Part shown: piece after piece, positions 1 to 43,912 of the stretch | How positions within the stretch are numbered: position 1 is the first letter of the stretch | Layout of the letters: every line of letters begins with the position of its first letter | Source of the DNA: an uncultured Lachnospiraceae bacterium | Lineage (GTDB): Bacteria; Bacillota; Clostridia; Lachnospirales; Lachnospiraceae | Direction of reading: 5' to 3' | Assembly: GCA_946403625.1 (NCBI GenBank) | Contig: CAMJAP010000017.1 | Span: forward strand, 1 to 43,912 | DNA: 43,912 bases | Made by a program: the position numbers and the translations under genes | The notes under the pieces: generated by a model | What the model saw: only the letters and a program-made list of their open reading frames with translations | Told to the model about the DNA's origin: nothing | Databases searched by the model: none

Positions 1-39
1 AAAGCAACTTATAGTAGCACAAAAGCAACCGACAACGGT

Positions 40-67
40 TTGACAGTTTACAAAGTGTGCGTATAAT
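40..67 (+). promoter_or_regulatory. Sigma-A type promoter of the Bax-inhibitor family gene
   Basis: A consensus TTGACA (40-45) and a consensus TATAAT (62-67) are separated by 16 bases. Transcription would begin near 74, about 40 bases before the start codon at 116. Both hexamers are perfect, so the gene is probably strongly and constitutively transcribed. Confidence 0.8.
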
Positions 68-115
68 AGAACTATAAGATGTTTAATGTTCATAGTGTTA
101 AGGAGGGAGTCTACT

Positions 116-1147
116 ATGGATCAGAATTTTTACGGACAGAACACGCAGAATGGTAACGGCTGGCAGTATCAGAACGGAACCCAGCAGTACCAGAATGCAA
201 CACAGCAGGCATATGCGCAGCAGGCACAGAGCCAGCCGGCATACGGACCGAATTACGGTCAGCAGTATCAGACCGGGGCACAGGCAGGTTACGGTCAGCA
301 GTATGGCGGACAGCAGGCCGGTTATGGCCAGCAGTACCAGAATGGGGCGCAGGCACAGTATGCTGCAGCAAATCAGGCATTTGCCAACAATGCATTTGAA
401 AATCAGGGCTATATGAACGGCGGCAATACCAACAATGCTTTTGATGACGGCGGCGTTGTACAGGGACCGACTTCCGGTGTGATGGAGCAGTTATCCCAGG
501 CAATGGCGCAGGAAGTGATCAAAAAAGCATTTCTGTATATGGTGGCTGCATTGGTGGTTACCGCAGTTGCAGCATTTACCGCACAGAGCGGAAATATGCT
601 GAAATGGGTCGTCAGCGGTGTTAATTTCTACATCTTACTGGTGGCAGAACTGGTAGTAGCATTGGTATCGAATGTAATGATCAAAAAAGGAAATGCAGTA
701 TTAACCGCAATCCTGTTTACCGTTTATTCGTATTTGACCGGTTTGACGCTCGGCGTGGTTATGTTAGCTTACACCGGAACATCGGTAGCATCCGTATTTG
801 TGATCACTGCAGTAACCTTTGGTATTATGGGAGTATACGGTCTGGTAACCGATGCGGATCTGTCTTCCGTAGGAAGCCTTTGCATGATGGGATTGATCGG
901 TATCATCCTTGCAACGATCGTAAATATCTTCCTGGGCAATGAAACACTGGATATGATCATTTCCTGGATCGGTATCGCGATCTTTGTAGGACTGACCGCT
1001 TATGATACCCAGAAGATCAAGAAGAATGCAAGATATGATCAGGGCGATCGCGTTGCAGTTGTAGCTCTGGCAGGTGCATTTGAACTGTATCTGGATTTCA
1101 TCAACCTGTTCCTGAGACTGCTCAGAGTAATGGGTAAGAGAAGATAA
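116..1147 (+). CDS. Bax inhibitor-1/YccA family membrane protein with a prion-like N-terminus
   Basis: The 343-residue product has two parts. Residues 1 to about 130 form a low-complexity, cytoplasm-like stretch rich in Q, N, G, Y and A, with repeated QQY, GYGQQY and QNG units. From about residue 140 there are six to seven hydrophobic segments. Near the C-terminus stand GLTAYDTQ and ELYLDFINLFL, the hallmark end of Bax inhibitor-1 (UPF0005/YccA) proteins, which are integral membrane proteins linked to calcium leak and to FtsH in E. coli. The start at 116 is chosen because AGGAGGG lies about 8 bases upstream; an in-frame ATG at 86 would have no ribosome site. The N-terminal extension is much longer than in typical bacterial members. 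The gene is monocistronic, between its own promoter and a terminator. The family call is firm; the cellular role is not known from sequence. Confidence 0.88.
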   Translation: MDQNFYGQNTQNGNGWQYQNGTQQYQNATQQAYAQQAQSQPAYGPNYGQQYQTGAQAGYGQQYGGQQAGYGQQYQNGAQAQYAAANQAFANNAFENQGYMNGGNTNNAFDDGGVVQGPTSGVMEQLSQAMAQEVIKKAFLYMVAALVVTAVAAFTAQSGNMLKWVVSGVNFYILLVAELVVALVSNVMIKKGNAVLTAILFTVYSYLTGLTLGVVMLAYTGTSVASVFVITAVTFGIMGVYGLVTDADLSSVGSLCMMGLIGIILATIVNIFLGNETLDMIISWIGIAIFVGLTAYDTQKIKKNARYDQGDRVAVVALAGAFELYLDFINLFLRLLRVMGKRR

Positions 1148-1172
1148 TCAAACAACGATAAAGAGTATTAAG

Positions 1173-1210
1173 AATCCCCCGCTGGCAAAACGCCGGCGGG
1201 GGATTTTTGG
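1173..1210 (+). terminator. Rho-independent terminator
   Basis: A 14-bp GC-rich stem (1173-1186 pairing with 1192-1205, one G-U) with an AAAAC loop is followed by a T run. It ends the Bax-inhibitor transcript and sits in the convergent gap to the minus-strand Rrf2 gene. On the minus strand the tail is less T-rich, so termination may be mainly one-directional. Confidence 0.88.
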
Positions 1211-1237
1211 TGGGTTGATCTTTTGAATAAGGATTGG

Positions 1238-1681
1238 TTATTTCTGTGCTTTGGATGCCTTCTTTTTGGCTGGTGTTGTCTGCGGATGAAGCAGGTCTTC
1301 CAAAGTCTTTCCGTTAAAGAACTCATGTACCATAGTATCAAATTCGGACCACATCGGCAGGGTCTGACAACGATCTTTGCGCGAACATTCGTAGTCCGGA
1401 TCGGCCAGGCAGGCCACCGGGCAGAGAGTACCTTCCATCAGTTCCAAAACTTCTCCGATGGAATAGTCTTTCGGCGGACGGACCAGTTTATAACCACCGC
1501 CTTTTCCGCTGGCACCGGATAAGAGTTTGTGTTTCACCAGGTCTTTGACAATGATCTCCAGGTATTTCTTGGAAATCTCCTGACGCTCAGCAATGTCTTT
1601 GAGCGGGATATAGTTGCCGTCGTTGTTCTCTGCCAGATCGATGAGTACCCGCAGAGCATATCTTCCTCTTGTAGAAATCAT
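1238..1681 (-). CDS. Rrf2 family transcriptional regulator (IscR/CymR-like)
   Basis: This 147-residue protein begins MISTRGRYALRVLIDLA, the typical Rrf2 winged-helix N-terminus, and contains GASGKGGGYKLVRPP, the wing of the DNA-binding domain. Four cysteines follow (C87, C91, C99, C105), in the place where IscR holds its Fe-S cluster; CymR, the cysteine regulator of Bacillus, lacks such a cluster set. The last 12 residues are Lys/Ala-rich. The gene is divergent from metY-cysK and separated by a region with two CCTA/TAGG inverted repeats, one over each promoter. From that context it probably controls sulfur assimilation and its own expression. It could respond to Fe-S status, to cysteine or its precursors, or both. 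The start is supported by AGGAGGT upstream. Family call firm, target assignment inferred. Confidence 0.88.
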   Translation of the reverse strand: MISTRGRYALRVLIDLAENNDGNYIPLKDIAERQEISKKYLEIIVKDLVKHKLLSGASGKGGGYKLVRPPKDYSIGEVLELMEGTLCPVACLADPDYECSRKDRCQTLPMWSEFDTMVHEFFNGKTLEDLLHPQTTPAKKKASKAQK

Positions 1682-1696
1682 ATCACGCTACCTCCT

Positions 1697-1732
1697 AAAC
1701 CTAGTATATCGTATGGTAAATAGGTTTTTCAA
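1697..1732 (-). promoter_or_regulatory. Promoter of the Rrf2 gene with overlapping operator-like inverted repeat
   Basis: On the minus strand TTGAAA (1732-1727) and TATACT (1708-1703) are 18 bases apart. The perfect inverted repeat AAACCTA (1697-1703), 17-base spacer, TAGGTTT (1721-1727) brackets the promoter from the edge of the -10 to the -35. This geometry suggests autorepression by the Rrf2 protein. Confidence 0.6.
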
Positions 1733-1755
1733 GAAAATTTCAAAAAAACACAAAA

Positions 1756-1789
1756 GCCTATTGACATAGTAGGCGAATAATGATATAGT
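1756..1789 (+). promoter_or_regulatory. metY-cysK promoter with overlapping operator-like inverted repeat
   Basis: TTGACA (1761-1766) and TATAGT (1784-1789) are 17 bases apart. The -35 hexamer lies in the centre of the inverted repeat GCCTA (1756-1760), 9 bases, TAGGC (1770-1774). The CCTA/TAGG half-sites match those over the Rrf2 promoter, so the same protein may bind both. Transcription would begin near 1796. Confidence 0.7.
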
Positions 1790-1847
1790 TACATCATCGA
1801 AACAAACAAGATACCTGAATGACAGGATCGGAAAGGAGAGAAGGACG

Positions 1848-1955
1848 ATGGCTCGTATTGCTAACAGACGAATGTATAACATGTGTTGTTGTCGAATGCG
1901 ATACTCCCGGGCATATGAGATGACTGGGGCTGTGGCTGTCTGCCTGCACGCCTGA
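1848..1955 (+). CDS. Cysteine-rich leader peptide of the metY-cysK attenuator
   Basis: This 35-codon reading frame starts 52 bases after the predicted transcription start and is preceded by AAGGAGAG at a good distance (1833-1840). It encodes Met-Ala-Arg-Ile at its start and has three consecutive Cys codons (TGT TGT TGT, 1884-1892) as codons 13-15, with a fourth Cys codon at 1941. The product has no other recognisable feature. Its position between promoter and structural gene, and the competing hairpins that begin 11 bases after the last of the three Cys codons, fit a ribosome-sensed leader peptide that reports charged tRNA-Cys. Seen directly: frame, ribosome site, Cys run. Inferred: function as an attenuation sensor. 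Confidence 0.75.
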   Translation: MARIANRRMYNMCCCRMRYSRAYEMTGAVAVCLHA

Positions 1956-2022
1956 TCTTGGATCGATCCGTATAGAAGGATATGTCATTTTGCCCGGGAG
2001 CTTACCAAAGCCCCGTTTTTTT
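1904..2022 (+). terminator. Transcription attenuator: antiterminator and intrinsic terminator before metY
   Basis: Segment CTCCCGGGCA (1904-1913), inside the leader peptide frame, is perfectly complementary over 10 bases to TGCCCGGGAG (1991-2000). The latter overlaps the 5' arm of an intrinsic terminator: CGGG-A-GCTT (1995-2003, one bulged A), loop ACCA, AAGCCCCG (2008-2015), then seven T (2016-2022). The two structures exclude each other. A ribosome halted at any of the three Cys codons would leave 1904-1913 free to form the antiterminator and so allow metY expression. What prevents the antiterminator when cysteine is plentiful is less clear; CGGGCA (1908-1913) can also pair locally with TGCCTG (1941-1946). 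Confidence 0.75.
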
Positions 2023-2079
2023 ATGGGAAAGAACAGAAACAAACAATTAAAACAAACACAAAAAGAGGAGAGTATAAAA

Positions 2080-3363
2080 ATGAGCGATTACAGATTTGAA
2101 ACTTTACAGTTACATGTTGGACAGGAAGAGCCGGATCCGGCCAGCGATGCAAGAGCGGTTCCCATTTACCAGACCACTTCCTATGTATTCCGCAACAGCA
2201 AGCACGCAGCAGACCGTTTCGGCTTGGCAGATGCCGGAAATATCTACGGCAGACTGACCAACTCCACCCAGGATGTGTTGGAGAAGAGAGTGGCAGCACT
2301 CGAAGGCGGTGTGGCAGCACTCGCGGTTGCATCCGGAGCAGCAGCTATCGCTTATACCATCGAAGCACTGGCAGCAAACGGAGGCCATATCGTAGCACAG
2401 AAGACGATCTACGGCGGCAGCTACAACCTGCTGGCTCATACGCTGACACAGTACGGCATCACCACCACATTTGTAGATGCACACAATCTGGCAGAGGTGG
2501 AAGGTGCGATCCGGGACAACACCAGAGCGGTATATCTGGAGACCCTGGGCAATCCGAACAGTGATATTCCCGATATCGATGCGATCGCAGAGATCGCTCA
2601 CAAGCACGGCCTGCCGGTAGTGGTAGATAATACCTTCGGTACTCCGTTCCTGATCCGTCCGTTAGAACACGGCGCAGATATCGTGGTACATTCCGCAACC
2701 AAGTTCCTGGGCGGCCACGGAACCACTCTGGGCGGTATCGTCGTTGACGGCGGCAAGTTTGACTGGAAGGCAAGTGGCAAGTATCCGAACATTGCAGCAG
2801 CAAACCCGAGCTATCACGGTGTATCCTTTGCCGATGTGGCAGGTCCGGCAGCTTTCGTTACCTATATCCGTGCGATCCTGCTGCGTGACACCGGTGCAAG
2901 CATTTCTCCGTTTAACGCATTCCTGCTCCTGCAGGGTATCGAGACACTGTCTCTGAGACTGGAGCGCCACGCAGAGAATACCAAGAAGGTAGTGGAATAC
3001 TTAAGCAAGCATCCGCTGGTAGCAAAAGTAAACCATCCGTCTTTGCCGGATCATCCGGATCACGAGCTGTACAAGAAGTACTTCCCGAACGGTGGTGCAT
3101 CGATCTTTACCTTTGATATCAAGGGTGGTCAGGACGAAGCATGGAAGTTCATCGATAACTTAAAGATCTTCTCGCTGCTGGCAAATGTGGCAGATGTAAA
3201 GAGTCTGGTGATCCATCCGGCATCGACCACACACTCCCAGCTCTCCGAGGAAGAACTGCTGGATCAGGGCATCAACAAGAGCACGATCCGTCTGTCCATC
3301 GGTACCGAGCATATCGATGACATTATTGCAGATCTGGAAAATGGTTTTGCAGCTTTGAAGTAA
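2080..3363 (+). CDS. metY: O-acetylhomoserine/O-acetylserine sulfhydrylase (PLP enzyme)
   Basis: The 427-residue product belongs to the Cys/Met metabolism PLP family, subgroup MetY: O-acetylhomoserine plus sulfide gives homocysteine. The N-terminus [15 protein letters not shown] and the segments SYVFRN and [14 protein letters not shown] are typical. The PLP-binding lysine is K208 in [13 protein letters not shown]. Length is normal for MetY (about 425-430), longer than cystathionine gamma-synthase. The start at 2080 follows AGAGGAGAG; an upstream in-frame ATG overlaps the terminator and is not used. It is the first structural gene after the cysteine attenuator and is followed by cysK, so both sulfide-fixing routes appear to be controlled together. 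Cytoplasmic. Confidence 0.9.
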
Positions 3364-3375
3364 GAAGAGTATAAT
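3347..3375 (+). promoter_or_regulatory. Possible internal promoter for cysK
   Basis: TTGCAG (3347-3352, in the end of metY) and a perfect TATAAT (3370-3375) are 17 bases apart. It would start a transcript near 3382 and let cysK be made without passing the attenuator. The -10 is strong, the -35 moderate. Confidence 0.5.
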
Positions 3376-3383
3376 AGGAAATG

Positions 3384-3412
3384 TTCCTCCGGTATTCAGG
3401 GGATCGGAGGGA
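3384..3412 (+). other. Hairpin in the metY-cysK gap
   Basis: TTCCTCCG (3384-3391) pairs with CGGAGGGA (3405-3412) over 8 bp with one wobble and a 13-base loop. No T run follows, so it is not a terminator. It would lie at the very 5' end of a transcript from the internal promoter and might affect stability or processing. Confidence 0.45.
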
Positions 3413-3447
3413 CCGTATCTCAAACAATAAGAAAGAAGGACAAGGAC

Positions 3448-4380
3448 ATGGCAAATATTTACAAGGGTACATTGGGATTGATCGGTAACACTCCGTTGGT
3501 AGAAGTGGTGAATATTGAAAAGGATCTGGGACTGGAAGCAACGGTTCTCGTAAAACTGGAATATTTCAATCCGGCAGGAAGCGTTAAGGATCGTATCGCA
3601 AAAGCGATGATCGAAGATGCGGAAGAAAAAGGACTGTTGAAGGAAGGCTCCGTGATCATTGAGCCGACCAGCGGTAATACCGGTATCGGTCTGGCATCCA
3701 TTGCTGCAGCAAAAGGATATCGTATCATTTTGACCATGCCCGAGACCATGAGCGTGGAGCGCAGAAACATCCTGAAGGCATACGGTGCGGAACTGGTTCT
3801 GACCGAAGGGGCAAAGGGAATGAAGGGCGCCATCGCAAAGGCAGAAGAGTTGTCCAAGGAGATCCCGAACAGCTTTATCCCGGGACAGTTTGTGAACCCG
3901 GCAAACCCGGCGGTACATCGTGCAACTACCGGTCCGGAGATCTGGAAGGATACCGACGGTAAGGTAGATATCTTTATCGCAGGTGTAGGAACCGGCGGTA
4001 CGGTAACCGGTACCGGTGAGTATCTGAAAGAGCAGAACCCGAATGTAAAGGTGGTAGCCCTGGAGCCGGCAGACAGCCCGGTACTTTCCGAAGGTAAGGC
4101 AGGCAGCCACAAGATCCAGGGTATCGGTGCAGGCTTTGTGCCCGATGTACTGAACACCAAGGTATACGATGAGATCTTTAAGGCTCCGAACGATAAGGCT
4201 TTTGAGACTGCAAAATATCTGGCAAAGAAGGAAGGTATCTCTGTAGGCATCTCCTCCGGTGCAGCACTCTACGGTGCCATCGAACTGGCTAAGAAGCCGG
4301 AGAACAAGGGCAAGGTGATCGTAGCCCTGCTTCCGGACAGCGGTGACCGTTACTATTCCACAGCATTATTTACCGAGTAA
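3448..4380 (+). CDS. cysK: Cysteine synthase A (O-acetylserine sulfhydrylase)
   Basis: The 310-residue protein shows the cysteine synthase pattern: [11 protein letters not shown] at the N-terminus, the PLP lysine K47 in [10 protein letters not shown], the substrate loop [12 protein letters not shown], the phosphate-binding glycine loop [15 protein letters not shown] and the SSGAA motif near the end. It makes cysteine from O-acetylserine and sulfide in the cytoplasm. It lies 84 bases after metY, with a hairpin and a possible extra promoter between, and is followed by a strong terminator. Start chosen at ATG 3448 after GAAGGACAAGGAC. Family and reaction are firm. Confidence 0.95.
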
Positions 4381-4404
4381 AATTCCCATAGAATCGAACT
4401 CCCG

Positions 4405-4432
4405 AAACGCCGGCTCATTCGCCGGCGTTTTT
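4405..4432 (+). terminator. Rho-independent terminator after cysK
   Basis: AAACGCCGGC (4405-4414), loop TCATTC, GCCGGCGTTT (4421-4430), then T residues. A perfect 10-bp stem ends the metY-cysK unit. Confidence 0.92.
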
Positions 4433-4452
4433 GTATACAAATAATCCCTGAC

Positions 4453-4481
4453 TTGATACGATAGCGGTTAAAGTCTATAAT
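4453..4481 (+). promoter_or_regulatory. Promoter of the two-component system
   Basis: TTGATA (4453-4458) and TATAAT (4476-4481) are 17 bases apart, about 47 bases ahead of the response regulator start codon. Confidence 0.72.
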
Positions 4482-4528
4482 GGATGCATAGGCAGAAAGG
4501 TTTACCTGCAACGAGGAGAGGAAAACAG

Positions 4529-5209
4529 ATGCGTATTCTGGTGGTAGAAGATGAAGTGTCCCTGGCAAAGCTGGTGGCGGACCGGCTGGTCAGGGATCAC
4601 TATACGGTAGACATTTCTAATGACGGAGAAGAAGGCTTAGATAATGCCTTGTCCGGCATGTATGATCTGATCATTCTGGATATTATGCTGCCGAAACGAA
4701 ACGGTATTGAGATATTAAAAGAAGTCCGCAAGGTGAACCGCGAAGTTAAGGTGATCATGTTGACGGCTAAAGCGGAATTGGAAGACCGGCTGCTCGGGTT
4801 TGGCAGCGGGGCCAATGATTATGTACCGAAACCGTTTCATATCGATGAACTGGCGGCGAGAGTCAATGCACAGTTAAATATCGGAAAAGCGGTGGATAAT
4901 GTGCTGGAATACGGTGACATCCGGCTGGATTACAAAGCTTCCAAACTGGTTTGCACCAGGACGCAGGAAGATGTGGGGATCAACCGAAAGGAATTTCAAT
5001 TGCTGGAATATCTGATGAAAAATGCCGATCAGATTCTGTCCAGGGATATGATCTACGACCGTGTGTGGGGAATGGATTCGGATGCGGTTTCCAATAATAT
5101 GGAGGCGTATATGTCCTTTGTGCGGAAGAAACTGAAAGTTCTGGGTTCCGGCGTGACGATCAAGAATATCCGCAACATGGGATACACGCTGGAATATGAA
5201 GAGCCGTGA
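4529..5209 (+). CDS. OmpR/PhoB family response regulator
   Basis: The 226-residue protein has a receiver domain (residues 1-115) beginning MRILVVEDE, with the acidic pair E7/D8, phospho-acceptor D51 in LIILDIMLP and the conserved lysine in DYVPKPF. A winged-helix DNA-binding domain follows (about 130-225), ending in KNIRNMGYTLE. It is the transcriptional output of the sensor kinase encoded 65 bases downstream. The start at 4529 follows GAGGAGAGG; longer in-frame starts lack a ribosome site. By position the regulon may include the VTC-DUF4956-lipoprotein genes that follow, but this is inference; no repeated binding site was seen. Confidence 0.92.
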   Translation: MRILVVEDEVSLAKLVADRLVRDHYTVDISNDGEEGLDNALSGMYDLIILDIMLPKRNGIEILKEVRKVNREVKVIMLTAKAELEDRLLGFGSGANDYVPKPFHIDELAARVNAQLNIGKAVDNVLEYGDIRLDYKASKLVCTRTQEDVGINRKEFQLLEYLMKNADQILSRDMIYDRVWGMDSDAVSNNMEAYMSFVRKKLKVLGSGVTIKNIRNMGYTLEYEEP

Positions 5210-5274
5210 AAACAGACGAGGGTATTTTGGGAAGAGTGGCGATAACGATCGATTACTGACATACGGACAATGCG

Positions 5275-6591
5275 ATGAAAGAACTTCGTAAAAAAACATA
5301 TCTGACCTTATTTATCATCCTCAGCCTGATTTTGCTTACGGTATTGGTTCTGGTGAATGTGCGCAGTTATATCCGCGAGCGGGAGGATGTGATGATCAAT
5401 CTGGACATCCTGGAGAATCGCAATGCATTTTTCGGAAACCGGCCGGGGCCCTGGATGAACGGTCCCGGTGGGGAAGGTAAACCGGAAGAGGATCCCGGAA
5501 AACAAGATCCGGATTTTCGTATGCCCGAGGAAGGGATGGAAGGACCCAGGTTAAAACCACGGGAATTGGAAAATATGATCATCCCGGAAACGGAACTGTA
5601 TACGGTAGCCATCAAGGACGGCGCTATTGACGGCATCTTTACCTTCGGAAATACTTCCGAAGACTTCCGTGTTTCGGAGGTGGCGGAAGAGATCCTGAAG
5701 CAGGAGACCGGGGATTCGATTTCTATAAAGAATCTGTATTTCAGCAAGTACAGTTATCGTTATCATTATGGGGAATCCATTGTGATCATGAATAACGCGC
5801 AGACCTCCGGGAAATTGCGGGCGCTGTTGCTGGAGACACTGTTACTCTTTGTGATCATGGAAGGTGTGATCGTATTGATCACCGGGCAGATCACAAAATG
5901 GATCATCAAGCCGGCACAGGAAGCGTTTGATCGTCAGAAGGAATTTATTGCGGATGCATCGCATGAACTAAAGACACCACTGGCCGTGATCATGGCATCG
6001 GCAGATGAGATGCAGGCACAGGAATCGGATGAGAAATATCTGGAGAATATCCGCTATGAAGCGGACCGGATGAGCCGGTTGATCGCAGGACTCCTAAATC
6101 TCTCCAAACTGGAAAACGGGGAAGATGTATCTGCGCGTAAGGAGGAAGATCTGTCCCGGATTCTGGAGAAGACCTGTATGGCGTATGAGGGTGTTGCGTT
6201 TGAGCAGGGAGTAGCGATCGAAACCGAGATCGAAGAAAAGATGACGCTGAACTGCAACAAGGAAGAGATGGAGCAGATGATGGCAACGATCCTGGACAAT
6301 GCGGTACGACACAGTCATCGGGACACCACGGTTTCGATATCTGCAAAGTACAGCAAGAAGACGGGCGGCATCTGTATCAAAGTGATCAACTCGGGGGATC
6401 CCATTCCGGAAGGCGATGAAGAAAAGATCTTTCAAAGATTTTATCGCGCAGATAAGGCAAGAAGCCGCAGTGAAAACCGGTACGGCCTGGGCCTGGCAAT
6501 TGCCAGAAGGATCGCACGCAATCATCACGGAGATATCAGGGCCTGTTCCAAGGATGGTAAGACCACGTTTCAGATCGATCTGAAAAACTAA
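5275..6591 (+). CDS. Sensor histidine kinase with acidic Pro/Gly-rich ectodomain
   Basis: The 438-residue kinase has a membrane segment at about 10-28, an extracellular part (30-180), a second membrane segment at about 184-203, a HisKA domain with phospho-acceptor H230 in DASHELKTPL, and a HATPase domain with the N box DNAVRHS and the G box RYGLGLAIARR. The ectodomain residues 54-95 are unusual: Gly/Pro/Glu-rich with GPGGEGKPEEDPGK and MPEEGMEGP. This resembles the PEGMEP-type repeats and GGGPGG tail of the lipoprotein encoded at 8203-9720. No clear HAMP domain is visible between the second membrane segment and HisKA. It pairs with the preceding response regulator. The ribosome site is weak, so translation may depend on the upstream gene. 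The signal is unknown. Confidence 0.9.
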   Translation: MKELRKKTYLTLFIILSLILLTVLVLVNVRSYIREREDVMINLDILENRNAFFGNRPGPWMNGPGGEGKPEEDPGKQDPDFRMPEEGMEGPRLKPRELENMIIPETELYTVAIKDGAIDGIFTFGNTSEDFRVSEVAEEILKQETGDSISIKNLYFSKYSYRYHYGESIVIMNNAQTSGKLRALLLETLLLFVIMEGVIVLITGQITKWIIKPAQEAFDRQKEFIADASHELKTPLAVIMASADEMQAQESDEKYLENIRYEADRMSRLIAGLLNLSKLENGEDVSARKEEDLSRILEKTCMAYEGVAFEQGVAIETEIEEKMTLNCNKEEMEQMMATILDNAVRHSHRDTTVSISAKYSKKTGGICIKVINSGDPIPEGDEEKIFQRFYRADKARSRSENRYGLGLAIARRIARNHHGDIRACSKDGKTTFQIDLKN

Positions 6592-6609
6592 ATCGAGAAC
6601 TGTTCACAA

Positions 6610-6646
6610 AAAAGACACCGAAATGAAAAAAGTTTCGGTGTCTTTT
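6610..6646 (+). terminator. Rho-independent terminator after the sensor kinase
   Basis: AAAAGACACCGAAA (6610-6623) pairs with TTTCGGTGTCTTTT (6633-6646); the 3' arm ends in the T run. It separates the two-component genes from the VTC operon, though some read-through is likely because no strong promoter was found just downstream. Confidence 0.88.
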
Positions 6647-6709
6647 TAATGTTTGTTTAATCTTGCAATGGTATCTTATGTTTACAGAAACGGAAAGGAA
6701 GTGGTCAGT

Positions 6710-7486
6710 ATGGGAGAATACAGAGAAGTTTTTCAGAGAAAAGAGATCAAATATCTGCTGAGTAATGAGCAGTATCAGGGAATTTTAGAATTTCTGCAGA
6801 CGATAGCAAAGGTAGATGCCTACGGATTGTCCAGGATCAATAATATTTATTATGACACACCGGATTATCGGTTGATACGACAGTCCCTCGAAAAGCCACT
6901 CTACAAAGAAAAACTAAGATTAAGAACCTATGGGGATACGACCGATGATACCAATGCATTTATCGAGATCAAAAAGAAATACGACGGTATCGTATATAAA
7001 AGAAGAATAACAGGAAAGTATAAAGCAATGCACGATTATCTGACCGATGAAAACGGCAGGATCGAGGATTCACAGATCGCAAGAGAGATCGAAGCTTTCC
7101 GGGAGTATTACAAAGACTTGCAGCCGGCAATGAGCATCTGCTATGACAGAACTGCAATGGCAGGCATTACGGATAAGGACTTTCGGGTAACCTTTGACAG
7201 TCACATTGAATGGAATGCATCGTGCAGGGATTTGAGGGAGTTGGAATCGGGAAGACCACTGTTGCAGGAAGGGCAATACCTGATGGAACTCAAAGTGGCG
7301 AATGCCTTTCCGATAGAACTAAGCAGAAAACTCAGTGAACTGCAGATCTTTCCGGCATCGTTTTCCAAATACGGTGCGGGATATACACAAATGATACGCG
7401 ATGACATCTTGCAAAAAGCAGAGGTAATTACAGATAATGCTTACGGCAGGAACCGAAACAGGAAAGGAGAGATGGCTTATGTTTAA
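6710..7486 (+). CDS. VTC-domain polyphosphate polymerase-like protein
   Basis: The 258-residue protein carries the features of the VTC domain (the catalytic tunnel of yeast Vtc4, CYTH-like fold): RKEIKYLL at the N-terminus, NIYYDTPD, KLRLRTYG, FIEIKKKYDGIVYKRR, CYDRTA, LMELKV and SFSKYGAGY. These positively charged strands bind nucleotide and growing polyphosphate in Vtc4. It has no membrane segment of its own and would act at the inner face of the membrane with the DUF4956 protein, whose gene overlaps its end by 8 bases. Start at 6710 is chosen for GGAAAGGAAG upstream. Polyphosphate synthesis is likely from the family but not proven for bacterial members of this cluster type. Confidence 0.85.
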   Translation: MGEYREVFQRKEIKYLLSNEQYQGILEFLQTIAKVDAYGLSRINNIYYDTPDYRLIRQSLEKPLYKEKLRLRTYGDTTDDTNAFIEIKKKYDGIVYKRRITGKYKAMHDYLTDENGRIEDSQIAREIEAFREYYKDLQPAMSICYDRTAMAGITDKDFRVTFDSHIEWNASCRDLRELESGRPLLQEGQYLMELKVANAFPIELSRKLSELQIFPASFSKYGAGYTQMIRDDILQKAEVITDNAYGRNRNRKGEMAYV

Positions 7487-8159
7487 CACCTTATTTTCAA
7501 CGATATTATCCGACGGAAGTTTTACGGGAAGTGAATTTGCAGTTGCAACGATGACGGCATTGTTCTGCGGGCTACTGATCGCCGTAACCTATATGATACG
7601 AAATCGTTTTTCCAAGAGTTATATCACCACATTGGCACTGCTTCCGGCAATCGTGGAACTGGTGATCATCCTGGTGAACGGGAACCTCGGAGCCGGTGTG
7701 GCGGTGGCGGGAGCATTCAGTCTGGTACGGTTCCGCTCGGCGCCGGGACGCGGACAGGAGATCACAGGCATCTTTCTTGCAATGGCCGTCGGTTTGGCAA
7801 CCGGGATGGGGTATATCGGAATCGCCATCGTCTTCTCGGTGATCGTATCCACACTCAACCTGATCCTGAACTTTACAAAGTTCGGAGCGGAAGATAAAAG
7901 CATTCGCCGACTGCGAATTACAGTTCCGGAAAATCTGGATTACGAAAATCGTTTTGATGAGGTATTCCAAAAATATTTAAGAGACTTTACTTACGATGAA
8001 GTTCGCACCGCCAATATGGGAAGCCTGTACAAATTGACGCTCAGTGTGATCCTGAAAGACAATGTATCCTCAAGAGAATTTCTGGATGAGCTGCGCACCT
8101 TAAACGGCAATCTGGATATCAGTTTAGGGCGGATGATCGAATCACCGGATGCATTGTAA
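7479..8159 (+). CDS. DUF4956 domain membrane protein
   Basis: The 226-residue protein has three to four membrane segments in its first 140 residues (about 20-38, 48-64, 68-83, 98-130) and a soluble C-terminal domain of about 85 residues with an alpha/beta pattern. The conserved DUF4956 signature is AFSLVRFRSAPGRGQEI between segments. GGAAAGGAG precedes the ATG at 7479, which overlaps the end of the VTC gene, so the two are translationally coupled. DUF4956 proteins are frequent neighbours of VTC-domain and CotH or beta-helix surface protein genes in Clostridia; a membrane partner for the polymerase, perhaps for export, is a reasonable guess. No enzymatic motif is visible. Confidence 0.85.
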   Translation: MFNTLFSTILSDGSFTGSEFAVATMTALFCGLLIAVTYMIRNRFSKSYITTLALLPAIVELVIILVNGNLGAGVAVAGAFSLVRFRSAPGRGQEITGIFLAMAVGLATGMGYIGIAIVFSVIVSTLNLILNFTKFGAEDKSIRRLRITVPENLDYENRFDEVFQKYLRDFTYDEVRTANMGSLYKLTLSVILKDNVSSREFLDELRTLNGNLDISLGRMIESPDAL

Positions 8160-8182
8160 TGAGTAGAATGATCCGATATAAT
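8154..8182 (+). promoter_or_regulatory. Internal promoter of the beta-helix lipoprotein gene
   Basis: TTGTAA (8154-8159, overlapping the stop of the DUF4956 gene) and a perfect TATAAT (8177-8182) are 17 bases apart. Transcription would begin near 8189, just before the ribosome site GGAGG at 8190. Confidence 0.7.
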
Positions 8183-8202
8183 AAAGATTGGAGGAAAGAA
8201 AT

Positions 8203-9720
8203 ATGAAGAGAAAGATCGTGACAGCAATCCTTTCTACAATATTGGTTTTGACCGCATGTGCCCAAGAGACGACAAATGCGGAGAGCAATACAGAAATGAC
8301 AGCGGAAGAATCTCCGGTACAGAAAGAGGCGGATGTGACACAGGTGACTTTATCGCCTTTGGCCAGTGAGAATACCGTTGCCGGTTCGGCAGCGTTTGAT
8401 GAGATCGATGCCGGAACCTTGTTTACTGATCGGGATCAGAAACAGGAAGCGGATCTGTCGGATGCAGAATATATCACGGTGACGGACGGTGCGGACATTT
8501 CTATAACCAAAGAAGGTGTCTATGTACTGAGCGGGCAGGCATCGGATGTAACGATCGTGGTGGATGCAGACAGTAAGGATAAAGTGCAGCTGGTACTTAA
8601 CGGACTGCAGATCACCAATCAGGAGCAGCCGTGTATCTATGTGAAAAGTGTGGATAAGGTATTTGTTACCACAAATGGAGAAAACAGTCTGAGCGTGAAC
8701 GGAACCTTTACGGCGGACGGGGATACCAATACCGATGCGGTGATCTTTTCCAAGGATGATCTGGTACTGAACGGTACCGGAACACTATCGATCACTTCTT
8801 CGGATAACGGCATCACAAGTAAAGACGGGATCAAAGTGACCGGCGGCACCTGGAATATTTCCTGTGAGGGCAGTGCCCTTGAAGCACACGAAGAGATCCT
8901 GGTGGCAGACGGAACCATTACGATCGATCGCTGTAACGACGGTCTCCATGCGGAGAATGACGACGACGATACCACAGGGTATGTCTATATCGGCGGCGGT
9001 ACGATCACAATTACGGCAGCGGACGATGCAATTCATGCAACCACATTAGTCAAAATCGATGCCGGGGAGCTGAATCTGAATGCGAGCGAAGCCATCGAAG
9101 GTACCGCAGTGCAGATCAATGGCGGCAACCTTGTGATCGCAGCATCGGATGACGGCATCAATGCAGCACACAAGTCCTCTGCATATTCATCGTTGTTCGA
9201 ACTGAATGGCGGAACGGTGACGATCGATATGGCAGACGGTGATACGGATGGCGTGGATTCTAACGGGGATATCATCATCAACGGCGGATACATCAGCATT
9301 AACGGTAAGATGTCAACCTTTGATTACGACGGCACTGCAACCTACAACGGCGGAACCATCGTAGAGAACGGGGAAGAGACCAATACGATCACCAACCAGT
9401 TTGCAAACGGATTCCCGGGCGGAGGCCCCGGCGGATTCGGAGGCTCCGGCGGCCAGGACAGACCGGACGGGGCAGAACTGCCGGACGGCTTCGAGCCACC
9501 CGAAGGTTTCGAGATGCCGGAAGGCTTCGAACCGCCCGAAGGTTTCGAAATACCCGAAGGAATGGAACGGCCGGAAGGCTTCCAAATGCCGGAAGGAATG
9601 GAACCTCCGGAAGGCTTTGATCCCAACAGGGAATTTGACGGCCAGAACCGCCCGCAACGTCCGGAGAATGGAAATGGCCAGGGCCGACAGGACAGGGACA
9701 ATCGCGAAAACGGACAGTGA
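8203..9720 (+). CDS. Cthe_2159-like carbohydrate-binding beta-helix lipoprotein with PEGFxx tail
   Basis: The 505-residue product starts with a lipoprotein signal peptide ending in LTAC (lipidated C19). After a Ser/Thr/Glu-rich linker, residues about 85-395 form repeated beta-strand units with DNGI, DDGI, DDAIHA and DGVDSNGDIIING motifs. This is the pattern of the Cthe_2159 family (DUF4353), parallel beta-helices that bind calcium and acidic polysaccharide. Then comes GGGPGGFGGSGG, followed by nine hexapeptides of the form P(D/E)G(F/M)xx, and a Gln/Asn/Arg/Asp-rich end. It would be anchored on the outer face of the membrane, with the tail reaching into the wall. It has its own promoter but follows the VTC and DUF4956 genes, as such proteins often do. 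Family call good; ligand unknown. The tail resembles the ectodomain of the upstream kinase. Confidence 0.85.
   Translation: MKRKIVTAILSTILVLTACAQETTNAESNTEMTAEESPVQKEADVTQVTLSPLASENTVAGSAAFDEIDAGTLFTDRDQKQEADLSDAEYITVTDGADISITKEGVYVLSGQASDVTIVVDADSKDKVQLVLNGLQITNQEQPCIYVKSVDKVFVTTNGENSLSVNGTFTADGDTNTDAVIFSKDDLVLNGTGTLSITSSDNGITSKDGIKVTGGTWNISCEGSALEAHEEILVADGTITIDRCNDGLHAENDDDDTTGYVYIGGGTITITAADDAIHATTLVKIDAGELNLNASEAIEGTAVQINGGNLVIAASDDGINAAHKSSAYSSLFELNGGTVTIDMADGDTDGVDSNGDIIINGGYISINGKMSTFDYDGTATYNGGTIVENGEETNTITNQFANGFPGGGPGGFGGSGGQDRPDGAELPDGFEPPEGFEMPEGFEPPEGFEIPEGMERPEGFQMPEGMEPPEGFDPNREFDGQNRPQRPENGNGQGRQDRDNRENGQ
9463..9624 (+). repeat. Nine tandem 18-bp units encoding P(D/E)G(F/M)xx hexapeptides
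   Basis: In frame with the lipoprotein gene, the units read PDGAEL, PDGFEP, PEGFEM, PEGFEP, PEGFEI, PEGMER, PEGFQM, PEGMEP and PEGFDP. The first two are the most diverged. Such regular Pro/Glu/Gly repeats would form an extended acidic stalk and are prone to unit gain and loss. Confidence 0.9.
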
Positions 9721-9725
9721 TAGTT

Positions 9726-9775
9726 ATAAGCCTTCCCCTCTCTGGGGGGAAGGTGGCCGAAGGCCGGATGAGGGG
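9726..9775 (+). repeat. REP-like palindromic element, copy 1
   Basis: A 50-bp element with two hairpins: a CCTTCCCC...GGGGAAGG stem and a small GGCC-GAA-GGCC stem, ending GGATGAGGGG. It begins 5 bases after the stop of the lipoprotein gene and ends exactly where the Rpn remnant begins. Two further copies lie at 12899-12947 (inverted) and 28986-29035. Confidence 0.88.
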
Positions 9776-10180
9776 CATGTCTCGGAGCTAAACTACCTTG
9801 CCACTGAGGAGGATAAAGCCTATAATATACATGAGTGGGCGAAGTTGTTTAAAGCGCAGACATGGGAGGAAATCAAGATGTTGGCAGTGGAAAATCAGGC
9901 AATTAACGAAGCGGCTAGCACAATCTATGAGATCTCTGAAGACGAGCGTATTCGCCAGCAATGCGAAGCGCGCGAGGACTACCTGCGCCGCCAGAGGGGG
10001 ACACAGCGTAGGATAGCGGAAAAAGACAGGTTAATTCAAGAGAAAGATAAGCAGATTCAAGAGAAAGACAAACAGATACAGGAGAAAGATAGACAACTTC
10101 AGGAAAAAGATTTGGAGTTGGAGCAACTAAAAAAGTATATTCAGAAAATGGAAAACGAGAAGAATATAAATAATAATTAA
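9776..10180 (+). pseudogene. C-terminal remnant of an Rpn/PD-(D/E)XK recombination-promoting nuclease
   Basis: An open frame without a credible start begins right at the edge of the REP-like element and runs to the stop at 10180. Its product, about 134 residues, includes LFKAQTWEEIKMLA, ASTIYEISEDERIRQQCEA and REDYLRRQRG, which match the C-terminal region of the Rpn-type (PD-(D/E)XK) transposase-nuclease family common in Lachnospiraceae. It ends with five heptads of the EKDxQIQ type. The catalytic nuclease part (about 200 residues) is missing. It could be expressed as a coiled-coil fragment only if an internal start such as ATG 9864 is used; GGAGG lies just after that ATG, not before it. A decayed mobile-element gene is the best reading. 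Confidence 0.72.
10019..10123 (+). repeat. Five tandem 21-bp units encoding EKDxQIQ heptads
   Basis: Within the Rpn remnant the units encode EKDRLIQ, EKDKQIQ, EKDKQIQ, EKDRQLQ and EKDLELE, a regular coiled coil. The DNA units are near-identical, so unit number may vary between strains. Confidence 0.85.
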
Positions 10181-10197
10181 ATAATTTCGAATCACAG

Positions 10198-10235
10198 AAA
10201 AAGGCAGCAAATCATCGGATTTGCTGCCTTTTTTG
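10198..10235 (+). terminator. Rho-independent terminator after the Rpn remnant
   Basis: AAAAAGGCAGCAAATC (10198-10213), loop ATCG, GATTTGCTGCCTTTTT (10218-10233), continuing as T residues. A perfect 16-bp stem. Confidence 0.9.
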
Positions 10236-10260
10236 TTACAGGATCAGGGGGAACATATAT

Positions 10261-10289
10261 TTGTGTTTTTGCTCTGTTTATGGTAAACT
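10261..10289 (+). promoter_or_regulatory. Probable promoter of the zinc-ribbon/polymerase unit
   Basis: TTGTGT (10261-10266) and TAAACT (10284-10289) are 17 bases apart, followed by a leader of about 85 bases. The hexamers are only moderate. No LexA (SOS) box was recognised here although a Y-family polymerase lies downstream. Confidence 0.45.
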
Positions 10290-10382
10290 AATGGCGGTGT
10301 ATTTTGCTTGATACAAGCGTGTCAGGGGGACGAAAAAAGCAGAGAACAATGCAGTCGAAGACACATACATGGGGGTAAAACG

Positions 10383-11288
10383 ATGAAAGTTACTTGTGAG
10401 TATTGCGGAACGATCTATGACGATACTTTGTCGACCTGCCCGAGCTGCGGGGCGACCAATACCAATGTGCGCCGGAGCGCGCCGGACCAGCCGACCACGA
10501 TCGAGGATCTGCAGGCCTGGTATGAGGCGCATGGACTGCCGCCTTATGAGACGACACGATTCTTTATCGGCATAGACTACAAGCAGCCGAGAGCTTTTGG
10601 TATCTATAAGGATCCGACGAGCGGCAATTTTGTTGTATATAAAAACAAAGACAACGGCAGCCGGGCCATTCGTTATGAAGGTACGGATGAAGCCTATGCC
10701 GTCAATGAGCTGTATATGCGCCTTAAGCAGGAGATCATCGAGCAGAAAGGCAGGAATGCAGCGAAGGGGCAACCGGATCGAAGTGCCTCCGGAACACAGA
10801 ATCAAACGGAAAGCAGTCCGGGGGATGCAAAAGCGACGATCATTCTCCTGATCGTGATCATAGCCGCAGGGTATCTGCTCCTGTCGGCAGGCGGCAAGCT
10901 GGTCCGTTGGTTGACCGATTGGGAAGTTGCTTCCGGATATTACGAATACGATGACAACTATTATTATCATATGGATAAATATGATAATAATACCTGGTAT
11001 GAAATGTCCGATGGGGACAGCTGGGAGCCGGTCGATTATTATGATCTCCCCGATGCACTGCATAACCGGGATGAAGCACAGGACTTTTATTTCCTTCCGA
11101 ACTGGAATACCGAGACACAGCTGACGGATTTTGAAAGCACCTCCTATTATCAGGAGTATCAGAGCGAGCGTGCTTCCTCCTACGATGATGACAATTCCTG
11201 GGATAATGATGATGACTATGATTATGACTGGGATTCCGGAAGCGACAGTTGGGACTCCGGATCCTCGGATTGGGACAGTGACTGGTGA
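10383..11288 (+). CDS. Zinc-ribbon single-pass membrane protein with acidic Asp/Ser/Trp/Tyr tail
   Basis: The 301-residue protein starts with a CxxC...CxxC zinc ribbon (C5, C8, C19, C22), followed by a globular segment with FFIGIDYKQPRAFGIYKD and FVVYKNKDNGSRAIRYEG. One membrane segment lies at about 151-169. The remaining 130 residues, probably outside, are strikingly acidic and aromatic (YYEYDDNYYY, then a D/S/W-rich end repeating DSGS and DWDS). No enzyme motif is visible. GGGGGTAA precedes the ATG at a good distance. Its stop overlaps the ATG of the polymerase gene by one base, so the two are co-transcribed, though a functional link is not evident. Role unknown. Confidence 0.8.
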   Translation: MKVTCEYCGTIYDDTLSTCPSCGATNTNVRRSAPDQPTTIEDLQAWYEAHGLPPYETTRFFIGIDYKQPRAFGIYKDPTSGNFVVYKNKDNGSRAIRYEGTDEAYAVNELYMRLKQEIIEQKGRNAAKGQPDRSASGTQNQTESSPGDAKATIILLIVIIAAGYLLLSAGGKLVRWLTDWEVASGYYEYDDNYYYHMDKYDNNTWYEMSDGDSWEPVDYYDLPDALHNRDEAQDFYFLPNWNTETQLTDFESTSYYQEYQSERASSYDDDNSWDNDDDYDYDWDSGSDSWDSGSSDWDSDW

Positions 11289-12883
11289 TGACAGAAGGCA
11301 GACAAAAGGCTTATATTTCCATCGATCTGAAGAGCTTTTATGCCAGCTGTGAGCTTGCTGACCGTGGCTTGAATCCGCTGACTACGAATCTCGTGGTGGC
11401 GGATTCTTCGCGTACGGAAAAAACGATCTGCCTTGCGGTATCCCCTTCACTGAAAGCCTATGGGATCCCCGGAAGGGCCAGACTTTTTGAAGTGGTGCAA
11501 AAAGTAAAAGAAGTGAATGCCCAGCGATTTCATAAGGCGAAGGCCTTGGGGGTGCTGCAGAAGGATCCCGTGACCGGAGAGCCGCATTTTGCAGACTCTT
11601 CGAATGATGCAGGGGAACTTTCTGCGGATCCGTCGTTGGAATTGGCTTATATCATCGCGCCGCCCCGGATGAAACTCTACGAGCAGATCAGTACCAAGAT
11701 CTTTTCCATCTACCTGCGCTATGTGAGTGAGGAAGATGTGCATGTGTATTCCATCGATGAGTGTTTCATCGATGTGACCGGTTATCTGGATACCTACGGG
11801 TTGACCGCGCATGAACTGGCGATGAAAATGATCCGTGATGTGATGAAGGAAACGCAGATCACGGCGACCGCAGGGATCGGAACCAATATGTATCTGGCCA
11901 AAGTTGCGATGGATATCGTGGCAAAACATGTCCCGGCGGATCAGGATGGCGTGCGCATCGCAGAACTGGATGAGACGACCTATCGGGAGAAACTCTGGTG
12001 CCACCGGCCCTTGCGGGATTTCTGGCGTGTAGGCGGAGGCATTTCCCGCAGGCTGGAACATATGGGCATCTATACTATGGGCGATGTGGCCAGACAGAGT
12101 GTGGTGGATGAGAGCGTTTTGTATTCCGCTTTTGGGATCAATGCGGAACTGCTGATCGACCATGCCTGGGGATGGGAACCGACGGAAATCGTCAATATCA
12201 AAGAGTATACGCCGGAGACCAATAGTCTGTCTTCCGGACAGGTGCTGACGGAGCCGTACACGGCAGAAGACGCGGCACTGATCGTACGGGAAATGACGGA
12301 ACTGCTGGTACTGGATCTGGTGAGAAAAGGGCTGGTAACGAAAAAGATCGAACTGACCGTTGTGTACGATGTGACCAGCCTGGTGTATGAGCATAAGGGC
12401 GCGGATCACGAGCATTCCACATTTCGGATCTGCGGAAACGGAAAACGATATGAAGGCCGTGTGAATGTGGACCGGTACGGACGGCTGCAGCCTTATCCGG
12501 CACATGGCACCGGCAATCTGGATCGTTGGACCAGTTCCACGCACCGCATTACCGAGACAATGATGGATCTGTATGAGCAGATCATCGATAAAGAATTGCT
12601 GGTGCGCAAAGTGTATGTGGTCGCCTGCGGACTGATCCCGGAGAAGGAGATCCCGGAAGAGGCACCGTATCAGATGGATCTGTTTACTGACTACGATGCA
12701 TTAGAAAAGCAGCGGGAAGAGGAAGCGGAGGCGGACCGAAAGGAACGCAGCCTGCAGGAAGCAACGCTGGCGATGCAGGAAAAGTTCGGGAAGAATGCGG
12801 TGCTGAAGGGGATGAATCTGAAGAAGGGCGCGATGACGATGAAGCGGAACAAGCAGATCGGCGGCCATTCTTCGGGGGAGTAA
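11288..12883 (+). CDS. Y-family (UmuC/DinB/UvrX-type) translesion DNA polymerase
   Basis: The 531-residue polymerase begins with KAYISIDLKSFYASCE, carrying catalytic D13, and has the palm motif VYSIDECFIDVTGY with D157 and E158. ATAGIGTNMYLAKVAMDIVAKH is the conserved Y-family finger/palm stretch and RVGGGISRRLEHMGI the helix-hairpin-helix. The long thumb/little-finger region and Lys/Gln-rich end are typical of the Firmicutes UvrX (YqjW)-like group, about 100 residues longer than DinB. It copies damaged DNA in the cytoplasm. A GTG at 11285 could also serve as start; ATG at 11288 overlaps the upstream stop. The gene is followed, after a REP-like repeat, by a yolD-like gene, its usual partner. 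Family firm; lesion range unknown. Confidence 0.92.
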   Translation: MTEGRQKAYISIDLKSFYASCELADRGLNPLTTNLVVADSSRTEKTICLAVSPSLKAYGIPGRARLFEVVQKVKEVNAQRFHKAKALGVLQKDPVTGEPHFADSSNDAGELSADPSLELAYIIAPPRMKLYEQISTKIFSIYLRYVSEEDVHVYSIDECFIDVTGYLDTYGLTAHELAMKMIRDVMKETQITATAGIGTNMYLAKVAMDIVAKHVPADQDGVRIAELDETTYREKLWCHRPLRDFWRVGGGISRRLEHMGIYTMGDVARQSVVDESVLYSAFGINAELLIDHAWGWEPTEIVNIKEYTPETNSLSSGQVLTEPYTAEDAALIVREMTELLVLDLVRKGLVTKKIELTVVYDVTSLVYEHKGADHEHSTFRICGNGKRYEGRVNVDRYGRLQPYPAHGTGNLDRWTSSTHRITETMMDLYEQIIDKELLVRKVYVVACGLIPEKEIPEEAPYQMDLFTDYDALEKQREEEAEADRKERSLQEATLAMQEKFGKNAVLKGMNLKKGAMTMKRNKQIGGHSSGE

Positions 12884-12898
12884 ATAAGAGGACGTTTG

Positions 12899-12947
12899 CC
12901 CCTCATCCGCCCTTCGGGCACCTTCCCCCCACAAGCAGGGGGAAGGC
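12899..12947 (-). repeat. REP-like palindromic element, copy 2 (inverted)
   Basis: Read on the minus strand this is the same element as at 9726 and 28986: GCCTTCCCCC, variable loop, GGGGGGAAGGTG, CCC-GAA-GGG hairpin, GGATGAGGGG. It lies 15 bases after the polymerase stop, between the polymerase and yolD-like genes. Confidence 0.88.
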
Positions 12948-13006
12948 AAAAATATAGACCGGCGTATTCTACAGGTGAAGAAAGAGGAAAATAGGAGAAC
13001 ACATTA

Positions 13007-13483
13007 TTGAACCCGGAAAACAATGGAAATGCTCGAGCCGTATACGCGGACATCATCGATCTGCCGCATCATCAGTCGGCAACCAGACCGCATATGAGTC
13101 TGCATGATCGGGCGGCGCAGTTTTCGCCGTTTGCGGCGCTTGCGGGATACGACGATATGGTGACGGAAGAGGCAAGACAGACGGAGAGTATATCCGTTCT
13201 GGAAGACTGGGAGATGGATGTGCTCGGCCGTAAACTGGATCGCATCGCGGAACGGACGGCTATGGGCGAACATCCGGAACTGCAGATCACCTATTTTGTG
13301 CCCGATGAGAAGAAAACAGGCGGCGCGTATGTGACCAAAAGAGAAGCCATCAAGCGTATCGATGCGGCCAATCAAAAGATCGTGCTGATGGCGGAGAGCC
13401 GGATCGGACATGTCAATCGGACGATCGATTTTGACAAAGTGGCAGATCTGCGCGGGGATTGTATCGCGGATCTGGATATCTGA
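13007..13483 (+). CDS. YolD-like protein, partner of the Y-family polymerase
   Basis: The 158-residue protein contains the YolD-like pattern: YADIIDLPHHQSATRPHMS, then RAAQFSPFAALAGYDDMVTEEAR and a C-terminal region with GHVNRTIDFDKVADLRG. YolD-like proteins are coded next to UvrX-type polymerases in Firmicutes and are thought to replace UmuD as the accessory. The start is taken as TTG at 13007 because TAGGAG stands 9 bases upstream and no suitable ATG precedes the conserved part. The gene is separated from the polymerase by 123 bases that hold a REP-like repeat, so the pair may be partly uncoupled. Cytoplasmic. Confidence 0.82.
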   Translation: MNPENNGNARAVYADIIDLPHHQSATRPHMSLHDRAAQFSPFAALAGYDDMVTEEARQTESISVLEDWEMDVLGRKLDRIAERTAMGEHPELQITYFVPDEKKTGGAYVTKREAIKRIDAANQKIVLMAESRIGHVNRTIDFDKVADLRGDCIADLDI

Positions 13484-13556
13484 AAACAGACAGATATAAA
13501 AGGGCAAAGAAATGTCCCGGTGAAAAAACAGCAAAAATCTATACAAGGGGAAAACC

Positions 13557-14708
13557 ATGAAGATCAAAAATACCAGAGGAATCAACGAAAAGATTATGTC
13601 CTACATCGAAGGGCGTCACGCGAGCAGTTTTATTGCTACGGCGATCCTGTTGCCGATCAGTACGCGCAGTGTGGTCTTTAGTGATGAAAAGACGGTGCTC
13701 GGAGTAGCGGACGAATTTTTGAAAAATGCCCAAAACGACGGTGTGGAATATACCAGGGACGAAGCAATCATGGCGGCCATGCTGCTGGGACTGGTTCGTA
13801 AACATAATGTGCAGGGCGGGCAGTTCCCGGAAGCGTTGTATGACGAGATCACCCGCAACAGCCGGATTTTACATAAGGACAGCTATGCGGACGATCCCTA
13901 CCGGAAGAAGATCGCGATTCGCAGCGAGAGCGTCGGAAAACTGAAACTTGCCGAACAGACCTATTATCCCTATGAGATGATTTGCTACAACGCATCCACC
14001 TGCTCGGATTTCGGTGTGATGATCCCTTCGCTGGCCGCGTTTGACTGCGAATATCATTTCCCCTGCATTATGGAGGGGGAGAAGCAACGCTATGCCGTAT
14101 CGCCGTATGAGATCGAAACCACAAGGGAAGCGGCAGAAGCGGCCAAGGGGCATGTGCTGGTGCTCGGGCTGAAGATGGGCTATTTTACCTATCTGGCACA
14201 TTTGAAAGATACGGTAGAAAAAGTTACGGTGATCGAGCAGGATGCGGATCTGATCGAACTGTTCCGCAAAGCGATCCTTCCGCAGTTTGACCATCCGGAA
14301 AAGGTGGAAGTGATCGAAGCGGATCCCTTTGCCTATATGGAGACCGTGGATGAGGCTTCGTTTGACTATTGTTTTGCCGATTTATGGATGAATCCGACAC
14401 ATGCCGAACCGTATTTTCGGATCAAAAATATCTGCAGACGCTTTTCGATGACTAAGATGCGTTATTGGATCGAAGAAAATATGATCGGAACCGGTATGGG
14501 ACTGGTATTCGTCGTGATCCTGGAGGCGTTCTATGAGATGATCGGAATCCAGGCGCCGGTTACGGATGGCCTGTCGGGAACCGGTAATCTGCAGCTGGAA
14601 ATGATGCGAAAAGCACTTGCCCATGAGGAGATCACCCGACCGGATCATGTGGACTGGTATATGGATCCGGAGAATATCCTGAAACTGTTGGAGAAGGCCG
14701 GGGATTAG
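13557..14708 (+). CDS. Class I SAM-dependent methyltransferase-like protein (spermidine-synthase-like fold)
   Basis: The 383-residue protein has an N-terminal region of about 180 residues without recognised motifs. Residues about 195-275 have a Rossmann-like pattern: HVLVLGLKMGYFTYLAHL (nucleotide loop, G-x-x-x-G form), VEKVTVIEQDADLIELFR (acidic residue after strand 2) and VEVIEADPFAY (motif II-like), then FDYCFADLWMNPTHAEPYF. This order is seen in class I methyltransferases and spermidine synthase relatives. No substrate-defining motif is present and the glycine loop is weak, so activity is uncertain. AAGGGG precedes the ATG. The gene follows the yolD-like gene after 73 bases. The function may be unrelated to DNA repair. 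Confidence 0.65.
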   Translation: MKIKNTRGINEKIMSYIEGRHASSFIATAILLPISTRSVVFSDEKTVLGVADEFLKNAQNDGVEYTRDEAIMAAMLLGLVRKHNVQGGQFPEALYDEITRNSRILHKDSYADDPYRKKIAIRSESVGKLKLAEQTYYPYEMICYNASTCSDFGVMIPSLAAFDCEYHFPCIMEGEKQRYAVSPYEIETTREAAEAAKGHVLVLGLKMGYFTYLAHLKDTVEKVTVIEQDADLIELFRKAILPQFDHPEKVEVIEADPFAYMETVDEASFDYCFADLWMNPTHAEPYFRIKNICRRFSMTKMRYWIEENMIGTGMGLVFVVILEAFYEMIGIQAPVTDGLSGTGNLQLEMMRKALAHEEITRPDHVDWYMDPENILKLLEKAGD

Positions 14709-14720
14709 GTATTGTTTTCG

Positions 14721-14749
14721 TTGTGAAACGGCGAAAAAAATGATATGAT
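14721..14749 (+). promoter_or_regulatory. Promoter of the xylan-type gene group
   Basis: TTGTGA (14721-14726) and TATGAT (14744-14749) are 17 bases apart, with AAAGGAGGT just before the GH43 start at 14789. Confidence 0.65.
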
Positions 14750-14788
14750 AGGTATGTTGTGAGTCTTTATTTATAAAGGAGGTTCCGT

Positions 14789-16225
14789 ATGAAACAATTT
14801 ATTAAAGGCGCCAATCCGTATATGCCGCTCTGGGAGCACGTACCCGACGGAGAACCGCGCGTTTTTGATCATAATGGAGAGAAGCGTGTCTATGTATACG
14901 GTTCTCACGACATCGAAAAAGAGCAGTATTGCGGACGCGATTATGTGGTGTGGTCCGCACCGGTGGATGATCTGACCAATTGGACCTACCATGGTGTAGC
15001 GTATGTGACCCATTACGACTCCATCCTGTATGCACCGGATGTGGTAAAACGCGGCGATACTTATTATATGTATGCAGCAGAGCGTAAGGGCAGTCTGGTC
15101 GTAGTAGCCAGTGCCAAGACCCCGTGGGGACCGTTCGAAAATCCGGTAGAAACCAAACTGGGCTTTGACCCGGGTATTCTGGTGGATGACGATAACAAAG
15201 TCTATGCTTATTGGGGCGGCTGTGCGGCACCCTGCTATATTGCTGAGCTGGAAGACGATATGGCAACGATCAAGGAAGGCACCCTGGTGGAAAATCCGCT
15301 GGGTCACTCCACATGTCCGTGGAATCCGGTGGATGACGGACATATCAATCTGATCGATGCGTTCTTTGAGGCATCCAGCCCGCGCAAAGTGATGGGCAAA
15401 TATGTTTATATCTATTCCAAACGTTACGAGAAACCGGTACCGGAGCTGGGGGTATTTACCCCGAACAACGGTTTCCTGTCTTATCGATTCAGCGATACTC
15501 CGTTCGGACCGTTCCATGACGGCGGAGATTTTTCCTTTAACGGCGGCGAGATCTTAAAAGATTCCGAAGGTCACGGAACCATGACCTATCAGTGGGGCAA
15601 TAACCATGGCTCTATTATGGAAGTCAACGGCAAATGGTATGTATTCTATCATCGTCAGACCGGCGTAAACGAGTATTCCAGACAGGCGATGATCGAACCG
15701 ATCGATGTGGCAATGGGAACGGACGGAAAACTGTATATCGGCGATATCAAGTATCTGGACGGTGAGCCGGTATCCTCCAAGCCGGTGGAAATGACCTCAC
15801 AGGGCGCGCATGTAAACGGACTGGATGCTTATTCCTGGATTTCCGCAGGGTATGCTTGCCATATCTACGGCAGCAAAAAACGTGCGTATGTAAGACCGGG
15901 CTATGAGCAGATCGATGAGATTTCTACGCCGGTTGTGGATATTACGGACGGAACCACCGTCGGATTCCGTTATCTGCAGTTTGGAAATAATACGCCCAAG
16001 ACCGTTACCGTGGTTTTGGAAGAGGCAAAGAAAGGCAAAGTGCTGGTGCGCATCGATTCCTATCGCGGACGTGTGATCGCGGAAGCGACTTTCCATGGCA
16101 ATAAGGCGGAAGTGACAACGGATGTGCAGTGTGGTGTACTCGGTAAGCATGCCGTGTATTTTGAGTTCCGATCGGAAGATAAGGAAACGACCTTTGCCTT
16201 TGACCGGTTCACTTTTGACCGATAA
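14789..16225 (+). CDS. Glycoside hydrolase family 43 protein (beta-xylosidase/arabinofuranosidase type)
   Basis: The 478-residue enzyme has no signal peptide, so it is cytoplasmic. Its N-terminal five-bladed propeller region (about 1-320) contains VPDGEPRVF with the probable catalytic base D20, YVYGSHD, YAPDVVKRGDTYYMYAA, FDPGILVDDDNKVYAYWGG, LIDAFFEASSPRKVMGKYV (probable catalytic Glu) and QWGNNHGSIMEVNGKWYVFYHRQ. The C-terminal 130 residues look like a beta-sandwich of the CBM6/CBM-like sort (YLQFGNNTPKTVTVVLEE). It likely trims xylo- or arabino-oligosaccharides taken up by the cell. The xylanase two genes on suggests a shared substrate. The exact specificity cannot be read from sequence. 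Confidence 0.88.
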   Translation: MKQFIKGANPYMPLWEHVPDGEPRVFDHNGEKRVYVYGSHDIEKEQYCGRDYVVWSAPVDDLTNWTYHGVAYVTHYDSILYAPDVVKRGDTYYMYAAERKGSLVVVASAKTPWGPFENPVETKLGFDPGILVDDDNKVYAYWGGCAAPCYIAELEDDMATIKEGTLVENPLGHSTCPWNPVDDGHINLIDAFFEASSPRKVMGKYVYIYSKRYEKPVPELGVFTPNNGFLSYRFSDTPFGPFHDGGDFSFNGGEILKDSEGHGTMTYQWGNNHGSIMEVNGKWYVFYHRQTGVNEYSRQAMIEPIDVAMGTDGKLYIGDIKYLDGEPVSSKPVEMTSQGAHVNGLDAYSWISAGYACHIYGSKKRAYVRPGYEQIDEISTPVVDITDGTTVGFRYLQFGNNTPKTVTVVLEEAKKGKVLVRIDSYRGRVIAEATFHGNKAEVTTDVQCGVLGKHAVYFEFRSEDKETTFAFDRFTFDR

Positions 16226-16245
16226 GACCAGAGGCAGACAGTTCT

Positions 16246-17358
16246 ATGGATACACTGACCGATTATGTGCTCTGGATGTCGGATTTTACCATTGCGGAAA
16301 CCGGTTTTCGTGATGTCGATGCCCTGATTTTGTGTAATCTGGCATATTATAACTTTTCGGAACTCTTTGAAGGGGCGGAAGGCCCGGTATATGTGAGAGA
16401 TGCACAGAAAATGTTGGATTCCGGCAATGTGCAGGTAGAGATTGCGATCAACGATAACAAATATACCGACTTGTTGCAGGCAATCGTACATTCCAGAAGA
16501 TTCGGAAACCTGCGGATGAGCGACTATATCGATATCAAGCGGGCAGATCCGCCGGTGCAGTATGCGGTGGAGACATTTCATGATGACAACGGATTATCGT
16601 TTATCGCCTTCCGCGGTACGGATGATTCGCTGGCCGGCTGGTACGAGGACTTTATAGCCAGTTTCTCCAAAACGGAAGCGCAGGAGATGGCAAAGGAATA
16701 TGTTACCCGGATGATCGAAAAGGATCCGGAAAGGCAATGGATGGTCGGCGGACATTCCAAAGGCGGAAATCTGGCAATCTATGCCGGATGTACCATGGAT
16801 CCGGAACTGTTTGCAAAGATTGACCGGATCTATGATCTGGACGGCCCGGGACTGTCCAAGGAAGTGATGGGGGATGCGCCGATCGATACCGTGTTGGCCA
16901 AAACCATCTGTATCCTTCCGGAGTTTTCCGTGGTCGGAAAGCTCTTTGATATGAAAGTACCGAATACCCGGATCATTAAGTCTTTCGGAAAAGGCGTATT
17001 TCAGCACGCACCGATCTCCTGGGGGGTGGACCACGGGAAGATCGCAGCGGCGGAAAAACACAGTCCCATCAGCACCTGGTTTAATGAGTTTGTAGAGAAC
17101 TGGATCGAATGCTCCGATATCGAGCAGCGACGGATCTTTTTTGATGATCTTTTTGAAGCGGTAAGCGGCGGCGGCTCCACGACACTGTCCGAACTGGCCG
17201 GCGAAGGTCTGGAAGGGTTTAAGCGGATCCAGTCGAGGTTGAAGAATTCGAACGAAGTGACCAAAAAGATCATGTACGAATTTACAAAACAGGCCTTTTT
17301 CGCAAGTATCTTTAAAGGACAGAACAAGCCGGAGATCGAAACGGCGAAAACAAAATAA
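16246..17358 (+). CDS. DUF2974 (Mbeg1-like) alpha/beta hydrolase
   Basis: The 370-residue protein has the Mbeg1-like lipase pattern: LSFIAFRGTDDSLAGWYEDF near residue 120, then WMVGGHSKGGNLAIYAG with nucleophile S171 in GHSKG, and a late His-containing segment FQHAPISWGVDH. It has no signal peptide and would act in the cytoplasm. It starts 20 bases after the GH43 gene and ends 35 bases before the xylanase gene, so it is part of the same unit. Deacylation of imported substituted oligosaccharides is conceivable, but DUF2974 proteins occur in many contexts and the substrate is unknown. Confidence 0.8.
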   Translation: MDTLTDYVLWMSDFTIAETGFRDVDALILCNLAYYNFSELFEGAEGPVYVRDAQKMLDSGNVQVEIAINDNKYTDLLQAIVHSRRFGNLRMSDYIDIKRADPPVQYAVETFHDDNGLSFIAFRGTDDSLAGWYEDFIASFSKTEAQEMAKEYVTRMIEKDPERQWMVGGHSKGGNLAIYAGCTMDPELFAKIDRIYDLDGPGLSKEVMGDAPIDTVLAKTICILPEFSVVGKLFDMKVPNTRIIKSFGKGVFQHAPISWGVDHGKIAAAEKHSPISTWFNEFVENWIECSDIEQRRIFFDDLFEAVSGGGSTTLSELAGEGLEGFKRIQSRLKNSNEVTKKIMYEFTKQAFFASIFKGQNKPEIETAKTK

Positions 17359-17393
17359 AACAGGATATAAAGGATTCTTAGGAGGAAAAAACT

Positions 17394-18626
17394 GTGAATA
17401 GCAAGTATTTGGCAATGATGATGGCAGGAACGCTGCTGCTCGGAGGATGTACGCAAGCTGCGCCGACGACGCAGAATGCGGAACCGACAGCAGCAACGGA
17501 AGCACCGACGGAAGCGGAGCCGACGGAAAGCGCGGAACCGACCGAAGCACCGGAAGCAACGGCAACACCCACACCGGAGGAGGAAGAGCAGATCACGATC
17601 GCGAGTGTCTTTGCGGAACATGGAATGAAAGCCGGAACCGGCGTGACCGCACATGATCTCAAGAACAAGCTGATGACCGAGTTGATCGTAACGCATTTTA
17701 ACAGCCTTACCTGCGGTAATGAAATGAAACCGGATTATGTCCTGAACCAAAAAAAGAGTCAGGAAGAAGGGCATGTTGTGGTGGAATACGGCAAGGATAC
17801 GCAGGCAATCCTGGATTTTGCCAAGGAAAACGATATGTCTATGCGTGGCCATACACTGGTATGGTACAGCCAGACCCCGGAATGGCTCTTCCACGAGAAT
17901 TTTGATACCAAAGAGCCGCTGGTAGACCGTGAGGAAATGCTGACCCGTATGGAGGATATGATCCGCGGAAACTTTGAACAGCTGACGGATCTGGGCTATA
18001 TCGATATGTTCTATGCATACGATGTGATCAACGAAGGCTGGATGGAGGACGGTACGCCGCGTCAGTGCCATTGGTCCGAGATCATCGGAGAGGATTATTT
18101 CTGGTATGCCTTCTATTTTGCGGACAAATATGCTCCGGAGAGCATCGATCTGTACTACAACGATTATAATGAGCAGTTTAAAGCGGATACACTGGTAGAA
18201 TTTGTGGATACCCTCAAGGATGAGGACGGCAGATCCCTGATCGACGGCATCGGTCTGCAGGCGCATCTGTATACCACGGATGATCTGGATGAGTACTTTG
18301 CGGCAATGGATACCATGGCCGAGACCGGACTTAAGATGCAGCTGACCGAATTGGATGTCTGCCTCGGAAAGTACCAGTTCCCGGATGAAAAGAACGAAGA
18401 CACCTTAAAGGAGCAGGGGCAGTTTTATTACAACCTGATCAACGGCATTTTCGAGCGTGTGGATGACGGACGCGTCAATATGGATGCTCTGACCGTTTGG
18501 GGAACCACAGACAGCGCTTCCTGGAGAAGGGAGTACAATCCGCTTCCGTTTGACGGTGCATTCAAACCGAAATATGCATTTTACGGTCTGATTCAGGAGA
18601 AAGAAAACGCCGGATTTGATGAGTAA
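17394..18626 (+). CDS. GH10 endo-1,4-beta-xylanase lipoprotein
   Basis: The 410-residue enzyme starts at GTG 17394, 8 bases after GGAGG. It has a lipoprotein signal ending LLGGC (C19), a Thr/Pro/Glu/Ala-rich linker (20-65) with repeated PTEA units, and a GH10 catalytic domain (70-405). Motifs are RGHTLVWYSQTPEWL, YAYDVINEGW with the acid/base E214, and MQLTELDV with the nucleophile E319, then WGTTDSASW near the end. It is anchored on the cell surface and cuts xylan into oligosaccharides for uptake and cleavage by the GH43 enzyme upstream. A closing terminator is not seen after it. Confidence 0.93.
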   Translation: MNSKYLAMMMAGTLLLGGCTQAAPTTQNAEPTAATEAPTEAEPTESAEPTEAPEATATPTPEEEEQITIASVFAEHGMKAGTGVTAHDLKNKLMTELIVTHFNSLTCGNEMKPDYVLNQKKSQEEGHVVVEYGKDTQAILDFAKENDMSMRGHTLVWYSQTPEWLFHENFDTKEPLVDREEMLTRMEDMIRGNFEQLTDLGYIDMFYAYDVINEGWMEDGTPRQCHWSEIIGEDYFWYAFYFADKYAPESIDLYYNDYNEQFKADTLVEFVDTLKDEDGRSLIDGIGLQAHLYTTDDLDEYFAAMDTMAETGLKMQLTELDVCLGKYQFPDEKNEDTLKEQGQFYYNLINGIFERVDDGRVNMDALTVWGTTDSASWRREYNPLPFDGAFKPKYAFYGLIQEKENAGFDE

Positions 18627-18692
18627 GAAAAAGATAGAAAAATGACGGTAAAAGATGTGCAATTTTTCGTGAGAATGGAGTGCATCCAAAGG

Positions 18693-18720
18693 TTGACAAT
18701 CATCAAATCGGCGGTATAAA
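18693..18720 (+). promoter_or_regulatory. Promoter of the Pro/Gln-repeat protein gene
   Basis: TTGACA (18693-18698) and TATAAA (18715-18720) are 16 bases apart, about 40 bases ahead of the start at 18761. Confidence 0.72.
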
Positions 18721-18760
18721 ATACTGTTATATACACTTTTGGATCTGGGGGTATATTGAT

Positions 18761-19639
18761 ATGGCATCAATAAACGACATGTTGAAGAAGGCAGCAAATA
18801 AGATCTCCGATGAGGTTAACAAAAATAAGTGGGATCATAACAGCATTAATTCTGCGCTGTTTTCCAGCGAGACCGATAATAGCAAATTTCCGCCGAACCC
18901 GGCAGCGACCAGACCTGCTATGCAGCAGGGGGGAAGCGTTACCGGGACCGCGGCACCGGTACCGGCGGTAAACACAGGGGCAGCACCGACTCCGCAGCCA
19001 CAACCGGCACCGACTTCCAATCCGGCTTCCGTAGCAGCAGGAACCGCCAATACTACGGCGGCACCGGTTCAGCCGCAGGGATATACCAAACCGGTATTTC
19101 GTTCCCGTTTTGCGGGGCCGGTAAAGCAGAATACTACTGCAGCGGCAACACCGACGATCGATCCGTCGCAGAAGATCAGCAATATCGGAGCAGAGACTCC
19201 GGTTGCAACACAGGCACAGGCTCCGGTACAGAGTACGCCGGTGGCACAGCAGAGCGCGCCGGTACAGACGACGCCGGTCGTTCAGCAGACGGTTCCGGTA
19301 CAGAACGGGCCGGTCATCCAGCAGGCAACTCCGGTTCAGGCACAGCCGGTACCGCAGAATGTTCCGTTCCAGCAGGTTCCGGCACAAAATCCGATCCTGC
19401 AGCAGGCACAGCCGGTGCAACCGGTACAGCCCGTGATCCCGGAAAACGGATATTGTTATTATGTACAGATCAAGCATACCAAATCCTATCCGGCACCCAA
19501 GAGCATCGTTATGATGCGTTCCTGCGACCATGAATATGTATGGACGGATCAGCAGAGCGAGACGGCAAAGCCGGCCTATCCGATCTGTCCGAATTGCGGG
19601 AAGGCGATCAGCCATACGGCAACAGAGATGGATGATTGA
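18761..19639 (+). CDS. Protein with Pro/Gln/Val repeats and C-terminal zinc ribbon
   Basis: The 292-residue product begins MASINDMLKKAANKISDEV, a short charged helix-forming segment, followed by about 190 residues of low complexity rich in A, P, T, Q and V with repeated TPV, PVQ and QPV units. The last 60 residues are ordered: YYVQIKHTKSYPAPKSIVMMRSCDHEYVW, then YPICPNCGKAISHTA. With C-x2-C and an earlier Cys-Asp-His, this could bind zinc. No signal peptide or membrane segment is visible. GGGGG lies about 10 bases before the ATG. It has its own promoter and terminator. Function unknown; the disordered middle suggests a scaffold or tether. Confidence 0.75.
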   Translation: MASINDMLKKAANKISDEVNKNKWDHNSINSALFSSETDNSKFPPNPAATRPAMQQGGSVTGTAAPVPAVNTGAAPTPQPQPAPTSNPASVAAGTANTTAAPVQPQGYTKPVFRSRFAGPVKQNTTAAATPTIDPSQKISNIGAETPVATQAQAPVQSTPVAQQSAPVQTTPVVQQTVPVQNGPVIQQATPVQAQPVPQNVPFQQVPAQNPILQQAQPVQPVQPVIPENGYCYYVQIKHTKSYPAPKSIVMMRSCDHEYVWTDQQSETAKPAYPICPNCGKAISHTATEMDD

Positions 19640-19682
19640 TGCGAGAGTAACAAAGAAGAATATCTGAAGTAGATCAAAAAAG

Positions 19683-19713
19683 CACCCGGATCGAGAGATC
19701 CGGGTGTTTTATT
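19683..19713 (+). terminator. Rho-independent terminator between convergent genes
   Basis: CACCCGGATC (19683-19692), loop GAGA, GATCCGGGTG (19697-19706), then TTTTATTT. On the minus strand the stem is followed by a mixed tract, so it mainly serves the plus strand. Confidence 0.88.
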
Positions 19714-19738
19714 TATGATGGATTCGTAAGAGGAAATC

Positions 19739-21478
19739 TTATTCTTTGCCGGTCAGCATATCGTAGGTGACACCGTACTTTTTGGCAATGTCTTCCGCAT
19801 AGGAACGGCCTTCCGGCGGAGCTACGACCACGCGGAAAGAGCGTTCTCCGTTTTTGGAGGAAACGATCAGGGAGGCGGCTTTGCCATGCCCCGGGGCGGT
19901 GTTTTTATTCAGTTCCGGGATCTCATACGCCAGTTTGTGCATATGGGTGTTATAGATCACGCGGCAGTTCTTTTCCAGCAGCGCCAAAACAGCATCTCTG
20001 GCGATAAAGTAGCCTTCCTCAAAAGAGGTGGTGGAAAAGGTTTCGTTTAGCAACAGCAGGCTGTTTTCGGTAGCCGCGCTGTAGATATCCTTAAAACGGC
20101 GGCATTCTTCACCCAGACGTCCCAGATCCATGGTTTTGTCTTCATCGGCAGGGTAATGGGTATAGATGCAGTCCACCGGGGAGAATTCAAAATGCTTCCC
20201 GGGTACCGAGATGCCGCCCTGAGCCAATGCATAGAGCAGTCCGATCGCCTGCGTGATGGTTGTCTTTCCGCCGCGGTTGGCACCGGTGAGCAGAAAGAGC
20301 GTCTGTTCCTCGGTGAATTTCAGATCGTTTGGTACGATAGTGTCGGGCGTTTCTTCGGACAGAGCGGCCAGTTTCAGGTTGTAGATCCCCCAGGCGTTCA
20401 TACGGGTATCCTGTGATGATGCATCCAGTACTTCCGGCTTGCAGAAACGATATCCCTTTGCTTTCAAACCTTCCAGATATTCGGCCCAGCGGAGATAGTA
20501 GATGAATTCCGGGATCAGATCCGTAATGTTGCCGATGCTTAGGGACACATAACGGGAAAGCACCTGCTCTAAGCGTCTGGTGACATGAGAAAGCATATGG
20601 CTGATGTCTTTGTCAAAATATTTGGTCACATAGCGGGTGGAATCTTTCTCCGGGGAAGTGGCCAGGGTAGCGGCTACGGCAGGACCCAACAGGGGCTGAC
20701 CGAGGGAGGCGGCAAAGAGCGCGACATTGTCTCCCGAGGGGAGAAAATCCAAAGCACTGTTGCTGACCGGGTGAAAACGGTGGCTGCCGTTCCAGTCGTT
20801 ACCGTCTTTGATCCCTTCCTTGGCTACCAGGGCATCTGCAAAATTTCCGAGAATGCCGGAACTCTTAAATTCTTTATTATTCACGGAGATGATGCCGATA
20901 CTGCTTGCTTCAAAGTTGGTATTTAAGTTGACACCGATGGTGACGCTCTTTAAGTTGGAAGTATCTGCTTTTAATGCGGCAATATCCTTCTTTAATTCCT
21001 CGAAAGAGGAGGTATCGTAAACGGCCGTGATATAGTCCTTTAAGCCCAAGAGGCCGGCGGATTTCACATCATAATCATTCAAGCATTCGCGGATGTTTTC
21101 GAGACATTTGATATAATCATCCAGCTCGCTGAGACGATGGAGCAGTTCCCACAGGCCGGCTTTGATATCATGGTCCTTTTTAAAACTGCCGTAATCATTC
21201 AAAAACTGAACCTGATCCAGCAGTTTCATCATTCGTTCGCGAAATTCCGGAAAATGAAGCAGATCGTCAAAAATATCAATACGAAATTTGGCTACCTGCG
21301 GATCGTCCGTCATTGTTCGCATAACGGAAGAGATCATGGTTCGTTCATTGCCTTTGTTCGTGAGTTTTTCGCACAGGGCATCCAAGCCGAGATCGTGCCA
21401 GGCGGTATCCGGCATAGTATGATAAGAAATGGTATCGTCATTTGGGAAAAGAATGCTGACAATCCTTTTTTTGGACAT
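19739..21478 (-). CDS. MutS-family (domain V) ATPase
   Basis: The 579-residue protein has a helical N-terminal region (about 25-180) and a MutS-type ATPase: Walker A GANRGGKTT (399-407), TLFLLTG before it, and LLLLNETFSTTSFEEGY, in which NETFSTT takes the place of the usual MutS DEPTRGTS-like stretch after Walker B. The mismatch-binding N-terminal domain (Phe-x-Glu) of true MutS is absent, as is the Smr domain of MutS2, so it is neither repair MutS nor MutS2. Related MutS-like proteins of unknown role are frequent in Clostridia. It has a minus-strand promoter and a consensus cre just upstream, which ties its expression to carbon state. Confidence 0.82.
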   Translation of the reverse strand: MSKKRIVSILFPNDDTISYHTMPDTAWHDLGLDALCEKLTNKGNERTMISSVMRTMTDDPQVAKFRIDIFDDLLHFPEFRERMMKLLDQVQFLNDYGSFKKDHDIKAGLWELLHRLSELDDYIKCLENIRECLNDYDVKSAGLLGLKDYITAVYDTSSFEELKKDIAALKADTSNLKSVTIGVNLNTNFEASSIGIISVNNKEFKSSGILGNFADALVAKEGIKDGNDWNGSHRFHPVSNSALDFLPSGDNVALFAASLGQPLLGPAVAATLATSPEKDSTRYVTKYFDKDISHMLSHVTRRLEQVLSRYVSLSIGNITDLIPEFIYYLRWAEYLEGLKAKGYRFCKPEVLDASSQDTRMNAWGIYNLKLAALSEETPDTIVPNDLKFTEEQTLFLLTGANRGGKTTITQAIGLLYALAQGGISVPGKHFEFSPVDCIYTHYPADEDKTMDLGRLGEECRRFKDIYSAATENSLLLLNETFSTTSFEEGYFIARDAVLALLEKNCRVIYNTHMHKLAYEIPELNKNTAPGHGKAASLIVSSKNGERSFRVVVAPPEGRSYAEDIAKKYGVTYDMLTGKE

Positions 21479-21524
21479 AAGACGGTTTCCTTTCTTGTGT
21501 AACCACGATTTTGGTACTGATTTT

Positions 21525-21553
21525 ATCCTAGCCCAGAATGGTTATATTTTCAA
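21525..21553 (-). promoter_or_regulatory. Promoter of the MutS-like gene
   Basis: On the minus strand TTGAAA (21553-21548) and TAGGAT (21530-21525) are 17 bases apart, giving a start near 21518 and a leader of about 40 bases that includes GAAAGGA. Confidence 0.6.
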
Positions 21554-21564
21554 TAAATATTTGA

Positions 21565-21580
21565 ATGAAAACGCTTACAT
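21565..21580 (-). promoter_or_regulatory. cre (CcpA) site upstream of the MutS-like gene
   Basis: ATGAAAACGCTTACAT on the plus strand fits the consensus WTGNNARCGNWWWCAW at every position, and the reverse complement fits as well. Its centre lies about 54 bases upstream of the predicted start, on the far side of the -35 element. That is where CcpA activates rather than blocks in Bacillus ackA-type promoters. Confidence 0.65.
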
Positions 21581-21631
21581 TTTATCTTGCTATTTTGTTC
21601 GACAGATGTTATACTCATCCTTATACTGAAA

Positions 21632-22258
21632 TCAGATGTAAGAACGAAACAGGGGAAGAGCGGTGACGATCCCGGAAGGCGGGACAATGTCCATGTTTTT
21701 CAGTACGACCATTGCGATCAGAAAGAAAAAGACGAAGAAAAACAGGATCCCCTTGAGATATCCTTTAATATCTGCTCCGGACATTTCCATATGGAGCAGC
21801 AGACAGAAGAACAAAAATCCCAATACGAAATAAGCCCAGACAGGGAGCGGCACTTTCCGAAAAACATACAGGATCGCACCTTCGCCGAGCAGACCGGAGA
21901 TCACGGGAGCACAGGCGGAAAAAGACAGCTGCAGCCAACGCAAAGGTAGCGGCCCGCGCGGAACCATTTCCACATACCCCAGATGTTTGGATTTTTTCTG
22001 GTAAAGTACGATCTTTTTGATCTTTGCACCGGTGATAAACGCAAAAAGAGCATGCGATAATTCGTGGTAGCATACTCCGGGAAAAGTAAGTGTGTTGGCA
22101 ACAAAGAGAAACAGTTTGCCGGAGCGGTCGATCGCATTGAGCAGTCGATTTAAAAGTCGGGTAAACAGCAGATGGATCACAAATCCGGTCAGCGGGATCG
22201 CAATGATCACGGCAAGAGAAATCAAGGCACTGTATTTTATCATTTCGGTAGCAGACAT
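21632..22258 (-). CDS. Membrane metalloprotease-like protein with HExxH (M50-type)
   Basis: The 208-residue protein has four to five hydrophobic segments (about 8-33, 48-60, 95-118, 127-150, 160-190) and HELSH (H65, E66, H69) at the edge of one, in CYHELSHALFAFITGAKI. A later MSGADIKGYLKG carries an Asp that could be the third zinc ligand, as in site-2 protease relatives. It probably cuts a membrane protein within the bilayer. The start is placed at 22258, nine bases after GGAG; an ATG three codons earlier directly touches the GGAG and is less likely. It lies alone, divergent from fdhD. Substrate unknown. Confidence 0.72.
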   Translation of the reverse strand: MSATEMIKYSALISLAVIIAIPLTGFVIHLLFTRLLNRLLNAIDRSGKLFLFVANTLTFPGVCYHELSHALFAFITGAKIKKIVLYQKKSKHLGYVEMVPRGPLPLRWLQLSFSACAPVISGLLGEGAILYVFRKVPLPVWAYFVLGFLFFCLLLHMEMSGADIKGYLKGILFFFVFFFLIAMVVLKNMDIVPPSGIVTALPLFRSYI

Positions 22259-22372
22259 AGCAGCCATCTCCTTTGTAGTAGGATGCTTTCATTATAGCGA
22301 AGATGCCAAAGGATTACCATACAAAGTCACGATACCATGAAAACAATGGGATAAAGATAGCGGAGGCGTAAG

Positions 22373-23143
22373 TTGCAATTCGAGGATCATTTCAAAGAAC
22401 CGACAACAACCGTAAGTATTCCCGGTATGCGGATTTTGGCAGACGGCTCCCGGCAGGAAATGCAGGATACGGTGGTTTGCGAACATCTGCTGGAAGTGAG
22501 CGTAAACGGATACACGGCGATGCGTTTGTCATGTACGGCGGACCATTTGAAAGAATTGGTGGTCGGGCGGCTGTTTACGGAAGGTTTGATCAACGGTACC
22601 GCGGATGTGGAAAAACTGTTTTTCTGCGGGAAGGGAACCATTGCCGAGGTAACTTTGGCGGAAGGAAAAGATTTTACACCCTATCAGGGGACGGAACCGA
22701 CCTGCTGTACCGGAAACCGTCAGTTACTCACAGGAAACCGGAAGATGGGGAAATTGCCGGAGACCGAGATCAATCCGGCAGCGGTCTTTGCTTTGGCAGC
22801 ACATTTTCAGACGGATACCAAACTGCATCGCAGTACGAGCGGAACACACAGCTGCTATCTGTATCTGCCGGATGGTGCTATCGTTTCGTTTGAGGATATC
22901 AGCCGACATAACGCTCTGGACAAAGCGGTCGGGCATATGCTGCTGACGGGGGCAGATCCGCAGGCATGTATGTTGTTTACCACGGGACGGGTTCCGGCGG
23001 ATATGGTGCAAAAGGCGGTTATGGCGCAGGTGCCGGTACTTATCAGTAAATCCGTGCCGACGGAGGAAGCACTGATCCTGGCAAAAGAATACGGCCTGGC
23101 GCTGATCTGTAAAGCCTGGCCGGATAGTTATACCGTATACTGA
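22373..23143 (+). CDS. fdhD: Formate dehydrogenase accessory sulfurtransferase FdhD
   Basis: The 256-residue protein fits FdhD, which moves sulfur from IscS to the molybdenum cofactor so that formate dehydrogenase is active. Typical stretches are EHLLEVSVNGY, LVVGRLFTEGLI, TSGTHSCYLYL, SFEDISRHNALDKAVGHML and FTTGRVPADMVQKAV. The usual CxxC in the sulfur-carrying loop is replaced by adjacent cysteines, C111-C112, in PTCCTGNRQ. The start is TTG at 22373, six bases after GGAGG; no ATG fits. It opens a long co-directional cofactor operon. Function is strongly supported by the formate dehydrogenase operon at 34322-38853. Confidence 0.92.
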   Translation: MQFEDHFKEPTTTVSIPGMRILADGSRQEMQDTVVCEHLLEVSVNGYTAMRLSCTADHLKELVVGRLFTEGLINGTADVEKLFFCGKGTIAEVTLAEGKDFTPYQGTEPTCCTGNRQLLTGNRKMGKLPETEINPAAVFALAAHFQTDTKLHRSTSGTHSCYLYLPDGAIVSFEDISRHNALDKAVGHMLLTGADPQACMLFTTGRVPADMVQKAVMAQVPVLISKSVPTEEALILAKEYGLALICKAWPDSYTVY

Positions 23144-23162
23144 AATCGGGAGAATCGATCCA

Positions 23163-24371
23163 ATGGAAATAGAAGAATGTCTCGAACGGGTTCTGGCGAA
23201 AATACAGCCCGCAAAGGAAAACGAAACGGCTGCACTGGATAAGGCCTGCGGGAGGATCCTTTCAGAGGATGTAATTGCAAAGCGTAATGTTCCGGAGTTT
23301 CCGAGATCTGCGATGGACGGATATGCCGTGCACAGTGCGGATGTTGCAAACGCTTCCCAAGATGCACCGGTTCGACTAAAAGTAAGCGGCAAACTGTATG
23401 CCGGAGATGTGCCGGAAGATAAGGCAGATTACGGAACGGGAACAGCGGTACGGATTATGACCGGAGCCTGTGTGCCGGAAGCCTACGATGCGGTGATCAT
23501 GCAGGAGCAGACGGATTACGGGGAGGAGCAGGTGGAGATTTACTCCCGGATCAAGGCATATCAAAACTATTGCAAAATCGGAGAAGATATCGCTGCGGGA
23601 ACGGTGCTTGCTAAGGCGGGGGTCCGGATCCGGGCATCCCACATAGCGCTGTTTGCAAGCCTCGGGATCAAGGAAGTGCCGGTCGTGAAGCCGGCGCGGA
23701 TCGCGATCCTGTCCACCGGATCGGAACTGATGGATCTGCAGGACGCACCGGTGCCCGGAAAGATTTATAACAGTATCTCATATATGCTGCAGGATGCCAT
23801 TCGGCAACAGGGGCTGCAGGTGGTTCGCAGAAGTATCTGCCCGGATGAGGGAGACGCTTTGCGGGAACAATTACGCGATGCTTTAGCGCAGGCGGATCTG
23901 GTGATCACCACCGGAGGCGTAAGTGTGGGACAGAAAGATATCGTGCCTAAGGTCTTGGAAGAGATGGGGGCAGAGATTCTCTTTCACGGGGCGGATATCC
24001 AGCCGGGAACACCGACGATGGGCGCATTTCTTGACGGAAAGATCGTCCTGGCATTGTCTGGAAATCCCTATGCGGCAATGGCCAATTTTGAATTGTATTT
24101 CTGGCCGGTCATGGCAAAGCGGATGCGCAGCGACAGCTTTCTGCCGGTGATGAAAACAGCAAAGATGAAGAGCGAATATAATAAGATCAATAAGCACCGT
24201 CGTCTGATCCGTGCATTTTATGAGGACGGGGAAGTAAGATTGCCCACCGGCGTTCATGCTTCTTCCGTGATCAGTAATCTGACGGAATGCAATTGTTTTA
24301 TCGATCTGGAAGCGGGCAGAGCCGTACAGATCGGTGATACGGTGCGTGTACGGATGTTTTACAGTTTTTAG
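23163..24371 (+). CDS. moeA: Molybdopterin molybdotransferase MoeA
   Basis: The 402-residue protein has the MoeA order of domains: the N-terminal region VPEFPRSAMDGYAV, a beta-barrel part with TGTAVRIMTGACVPEAYDAVIMQE, a MogA-like domain IAILSTGSELMDL...DLVITTGGVSVGQKDIVPKVL and LALSGNPYAAMANFELYFWPV, and the C-terminal domain. It inserts molybdate into adenylylated molybdopterin in the cytoplasm. It lies 20 bases after fdhD. The second MoeA-like protein at 26410-27441 is shorter and lacks the N-terminal MoeA signature, so this is the true MoeA. Confidence 0.94.
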   Translation: MEIEECLERVLAKIQPAKENETAALDKACGRILSEDVIAKRNVPEFPRSAMDGYAVHSADVANASQDAPVRLKVSGKLYAGDVPEDKADYGTGTAVRIMTGACVPEAYDAVIMQEQTDYGEEQVEIYSRIKAYQNYCKIGEDIAAGTVLAKAGVRIRASHIALFASLGIKEVPVVKPARIAILSTGSELMDLQDAPVPGKIYNSISYMLQDAIRQQGLQVVRRSICPDEGDALREQLRDALAQADLVITTGGVSVGQKDIVPKVLEEMGAEILFHGADIQPGTPTMGAFLDGKIVLALSGNPYAAMANFELYFWPVMAKRMRSDSFLPVMKTAKMKSEYNKINKHRRLIRAFYEDGEVRLPTGVHASSVISNLTECNCFIDLEAGRAVQIGDTVRVRMFYSF

Positions 24372-24431
24372 GAACCGATTGCAAATCGTTTGGTTTCAAA
24401 CAACGATGCAGTGTCTCAGAGGGGGAGAAGC

Positions 24432-25310
24432 ATGGGGCAGAACGAAGACGAAATGCAGGAGAAGCCGGAAGCGGAAAATCTTTCGCGTTCGGATGCTTTA
24501 TCAAAAACAGAACATGCAAAGGAAACGGATTATTTGAACGGATCCGAAGAGGAGGCCGGGACCTTTGAAATGTCACGACCGGAGAATCCGGAACAGAGTC
24601 TGCATGAATACTTCGGAAATGAAGTACGGTTATACGATACCGAAAATTATGTGAATCCGGCCGGCAAAGGTTTGGTTGCGATCGGCAAGGATAACAGCAT
24701 CAACTGGAAGATCGTGATTCTGATCGCTGTGGCAGTCGTGCTTTTGCTGGTGATCAGCCGTATTTTGTACGGCGGGGTAGCGCAATCGGAACTGGATTTT
24801 TTTTATCCGGTAGGAACGGATTACAGCAGGATTGAAGCAGACCTGGTCAAAAGCGGAATTACCTACAGAAGCGGAAGGGTTTCCGGAGATAAATGTATTG
24901 TGGTCAGCCAGAGGGTTCGGCATAATCTGTTGGGCGAGACCGGTATGCAGATGATCTATGTGTTTGACCGTTACGGTAAAGTGGAGACCGAACGGATCGT
25001 TGCCCAATACAGCAACTATGAGTTTAACGAGTCGCAGATCATGCGGTTTTACCGAAACAGCACGGCGACCTTAAAGAGGACCTTCGGAAAGCCGAGATAC
25101 AGTGATGTGATCGCACCCAATGATGATGATCCGATCCTGCAGAGACTCAAAGATGCGCTGCAGGGAAATGCGGAAGATCCGATGTATTTATCTATTTGGA
25201 AAACGGTAGACGGGGAAATATCCGTGTGCCGGTATATGAATCAGATCGTTGTGACGATCGGACCCGAAGAAGTATATTTGTCCTATCTGGAAGAAAATCA
25301 TAAATTGTGA
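24432..25310 (+). CDS. Unknown single-pass membrane protein in the cofactor operon
   Basis: The 292-residue protein has an acidic, disordered N-terminal part (1-88), one membrane segment (about 92-112, WKIVILIAVAVVLLLVIS) and an outer domain of about 175 residues with mixed alpha/beta composition (including VGTDYSRIEADLVKSGI, YVFDRYGKVETERI and YLSIWKTVDGEISV). The inside-out arrangement without signal peptide suggests a type II membrane protein. AGAGGGGGAG precedes the ATG. It lies between moeA (61-base gap) and mobA-mobB (12-base gap), but no family known to me matches. It may be a local passenger rather than a cofactor protein. Confidence 0.72.
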   Translation: MGQNEDEMQEKPEAENLSRSDALSKTEHAKETDYLNGSEEEAGTFEMSRPENPEQSLHEYFGNEVRLYDTENYVNPAGKGLVAIGKDNSINWKIVILIAVAVVLLLVISRILYGGVAQSELDFFYPVGTDYSRIEADLVKSGITYRSGRVSGDKCIVVSQRVRHNLLGETGMQMIYVFDRYGKVETERIVAQYSNYEFNESQIMRFYRNSTATLKRTFGKPRYSDVIAPNDDDPILQRLKDALQGNAEDPMYLSIWKTVDGEISVCRYMNQIVVTIGPEEVYLSYLEENHKL

Positions 25311-25322
25311 GTTGAAGAGATT

Positions 25323-26378
25323 ATGACGTTGAAGTATTCCGTAGCGATCCTGGCCGGCGGGAAATCCACCCGCATGGGACAGGACAAAGCGTTGCTGAAA
25401 CTGAATAACGAACGATTTATTGACCGGCTGGCGAAGGAGTTTTTGCCTTGCGGTGAGGTGTTTTTGTCGACCGCGCATCCCGGGGATTATGCGGATGTGG
25501 GACTGCGTGTGGTGGCGGATGAGCACAAAGAGATCGGCCCTATCGAAGGCATTCGGCAGGCACTGATTTTTTCCAAACGCGATTATGTTTTTGTCTGCGC
25601 GGCGGATATGCCGTTTTTAAAGAAAGAGATGGCGGATTATCTGGCAGAGTTTATTTCGTCGGATTATGATGCCTATGTCTTTACCGATGAAAAGCGCATG
25701 CATCCTTTGTGCGCCATCTATCATAAGTCCGTACTGCCCGTGATCGAAGAATTGATCGCGAAGGGAAAATACCGGCTGGCAGAGATCCTGTATGCCGTAC
25801 GGACCAAATTTGTCAGTCTGGAATACAGCTGTTTTGATACCAAAACCGTGCGGAATATCAATACACGGGAGGAATATCGCGCCATCGGAGAACCGGTGGT
25901 GTTCTGTGTCAGCGGTGTTAAAAACAGCGGCAAAACCTATCTGATCGAGAAGCTGATCAATGAGTTCATCCGTGACGGTCGGTCGGTTGGTGTGATCAAA
26001 CATGACGGACACGATTTTGTGTGTGATATCGAAGGAACGGATTCGTATCGTTTCTATCAGGCGGGGGCGGATAAAGTTGCTGTTTATTCGCAACAACACG
26101 CATTTGTGCATATGCGCGGGGAATGCCCCATCGAAGAACTGATCGAAAGGATGCCGGATACGGATGTCATTATCATCGAAGGGCTGAAGGAATCCGCCTA
26201 TCCCAAAGTGGAAGTGGTGCGAAAGGAGATTTCCGAACGCCCGGTCTGTGATCCGAATACTTTGATCTGCATTGCCACCGATGTAAAACTCCCCGAAGAA
26301 ATCACCTGCCCGGTTTGCGGGATCGATGATGTAAGCGGGGTTTTTGATTGCATAAAACAAACATTGTTCAACGCATAA
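25323..26378 (+). CDS. MobA-MobB fusion: molybdenum cofactor guanylyltransferase
   Basis: The 351-residue protein joins two functions. Residues 1-190 are MobA: AILAGGKSTRMGQDKALL is the GTP-binding loop, CAADMPFL the metal-binding Asp and RMHPLCAIYH the substrate part; it links GMP to molybdopterin to give the bis-MGD form used by formate dehydrogenase. Residues from about 195 are MobB: FCVSGVKNSGKTYLIEKL is a P-loop, followed by GVIKHDGHDF and VIIIEGLKE. In E. coli these are separate proteins. The C-terminus carries ITCPVCGIDD, an extra CxxC. It starts 12 bases after the unknown membrane protein gene, with a weak GAAGAG ribosome site. Confidence 0.9.
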   Translation: MTLKYSVAILAGGKSTRMGQDKALLKLNNERFIDRLAKEFLPCGEVFLSTAHPGDYADVGLRVVADEHKEIGPIEGIRQALIFSKRDYVFVCAADMPFLKKEMADYLAEFISSDYDAYVFTDEKRMHPLCAIYHKSVLPVIEELIAKGKYRLAEILYAVRTKFVSLEYSCFDTKTVRNINTREEYRAIGEPVVFCVSGVKNSGKTYLIEKLINEFIRDGRSVGVIKHDGHDFVCDIEGTDSYRFYQAGADKVAVYSQQHAFVHMRGECPIEELIERMPDTDVIIIEGLKESAYPKVEVVRKEISERPVCDPNTLICIATDVKLPEEITCPVCGIDDVSGVFDCIKQTLFNA

Positions 26379-26409
26379 ACGGAATTTGAAAAGTATAATT
26401 GAGGTGCAT

Positions 26410-27441
26410 ATGAAACTCATCAAAACCGAAGAAGCGGTAGGGCACGTGCTCTGCCAAGACATCACGCAGATCATACCGGGAAAGGTAAAAGGACCGGTAT
26501 TCAAAAAAGGACATATCGTCGAAGAAAAAGATATACCGGTGCTCCTGTCCGTAGGGAAGGAACATCTTTATGTCTGGGAGAAGCGGGAAGGCATTCTGCA
26601 TGAGGACGAAGCCGCTGCGATCCTTCGGGATATCTGTATGGGTGAAAATATGTCGGCAAGCGAACCGTCGGAAGGAAAGATCGAGATCCGGTCCGAGGTT
26701 AGCGGTCTGCTTAAGATCGATCGCGAAAAACTGTTTGCCGTCAATGCTTTGGGAGAAATGATGATCGCTACGATCCACGGCGATTTTCCGGTAAAGGCAG
26801 GAGAAAAACTGGCCGGTACCAGAGTGATCCCGCTGGTGATCGAATCAGAGAAGATGCAAAAAGCAAAAGAGGCAGCGGGAGAGACTCCGATCTTAAAGAT
26901 CCTGCCGTTTCGGCATGTTCAGGTAGGGATCATCACGACCGGCAGTGAAGTGTTTAAGGGCAGGATCGAAGATGCTTTCGGGCCGGTGTTAAAAAAGAAA
27001 CTGGCAGAGTACGATACGGAAGTGATCGGGCAGAAGATCTTAGATGATGATCAGGAAGCCATCGTTTCGGCAATTCATGAATACATTGCACAGGGAGCGG
27101 ATCTGGTGATCTGTACCGGAGGAATGAGCGTGGATCCGGATGATAAGACACCGGGTGCGATCAAAGCAAGCGGTGCAAGGATCGTATCCTACGGAGCACC
27201 GGTCTTACCGGGAGCCATGTTTTTGCTGGCTTATGATGAGCGGACGGAAAAGAAAGTTCCGGTATTAGGACTGCCGGGCTGCGTGATGTATGCAAGGCGA
27301 ACGATCTTTGATCTGGTACTGCCGAGAATACTGGCGGACGATGAGATCACCGCGGCAGATCTGGCGAGATACGGCGAAGGCGGTTTGTGCTTAAACTGTG
27401 AGACGTGTACCTTCCCGAAATGCGGTTTCGGAAAGTGCTGA
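26410..27441 (+). CDS. MoeA/CinA-like molybdopterin-binding protein with Cys-rich tail
   Basis: The 344-residue protein has the MPT-binding domain of the MoeA/MogA/CinA family: [37 protein letters not shown] and [22 protein letters not shown]. The first 165 residues differ from MoeA. The C-terminus holds five cysteines spaced C-x2-C-x2-C-x4-C-x4-C (residues about 328-344), a possible metal or Fe-S site. Such proteins accompany formate dehydrogenase and xanthine dehydrogenase genes in Clostridia; a role in holding or sorting cofactor is likely, not proven. GAGGTG lies five bases before the ATG at 26410. Confidence 0.82.
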
Positions 27442-27458
27442 GTAAAGGAGCGGAGAAT

Positions 27459-27944
27459 ATGGCAGAGTTTACCCATCTGGATGAAAACGGAAATGCCGTG
27501 ATGGTGGATGTGACGGAAAAAGAGATCACGGAACGTATTGCTGTGGCGGAAGGAAAAATACTGGTTGGTGAAGAAGTATTTGCAGCGATCAAAGAAGGCG
27601 GTGTTGCCAAAGGGGATGTGCTGGCATGTGCCAGGGTGGCCGGAATTATGGCGGCTAAGAAGACGCCGGAACTGATCCCGCTATGTCATCCGCTCATGCT
27701 GACCAAAGTGTCCGTGGAGTTTACGATGGCGGAGGAAGAATATGCCATTTACTGCCGGTGCACGACGAAACTGGCCGGAAAGACCGGTGTGGAAATGGAA
27801 GCCCTGACCGGTGTGTCGGTTGCGCTGCTGACGATCTATGATATGTGCAAAGCGATCAATAAACGGATGGAGATCAGTGACATTCATCTGCTGGAAAAAT
27901 CCGGCGGAAAAAGCGGGCACTTTCAGAGATCGATTTCAGTTTGA
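27459..27944 (+). CDS. moaC: Cyclic pyranopterin monophosphate synthase MoaC
   Basis: The 161-residue protein matches Moa[19 protein letters not shown] at the start, [35 protein letters not shown] with the active-site His, [27 protein letters not shown] and [12 protein letters not shown] at the end. It turns the MoaA product (3',8-cyclo-GTP) into cyclic pyranopterin monophosphate. The start at 27459 follows AAAGGAG. It is 17 bases after the MPT-binding gene; moaA stands seven genes on in the same run. Confidence 0.95.
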
Positions 27945-27963
27945 GTTATCTGAGATTTATGCG

Positions 27964-28024
27964 TTGAACCCGATACAGAAGAGAAAGGATGGGACATTTA
28001 CCGAAAATGTCCGTAAGGGTTCAA
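27964..28024 (+). ncRNA. Structured leader that sequesters the modA ribosome site (candidate RNA regulator)
   Basis: TTGAACCC (27964-27971) pairs perfectly over 8 bp with GGGTTCAA (28017-28024). Inside lies a second perfect 8-bp hairpin, GGACATTT (27992-27999) with AAATGTCC (28005-28012), loop ACCGA. A 20-base purine-rich strand joins the stems on one side (27972-27991) and GTAA on the other. The modA Shine-Dalgarno AAGGG (28015-28019) has its three G in the outer stem, four bases before the ATG at 28028. The layout is that of a translational on/off switch. It matches no riboswitch class I can name. Confidence 0.55.
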
Positions 28025-28027
28025 AAA

Positions 28028-28984
28028 ATGAGAAAGTTTATGAAGTTTAATACGGTATCTGTGATGACGGCATCTGTGGCGATGCTTGGAATGCTGGGAG
28101 GATGCGGAGCTGCTCCGGAAACGATTACGACAACACAGACACAGGAAGTGCAGGAGGCTCCGGCGGTAACGGAAAACGCGGATGTGACAACACCGACGAC
28201 AGAAGTGACACCGGTAGAAACCGGCGATACCGCAGAATATGTCGGCGAAGGAGAGATCATCGTTTTTGCGGCGGCCTCTATGACCGAGACGCTATCGGAA
28301 CTGAAGGATGTTTATGAAGCAGAGCATCCGGAAGTGACGATCACATACAACTTTGATTCTTCCGGTACTTTGAAAACACAGATTCAGGAAGGGGCGGATT
28401 GTGACCTGTTCATTTCGGCAGGGCAGAAACAGATGAATCAGCTGGACAGTAATGCATCGGCGGAAGTCAATATCGAAGGCCTGGATTTTGTGGATGCAGA
28501 CAGCCGTATCAATATCCTGGAGAACAAAGTAACATTGTGCGTGCCGGAGGAGAATCCGAAGAACATTCAGACCTTTGATGATCTGGCAGAAGCATTGAAA
28601 GGCGGAGATATCCTTTTCAGCATGGGCAATGCCGATGTGCCGGTAGGACAGTACACACAGAAGATCCTGGCGTATTACGAACTGGACGAAGAAGAACTGG
28701 CAAACAGCGGGCTCATCACTTACGGTTCCAATGTGAAGGAAGTCACAACCCAGGTTTCGGAAGGTTCCGTGGATGCCGGCGTGATCTATTGCACCGATGC
28801 CTACAGCGCAGGCCTTACGATCATGGACTATGCGACGAAGGATATGTGCGGTCAGATCATTTATCCGGCAGCGGTGCTGAAGACGGCAAACAACGCAGAG
28901 GCAGCACAGTATTTTCTGGATTACCTGACCACGGACGAAGCGATGCGCGTCTTCGAAGAAGTCGGATTCAGTGCAGTAAAGTAG
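28028..28984 (+). CDS. modA: Molybdate ABC transporter substrate-binding lipoprotein
   Basis: The 318-residue protein has a lipoprotein signal ending MLGGC (C26), a Thr/Glu/Val-rich linker, and the ModA fold: EIIVFAAASMTETLSEL, ITYNFDSSGTLKTQI, GADCDLFISAGQKQMNQL, and late VDAGVIYCTDAYSAGL, typical of oxyanion-binding proteins. It captures molybdate (or tungstate) at the cell surface for ModB/ModC. Start chosen at 28028 after AAGGG; an in-frame ATG at 27989 has no spacing to its GGA. The ribosome site lies in a predicted stem. A REP-like element follows directly after the stop. Confidence 0.92.
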   Translation: MRKFMKFNTVSVMTASVAMLGMLGGCGAAPETITTTQTQEVQEAPAVTENADVTTPTTEVTPVETGDTAEYVGEGEIIVFAAASMTETLSELKDVYEAEHPEVTITYNFDSSGTLKTQIQEGADCDLFISAGQKQMNQLDSNASAEVNIEGLDFVDADSRINILENKVTLCVPEENPKNIQTFDDLAEALKGGDILFSMGNADVPVGQYTQKILAYYELDEEELANSGLITYGSNVKEVTTQVSEGSVDAGVIYCTDAYSAGLTIMDYATKDMCGQIIYPAAVLKTANNAEAAQYFLDYLTTDEAMRVFEEVGFSAVK

Positions 28985-28985
28985 T

Positions 28986-29035
28986 ATAAGCCTTCCCCCC
29001 TCCGGGGGGAAGGTGCCCGAAGGGCGGATGAGGGG
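28986..29035 (+). repeat. REP-like palindromic element, copy 3
   Basis: Same element as at 9726-9775: CCTTCCCCCC...GGGGGGAAGG stem, GCCC-GAA-GGGC hairpin, GGATGAGGGG end. Compared with copy 1 the small hairpin differs at two paired positions that change together. It fills the modA-modB gap, and its terminal GAGGGG lies five bases before the modB start codon. Confidence 0.9.
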
Positions 29036-29040
29036 AAGAT

Positions 29041-29697
29041 ATGGATTGGTTCCCATTATGGAATTCCATAAGAATTGCGGCAATTGCCTGTGTGTTGGTT
29101 TTCTTTACCGGCATCGCCGCAGCATATTACGCAGCAAAACTACCGAGAGTATGCAAGGGCATTCTGGATGTGATCCTGACCCTGCCCATGGTGCTACCGC
29201 CGACAGTGTGCGGATATTTTCTGCTGCTGGTGTTCGGCGTGAAACGACCGCTCGGACAATTCTTATTACAATACGGTATCAAATTTGTCATGACATGGTA
29301 CGGCGGAGTACTGGCCGCAGCAGTGGTCGCATTCCCGCTTATGTACCGCACGGCAAGAGGAGCATTTGAAAGCTTTGACGAAAATCTTTCCCACGCGGGA
29401 AAAACGCTGGGATTATCCAATACATTTATTTTCTGGCGCATCCGTATGCCGGCATGCAAACAGGGGATCCTGGCCGGCACGGTATTGGCCTTTGCCAGAG
29501 CACTGGGGGAATACGGAGCAACCAGTATGCTGATCGGCTATACCCCGGGACGCACCGCAACCATTTCCACAACCGTCTATCAGTTGTGGCGCACCAACGA
29601 CAACCGCGGAGCGTTCATCTGGGTAATGGTAAACCTCGCTATCAGTACGGTGGTACTGCTGATCGTCAATCTGCTGGAAAAGAAAAATAAGCGATGA
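29041..29697 (+). CDS. modB: Molybdate ABC transporter permease
   Basis: The 218-residue protein has five to six membrane segments and the permease signature ALGEYGATSMLIGYTPGRT (EAA loop), with LPMVLPPTVCGYFLLLVFG typical of ModB. Together with ModA and ModC it imports molybdate at the cost of ATP. Its only ribosome-site candidate, GAGGGG at 29030-29035, is the last part of the REP-like element, an odd case of a repeat supplying a translation signal. The length is normal for ModB. Confidence 0.93.
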   Translation: MDWFPLWNSIRIAAIACVLVFFTGIAAAYYAAKLPRVCKGILDVILTLPMVLPPTVCGYFLLLVFGVKRPLGQFLLQYGIKFVMTWYGGVLAAAVVAFPLMYRTARGAFESFDENLSHAGKTLGLSNTFIFWRIRMPACKQGILAGTVLAFARALGEYGATSMLIGYTPGRTATISTTVYQLWRTNDNRGAFIWVMVNLAISTVVLLIVNLLEKKNKR

Positions 29698-29759
29698 CGG
29701 TCAGACAGGGGGACGGTTCTTTTGTCTGACCGGATTCCCCTTGGCTTCCCCTCAAGGGG
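29698..29759 (+). repeat. Two adjacent palindromes in the modB-modC gap
   Basis: CGGTCAGACA (29698-29707) pairs with TGTCTGACCG (29723-29732) over 10 bp around a loop with GGGGGACGGTTC, a sequence I recognise as a scattered repeat in Clostridia. A second palindrome, CCCCTTG (29737-29743) with CAAGGGG (29753-29759), follows and resembles a decayed REP-like unit. The first begins directly after the modB stop. No T run follows either, so they are not classical terminators. Confidence 0.7.
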
Positions 29760-29810
29760 TTCCGATGGAAGGCAGGATACTGACATACTCTAATTTGATG
29801 GTGAGCAAAT

Positions 29811-30869
29811 ATGACATTAGATGTAAAGATAAAGAAAAAACTGGGCGACTTTACGCTGGATGTGGCGTTTACGACGAGGGATCAGGTGCTGGGATTGCTT
29901 GGGGCGTCCGGGTGCGGGAAGAGTATGGCATTAAAGTGCATTGCCGGCGTGGAGCGGCCGGATGAGGGGCGGATCGTACTGGACGATGTGGTATTGTTTG
30001 ACAGTGCGAAAGGGATCCATCTGCCGCCGCAAAAGCGCAGCATAGGATATCTGTTTCAGGATTATGCCCTGTTTCCGAATATGACGGTGTTGCAAAACAT
30101 TCAGTGCGGTACGAAAGAGAAAGAAAAGGCGCGATCGTATCTGAAACGGTTCGATCTGGAAGATGTGAGCGGGCTGTATCCGGCGCAATTGTCCGGCGGG
30201 CAGAAGCAGCGGACGGCACTGGCCAGAATGCTTGCAGCGGAGCCGAAGGTGATCCTTTTGGATGAGCCATTTTCCGCGCTGGATAATTTTTTGAAGAGCC
30301 GTATGGAACGGGAAGTGATGAATGTGACGGATCACTTTGACGGTCCGGTGGTCTTTGTTTCGCACGACCGGAATGAAGCTTATCGATTGACGGATACGAT
30401 CGCCGTGATGGAGAACGGGCGCATTGTGGATCTGTCCGAAAAACATGAATTGTTTCAGGCGCCCAAGACCCTGGCGGCCACACTTTTGACCGGATGTAAA
30501 AATGTGACCAGGGTAGAGCGAATGGCAGACGGTACATATCTGGCGCTGGATTGGGGGATACGCTTGCAGGAGCCGAAGGAAGGAAACAAAGACTATGCTT
30601 ATGCCGGCTTTCGGGCGCATTACGCTGAAGTGATGGATGTAGCCGAAGAGGGAGAACTTAATGTGATCGAGTGCGAGATCTATCGGGTGATTGAAGATAC
30701 CTTTTCCTTTGTGGTACAATGCTATCCGTTGGGCGTTGAGGAAAGGACGGAGTACTCGATGCTCACGTTTGAGACCGGAAAAGCGGAATGGAAAGAACTC
30801 CGGGAGCAATATCAAGATCATTTGAGATTGCGGATTCCGGAGGAAGCCGTGATCTGGATGGAACGATGA
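29811..30869 (+). CDS. modC: Molybdate ABC transporter ATP-binding protein
   Basis: The 352-residue ATPase has Walker A GASGCGKS, the Q-loop LFQDYALFPNMTV, the signature LSGGQKQRTALARML, Walker B VILLDEPFSALD and the H-loop FVSHDRNEAYRL. Residues about 230-350 form a C-terminal regulatory region like the ModC MOP/TOBE part, though with little recognisable motif. GGTGAG precedes the ATG. It lies 113 bases after modB, a gap filled by palindromic repeats. Confidence 0.92.
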   Translation: MTLDVKIKKKLGDFTLDVAFTTRDQVLGLLGASGCGKSMALKCIAGVERPDEGRIVLDDVVLFDSAKGIHLPPQKRSIGYLFQDYALFPNMTVLQNIQCGTKEKEKARSYLKRFDLEDVSGLYPAQLSGGQKQRTALARMLAAEPKVILLDEPFSALDNFLKSRMEREVMNVTDHFDGPVVFVSHDRNEAYRLTDTIAVMENGRIVDLSEKHELFQAPKTLAATLLTGCKNVTRVERMADGTYLALDWGIRLQEPKEGNKDYAYAGFRAHYAEVMDVAEEGELNVIECEIYRVIEDTFSFVVQCYPLGVEERTEYSMLTFETGKAEWKELREQYQDHLRLRIPEEAVIWMER

Positions 30870-30886
30870 TCGGGAAGGTGTGAACT

Positions 30887-31378
30887 ATGAAAAAAGAAGA
30901 AAAAACAAATGTGATGCGTGTGCTGGACGGTAAGAAGATTGCTTATGAAAGCCACGCCTATGAGCCGGACGCAACCATGTCCGGAGCGGAGATCGCGGGA
31001 ATATTAGGCGAAGATCCGAAGAAGGTATTTAAGACACTGGTGACCCAGGGAAAATCCGGCGCGTATTTTGTTTTTGTGGTGCCGGTCGAAGCGGAACTGG
31101 ATCTGAAAAAGGCAGCAAAAGCCTGCGGCGAAAAAGCAGTCGCCATGATCAAGCAAAAGGAACTGTTGCCGCTGACCGGATATGTTCATGGCGGTTGTTC
31201 GCCCATCGGTATGAAAAAAGCGTTTCCGACCTTTGTGCATGAAACGGCAAAGGATTATGAGAAGATGTTTGTGAGTGCGGGGAAGGTTGGCTTTCAGATC
31301 GAACTGGCTCCTGCAGATCTGCTCAAAGTTGCCAATTGCAAAACGGCAGACCTGGTTTCGGAAGCAGAGAATGCGTAA
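30887..31378 (+). CDS. ybaK: YbaK/EbsC family aminoacyl-tRNA deacylase
   Basis: The 163-residue protein fits the YbaK group that removes mischarged cysteine from tRNA-Pro: MRVLDGKKIAYESHAYEP, DPKKVFKTLVTQGKSGAYFVFVVP, KAAKACGEKAVAMI and GYVHGGCSPIGMKKAFPTFVHE. The catalytic lysine region is GEDPKKVFKTL. It is co-transcribed with modC (17-base gap) and overlaps moaA by 8 bases. There is no known link to molybdenum cofactor, so it may simply be carried in the operon. The cysteine link of YbaK is worth noting given the cysteine attenuator near the start of the window. Confidence 0.9.
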   Translation: MKKEEKTNVMRVLDGKKIAYESHAYEPDATMSGAEIAGILGEDPKKVFKTLVTQGKSGAYFVFVVPVEAELDLKKAAKACGEKAVAMIKQKELLPLTGYVHGGCSPIGMKKAFPTFVHETAKDYEKMFVSAGKVGFQIELAPADLLKVANCKTADLVSEAENA

Positions 31379-32375
31379 ATTGAAAAAACAACAGGTACAG
31401 AACTTGAAAGATGCTTACGGAAGGACAATTGATTATCTGCGGATCTCGGTAACGGACAAATGTAATCTCCGCTGCAAATACTGTATGCCGGAGGGGGGCG
31501 TACCGAGTGTTTCTCATCAGGAGATACTCACGTTAGAGGAGATCGCACGCGTGGTAGAAGTGATGGCCGGGATGGGACTGAAAAAAGTGCGCCTGACCGG
31601 AGGCGAACCGCTGGTGCGCAAGAACATCACGGAACTGGTGAGGCAGATCCGCCGGATGCCCGGGATTGAACAGCTGGCACTGACGACCAATGCGGTACGG
31701 CTGGCAGAGATGTTGCCCGAACTGGAAGCGGCAGGACTGAATCGTGTGAATATCAGTATCGATACCCTGGACCGGGAACGTTATGAGCGGATCACCGGGA
31801 AGGATGCACTGGAACAGGTGCTGGCAGGAATCGATGCGGCCTATGAAAAAGGGATGCAGGTGAAACTCAACTGTGTACCCGTACGGGAATGCAATCCGCA
31901 GGATCCGCTGCAGCTGGCACTTTTGGCAAAAGAGCGAAAGATGGATGTACGCTTTATCGAACTGATGCCGATCGGGCAGGGCAGATATTATACCGGTATC
32001 GGATCCGGAGAATTGTTGCAGCAGTTTGCAGAGCATTTTGGACAGGGGACGTCGATCCCGTATGATGGCGAAGGCCCGGCGCAGTATTATGCGTTTCCGG
32101 GATTTGCCGGACGCATCGGATTTATCTCGCCGATCTCGCACAAGTTCTGCGCGGATTGCAACCGGCTGCGACTGACGGCGGAGGGACGGCTGAAACTGTG
32201 TCTGTACTACAAGGACGGAACGGATCTGCGGGAGAAACTGCGGAACGGAGCAACGGAGGCGGAACTGCAGGCAGCGATAAACGAGGCCTTGCAGCAGAAA
32301 CCGAAGGAGCATGCGTTTGGCGGAACCGACAGTGGACAGACGGAACAAAAACGGATGAACCAGATCGGTGGATAG
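31371..32375 (+). CDS. moaA: GTP 3',8-cyclase MoaA (radical SAM)
   Basis: The 334-residue enzyme has the radical-SAM cluster C31-x3-C35-x2-C38 in TDKCNLRCKYCMPEGG, KVRLTGGEPLVRKNI, and the second Fe-S cluster in KFCADCNRLRLTAEGRLKLCLY. It ends in IGG, the double glycine needed for MoaA activity. It forms 3',8-cyclo-GTP, the first step of molybdopterin synthesis, with MoaC taking the product. The start ATG at 31371 lies inside the end of ybaK; no strong ribosome site is present, so coupling with ybaK is likely. Confidence 0.94.
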   Translation: MRKLKKQQVQNLKDAYGRTIDYLRISVTDKCNLRCKYCMPEGGVPSVSHQEILTLEEIARVVEVMAGMGLKKVRLTGGEPLVRKNITELVRQIRRMPGIEQLALTTNAVRLAEMLPELEAAGLNRVNISIDTLDRERYERITGKDALEQVLAGIDAAYEKGMQVKLNCVPVRECNPQDPLQLALLAKERKMDVRFIELMPIGQGRYYTGIGSGELLQQFAEHFGQGTSIPYDGEGPAQYYAFPGFAGRIGFISPISHKFCADCNRLRLTAEGRLKLCLYYKDGTDLREKLRNGATEAELQAAINEALQQKPKEHAFGGTDSGQTEQKRMNQIGG

Positions 32376-32393
32376 AGAAGGGAAGGAACAGCT

Positions 32394-33320
32394 ATGGGAA
32401 TCGTAAAAGCGGTATGTATCAGCGAGCAAAAAGGAACGGCCAAGCAGAATATCGGCAAATGCAAACTGATCGAAAACTGGGGACTGGAAAAAGATGCGCA
32501 TGCCGGCTACTGGCACCGTCAGGTGAGTTTGCTCAGCTATGAGGCGGTGGAAGCCTTCAAAGCAAGAGGGGCAAAGGTGGAAGACGGCGCATTCGGTGAA
32601 AACCTGCTGGTGGAAGGCTATGATTTTAAAACTTTGCCCATCGGGACGATCTTTAAATGCGGTGATGTGGTGCTGGAACTGACACAGATCGGCAAGAAGT
32701 GTCATACGGAATGTGAGATCCACAAAATGGTGGGCGACTGCATTATGCCACGGGAAGGCGTGTTTGCTATCGTTCTGCGGGGCGGCGAGATCAGCGTAGG
32801 CGATGAACTGACCGTGGCGGAAAAGAACGGATATTCTGCAGCGGTGATCACGGCAAGTGACAAAGGCAGTCAGGGCGAACGAGAGGATAAGAGCGGACCG
32901 GCGGTGGCGGCGACGCTAAAGGGATACGGTTATGATGTGAAAAGTATTTCCGTGATCCCGGATGATGAAGAGACGATCTACCGGGAATTGCTAAAACTGG
33001 TGGATGAAGAGCAGGTGGATTTGGTTTTTACCACCGGCGGAACGGGATTTTCCCCGAGAGACAATACCCCGGAGGCAACGCTGCGGGCTGCGACAAAGAA
33101 TGTACCGGGCATTGCGGAGGCCATCCGTTATAATAGTCTGCAGATCACGAGCCGGGCTATGCTTTCGAGAGCGGTATCCGTGATGCGCGGGCAGTCCCTG
33201 ATCATCAACCTGCCCGGCAGTCCCAAAGCGGTAAAAGAGTGCCTGGATTATGTACTGCCGGTCCTGGGACATGGTATGGGGATCTTGACCGGGCGCGAAG
33301 GGGAATGCGGGAGAAGATAG
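32394..33320 (+). CDS. MOSC domain - MogA/MoaB fusion protein
   Basis: The 308-residue protein joins a MOSC domain (1-145: KAVCISEQKGTAK, GLEKDAHAGYWHRQVSLLS, DGAFGENLLVEGYDF and the conserved Cys in IGKKCHTECEI) to a MogA/MoaB domain (about 147-308: AAVITASDKGSQGERED, LVFTTGGTGFSPRDNTPEAT, LPGSPKAVKECLDYVLPVL). MOSC domains bind sulfur-bearing molybdenum cofactor; MogA adenylylates molybdopterin before MoeA adds metal. The fusion is known in Clostridia and would bring sulfur handling and metal insertion together. AAGGAACAGCT precedes the ATG, 18 bases after moaA. Confidence 0.9.
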   Translation: MGIVKAVCISEQKGTAKQNIGKCKLIENWGLEKDAHAGYWHRQVSLLSYEAVEAFKARGAKVEDGAFGENLLVEGYDFKTLPIGTIFKCGDVVLELTQIGKKCHTECEIHKMVGDCIMPREGVFAIVLRGGEISVGDELTVAEKNGYSAAVITASDKGSQGEREDKSGPAVAATLKGYGYDVKSISVIPDDEETIYRELLKLVDEEQVDLVFTTGGTGFSPRDNTPEATLRAATKNVPGIAEAIRYNSLQITSRAMLSRAVSVMRGQSLIINLPGSPKAVKECLDYVLPVLGHGMGILTGREGECGRR

Positions 33321-33321
33321 G

Positions 33322-33969
33322 ATGAGTACGCTGAAGGATGTTATGCTGATACTGAAAATCCGGCCCGGGATGATCATGGGACGCCCGGGGGGATTTAATC
33401 TGCGGGAGATCGGAATCTATATTAACGGTTTCATTCATGGGTGCGCCCAGGAAGGCTTTGAGAAAACATTTCATAATTGGTTTGGGCAATTTGTGGACCA
33501 AAAACTGAATGTGGAACCGGAAGGTTTCGAATGGTGGTTTGATAGCATCTATTCCAAAACAGACAGTGAAGAAGAGGCACAAAAGATGTTTTATTCTCTT
33601 TATGAAGAGTTTTATACACTTTACGGTGCCAGAAGACTCACAGACAGTTTTGTGGAAAGGCCCATCTGGAAACTGAGCGGGAAATATGAAGATTTTTGCT
33701 GGACAATTCCGGATGTGGAACTGAAACTGGGATATGAAATGGAGTTACAAAAAGAGATTACACAAGAGCATGCACTGTATTCAAAAATTGAAAAACTGGA
33801 GACGGTTGCATACTCCGAAAGAGCGGACGATGTTATTTTCTCTGACGGACACAATTGTTTTCTTGTTCATTTGACATGGGGAAAGTCTGACGCGATATAT
33901 CCGAAATATGAAGAGATTGACAGTCTGAAAGCTGAAGAATTTCTGGAAAAATACTATCTGGAAAGATAA
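33322..33969 (+). CDS. Hypothetical protein, possibly immunity-like
   Basis: The 215-residue protein starts one base after the MOSC-MogA stop. Residues 1-95 include LKDVMLILKIRPGMIMGRPGGFNLREIGIYINGFIHG and EWWFDSIYSK; residues about 160-215 include VIFSDGHNCFLVHLTWG and YEEIDSLKAEEFLEKY. Both parts look like small acidic domains found in contact-toxin immunity proteins, but I cannot name a family. Base composition is more A/T-rich toward the 3' half than the cofactor genes before it, which may indicate later arrival. No toxin gene is near. No membrane segment or signal peptide. Confidence 0.6.
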   Translation: MSTLKDVMLILKIRPGMIMGRPGGFNLREIGIYINGFIHGCAQEGFEKTFHNWFGQFVDQKLNVEPEGFEWWFDSIYSKTDSEEEAQKMFYSLYEEFYTLYGARRLTDSFVERPIWKLSGKYEDFCWTIPDVELKLGYEMELQKEITQEHALYSKIEKLETVAYSERADDVIFSDGHNCFLVHLTWGKSDAIYPKYEEIDSLKAEEFLEKYYLER

Positions 33970-33971
33970 GC

Positions 33972-34115
33972 GATCACCATAAATCACCCGGCTTTCGCAC
34001 GTATCTGAAACATCAGATCCAAAATAAAAGGATCGCGAAGTTACGGAACGGGATGATGGAACAGGAAGAGTATAAACAGCGTCCGAACGGAGCAGACGGG
34101 AAATTTAACGGTTAG
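33972..34115 (+). pseudogene. Short coding remnant without start
   Basis: In the frame ending at TAG 34113-34115 there is an open stretch of about 47 codons (DHHKSPGFRTYLKH, then KRIAKLRNGMMEQEEYKQRP and more) that continues upstream into the end of the previous gene out of frame. It has protein-like composition but no start with a ribosome site. It may be the C-terminal end of a lost gene. I do not recognise the family. Confidence 0.35.
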
Positions 34116-34133
34116 TTGTATAAAACTACAAAT

Positions 34134-34149
34134 TTGTAAACGCTTTCAC
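34134..34149 (+). promoter_or_regulatory. cre (CcpA) site of the formate dehydrogenase operon
   Basis: TTGTAAACGCTTTCAC fits WTGNNARCGNWWWCAW at all positions but the last. It lies eight bases upstream of the -35 hexamer, centred about 51 bases before the predicted start. Confidence 0.72.
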
Positions 34150-34157
34150 AAAATATC

Positions 34158-34186
34158 TTGTGTTATATTTCACAACATGATAGAAT
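34158..34186 (+). promoter_or_regulatory. Promoter of the formate dehydrogenase operon with overlapping Rex-like operator
   Basis: TTGTGT (34158-34163) and TAGAAT (34181-34186) are 17 bases apart. The 18-bp sequence TTGTGTTATATTTCACAA (34158-34175) has the TTGTG-N8-CACAA form of operators bound by Rex, the NADH-sensing repressor of fermentation genes in Gram-positive bacteria. It covers the -35 and most of the spacer, so binding would block RNA polymerase until NADH rises. A second copy of TTTCACAA lies at 34144-34151. Confidence 0.6.
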
Positions 34187-34261
34187 AAGCATTAGTTAGT
34201 CCGAAGGGCCGTGTTTTGGGCAAAAACACCGATTCCGAGGACATTCTGATGCTTATTTTTT
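34184..34261 (+). ncRNA. Terminator-like structured leader before the formate dehydrogenase genes
   Basis: AATAAGCATTAG (34184-34195) pairs with CTGATGCTTATT (34246-34257) over 12 bp with one wobble and is followed by a run of six T. Within lie GTCC (34199-34202) with GGAC (34239-34242), and GTGTTTT (34211-34217) with AAAACAC (34223-34229), joined by unpaired GAAGGGCC and CGATTCCGA. A long branched stem ending in a T run suggests a regulated terminator. The predicted promoter would start inside the outer stem, so the full stem may form only in transcripts arriving from upstream. No known riboswitch class is recognised. Confidence 0.5.
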
Positions 34262-34321
34262 ATGGGAAATCCGATATCCGAACGGGTTTCCGAACGAGAT
34301 TCGGGAAAGTGAGGTCTGTTC

Positions 34322-36154
34322 ATGCATTCTCAGACAGTGATCTACAAAAACGAGATGAATGAAAAAACAATGAAGTTCCTTGAGCGCTTCGTTAAAAGAG
34401 TGAAAGGAAATCCGCCGGGAGTGTGCCCTATTGCCGTGCAATTATCGTTCCTGCAGAGCGCCAGGAGCCAGACTTGCGGCAAATGTGTACCCTGCCGTGA
34501 CGGTTTGGAGCAGGTAGAAAATATGATGCGCGCCATCGTGGACGGCAAGGCAGATCAGCAGATCCTCGACGATATGGTGGAACTGTGCCATATGATCGAG
34601 GATACGGCGGATTGCGCCATCGGTTATGAAGCAGCGCGAATCGTATTGGAAAGCGTGGAACTTTTCAAAGACGAATATATGAGTCATATCAATGATCACC
34701 GTTGCCAGGATGAAGTGGGACAGAAGATTCCCTGCGTCTCCTATTGCCCGGCGCATGTGGATATTCCGAACTATATCGCGCTGATCGGGGAGCATCGTTA
34801 TGCGGATGCCATCAACTGCATCCGTCTGGACAATCCGTTCCCGACGGCATGTGCATTTATCTGTGAGCATCCCTGCGAGGAAAAGTGCCGCAGAGATTTT
34901 CTGGACAGCCCGGTCAATATCCGCGGACTGAAGAAATTTGCCGTGGATCAGATCTCGGCTGACCAGGTAAAAGTTCCGGAGTGTAATGTAACCACCGGTA
35001 AGAAAGTGGCTGTGGTCGGCGGCGGCCCCAGCGGACTAACGGCGGCTTACTATCTGTCGCTGATGGGACATAAGGTAGTTGTGTTTGAAGAAAAGGATCA
35101 TCTGGGCGGTATGCTGCGTTACGGCATTCCGAATTATCGTCTGCCCAAGGATCGGCTGGATCAGGACATCAATGCGATCCTTTCGACCGGCAATATCGAA
35201 GTAAAATACAATGTGGAGATCCCGAAAGATATTACCATGGAGCAGCTGAGTGCCGAGTATGATGCAATCTACATCGGTATCGGCGCACAGGCCGGCAAGC
35301 GGGTGGATGTTCCGGGAGCGAATGCCAACGGCGTGTATTCCGCCGTGGATATCTTAGGCCGTATCGGCAGAGGGGATATTCCGGATTTCTCCGGCAAGCG
35401 CGTGGTCGTGATCGGCGGCGGTAATGTGGCCATGGATGCATGCCGCAGTGCGATCCGTTGCAAAGCGGATGAAGTGACGGTCGTTTATCGACGCAGACAG
35501 ATCGATATGACGGCTCTGCCGACGGAGATCCAGGGCGCGATCGAAGAAGGCGTGGAACTGCTCACCCTCAATGCGCCGCGTTCGATCAAAGTGGATGAAA
35601 ACAACAATGTGGTGGGCTTTGAAATGCAGCCGCAGATCATCTCCACCTATCGTGCCGGCAAACCGTCGGTTACCGATGCGAAGGAAGAAATGCGCGTGAT
35701 CCCCTGCGATGTGGTATTGCTTGCGATCGGACAGGATATTATCTGCGCACCGTTTATGGATTATGATGTAAATCCGAAGCGCAAGACTTTTGAGACCACG
35801 CCGACGGCGAGACTGAAGTCCTATGAAAAGATCTTTGCGGGCGGAGATTGTGTCTTCGGACCGGCGACCGTGATCAAGGCCATCGGTGCCGGCAAAGTGG
35901 CAGCGATCAATATCGATGAATACCTCGGTTATCATCACAAGATCCTCGGCGCGATCGATTATCCGCAGCCGAAGGAAAACGACCGTACGCATATCGGGCG
36001 TGTACATTTGACGGATCGTTCCGCCAGAGAGCGTAAGAAGAATTTCGAGCCGGTAGAGAATGGCATGACCTACGATGAGGCGATGCAGGAATGCCGGAAA
36101 TGTTTGAGATGTGACCACTTTGGCTGTGGTGTAGTGGAAGGAGGCCGGGTATGA
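34322..36154 (+). CDS. Formate dehydrogenase-associated NAD(P)H/FAD oxidoreductase (NuoF tail - GltD-like fusion)
   Basis: The 610-residue protein begins with the C-terminal Fe-S domain of NuoF-type subunits: CGKCVPCRDGLEQV with C52, C55, C58 and C98. The NuoF FMN/NADH fold is missing. A GltD-like module follows: cysteines C138, C142, C177, C181, C185 and C189 for two Fe-S clusters, an FAD loop VAVVGGGPSGLTAAYYLS (about 228-245), YGIPNYRLPKDRL, a nucleotide loop VVVIGGGNVAMDACRSA, and IFAGGDCVFGPATVIKAI. The end carries CRKCLRCDHFGC. It would pass electrons between NAD(P)H and the catalytic subunit, whose gene overlaps its stop by four bases. GTGAGG precedes the ATG. Cofactor preference (NADH or NADPH) cannot be settled by eye. 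Confidence 0.88.
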   Translation: MHSQTVIYKNEMNEKTMKFLERFVKRVKGNPPGVCPIAVQLSFLQSARSQTCGKCVPCRDGLEQVENMMRAIVDGKADQQILDDMVELCHMIEDTADCAIGYEAARIVLESVELFKDEYMSHINDHRCQDEVGQKIPCVSYCPAHVDIPNYIALIGEHRYADAINCIRLDNPFPTACAFICEHPCEEKCRRDFLDSPVNIRGLKKFAVDQISADQVKVPECNVTTGKKVAVVGGGPSGLTAAYYLSLMGHKVVVFEEKDHLGGMLRYGIPNYRLPKDRLDQDINAILSTGNIEVKYNVEIPKDITMEQLSAEYDAIYIGIGAQAGKRVDVPGANANGVYSAVDILGRIGRGDIPDFSGKRVVVIGGGNVAMDACRSAIRCKADEVTVVYRRRQIDMTALPTEIQGAIEEGVELLTLNAPRSIKVDENNNVVGFEMQPQIISTYRAGKPSVTDAKEEMRVIPCDVVLLAIGQDIICAPFMDYDVNPKRKTFETTPTARLKSYEKIFAGGDCVFGPATVIKAIGAGKVAAINIDEYLGYHHKILGAIDYPQPKENDRTHIGRVHLTDRSARERKKNFEPVENGMTYDEAMQECRKCLRCDHFGCGVVEGGRV

Positions 36155-38853
36155 TCGTAAATATCACAATCGACGGAAATCAGGCGGCACTGGATGACAG
36201 ACTGACCATCCTGGAAGCGGCGAAATTTATGGATATCAACATCCCGACACTCTGCTATCTGAAGGATGTCAATGAGATCGGCGCATGCAAGATGTGCGTG
36301 GTGGAAGTGGAAGGCAATGCGCATCTGGTGACATCATGCAATACCAGGATCAAAGACGGTATGGTAGTCAACACCCATTCCGAACGGGTGATCAAGAGCC
36401 GCAAGCAGGTGCTCAATCTGATCCTGGCGAACCATGACGTGCGCTGTTTCTCATGTGCAAAATCCGGTGCATGCCGTCTGCAGGACCTGTCCAACGAATA
36501 CGAGATCACCACATCCCGTTATGAAGGCGATGCAGCAAAGATTCCGGCCAAGAAGGAAAATCCGTTCCTGACCTATTATCCGGAATTGTGCATCAACTGC
36601 CAGCGCTGCGTAAGCACCTGTAATAAGGTGGCCGGCAACGGTGTGCTGCACAACGGCAAATTGGGAACGCGTACCCTGATCGAGGCACCTTTCGGACCGG
36701 ATTGGAAGGAGACCGCCTGCGAATCTTGCGGTAACTGCGCGGAAGCTTGTCCGACCGGTGCACTCATCGCAAAGAACAAAAAGAAATACCAGCCGGGACG
36801 GGTGAAGAAAGTACTGACCACCTGTCCGCACTGCGCAACCGGCTGTCAGTATTATCTGGTGGTAAAAGACAATACCATCGTGGATGTGGAACCGGCAAAC
36901 GGTCCGTCCAACAAGGGCATGCTGTGCGTAAAAGGACGGTTCGGCTCTTTTAATTTCGTGCATCATCCGGAGCGCTTAAAACACCCGCTGATCAAAAACA
37001 AAGAGACCGGCGAGTTTGAACAGGCATCATGGAATGAGGCCATGGATCTGATCGCACAGAAGATGCTGAATATCAAAAAGGAATACGGTCCGGATTCGCT
37101 GGCGGGCTTTGCTTGTTCCCGTTCTCCGAACGAGGACATCTATATGCTGCAGAAGATGGTGCGTTGTGCCTTCGGCTCCAACAATGTGGACAACTGCGCA
37201 CGCGTCTGCCATTCGGCTTCCGTGCACGGTCTGGCGATGACTTTGGGATCCGGTGCAATGACCAATCCCATCGGGGACATTACCAATGATGTGGATGTCA
37301 TTATGCTGGTCGGCTCCAACCCGGAGGAAGCACATCCGGTGGTCGGTATGCAGATCCGTCAGGCAGTGGCAAGGGGCACACGACTGATCGTGGTGGATCC
37401 GCGTGATATCGGTCTGTCCAAGCAGGCGGATATTCATCTGAAATTAAAGCCGGGTACCAATGTGGCATTTGCCAACGGTATGATGAATGTCTTTATCAAC
37501 GAAGGACTGGTGGATGAGGAATTTATCAAAGAGCGTACCGAAGGCTTTGAAGAACTGAAAAAGATCGTGATGGAATACACACCGGAAAAGGTGGGGGAGA
37601 TCTGTCATATTGATCCGGACCACCTGCGGGAAGCAGCGCTGATGTATGCAAAGGCAAAGAAAGCGCCCATCATCTACTGCCTGGGTGTGACCGAACATTC
37701 CACCGGTACCGAAGGCGTTATGTCCATGTCTAATATGGCCATGATGGTAGGCAAACTCGGACGGAGTGGCTGCGGTGTGAACCCGCTGCGCGGTCAGAAT
37801 AATGTACAGGGCGCATGTGATATGGGTGCGATGCCGGGACATTTCCCGGGATACCAGAAAATCACCGATGCACCGGTGATGGAAAAGTTTGAAAAAGCAT
37901 GGGGCGTTGAACTCAATAAGAAACCGGGGGTATTTGCAACGGATGTCTTCGGCGCGGCGATCCGAAAAGAGATCCGCGGATTGTTCATCTTCGGTGAGGA
38001 TCCCATCGTGACGGATGCCGATCAGAACCATGTGCGCAAGGCACTGGAGAGCCTGGACTTTTTGGTGGTGGACGATCTGTTTATGACCGAGACTGCACAG
38101 CTGGCGGATGTGGTACTGCCGGGAACGAGTTATGCGGAAAAGGAAGGTACCTTCTCCAATACCGAACGCCGTGTACAGCGTGTCCGCAAGGCCGTAACCC
38201 TGGAAGGCGAGATGCGTCTGGATACCGATATCTTTATCGACCTGATGAACCGTATGGGATACAAGCAGCCGAGACTGACGTCGGAAGAGATCATGGACGA
38301 GATCGCATCGCTGACGCCGAGCTTCGGCGGCATCAGTCACCGCAGATTAGACCGGGAAGGCGGATTGCAATGGCCGTGTCTGGATAAGAATCATCCGGGT
38401 ACACCGATCATGCATGTCGGCAAGTTTGCAAGAGGACTGGGCTGGTTCTACCCGGCAGAGTATGTGCCGAGCGCAGAACTTCCGGATGAGGAATATCCGT
38501 TCATCCTGATGACCGGCCGTATCCTGTATCATTACAATACCCGTGCGATGACCGGCAAGACCCCGGGCCTGATGGAGCGCGAGGGACATTCCTACATCGA
38601 GATCAATACCGAAGACGCGGCCAGACTGGGCATCGAAAACGGCGAGTTGATCCGTGCGACATCACGAAGAGGTACGATCAAAACGACGGCACGTGTGGGC
38701 GATAAGGTATCCCCGCGGGAGACCTGGATGCCATTCCATTTCCCGGACGGCAATGCGAATGTGCTGACCAATGCGGCGCTGGATAAATACGCGCGTATTC
38801 CGGAATATAAGGTATGTGCGATCCGGATCGAAAAGATCACGGATACGGAATAA
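36151..38853 (+). CDS. Formate dehydrogenase catalytic subunit, cysteine form
   Basis: The 900-residue protein has an N-terminal 2Fe-2S domain (C35, C46, C49, C63), a His-Cys3 cluster (H95, C99, C102, C108), two ferredoxin-type 4Fe-4S clusters (C147/150/153/157 and C190/193/196/200), then the molybdopterin domain with its own cluster (C225, C228, C232, C259). The active-site stretch is NNVDNCARVCHSASVHG, where C353 takes the place of selenocysteine. FNTERRVQRVRKAV-like and PLRGQNNVQGACDMGAMP segments are typical of formate dehydrogenases. It oxidises formate, or reduces CO2, using bis-MGD supplied by the preceding operon. It is translationally coupled with the FAD subunit and ended by a terminator. 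Confidence 0.92.
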   Translation: MIVNITIDGNQAALDDRLTILEAAKFMDINIPTLCYLKDVNEIGACKMCVVEVEGNAHLVTSCNTRIKDGMVVNTHSERVIKSRKQVLNLILANHDVRCFSCAKSGACRLQDLSNEYEITTSRYEGDAAKIPAKKENPFLTYYPELCINCQRCVSTCNKVAGNGVLHNGKLGTRTLIEAPFGPDWKETACESCGNCAEACPTGALIAKNKKKYQPGRVKKVLTTCPHCATGCQYYLVVKDNTIVDVEPANGPSNKGMLCVKGRFGSFNFVHHPERLKHPLIKNKETGEFEQASWNEAMDLIAQKMLNIKKEYGPDSLAGFACSRSPNEDIYMLQKMVRCAFGSNNVDNCARVCHSASVHGLAMTLGSGAMTNPIGDITNDVDVIMLVGSNPEEAHPVVGMQIRQAVARGTRLIVVDPRDIGLSKQADIHLKLKPGTNVAFANGMMNVFINEGLVDEEFIKERTEGFEELKKIVMEYTPEKVGEICHIDPDHLREAALMYAKAKKAPIIYCLGVTEHSTGTEGVMSMSNMAMMVGKLGRSGCGVNPLRGQNNVQGACDMGAMPGHFPGYQKITDAPVMEKFEKAWGVELNKKPGVFATDVFGAAIRKEIRGLFIFGEDPIVTDADQNHVRKALESLDFLVVDDLFMTETAQLADVVLPGTSYAEKEGTFSNTERRVQRVRKAVTLEGEMRLDTDIFIDLMNRMGYKQPRLTSEEIMDEIASLTPSFGGISHRRLDREGGLQWPCLDKNHPGTPIMHVGKFARGLGWFYPAEYVPSAELPDEEYPFILMTGRILYHYNTRAMTGKTPGLMEREGHSYIEINTEDAARLGIENGELIRATSRRGTIKTTARVGDKVSPRETWMPFHFPDGNANVLTNAALDKYARIPEYKVCAIRIEKITDTE

Positions 38854-38861
38854 ATGTCAAC

Positions 38862-38897
38862 AAACAGGGCATAAGGGAATCCGATTGCCCTGTTTTT
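38862..38897 (+). terminator. Rho-independent terminator of the formate dehydrogenase operon
   Basis: AAACAGGGCA (38862-38871), 14-base loop, TGCCCTGTTT (38886-38895), continuing as T residues. Confidence 0.88.
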
Positions 38898-38904
38898 GCA
38901 TTAT

Positions 38905-38934
38905 TTGCATTTGGCAGAGCAGGCATGATATAAT
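38905..38934 (+). promoter_or_regulatory. Promoter of the diguanylate cyclase gene
   Basis: TTGCAT (38905-38910) and TATAAT (38929-38934) are 18 bases apart, with the start codon at 38980 preceded by AAAGGGAG. Confidence 0.65.
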
Positions 38935-38979
38935 AATAGGCAGTTTTTTATCTTTGGGGATTCAAAAGGGAGTTGCAAC

Positions 38980-41289
38980 ATGGCAGAGAAAAAACGGTAT
39001 ACGATCGGGGTATTTGTCAGCGGGATCACGGATTATTTTACGGCCAATCTGTGCCGCGGCGTGATGCGCAGTGCGGAAGAACTGGATATGAATGTGGTGG
39101 TCTTTCCGGGAAAATACCTGTATCGTGATTTTTCCGATATTCCGGAATGCCGGTACGAATATCAGTATTCGACCGTGTTTTCGCATGTGGATAAAGAGAA
39201 TATTGACGGTCTGATCATAGCGGCAGGCAGCATCGGCTGTATGACCACGGAAGACAAACTGATGCAGTTCCTGGAGCAGTACCGGGAGATTCCCAGTGTG
39301 CTGGTCGCATCCAACTATGACGGATATGCCTGCATCAGCTACGATAATAAAAATGCCGTGACCGAAGGCATGGAATATATGATCACCAAAGCCGGATGCA
39401 AGTGTGTCTGCATTCTCGACGGCCCGGAAGGAAATACCGATGTGCAGGAACGAAGAGCGGCCTATCTGGAGGTGCTTAGAAAGCACAATATTCCGTACCG
39501 CTCAACGATGAGTGCCCAGGGCGATCTGGGAGATTCGCTGACCTCCAGGCAGGCGGCAAAGGCATTGATCCTGGACAATCCCCGTATGGACGGTCTGTTC
39601 TGCATTAACGATGCCATGGCATTTGCGGCATATGACGTGATGAACGAGATGGGGATCAAGCCGGGCATCGATATCAAGATCATGGGATACGATAACGAGC
39701 CGCGCAGTCTGACGACCGATCCGCCTTTGGCAACGGTTGCTGCGGATGCGGTACTGCTGGGAAGCCGTGCGGCTGGTGCTTTGGTGAAGCGGATCGAAGG
39801 CGGAGCACTCGGTAATCTGATATTGCCGTCCCGCTTTATCCTGCGCGAATCCCTGGGCGAACCGGAGCGGATCACGGTGCACAATACAGTGGGAGACCGT
39901 GCAAGCCTGTGGTCGGATTTTGAACATATTTTTTATCGCTATGTCAATATCAACGGGATCGCAAAATCCCAGGATGCCTATCACAAATTTGAGGAACTGA
40001 TGGATGCGGTACTGTCTTCCATCGAAGGTCATCTGCTGTTGTCACTTTCGAAGCAAAAGATCTTGAAATGCCTGGACGAACTGTTCCGAACCGATGCTAT
40101 GATCCATATGGATCTGGAAGAGTTGATGTATTATATTGATCAGCAGAGCAAGCGGGCATTGGAACTGCGCTCGCACGATCCGGAAGATGAGGCGCAGCTG
40201 CGGGAATTGCTGACGGAGATCTATAAGCGGCTGGTACTGGCGGTGGACAAGCGCTACAGCCTGATGGAACACGAGCAGGATCTGAAGAAATACAAGATGC
40301 GCGACTTTGTCCGTGCAACGCTGAATTTCCGCTGTGCATCGGAGAGTTCCTATCTGGCAATCCTGAACTGTATGGAATGGATGGGCGTGCAAAATGCCTG
40401 CCTGTATCTGTATGAGAATACGATCATTCATCGCGACGGCGAAGAATTTCCGAAGCAGGAATACTATGCGGTGAAGGCATATTGCGAAAAGGGAACGGCA
40501 CATCTGGTTCCGCAGGAGTATCAGAAACTGCCGAAAAAACTGCTCTTTAAAAATGCGGCCTTCGGCGATACGCGCTGGTTTTCAGTATTGCTGCCGCTGT
40601 ATTTCGGAGAAGAAAACTACGGCTTTGTCTTCTGTGATCTGTCAGAAGGCATGTTTGAAGAAGGCGAGTTTGCGGCAGGACAGCTGGGCGCGGCGGCGCA
40701 TATGCTGCATATACTGAATATCAATGAGACCATCCGTAAACAGCTGGAGTCCCATCTGGAAGTGACGAAGAAGGAAAATTCGGAGCTGGATCAGCTGTCC
40801 AAATCGGATGAACTGACCGGATTGCTCAATCGCAGAGGATTTATGGAATCGGCCGGAGAACTGGTATCCCGTTGCCGGAAAGAAAAATCCAACTGTCTGA
40901 TCGCCTATATCGATATGGACAATCTGAAGTCTGTGAATGACCGGTTCGGACATGATGACGGTGATTTTGCGCTGCAGGCCATTGCGAACCTTTTGCAGGA
41001 GGTTATGCCGGAAGGGGCGGTGATCGGCCGGATCGGAGGAGATGAGTTTGCTTGCGCGGCAGTGATGGATCAGATCCGTAATGAGCGCTTTCCGGGGATG
41101 CTGCAGGAGGCCTTTGACCGGTTTAACCAAAGCAGCGATAAGCCGTATCTGGTATCGGCTTCGGTAGGCGTCTATCCGATGGAACCGCAGGAAACCACTC
41201 CGCTGGAAGAAGCGCTGAATTCCGCGGATGAAAAACTCTATATTGCGAAACAGCATAAAGAGACCAGAATATTGAAAGAAAGTCATTAA
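38980..41289 (+). CDS. Sugar-binding-domain diguanylate cyclase
   Basis: The 769-residue protein starts with a LacI/PurR-type periplasmic-binding-fold sensor (about 5-300: YTIGVFVSGITDYFTANLCRGV, NIDGLIIAAGS, DGLFCINDAMAFAAYDVM, IKIMGYDNEPRSLTTDPPLATV) but has no helix-turn-helix and no signal peptide, so it senses a ligand inside the cell. A middle region (300-600) is helical and GAF-like. The GGDEF domain (about 630-769) has DELTGLLNRRGF, IDMDNLKSVNDRFGHDDGD and GGDEF at 686-690. The RxxD inhibitory site that would precede it is absent. It would make c-di-GMP in response to a sugar or nucleoside. No EAL or HD-GYP partner is near. Confidence 0.9.
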   Translation: MAEKKRYTIGVFVSGITDYFTANLCRGVMRSAEELDMNVVVFPGKYLYRDFSDIPECRYEYQYSTVFSHVDKENIDGLIIAAGSIGCMTTEDKLMQFLEQYREIPSVLVASNYDGYACISYDNKNAVTEGMEYMITKAGCKCVCILDGPEGNTDVQERRAAYLEVLRKHNIPYRSTMSAQGDLGDSLTSRQAAKALILDNPRMDGLFCINDAMAFAAYDVMNEMGIKPGIDIKIMGYDNEPRSLTTDPPLATVAADAVLLGSRAAGALVKRIEGGALGNLILPSRFILRESLGEPERITVHNTVGDRASLWSDFEHIFYRYVNINGIAKSQDAYHKFEELMDAVLSSIEGHLLLSLSKQKILKCLDELFRTDAMIHMDLEELMYYIDQQSKRALELRSHDPEDEAQLRELLTEIYKRLVLAVDKRYSLMEHEQDLKKYKMRDFVRATLNFRCASESSYLAILNCMEWMGVQNACLYLYENTIIHRDGEEFPKQEYYAVKAYCEKGTAHLVPQEYQKLPKKLLFKNAAFGDTRWFSVLLPLYFGEENYGFVFCDLSEGMFEEGEFAAGQLGAAAHMLHILNINETIRKQLESHLEVTKKENSELDQLSKSDELTGLLNRRGFMESAGELVSRCRKEKSNCLIAYIDMDNLKSVNDRFGHDDGDFALQAIANLLQEVMPEGAVIGRIGGDEFACAAVMDQIRNERFPGMLQEAFDRFNQSSDKPYLVSASVGVYPMEPQETTPLEEALNSADEKLYIAKQHKETRILKESH

Positions 41290-41308
41290 GAAGGTAAGAC
41301 GGAAAGTG

Positions 41309-42826
41309 ATGAACGGTGTAATGAAAAAACTCCTGGGCGGATGGCTGCTCGGGAGTGTTCTGTTATCGGGAATGCCGGTGGCTGCAGAGGATCTGCCGAC
41401 GGGAGAAGCAAGCGCGGAGATCCTCGCAGACGGCTCTTCGGAGGCGGTAGCGGCGGAAGAAGTTTCCGATCCGCAGACGGAAGAACTGAAAATGATCCTG
41501 TCGGGACTGACCTGGAACAACTGGCGCATAGCCTATCAGGAAGGCGTGACGGAGCAGCAGATCACGGTGCCTTATATCAATAAAGCGGGGCAGGTAGCCT
41601 ACGGCCTGATAAAACTGTATCTGCCGGCGGATACATCCAAGCCGGTACCCTTAGTGTATGTTCCGCATTATGAGGCGGGGGAATATTCGCTGGAAGCGGT
41701 CAATTATCTGCGGCATGGCTGGGCGGTGGCATCGCCGATGGATCTGTACGGAACCATCAACACCACGCTTCTGGAGGATGATCTGGTACTGAATAACGCG
41801 GCCTTATATATCTTGCGTCATCTTCCGCAGATCGATCCGCAACGGATCGCCCTGGCCGGAAGCAGCGCCGGCGGTTATACGGCGTTGATGATCGATGCGT
41901 TGCAACTGGGCAATTGCGCGGTGGTTGCCAATTATGCCATGGTCAATCCGTATTATACCTTTACGCAGCATTTTCCGCAGATTGACCGTTTTAACCGCAA
42001 ATACACCGCGGTAACGGAATCCGGCGAGACCACAATGATCTTCCCGACCGGCGGTGCGGTCACGGCTTGTTTTCAGGGAACGCAGGGAATCTTTCCGGGC
42101 GTAAAAGAGTATGCACGATGGGAAGAACTTTCTCCCATCGGACTGATCAGTGATCTGAGTTCGCCGGTTTTGGAAAACCATTATACTTCGGATCTGCTGA
42201 TACCGGTGGACGAAGTGTGCAGGGCCGGCAGTTACGCAAGCGGCGGCGGAAGCGTTCCGGCAGGTTTTTCGACGCATATGAGCAATCGCTATCCCGGAAC
42301 ATTGGGAAACTCGTTTACCGAACTGTTGCCGGCCGCTGCGACCAACATCAGTCGTATCGTGATCGAGACCCCGTACGATGAGGTGACGCTGCCCTATGAT
42401 CCGCAGGCGTTCTTTAATGTAAATATCCTGGATGACGGGCCCGTGGAATCCTATTCCGGTCATTATGCACATGCGGATTATGTATTTAAGGACGACGGGG
42501 TATATTTATCGGATATGTTTGCCAGAGGACTGGGCGGAACCGAGATCCTGACGGCGGACAAAGCAGTGCTGTTGCTGCACCGTTATATGGGCGTTAGTCC
42601 GCAGCTGCCGGTGCATTACGGTGTGGACGAGACGGTCTACGGATCCTTAACGGTCTACCGAAACGAGATCACGGAGGAATTGCTGCGTTATGCGGGCAAT
42701 CATTCCTATGCGGAACTGGAAGCGGTAATGCAGACGGCGATGCAAATGTATCCGGAAGATACGCTCCTCGGACAGGCCTGGTCGGAACTGGGAACGGTGA
42801 TCGCAACGCAGCTTTTGGCACAATAA
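41309..42826 (+). CDS. Secreted alpha/beta hydrolase (esterase/peptidase-like)
   Basis: The 506-residue protein has a signal peptide (MKKLLGGWLLGSVLLSGMPVAA, with an AxA-type cut near residue 27) and an acidic linker, so it is exported. The hydrolase part contains the nucleophile elbow LAGSSAGGYTALM with S186, preceded by YVPHYEAGEYSLEAVNYLRHGWAV (oxyanion-hole and lid-like stretch). Other catalytic residues are not assigned with confidence. The start at 41309 has GGAAAG upstream; a GTG at 41306 is also possible. It is 19 bases after the cyclase gene and lacks its own promoter, so it may be part of a c-di-GMP-linked surface programme. Substrate unknown. Confidence 0.78.
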   Translation: MNGVMKKLLGGWLLGSVLLSGMPVAAEDLPTGEASAEILADGSSEAVAAEEVSDPQTEELKMILSGLTWNNWRIAYQEGVTEQQITVPYINKAGQVAYGLIKLYLPADTSKPVPLVYVPHYEAGEYSLEAVNYLRHGWAVASPMDLYGTINTTLLEDDLVLNNAALYILRHLPQIDPQRIALAGSSAGGYTALMIDALQLGNCAVVANYAMVNPYYTFTQHFPQIDRFNRKYTAVTESGETTMIFPTGGAVTACFQGTQGIFPGVKEYARWEELSPIGLISDLSSPVLENHYTSDLLIPVDEVCRAGSYASGGGSVPAGFSTHMSNRYPGTLGNSFTELLPAAATNISRIVIETPYDEVTLPYDPQAFFNVNILDDGPVESYSGHYAHADYVFKDDGVYLSDMFARGLGGTEILTADKAVLLLHRYMGVSPQLPVHYGVDETVYGSLTVYRNEITEELLRYAGNHSYAELEAVMQTAMQMYPEDTLLGQAWSELGTVIATQLLAQ

Positions 42827-42858
42827 TTATGTAACCTTCGTATGTAAAGAAAAAATAC

Positions 42859-42886
42859 TTGACAGCGGTGAAGGATTTGCTATAAT
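42859..42886 (+). promoter_or_regulatory. Strong promoter of ylxM-ffh
   Basis: TTGACA (42859-42864) and TATAAT (42881-42886) are 16 bases apart, both perfect. Transcription would begin near 42893, only about four bases before the ylxM start codon. Confidence 0.82.
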
Positions 42887-42896
42887 AGCGATTGTT

Positions 42897-43262
42897 ATGG
42901 AAAAGATCGTGGAACAGGGCATATTGTTCGATTTTTACGGACCGCTGTTAACAAAGCATCAGCAGGAGATCTGCAGCGCGGCTTTGTACGAGGATCTGTC
43001 GTTGGCGGAGATCGCGGAACAGTACGGGATCACCAGACAGGGCGTACACGATCTGCTGAAACGTTGTGATCATATCCTGCGGGATTATGAAGAAAAGCTC
43101 GGACTGGTCGAACAGTACCGCGTGCAGAACGAGGGACTGGCACGGATCCGAACGATATTACAGGGAGCGGTTTCCGAAAGCGGTGTTTTGCAGATGGATC
43201 CGGACAAGACGACGGAACTGATGCGGCAACTGGAACAGCTCACCGGTACATTGGAAGAGTAA
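42897..43262 (+). CDS. ylxM: YlxM family helix-turn-helix protein (signal recognition particle-linked)
   Basis: The 121-residue protein matches YlxM: LFDFYGPLLTKHQQEICSAALYEDLSLAEIAEQYGITRQGVHDLLKRCDHILRDYEEKLGL in pattern, a sigma-70 region-4-like helix-turn-helix. YlxM is coded before ffh in Firmicutes and affects signal recognition particle assembly. No Shine-Dalgarno is visible before the ATG at 42897, and the promoter leaves about four leader bases, so the message is probably leaderless. It lies 36 bases before ffh and shares its transcript. Confidence 0.92.
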   Translation: MEKIVEQGILFDFYGPLLTKHQQEICSAALYEDLSLAEIAEQYGITRQGVHDLLKRCDHILRDYEEKLGLVEQYRVQNEGLARIRTILQGAVSESGVLQMDPDKTTELMRQLEQLTGTLEE

Positions 43263-43298
43263 CCCATACATTCATCAGAATGAGTAAAGGATTGATCT

Positions 43299-43912
43299 AT
43301 GGCATTTGAAAGCCTGAGTGACAAATTACAGGATATATTTAAGGGACTTCGCGGTAAGGGAAAGATCACGGAAGCCGATCTGAAGATCGCCATGAAAGAA
43401 GTGAAGATGGCGCTTTTGGAAGCCGACGTTAACTTCCGCGTGGTTAAGCAGTTCGTAAAATCCGTTGAGGAACGCGCAATCGGTGAAGAAGTGATCAACG
43501 GTCTGAATCCCGGACAGATGGTCATCAAGATCGTAAACGAAGAGATGACCGCCCTGATGGGATCGGAGACGACCGAACTGAAGATGCAGCCGGGACAGGC
43601 CAAGACCGTGATCATGATGTGCGGTCTGCAGGGTGCCGGTAAAACGACGACGACCGCAAAGATCGCCGGAAAGTTAAAGCAGAAGGGTAAGAAACCGCTG
43701 TTGGTTGCCTGCGATATCTATCGTCCCGCGGCCATCGAGCAGTTGCAGATCAACGGTAAGAAACAGGAAGTGGAAGTGTTCTCCATGGGAACCGACCACA
43801 AACCGGTAGAGATCGCGAAAGAAGCGTTGGCTTATGCCGAAAAGAACGGACACAATGTGATCATTCTGGATACGGCAGGCCGTTTGCATATTGATGAAGA
43901 TATGATGCAGGA
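43299..43912 (+). CDS. ffh: Signal recognition particle GTPase Ffh (cut by window end)
   Basis: The first 204 residues of Ffh are present: the N domain (MAFESLSDKLQDIFKGLRGKG..., about 1-85) and the start of the G domain with MCGLQGAGKTTTTAKIA (P-loop), ACDIYRPAAIEQL and IILDTAGRLHIDED (G3 motif). Ffh binds signal peptides as they leave the ribosome and delivers them to FtsY at the membrane. TAAAGGA lies eight bases before the ATG at 43299. The gene continues past 43912; the methionine-rich M domain is outside the window. Confidence 0.95.
   Translation, partial: MAFESLSDKLQDIFKGLRGKGKITEADLKIAMKEVKMALLEADVNFRVVKQFVKSVEERAIGEEVINGLNPGQMVIKIVNEEMTALMGSETTELKMQPGQAKTVIMMCGLQGAGKTTTTAKIAGKLKQKGKKPLLVACDIYRPAAIEQLQINGKKQEVEVFSMGTDHKPVEIAKEALAYAEKNGHNVIILDTAGRLHIDEDMMQ

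Follow-up and report, generated by a model that had tools for sequence, protein, structure and literature searches.

The E. coli trp attenuator is built from control codons, a mutually exclusive antiterminator and terminator, and a protector 1:2 hairpin, and it terminates without translation. For cysteine, the leader uORFs of mycobacteria are reportedly leaderless, going by the title of a 2020 report by Canestrari. Several described systems come close to the present locus. In Rhodobacterales, uORFC-8-2 lies upstream of cysS and contains a uORF with tandem Cys codons and a terminal stem with a U-run, for which ribosome-mediated attenuation by tRNA-Cys charging has been proposed (RNA Biol 2021, PMC8632094). 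The cysteine leader peptides of Mycobacterium, P. acnes and B. longum were described with no obvious terminator, and Rho was suggested (BMC Microbiol 2005, PMC1262725). Attenuation by a His leader peptide has been reported in the Firmicutes for hisS/hisZ of Bacilli (Genome Biol 2010, PMC2965389). In Clostridium perfringens, T-boxes precede cysKE and transporters, with premature termination governed by tRNA-Cys charging, and the authors of that report noted that some clostridia are without cysteine T-boxes and that other mechanisms may exist (PMC2940859). In the literature searched, which was judged mostly by titles and the starts of abstracts, no description of a cysteine leader attenuator was found for Lachnospiraceae or any other Clostridia.

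The DNA analysed in the present study, herein called the window, comprises positions 1 to 43,912 of contig CAMJAP010000017.1 in assembly GCA_946403625.1, from an uncultured Lachnospiraceae bacterium (the source genome). The window carries, ahead of metY and cysK, a leader with three consecutive Cys codons, which is very probably a ribosome-mediated transcription attenuator that senses the availability of charged tRNA-Cys. The frame, the control codons, the terminator and the covarying antiterminator of a leader-type attenuator are all present. The leader shares with the E. coli trp attenuator the control codons and the mutually exclusive antiterminator and terminator, whereas no protector hairpin was found above shuffled sequences and its untranslated RNA is predicted to read through. 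Like uORFC-8-2, it has a conserved uORF, tandem Cys codons and a terminal U-run stem. Compared by description, uORFC-8-2 belongs to Alphaproteobacteria, precedes cysS only, has its Cys codons within the first stem and mostly uses UGC (PMC8632094), whereas the present element belongs to Bacillota, precedes sulfur-assimilation and transporter genes, mostly has UGU as the last Cys codon, and its antiterminator strand follows the Cys run. In the Actinobacteria leaders, cys genes are likewise preceded by a short ORF that contains a Cys run, there with the Cys near the stop codon (PMC1262725), whereas the present leader has a Shine-Dalgarno sequence, an intrinsic terminator and a covarying antiterminator. 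Membership in the mycobacterial poly-Cys uORF class was rejected on the basis of the Shine-Dalgarno sequence and intrinsic terminator, the class features being taken from part of PMC1262725 and a title. The His leader of Bacilli is also a case of Firmicutes leader-peptide attenuation in place of a T-box, but, compared by description, it concerns another amino acid, other genes and other taxa (PMC2965389). In the C. perfringens T-box, the RNA reads the tRNA itself (PMC2940859), whereas here the translating ribosome would be the sensor. The element would be set apart from these attenuators by its taxon, family, geometry and predicted default.

Anatomy of the metY-cysK leader

The features of the locus, numbered by position in the window, are as follows.

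1238-1681, reverse strand: Rrf2-superfamily regulator gene, 147 aa, divergent (TIGR00738, 116.1 bits, above cut-off)
1757-1773, forward strand: palindromic operator-like 17-mer CCTATTGACATAGTAGG over the -35 box, recurring before source-genome leaders
1761-1789, forward strand: promoter TTGACA-17-TATAGT with TG before the second hexamer (11/12 matches)
1832-1838, forward strand: ribosome-binding site AAAGGAG of the leader frame (from sequence)
1848-1955, forward strand: leader peptide ORF, 35 codons, 35 aa, MARIANRRMYNMCCCRMRYSRAYEMTGAVAVCLHA (from sequence; frame conserved in relatives)
1884-1892, forward strand: three Cys control codons, TGT TGT TGT (from sequence and relatives)
1893-1898, forward strand: near-invariant CGA ATG codons after the Cys run (from leaders found by covariance model)
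1904-1913, forward strand: antiterminator 5' strand (A), CTCCCGGGCA (from sequence, covariation and spacing)
1919-1924, forward strand: 5' strand of the second antiterminator helix (B), GATGAC (from covariation)
1984-1989, forward strand: 3' strand of the second antiterminator helix (B'), GTCATT (from covariation)
1991-2000, forward strand: antiterminator 3' strand and terminator 5' arm (C), TGCCCGGGAG (from sequence and covariation)
1995-2022, forward strand: intrinsic terminator (C:D) with T7 (from sequence and fold)
1881-2021, forward strand: whole element, matched by covariance model R2 (98.4 bits, E 1.3e-21)
2080-3363, forward strand: metY, O-acetylhomoserine sulfhydrylase (TIGR01326, 625.6 bits, above cut-off)
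3448-4380, forward strand: cysK, cysteine synthase A (TIGR01139, 460 bits, above cut-off)

The leader ORF ends in a stop codon at 1953-1955. Strands A and C pair over 10 bp with zero mismatches, and C is the one arm shared by the antiterminator and the terminator. The terminator reads CGGGAGCTT-ACCA-AAGCCCCG-T7, with one bulged A and a folding energy of -10.8 kcal/mol, and it was missing from the output of an ungapped terminator scan of the window. The frame, ribosome site, Cys codons, pairing and terminator had been located in an earlier note, and on re-checking the sequence all of these coordinates were exact; as a refinement, the helix 1919-1924/1984-1989 extends the antiterminator. The match at 1881-2021 is the sole one in the window at E up to 10, with a model (R2, built from 102 sequences) that was trained on sequences including the window copy.

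This leader is not a chance arrangement, given that three Cys in a row are expected with a probability of about 6e-6 per given place at the Cys frequency of the window, that its fold has a z of -2.86 with 2 of 200 shuffles folding as well, that it recurs as a conserved family and that it covaries. The metY and cysK genes are likely on one transcript. A promoter-like TTTGCA-18-TATAAT lies at 3346-3375, at the end of metY, and could serve cysK independently.

Copies, distribution and leader sets

A DNA search of the source genome revealed a second, diverged copy before another O-acetylhomoserine-sulfhydrylase-type gene. Covariance model R1 was built from 16 sequences (15 metY leaders and one source-genome paralogue), and the leaders found by covariance model therefore lean to the metY-leader form. 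With R1, five copies were observed in the source genome, preceding metY, two more O-acetylhomoserine-sulfhydrylase-type genes and two MetQ/NlpA-like lipoprotein genes. The element treated as a single leader in the earlier note is in fact multi-copy and multi-family. R1 matched 27 of 35 sampled genomes of the genus and 49 of 397 of the family (44 of 334 genera), and R2 matched 26 of 392 genomes sampled from the order, 13 of 371 from the class and 5 of 378 from the phylum. These genus-to-phylum samples overlap and include the source genome; counted once, 106 genomes carried a match.

Among the 30 best-scoring metY matches (the window's included), 15 upstream regions carry an MCC(C)RM leader and 15 do not, and leader control of metY is therefore not universal. 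Two of the latter regions are L030, which has a degenerate leader still matched by R1, and L011, which is cut by a contig end. The pattern TGYTGYTGYMGNATG, searched in 299 family genomes with 159 matched, was leader-like only in L056 among 30 loci and was dropped for covariance models.

A scan of 84,980 genomes gave at least 118 stretches; its pattern specified nothing beyond the last Cys codon, CGAATG and strand A. The 80 titles among the matches listed include Lachnospiraceae, Saccharofermentans, Ruminococcus/Ruminococcaceae and other Clostridia; Anaerovibrio lipolyticus and Anaerovibrio sp. JC8 (Negativicutes) were also matched, and a few titles from unrelated bacteria look like chance. An exact complementary arm of 8 nt was present within 207 nt in 101 of the 119 matches listed, against a random expectation of about 0.3% by simple arithmetic. 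The remaining 18 are unrelated bacteria, stretches cut by contig ends, or stretches with no exact arm.

For the tests described below, 99 rows found by covariance model and 101 found by pattern were reduced to 154 non-redundant leaders by dropping rows without an in-frame TGY-Arg-ATG, repeats and near-identical leaders. Subsets of these were used for the ribosome scan (139), the terminator and hairpin tests (140) and the fuller fold model (137), the criteria being a long A:C helix starting at 12-16 nt, a T-run or the presence of upstream sequence. The leaders found by covariance model were selected by a model containing the UGU positions and the A:C pairs, and numbers from these leaders alone are therefore biased.

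Leader frame and control codons

Among the 101 listed pattern matches, an ATG with a Shine-Dalgarno sequence opens the Cys frame in 87 leaders, compared with 1 and 0 for the other frames, and the Cys frame enters arm C in none, compared with 27 and 24. The stop codon of the Cys frame starts 13 to 132 nt (median 31) before C in these leaders, and 80 of them have a further Cys within two residues before the fixed Cys. The Cys residues cluster at the three positions before Arg (-3 to -1). The last Cys codon is UGU in 141 of the 154 non-redundant leaders (82 of 85 in the listed pattern-found part), and UGC is preferred in the 29 long ORFs of the window (138 vs 76). Of the 82 readable leaders found by covariance model, 79 use CGA for the Arg that follows the Cys run, and CGA makes up 8.1% of the Arg codons in the same 29 ORFs; a slow codon and an RNA constraint are candidate causes of this near-invariance. 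The few members without CRM keep Cys codons at a similar distance from A.

Several variations on the leader peptide were also observed. A Cys occurs in the last three residues in 42 of 89 and in 52 of 101 leaders of two sets, often as Arg-Cys-stop (CGA TGT TGA), as in L002:1387-1534 and L007:2842-2986; this ending is absent from the window's own leader. In L122:10989-11121, L143:4564-4699, L130 and L131, an extra stretch like GGCTCATTTGTCATGC (peptide AHLSC) follows strand B, and such stretches are found in several leaders preceding solute-binding lipoprotein genes. The leaders of L295, L296 and L298, which precede metN-like ABC genes, read MCM(R/F)RM, with many Met codons and the Cys two codons further from A, and their specificity may have drifted.

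Covariation and the terminator

The covariance model gave 102 matches, of which 98 distinct leaders were aligned. In the A:C helix, 92.2% of cells are paired and 8 of 11 pairs show changes on both sides; at one pair, A-U replaces G-C in 14 leaders, and none is unpaired there. The B:B' helix is paired in 75.8% of cells, with changes on both sides at 5 of 5 pairs. None of 500 shuffles reached any of five covariation measures, and the covariation score of 0.230 fell to 0.071 or less when the partner was slid. Fitting the alignment to A:C biases it towards this helix; the complementary arms recovered by the pattern scan, which was blind to the arm, are independent of this bias. An A:C helix of 9 or more pairs was found in 142 of 154 leaders compared with 28 of 462 shuffles, a comparison that is not independent because the leader sets were chosen with the arm in view. 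The earlier note proposed leader-peptide attenuation and an alignment of related leaders, and its reading is supported, since homologous leaders retain both the Cys run and the pairing, with stems that covary through compensatory changes.

The terminator stem has a mean energy of -15.0 kcal/mol compared with -8.5 for shuffles, and a T-run follows C in 133 of the same 140 leaders. A B:B' helix of at least 5 pairs occurs in 59% of these leaders and 34% of shuffles. The A:C and C:D folds are mutually exclusive, so that the antiterminator excludes the terminator, and it does so with covariation. A hairpin hiding A (A:B), which looks good by eye, was paired at 0.65 compared with 0.63 in shuffles (140 leaders), and with no excess it is not claimed as a protector. 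Some single folds also contain a stem that joins the Cys codons to the bases right after them.

Predicted position of the switch

In 117 of 154 leaders, strand A starts 14 nt downstream of the first base in the last Cys codon, and in 147 of 154 this distance is 12-16 nt, a spacing that is partly fixed by the pattern in pattern-found members. In toeprint geometry, the ribosome front lies 12 nt beyond the first A-site base. With this spacing, a ribosome that waits at the last Cys codon would have the antiterminator strand directly in front of it, in agreement with the earlier proposal that the leading edge of a stalled ribosome would lie just short of 1904.

In a ribosome scan of 139 leaders, only the RNA ahead of the ribosome was folded, and the front was set by the 12-nt toeprint geometry. 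With the A-site on the last Cys codon, P(A:C) averaged 0.86; one codon further on it was 0.56, after two codons 0.19, after three 0.01, and from there on 0, and the mean P(C:D) rose from 0.07 up to 0.65. P(A:C) last exceeded 0.5 at 0, +3 or +6 nt in 128 of the 139 leaders and at an earlier position in 6; in 5 it never did. In the window, P(A:C) was 0.94 for each of the three Cys codons in the A-site, 0.75 for CGA, 0.46 for AUG and 0 beyond; P(C:D) past the switch was only 0.4-0.5. According to ahead-only folding, the switch would thus sit at the last Cys codon.

In a fuller model in which RNA behind the ribosome may also pair (137 leaders), the mean P(A:C) was 0.67 with a stalled ribosome, 0.57 with no ribosome and 0.45 with the ribosome at the stop codon, so that stalling would change little in this model; in the window, the value was near 0.96 in all three states. 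When pairing across the ribosome was forbidden, with the ribosome on the stop codon, P(C:D) was 0.67 (133 leaders). The dependence of the attenuator on ribosome position would therefore hold in the simpler model only. Since the window's ribosome-free and stop-codon folds favour the antiterminator, termination with ample cysteine would depend on kinetics or on A:C being blocked by a ribosome. Either a ribosome between A and C, or following ribosomes, would block A:C in time, or termination with ample cysteine would be partial. These models also predict read-through when the leader is untranslated, which refines the earlier reading and is opposite to the textbook trp attenuator.

Downstream genes and the operator-like promoter sequence

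Cys/Met enzymes and parts of amino-acid transport systems account for 210 of the 230 distinct downstream proteins, chance matches being included in the total. With clusters named from their representatives, the 230 comprise 124 Cys/Met PLP enzymes, 73 solute-binding lipoproteins, 7 amino-acid ABC permeases, 3 CysK, 3 MetN-like proteins, 3 peptidases and smaller groups. In the source genome, the second and third O-acetylhomoserine-sulfhydrylase-type genes fall below the TIGR01326 cut-off, and the two MetQ/NlpA-like genes fall below NCBIfam cut-offs, one of them passing Pfam's NlpA cut-off and being fused to a family-3 solute-binding domain. Such a fusion is encoded, behind a Cys leader, by the source-genome gene at L122:11125-12885. 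The gene behind leader L105:1501-1645 encodes a glycyl-radical enzyme, and the N-terminal 220 aa of this enzyme have their best match in HpsG, a sulfopropanediol dehydratase (286 bits, below the whole-protein cut-off), hinting at sulfonate use.

The operator-like 17-mer occurs before the five source-genome leaders with 0, 0, 0, 1 and 4 mismatches, overlapping the -35 box in the first four and, in the last, being within reach of shuffled 600-nt upstream regions. Genome-wide, five sites have up to 2 mismatches, of which four are leader promoters, and the reversed pattern gives one. The fifth site, on contig 30 with 2 mismatches, falls within a frame of 310 codons and was taken as chance. Similar operators were also seen at a number of relatives' metY promoters. 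The divergent Rrf2-type gene scores 84.9 bits against the CymR model NF047409, below its cut-off of 195, and our guess is that this Rrf2/CymR-like regulator binds the operator. The operator stands without an MCC(C)RM leader at the metY of L006, L013, L031 and L032, and a leader stands where no operator was found in L008, L016, L017, L019, L021 and L023; thus, the promoter and attenuator tiers look separable.

Discussion

Herein, we propose a mechanism on the basis of the observed anatomy, conservation, covariation, gene association, exclusive folds and computed switch position; leader translation, stalling and regulation by cysteine are what we infer from them. RNA polymerase would start near 1796, as judged from the promoter position, and translation of the leader peptide would begin at 1848. 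Under a shortage of Cys-tRNA, the ribosome would wait on the Cys codons with its front ending just before 1904. Strand A would then be free to pair with C, helped by B:B', so that the terminator would be blocked and metY, and probably also cysK, would be transcribed. When Cys-tRNA is plentiful, the ribosome would pass over A to the stop codon at 1953, A would be unavailable when C emerges, and C would pair with D, ending transcription near 2022.

Several other explanations have to be weighed against this attenuator. The peptide CRMxxSRA might itself arrest the ribosome for cysteine, a thiol or another signal, instead of tRNA-Cys charging, and CRM and S(R/Q)A do recur across families, though the pattern partly demanded them. 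However, strand A itself encodes S(R/Q)A, which becomes SQA upon A:C compensation, members with a Cys run but without CRM exist (CCCSNIFRA, CCCMNITRA, CCQSIHSRE), the residues before the Cys run vary, and the Cys codons cluster at -3 to -1 as tRNA sensing expects; an arrest peptide is therefore regarded as improbable. A metabolite-binding riboswitch with an incidental short frame seems decidedly improbable, since conservation of the frame, ribosome site, Cys run and stop position far exceeds that seen in the other frames, the sequence from B to B' is mostly variable except for CGAUGUU, and no Rfam family matched at gathering scores in the window or 16 related loci. The conservation of about 140 nt of RNA that includes an expression platform, the near-invariant UGYCGAAUG and the frequent CGAUGUUGA at the end of the leader would suit such a riboswitch, and the conserved CGAUGUU and the fuller fold model weigh a little in its favour.

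A leader that regulates nothing, with an ordinary terminator, a chance frame and control exerted only via the Rrf2-type operator, has very little chance of being correct: the alternative helix covaries, frame and spacing are conserved, and leaders also occur where the operator was not found. This is so even with four of the five source-genome copies sharing the operator-like promoter at 0 or 1 mismatch and with some relatives' metY having the operator without an MCC(C)RM leader. A T-box for tRNA-Cys, as in C. perfringens cysKE, would perform the same physiological task, and the source genome has four T-box candidates beside other genes, all below Rfam's cut-off. These precede what we take to be trpB, asnS, aspS and trpD, and presumably none serves Cys. 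For the leader itself, RF00230 gave zero matches in the window or the 16 related loci at the Rfam gathering score, the more permissive source-genome search omits the leader site, and the specifier loop and T-box sequence are absent, leaving a T-box with almost no chance of being the right description.

Within the attenuator reading, we tentatively raise a further possibility, which on balance is doubtful, that the element is a distinct attenuator class, ancient in Bacillota, which has no protector hairpin and reads through by default when untranslated. In this class, the ribosome would act as a timed mask, with UGU-CGA-AUG and the 14-nt spacing setting its front at A, so that translation would be needed for repression and not for induction.

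The fixed spacing offers a clean test of a ribosome front gating an antiterminator. In the source genome, leader-peptide attenuation for cysteine would operate alongside T-box candidates for other genes. If the attenuator reading is true, a cysteine regulon would be readable directly from sequence, and many rumen and gut Clostridia and some Negativicutes, where a system of this kind was not found described in the literature searched, would possess a tRNA-Cys sensor.
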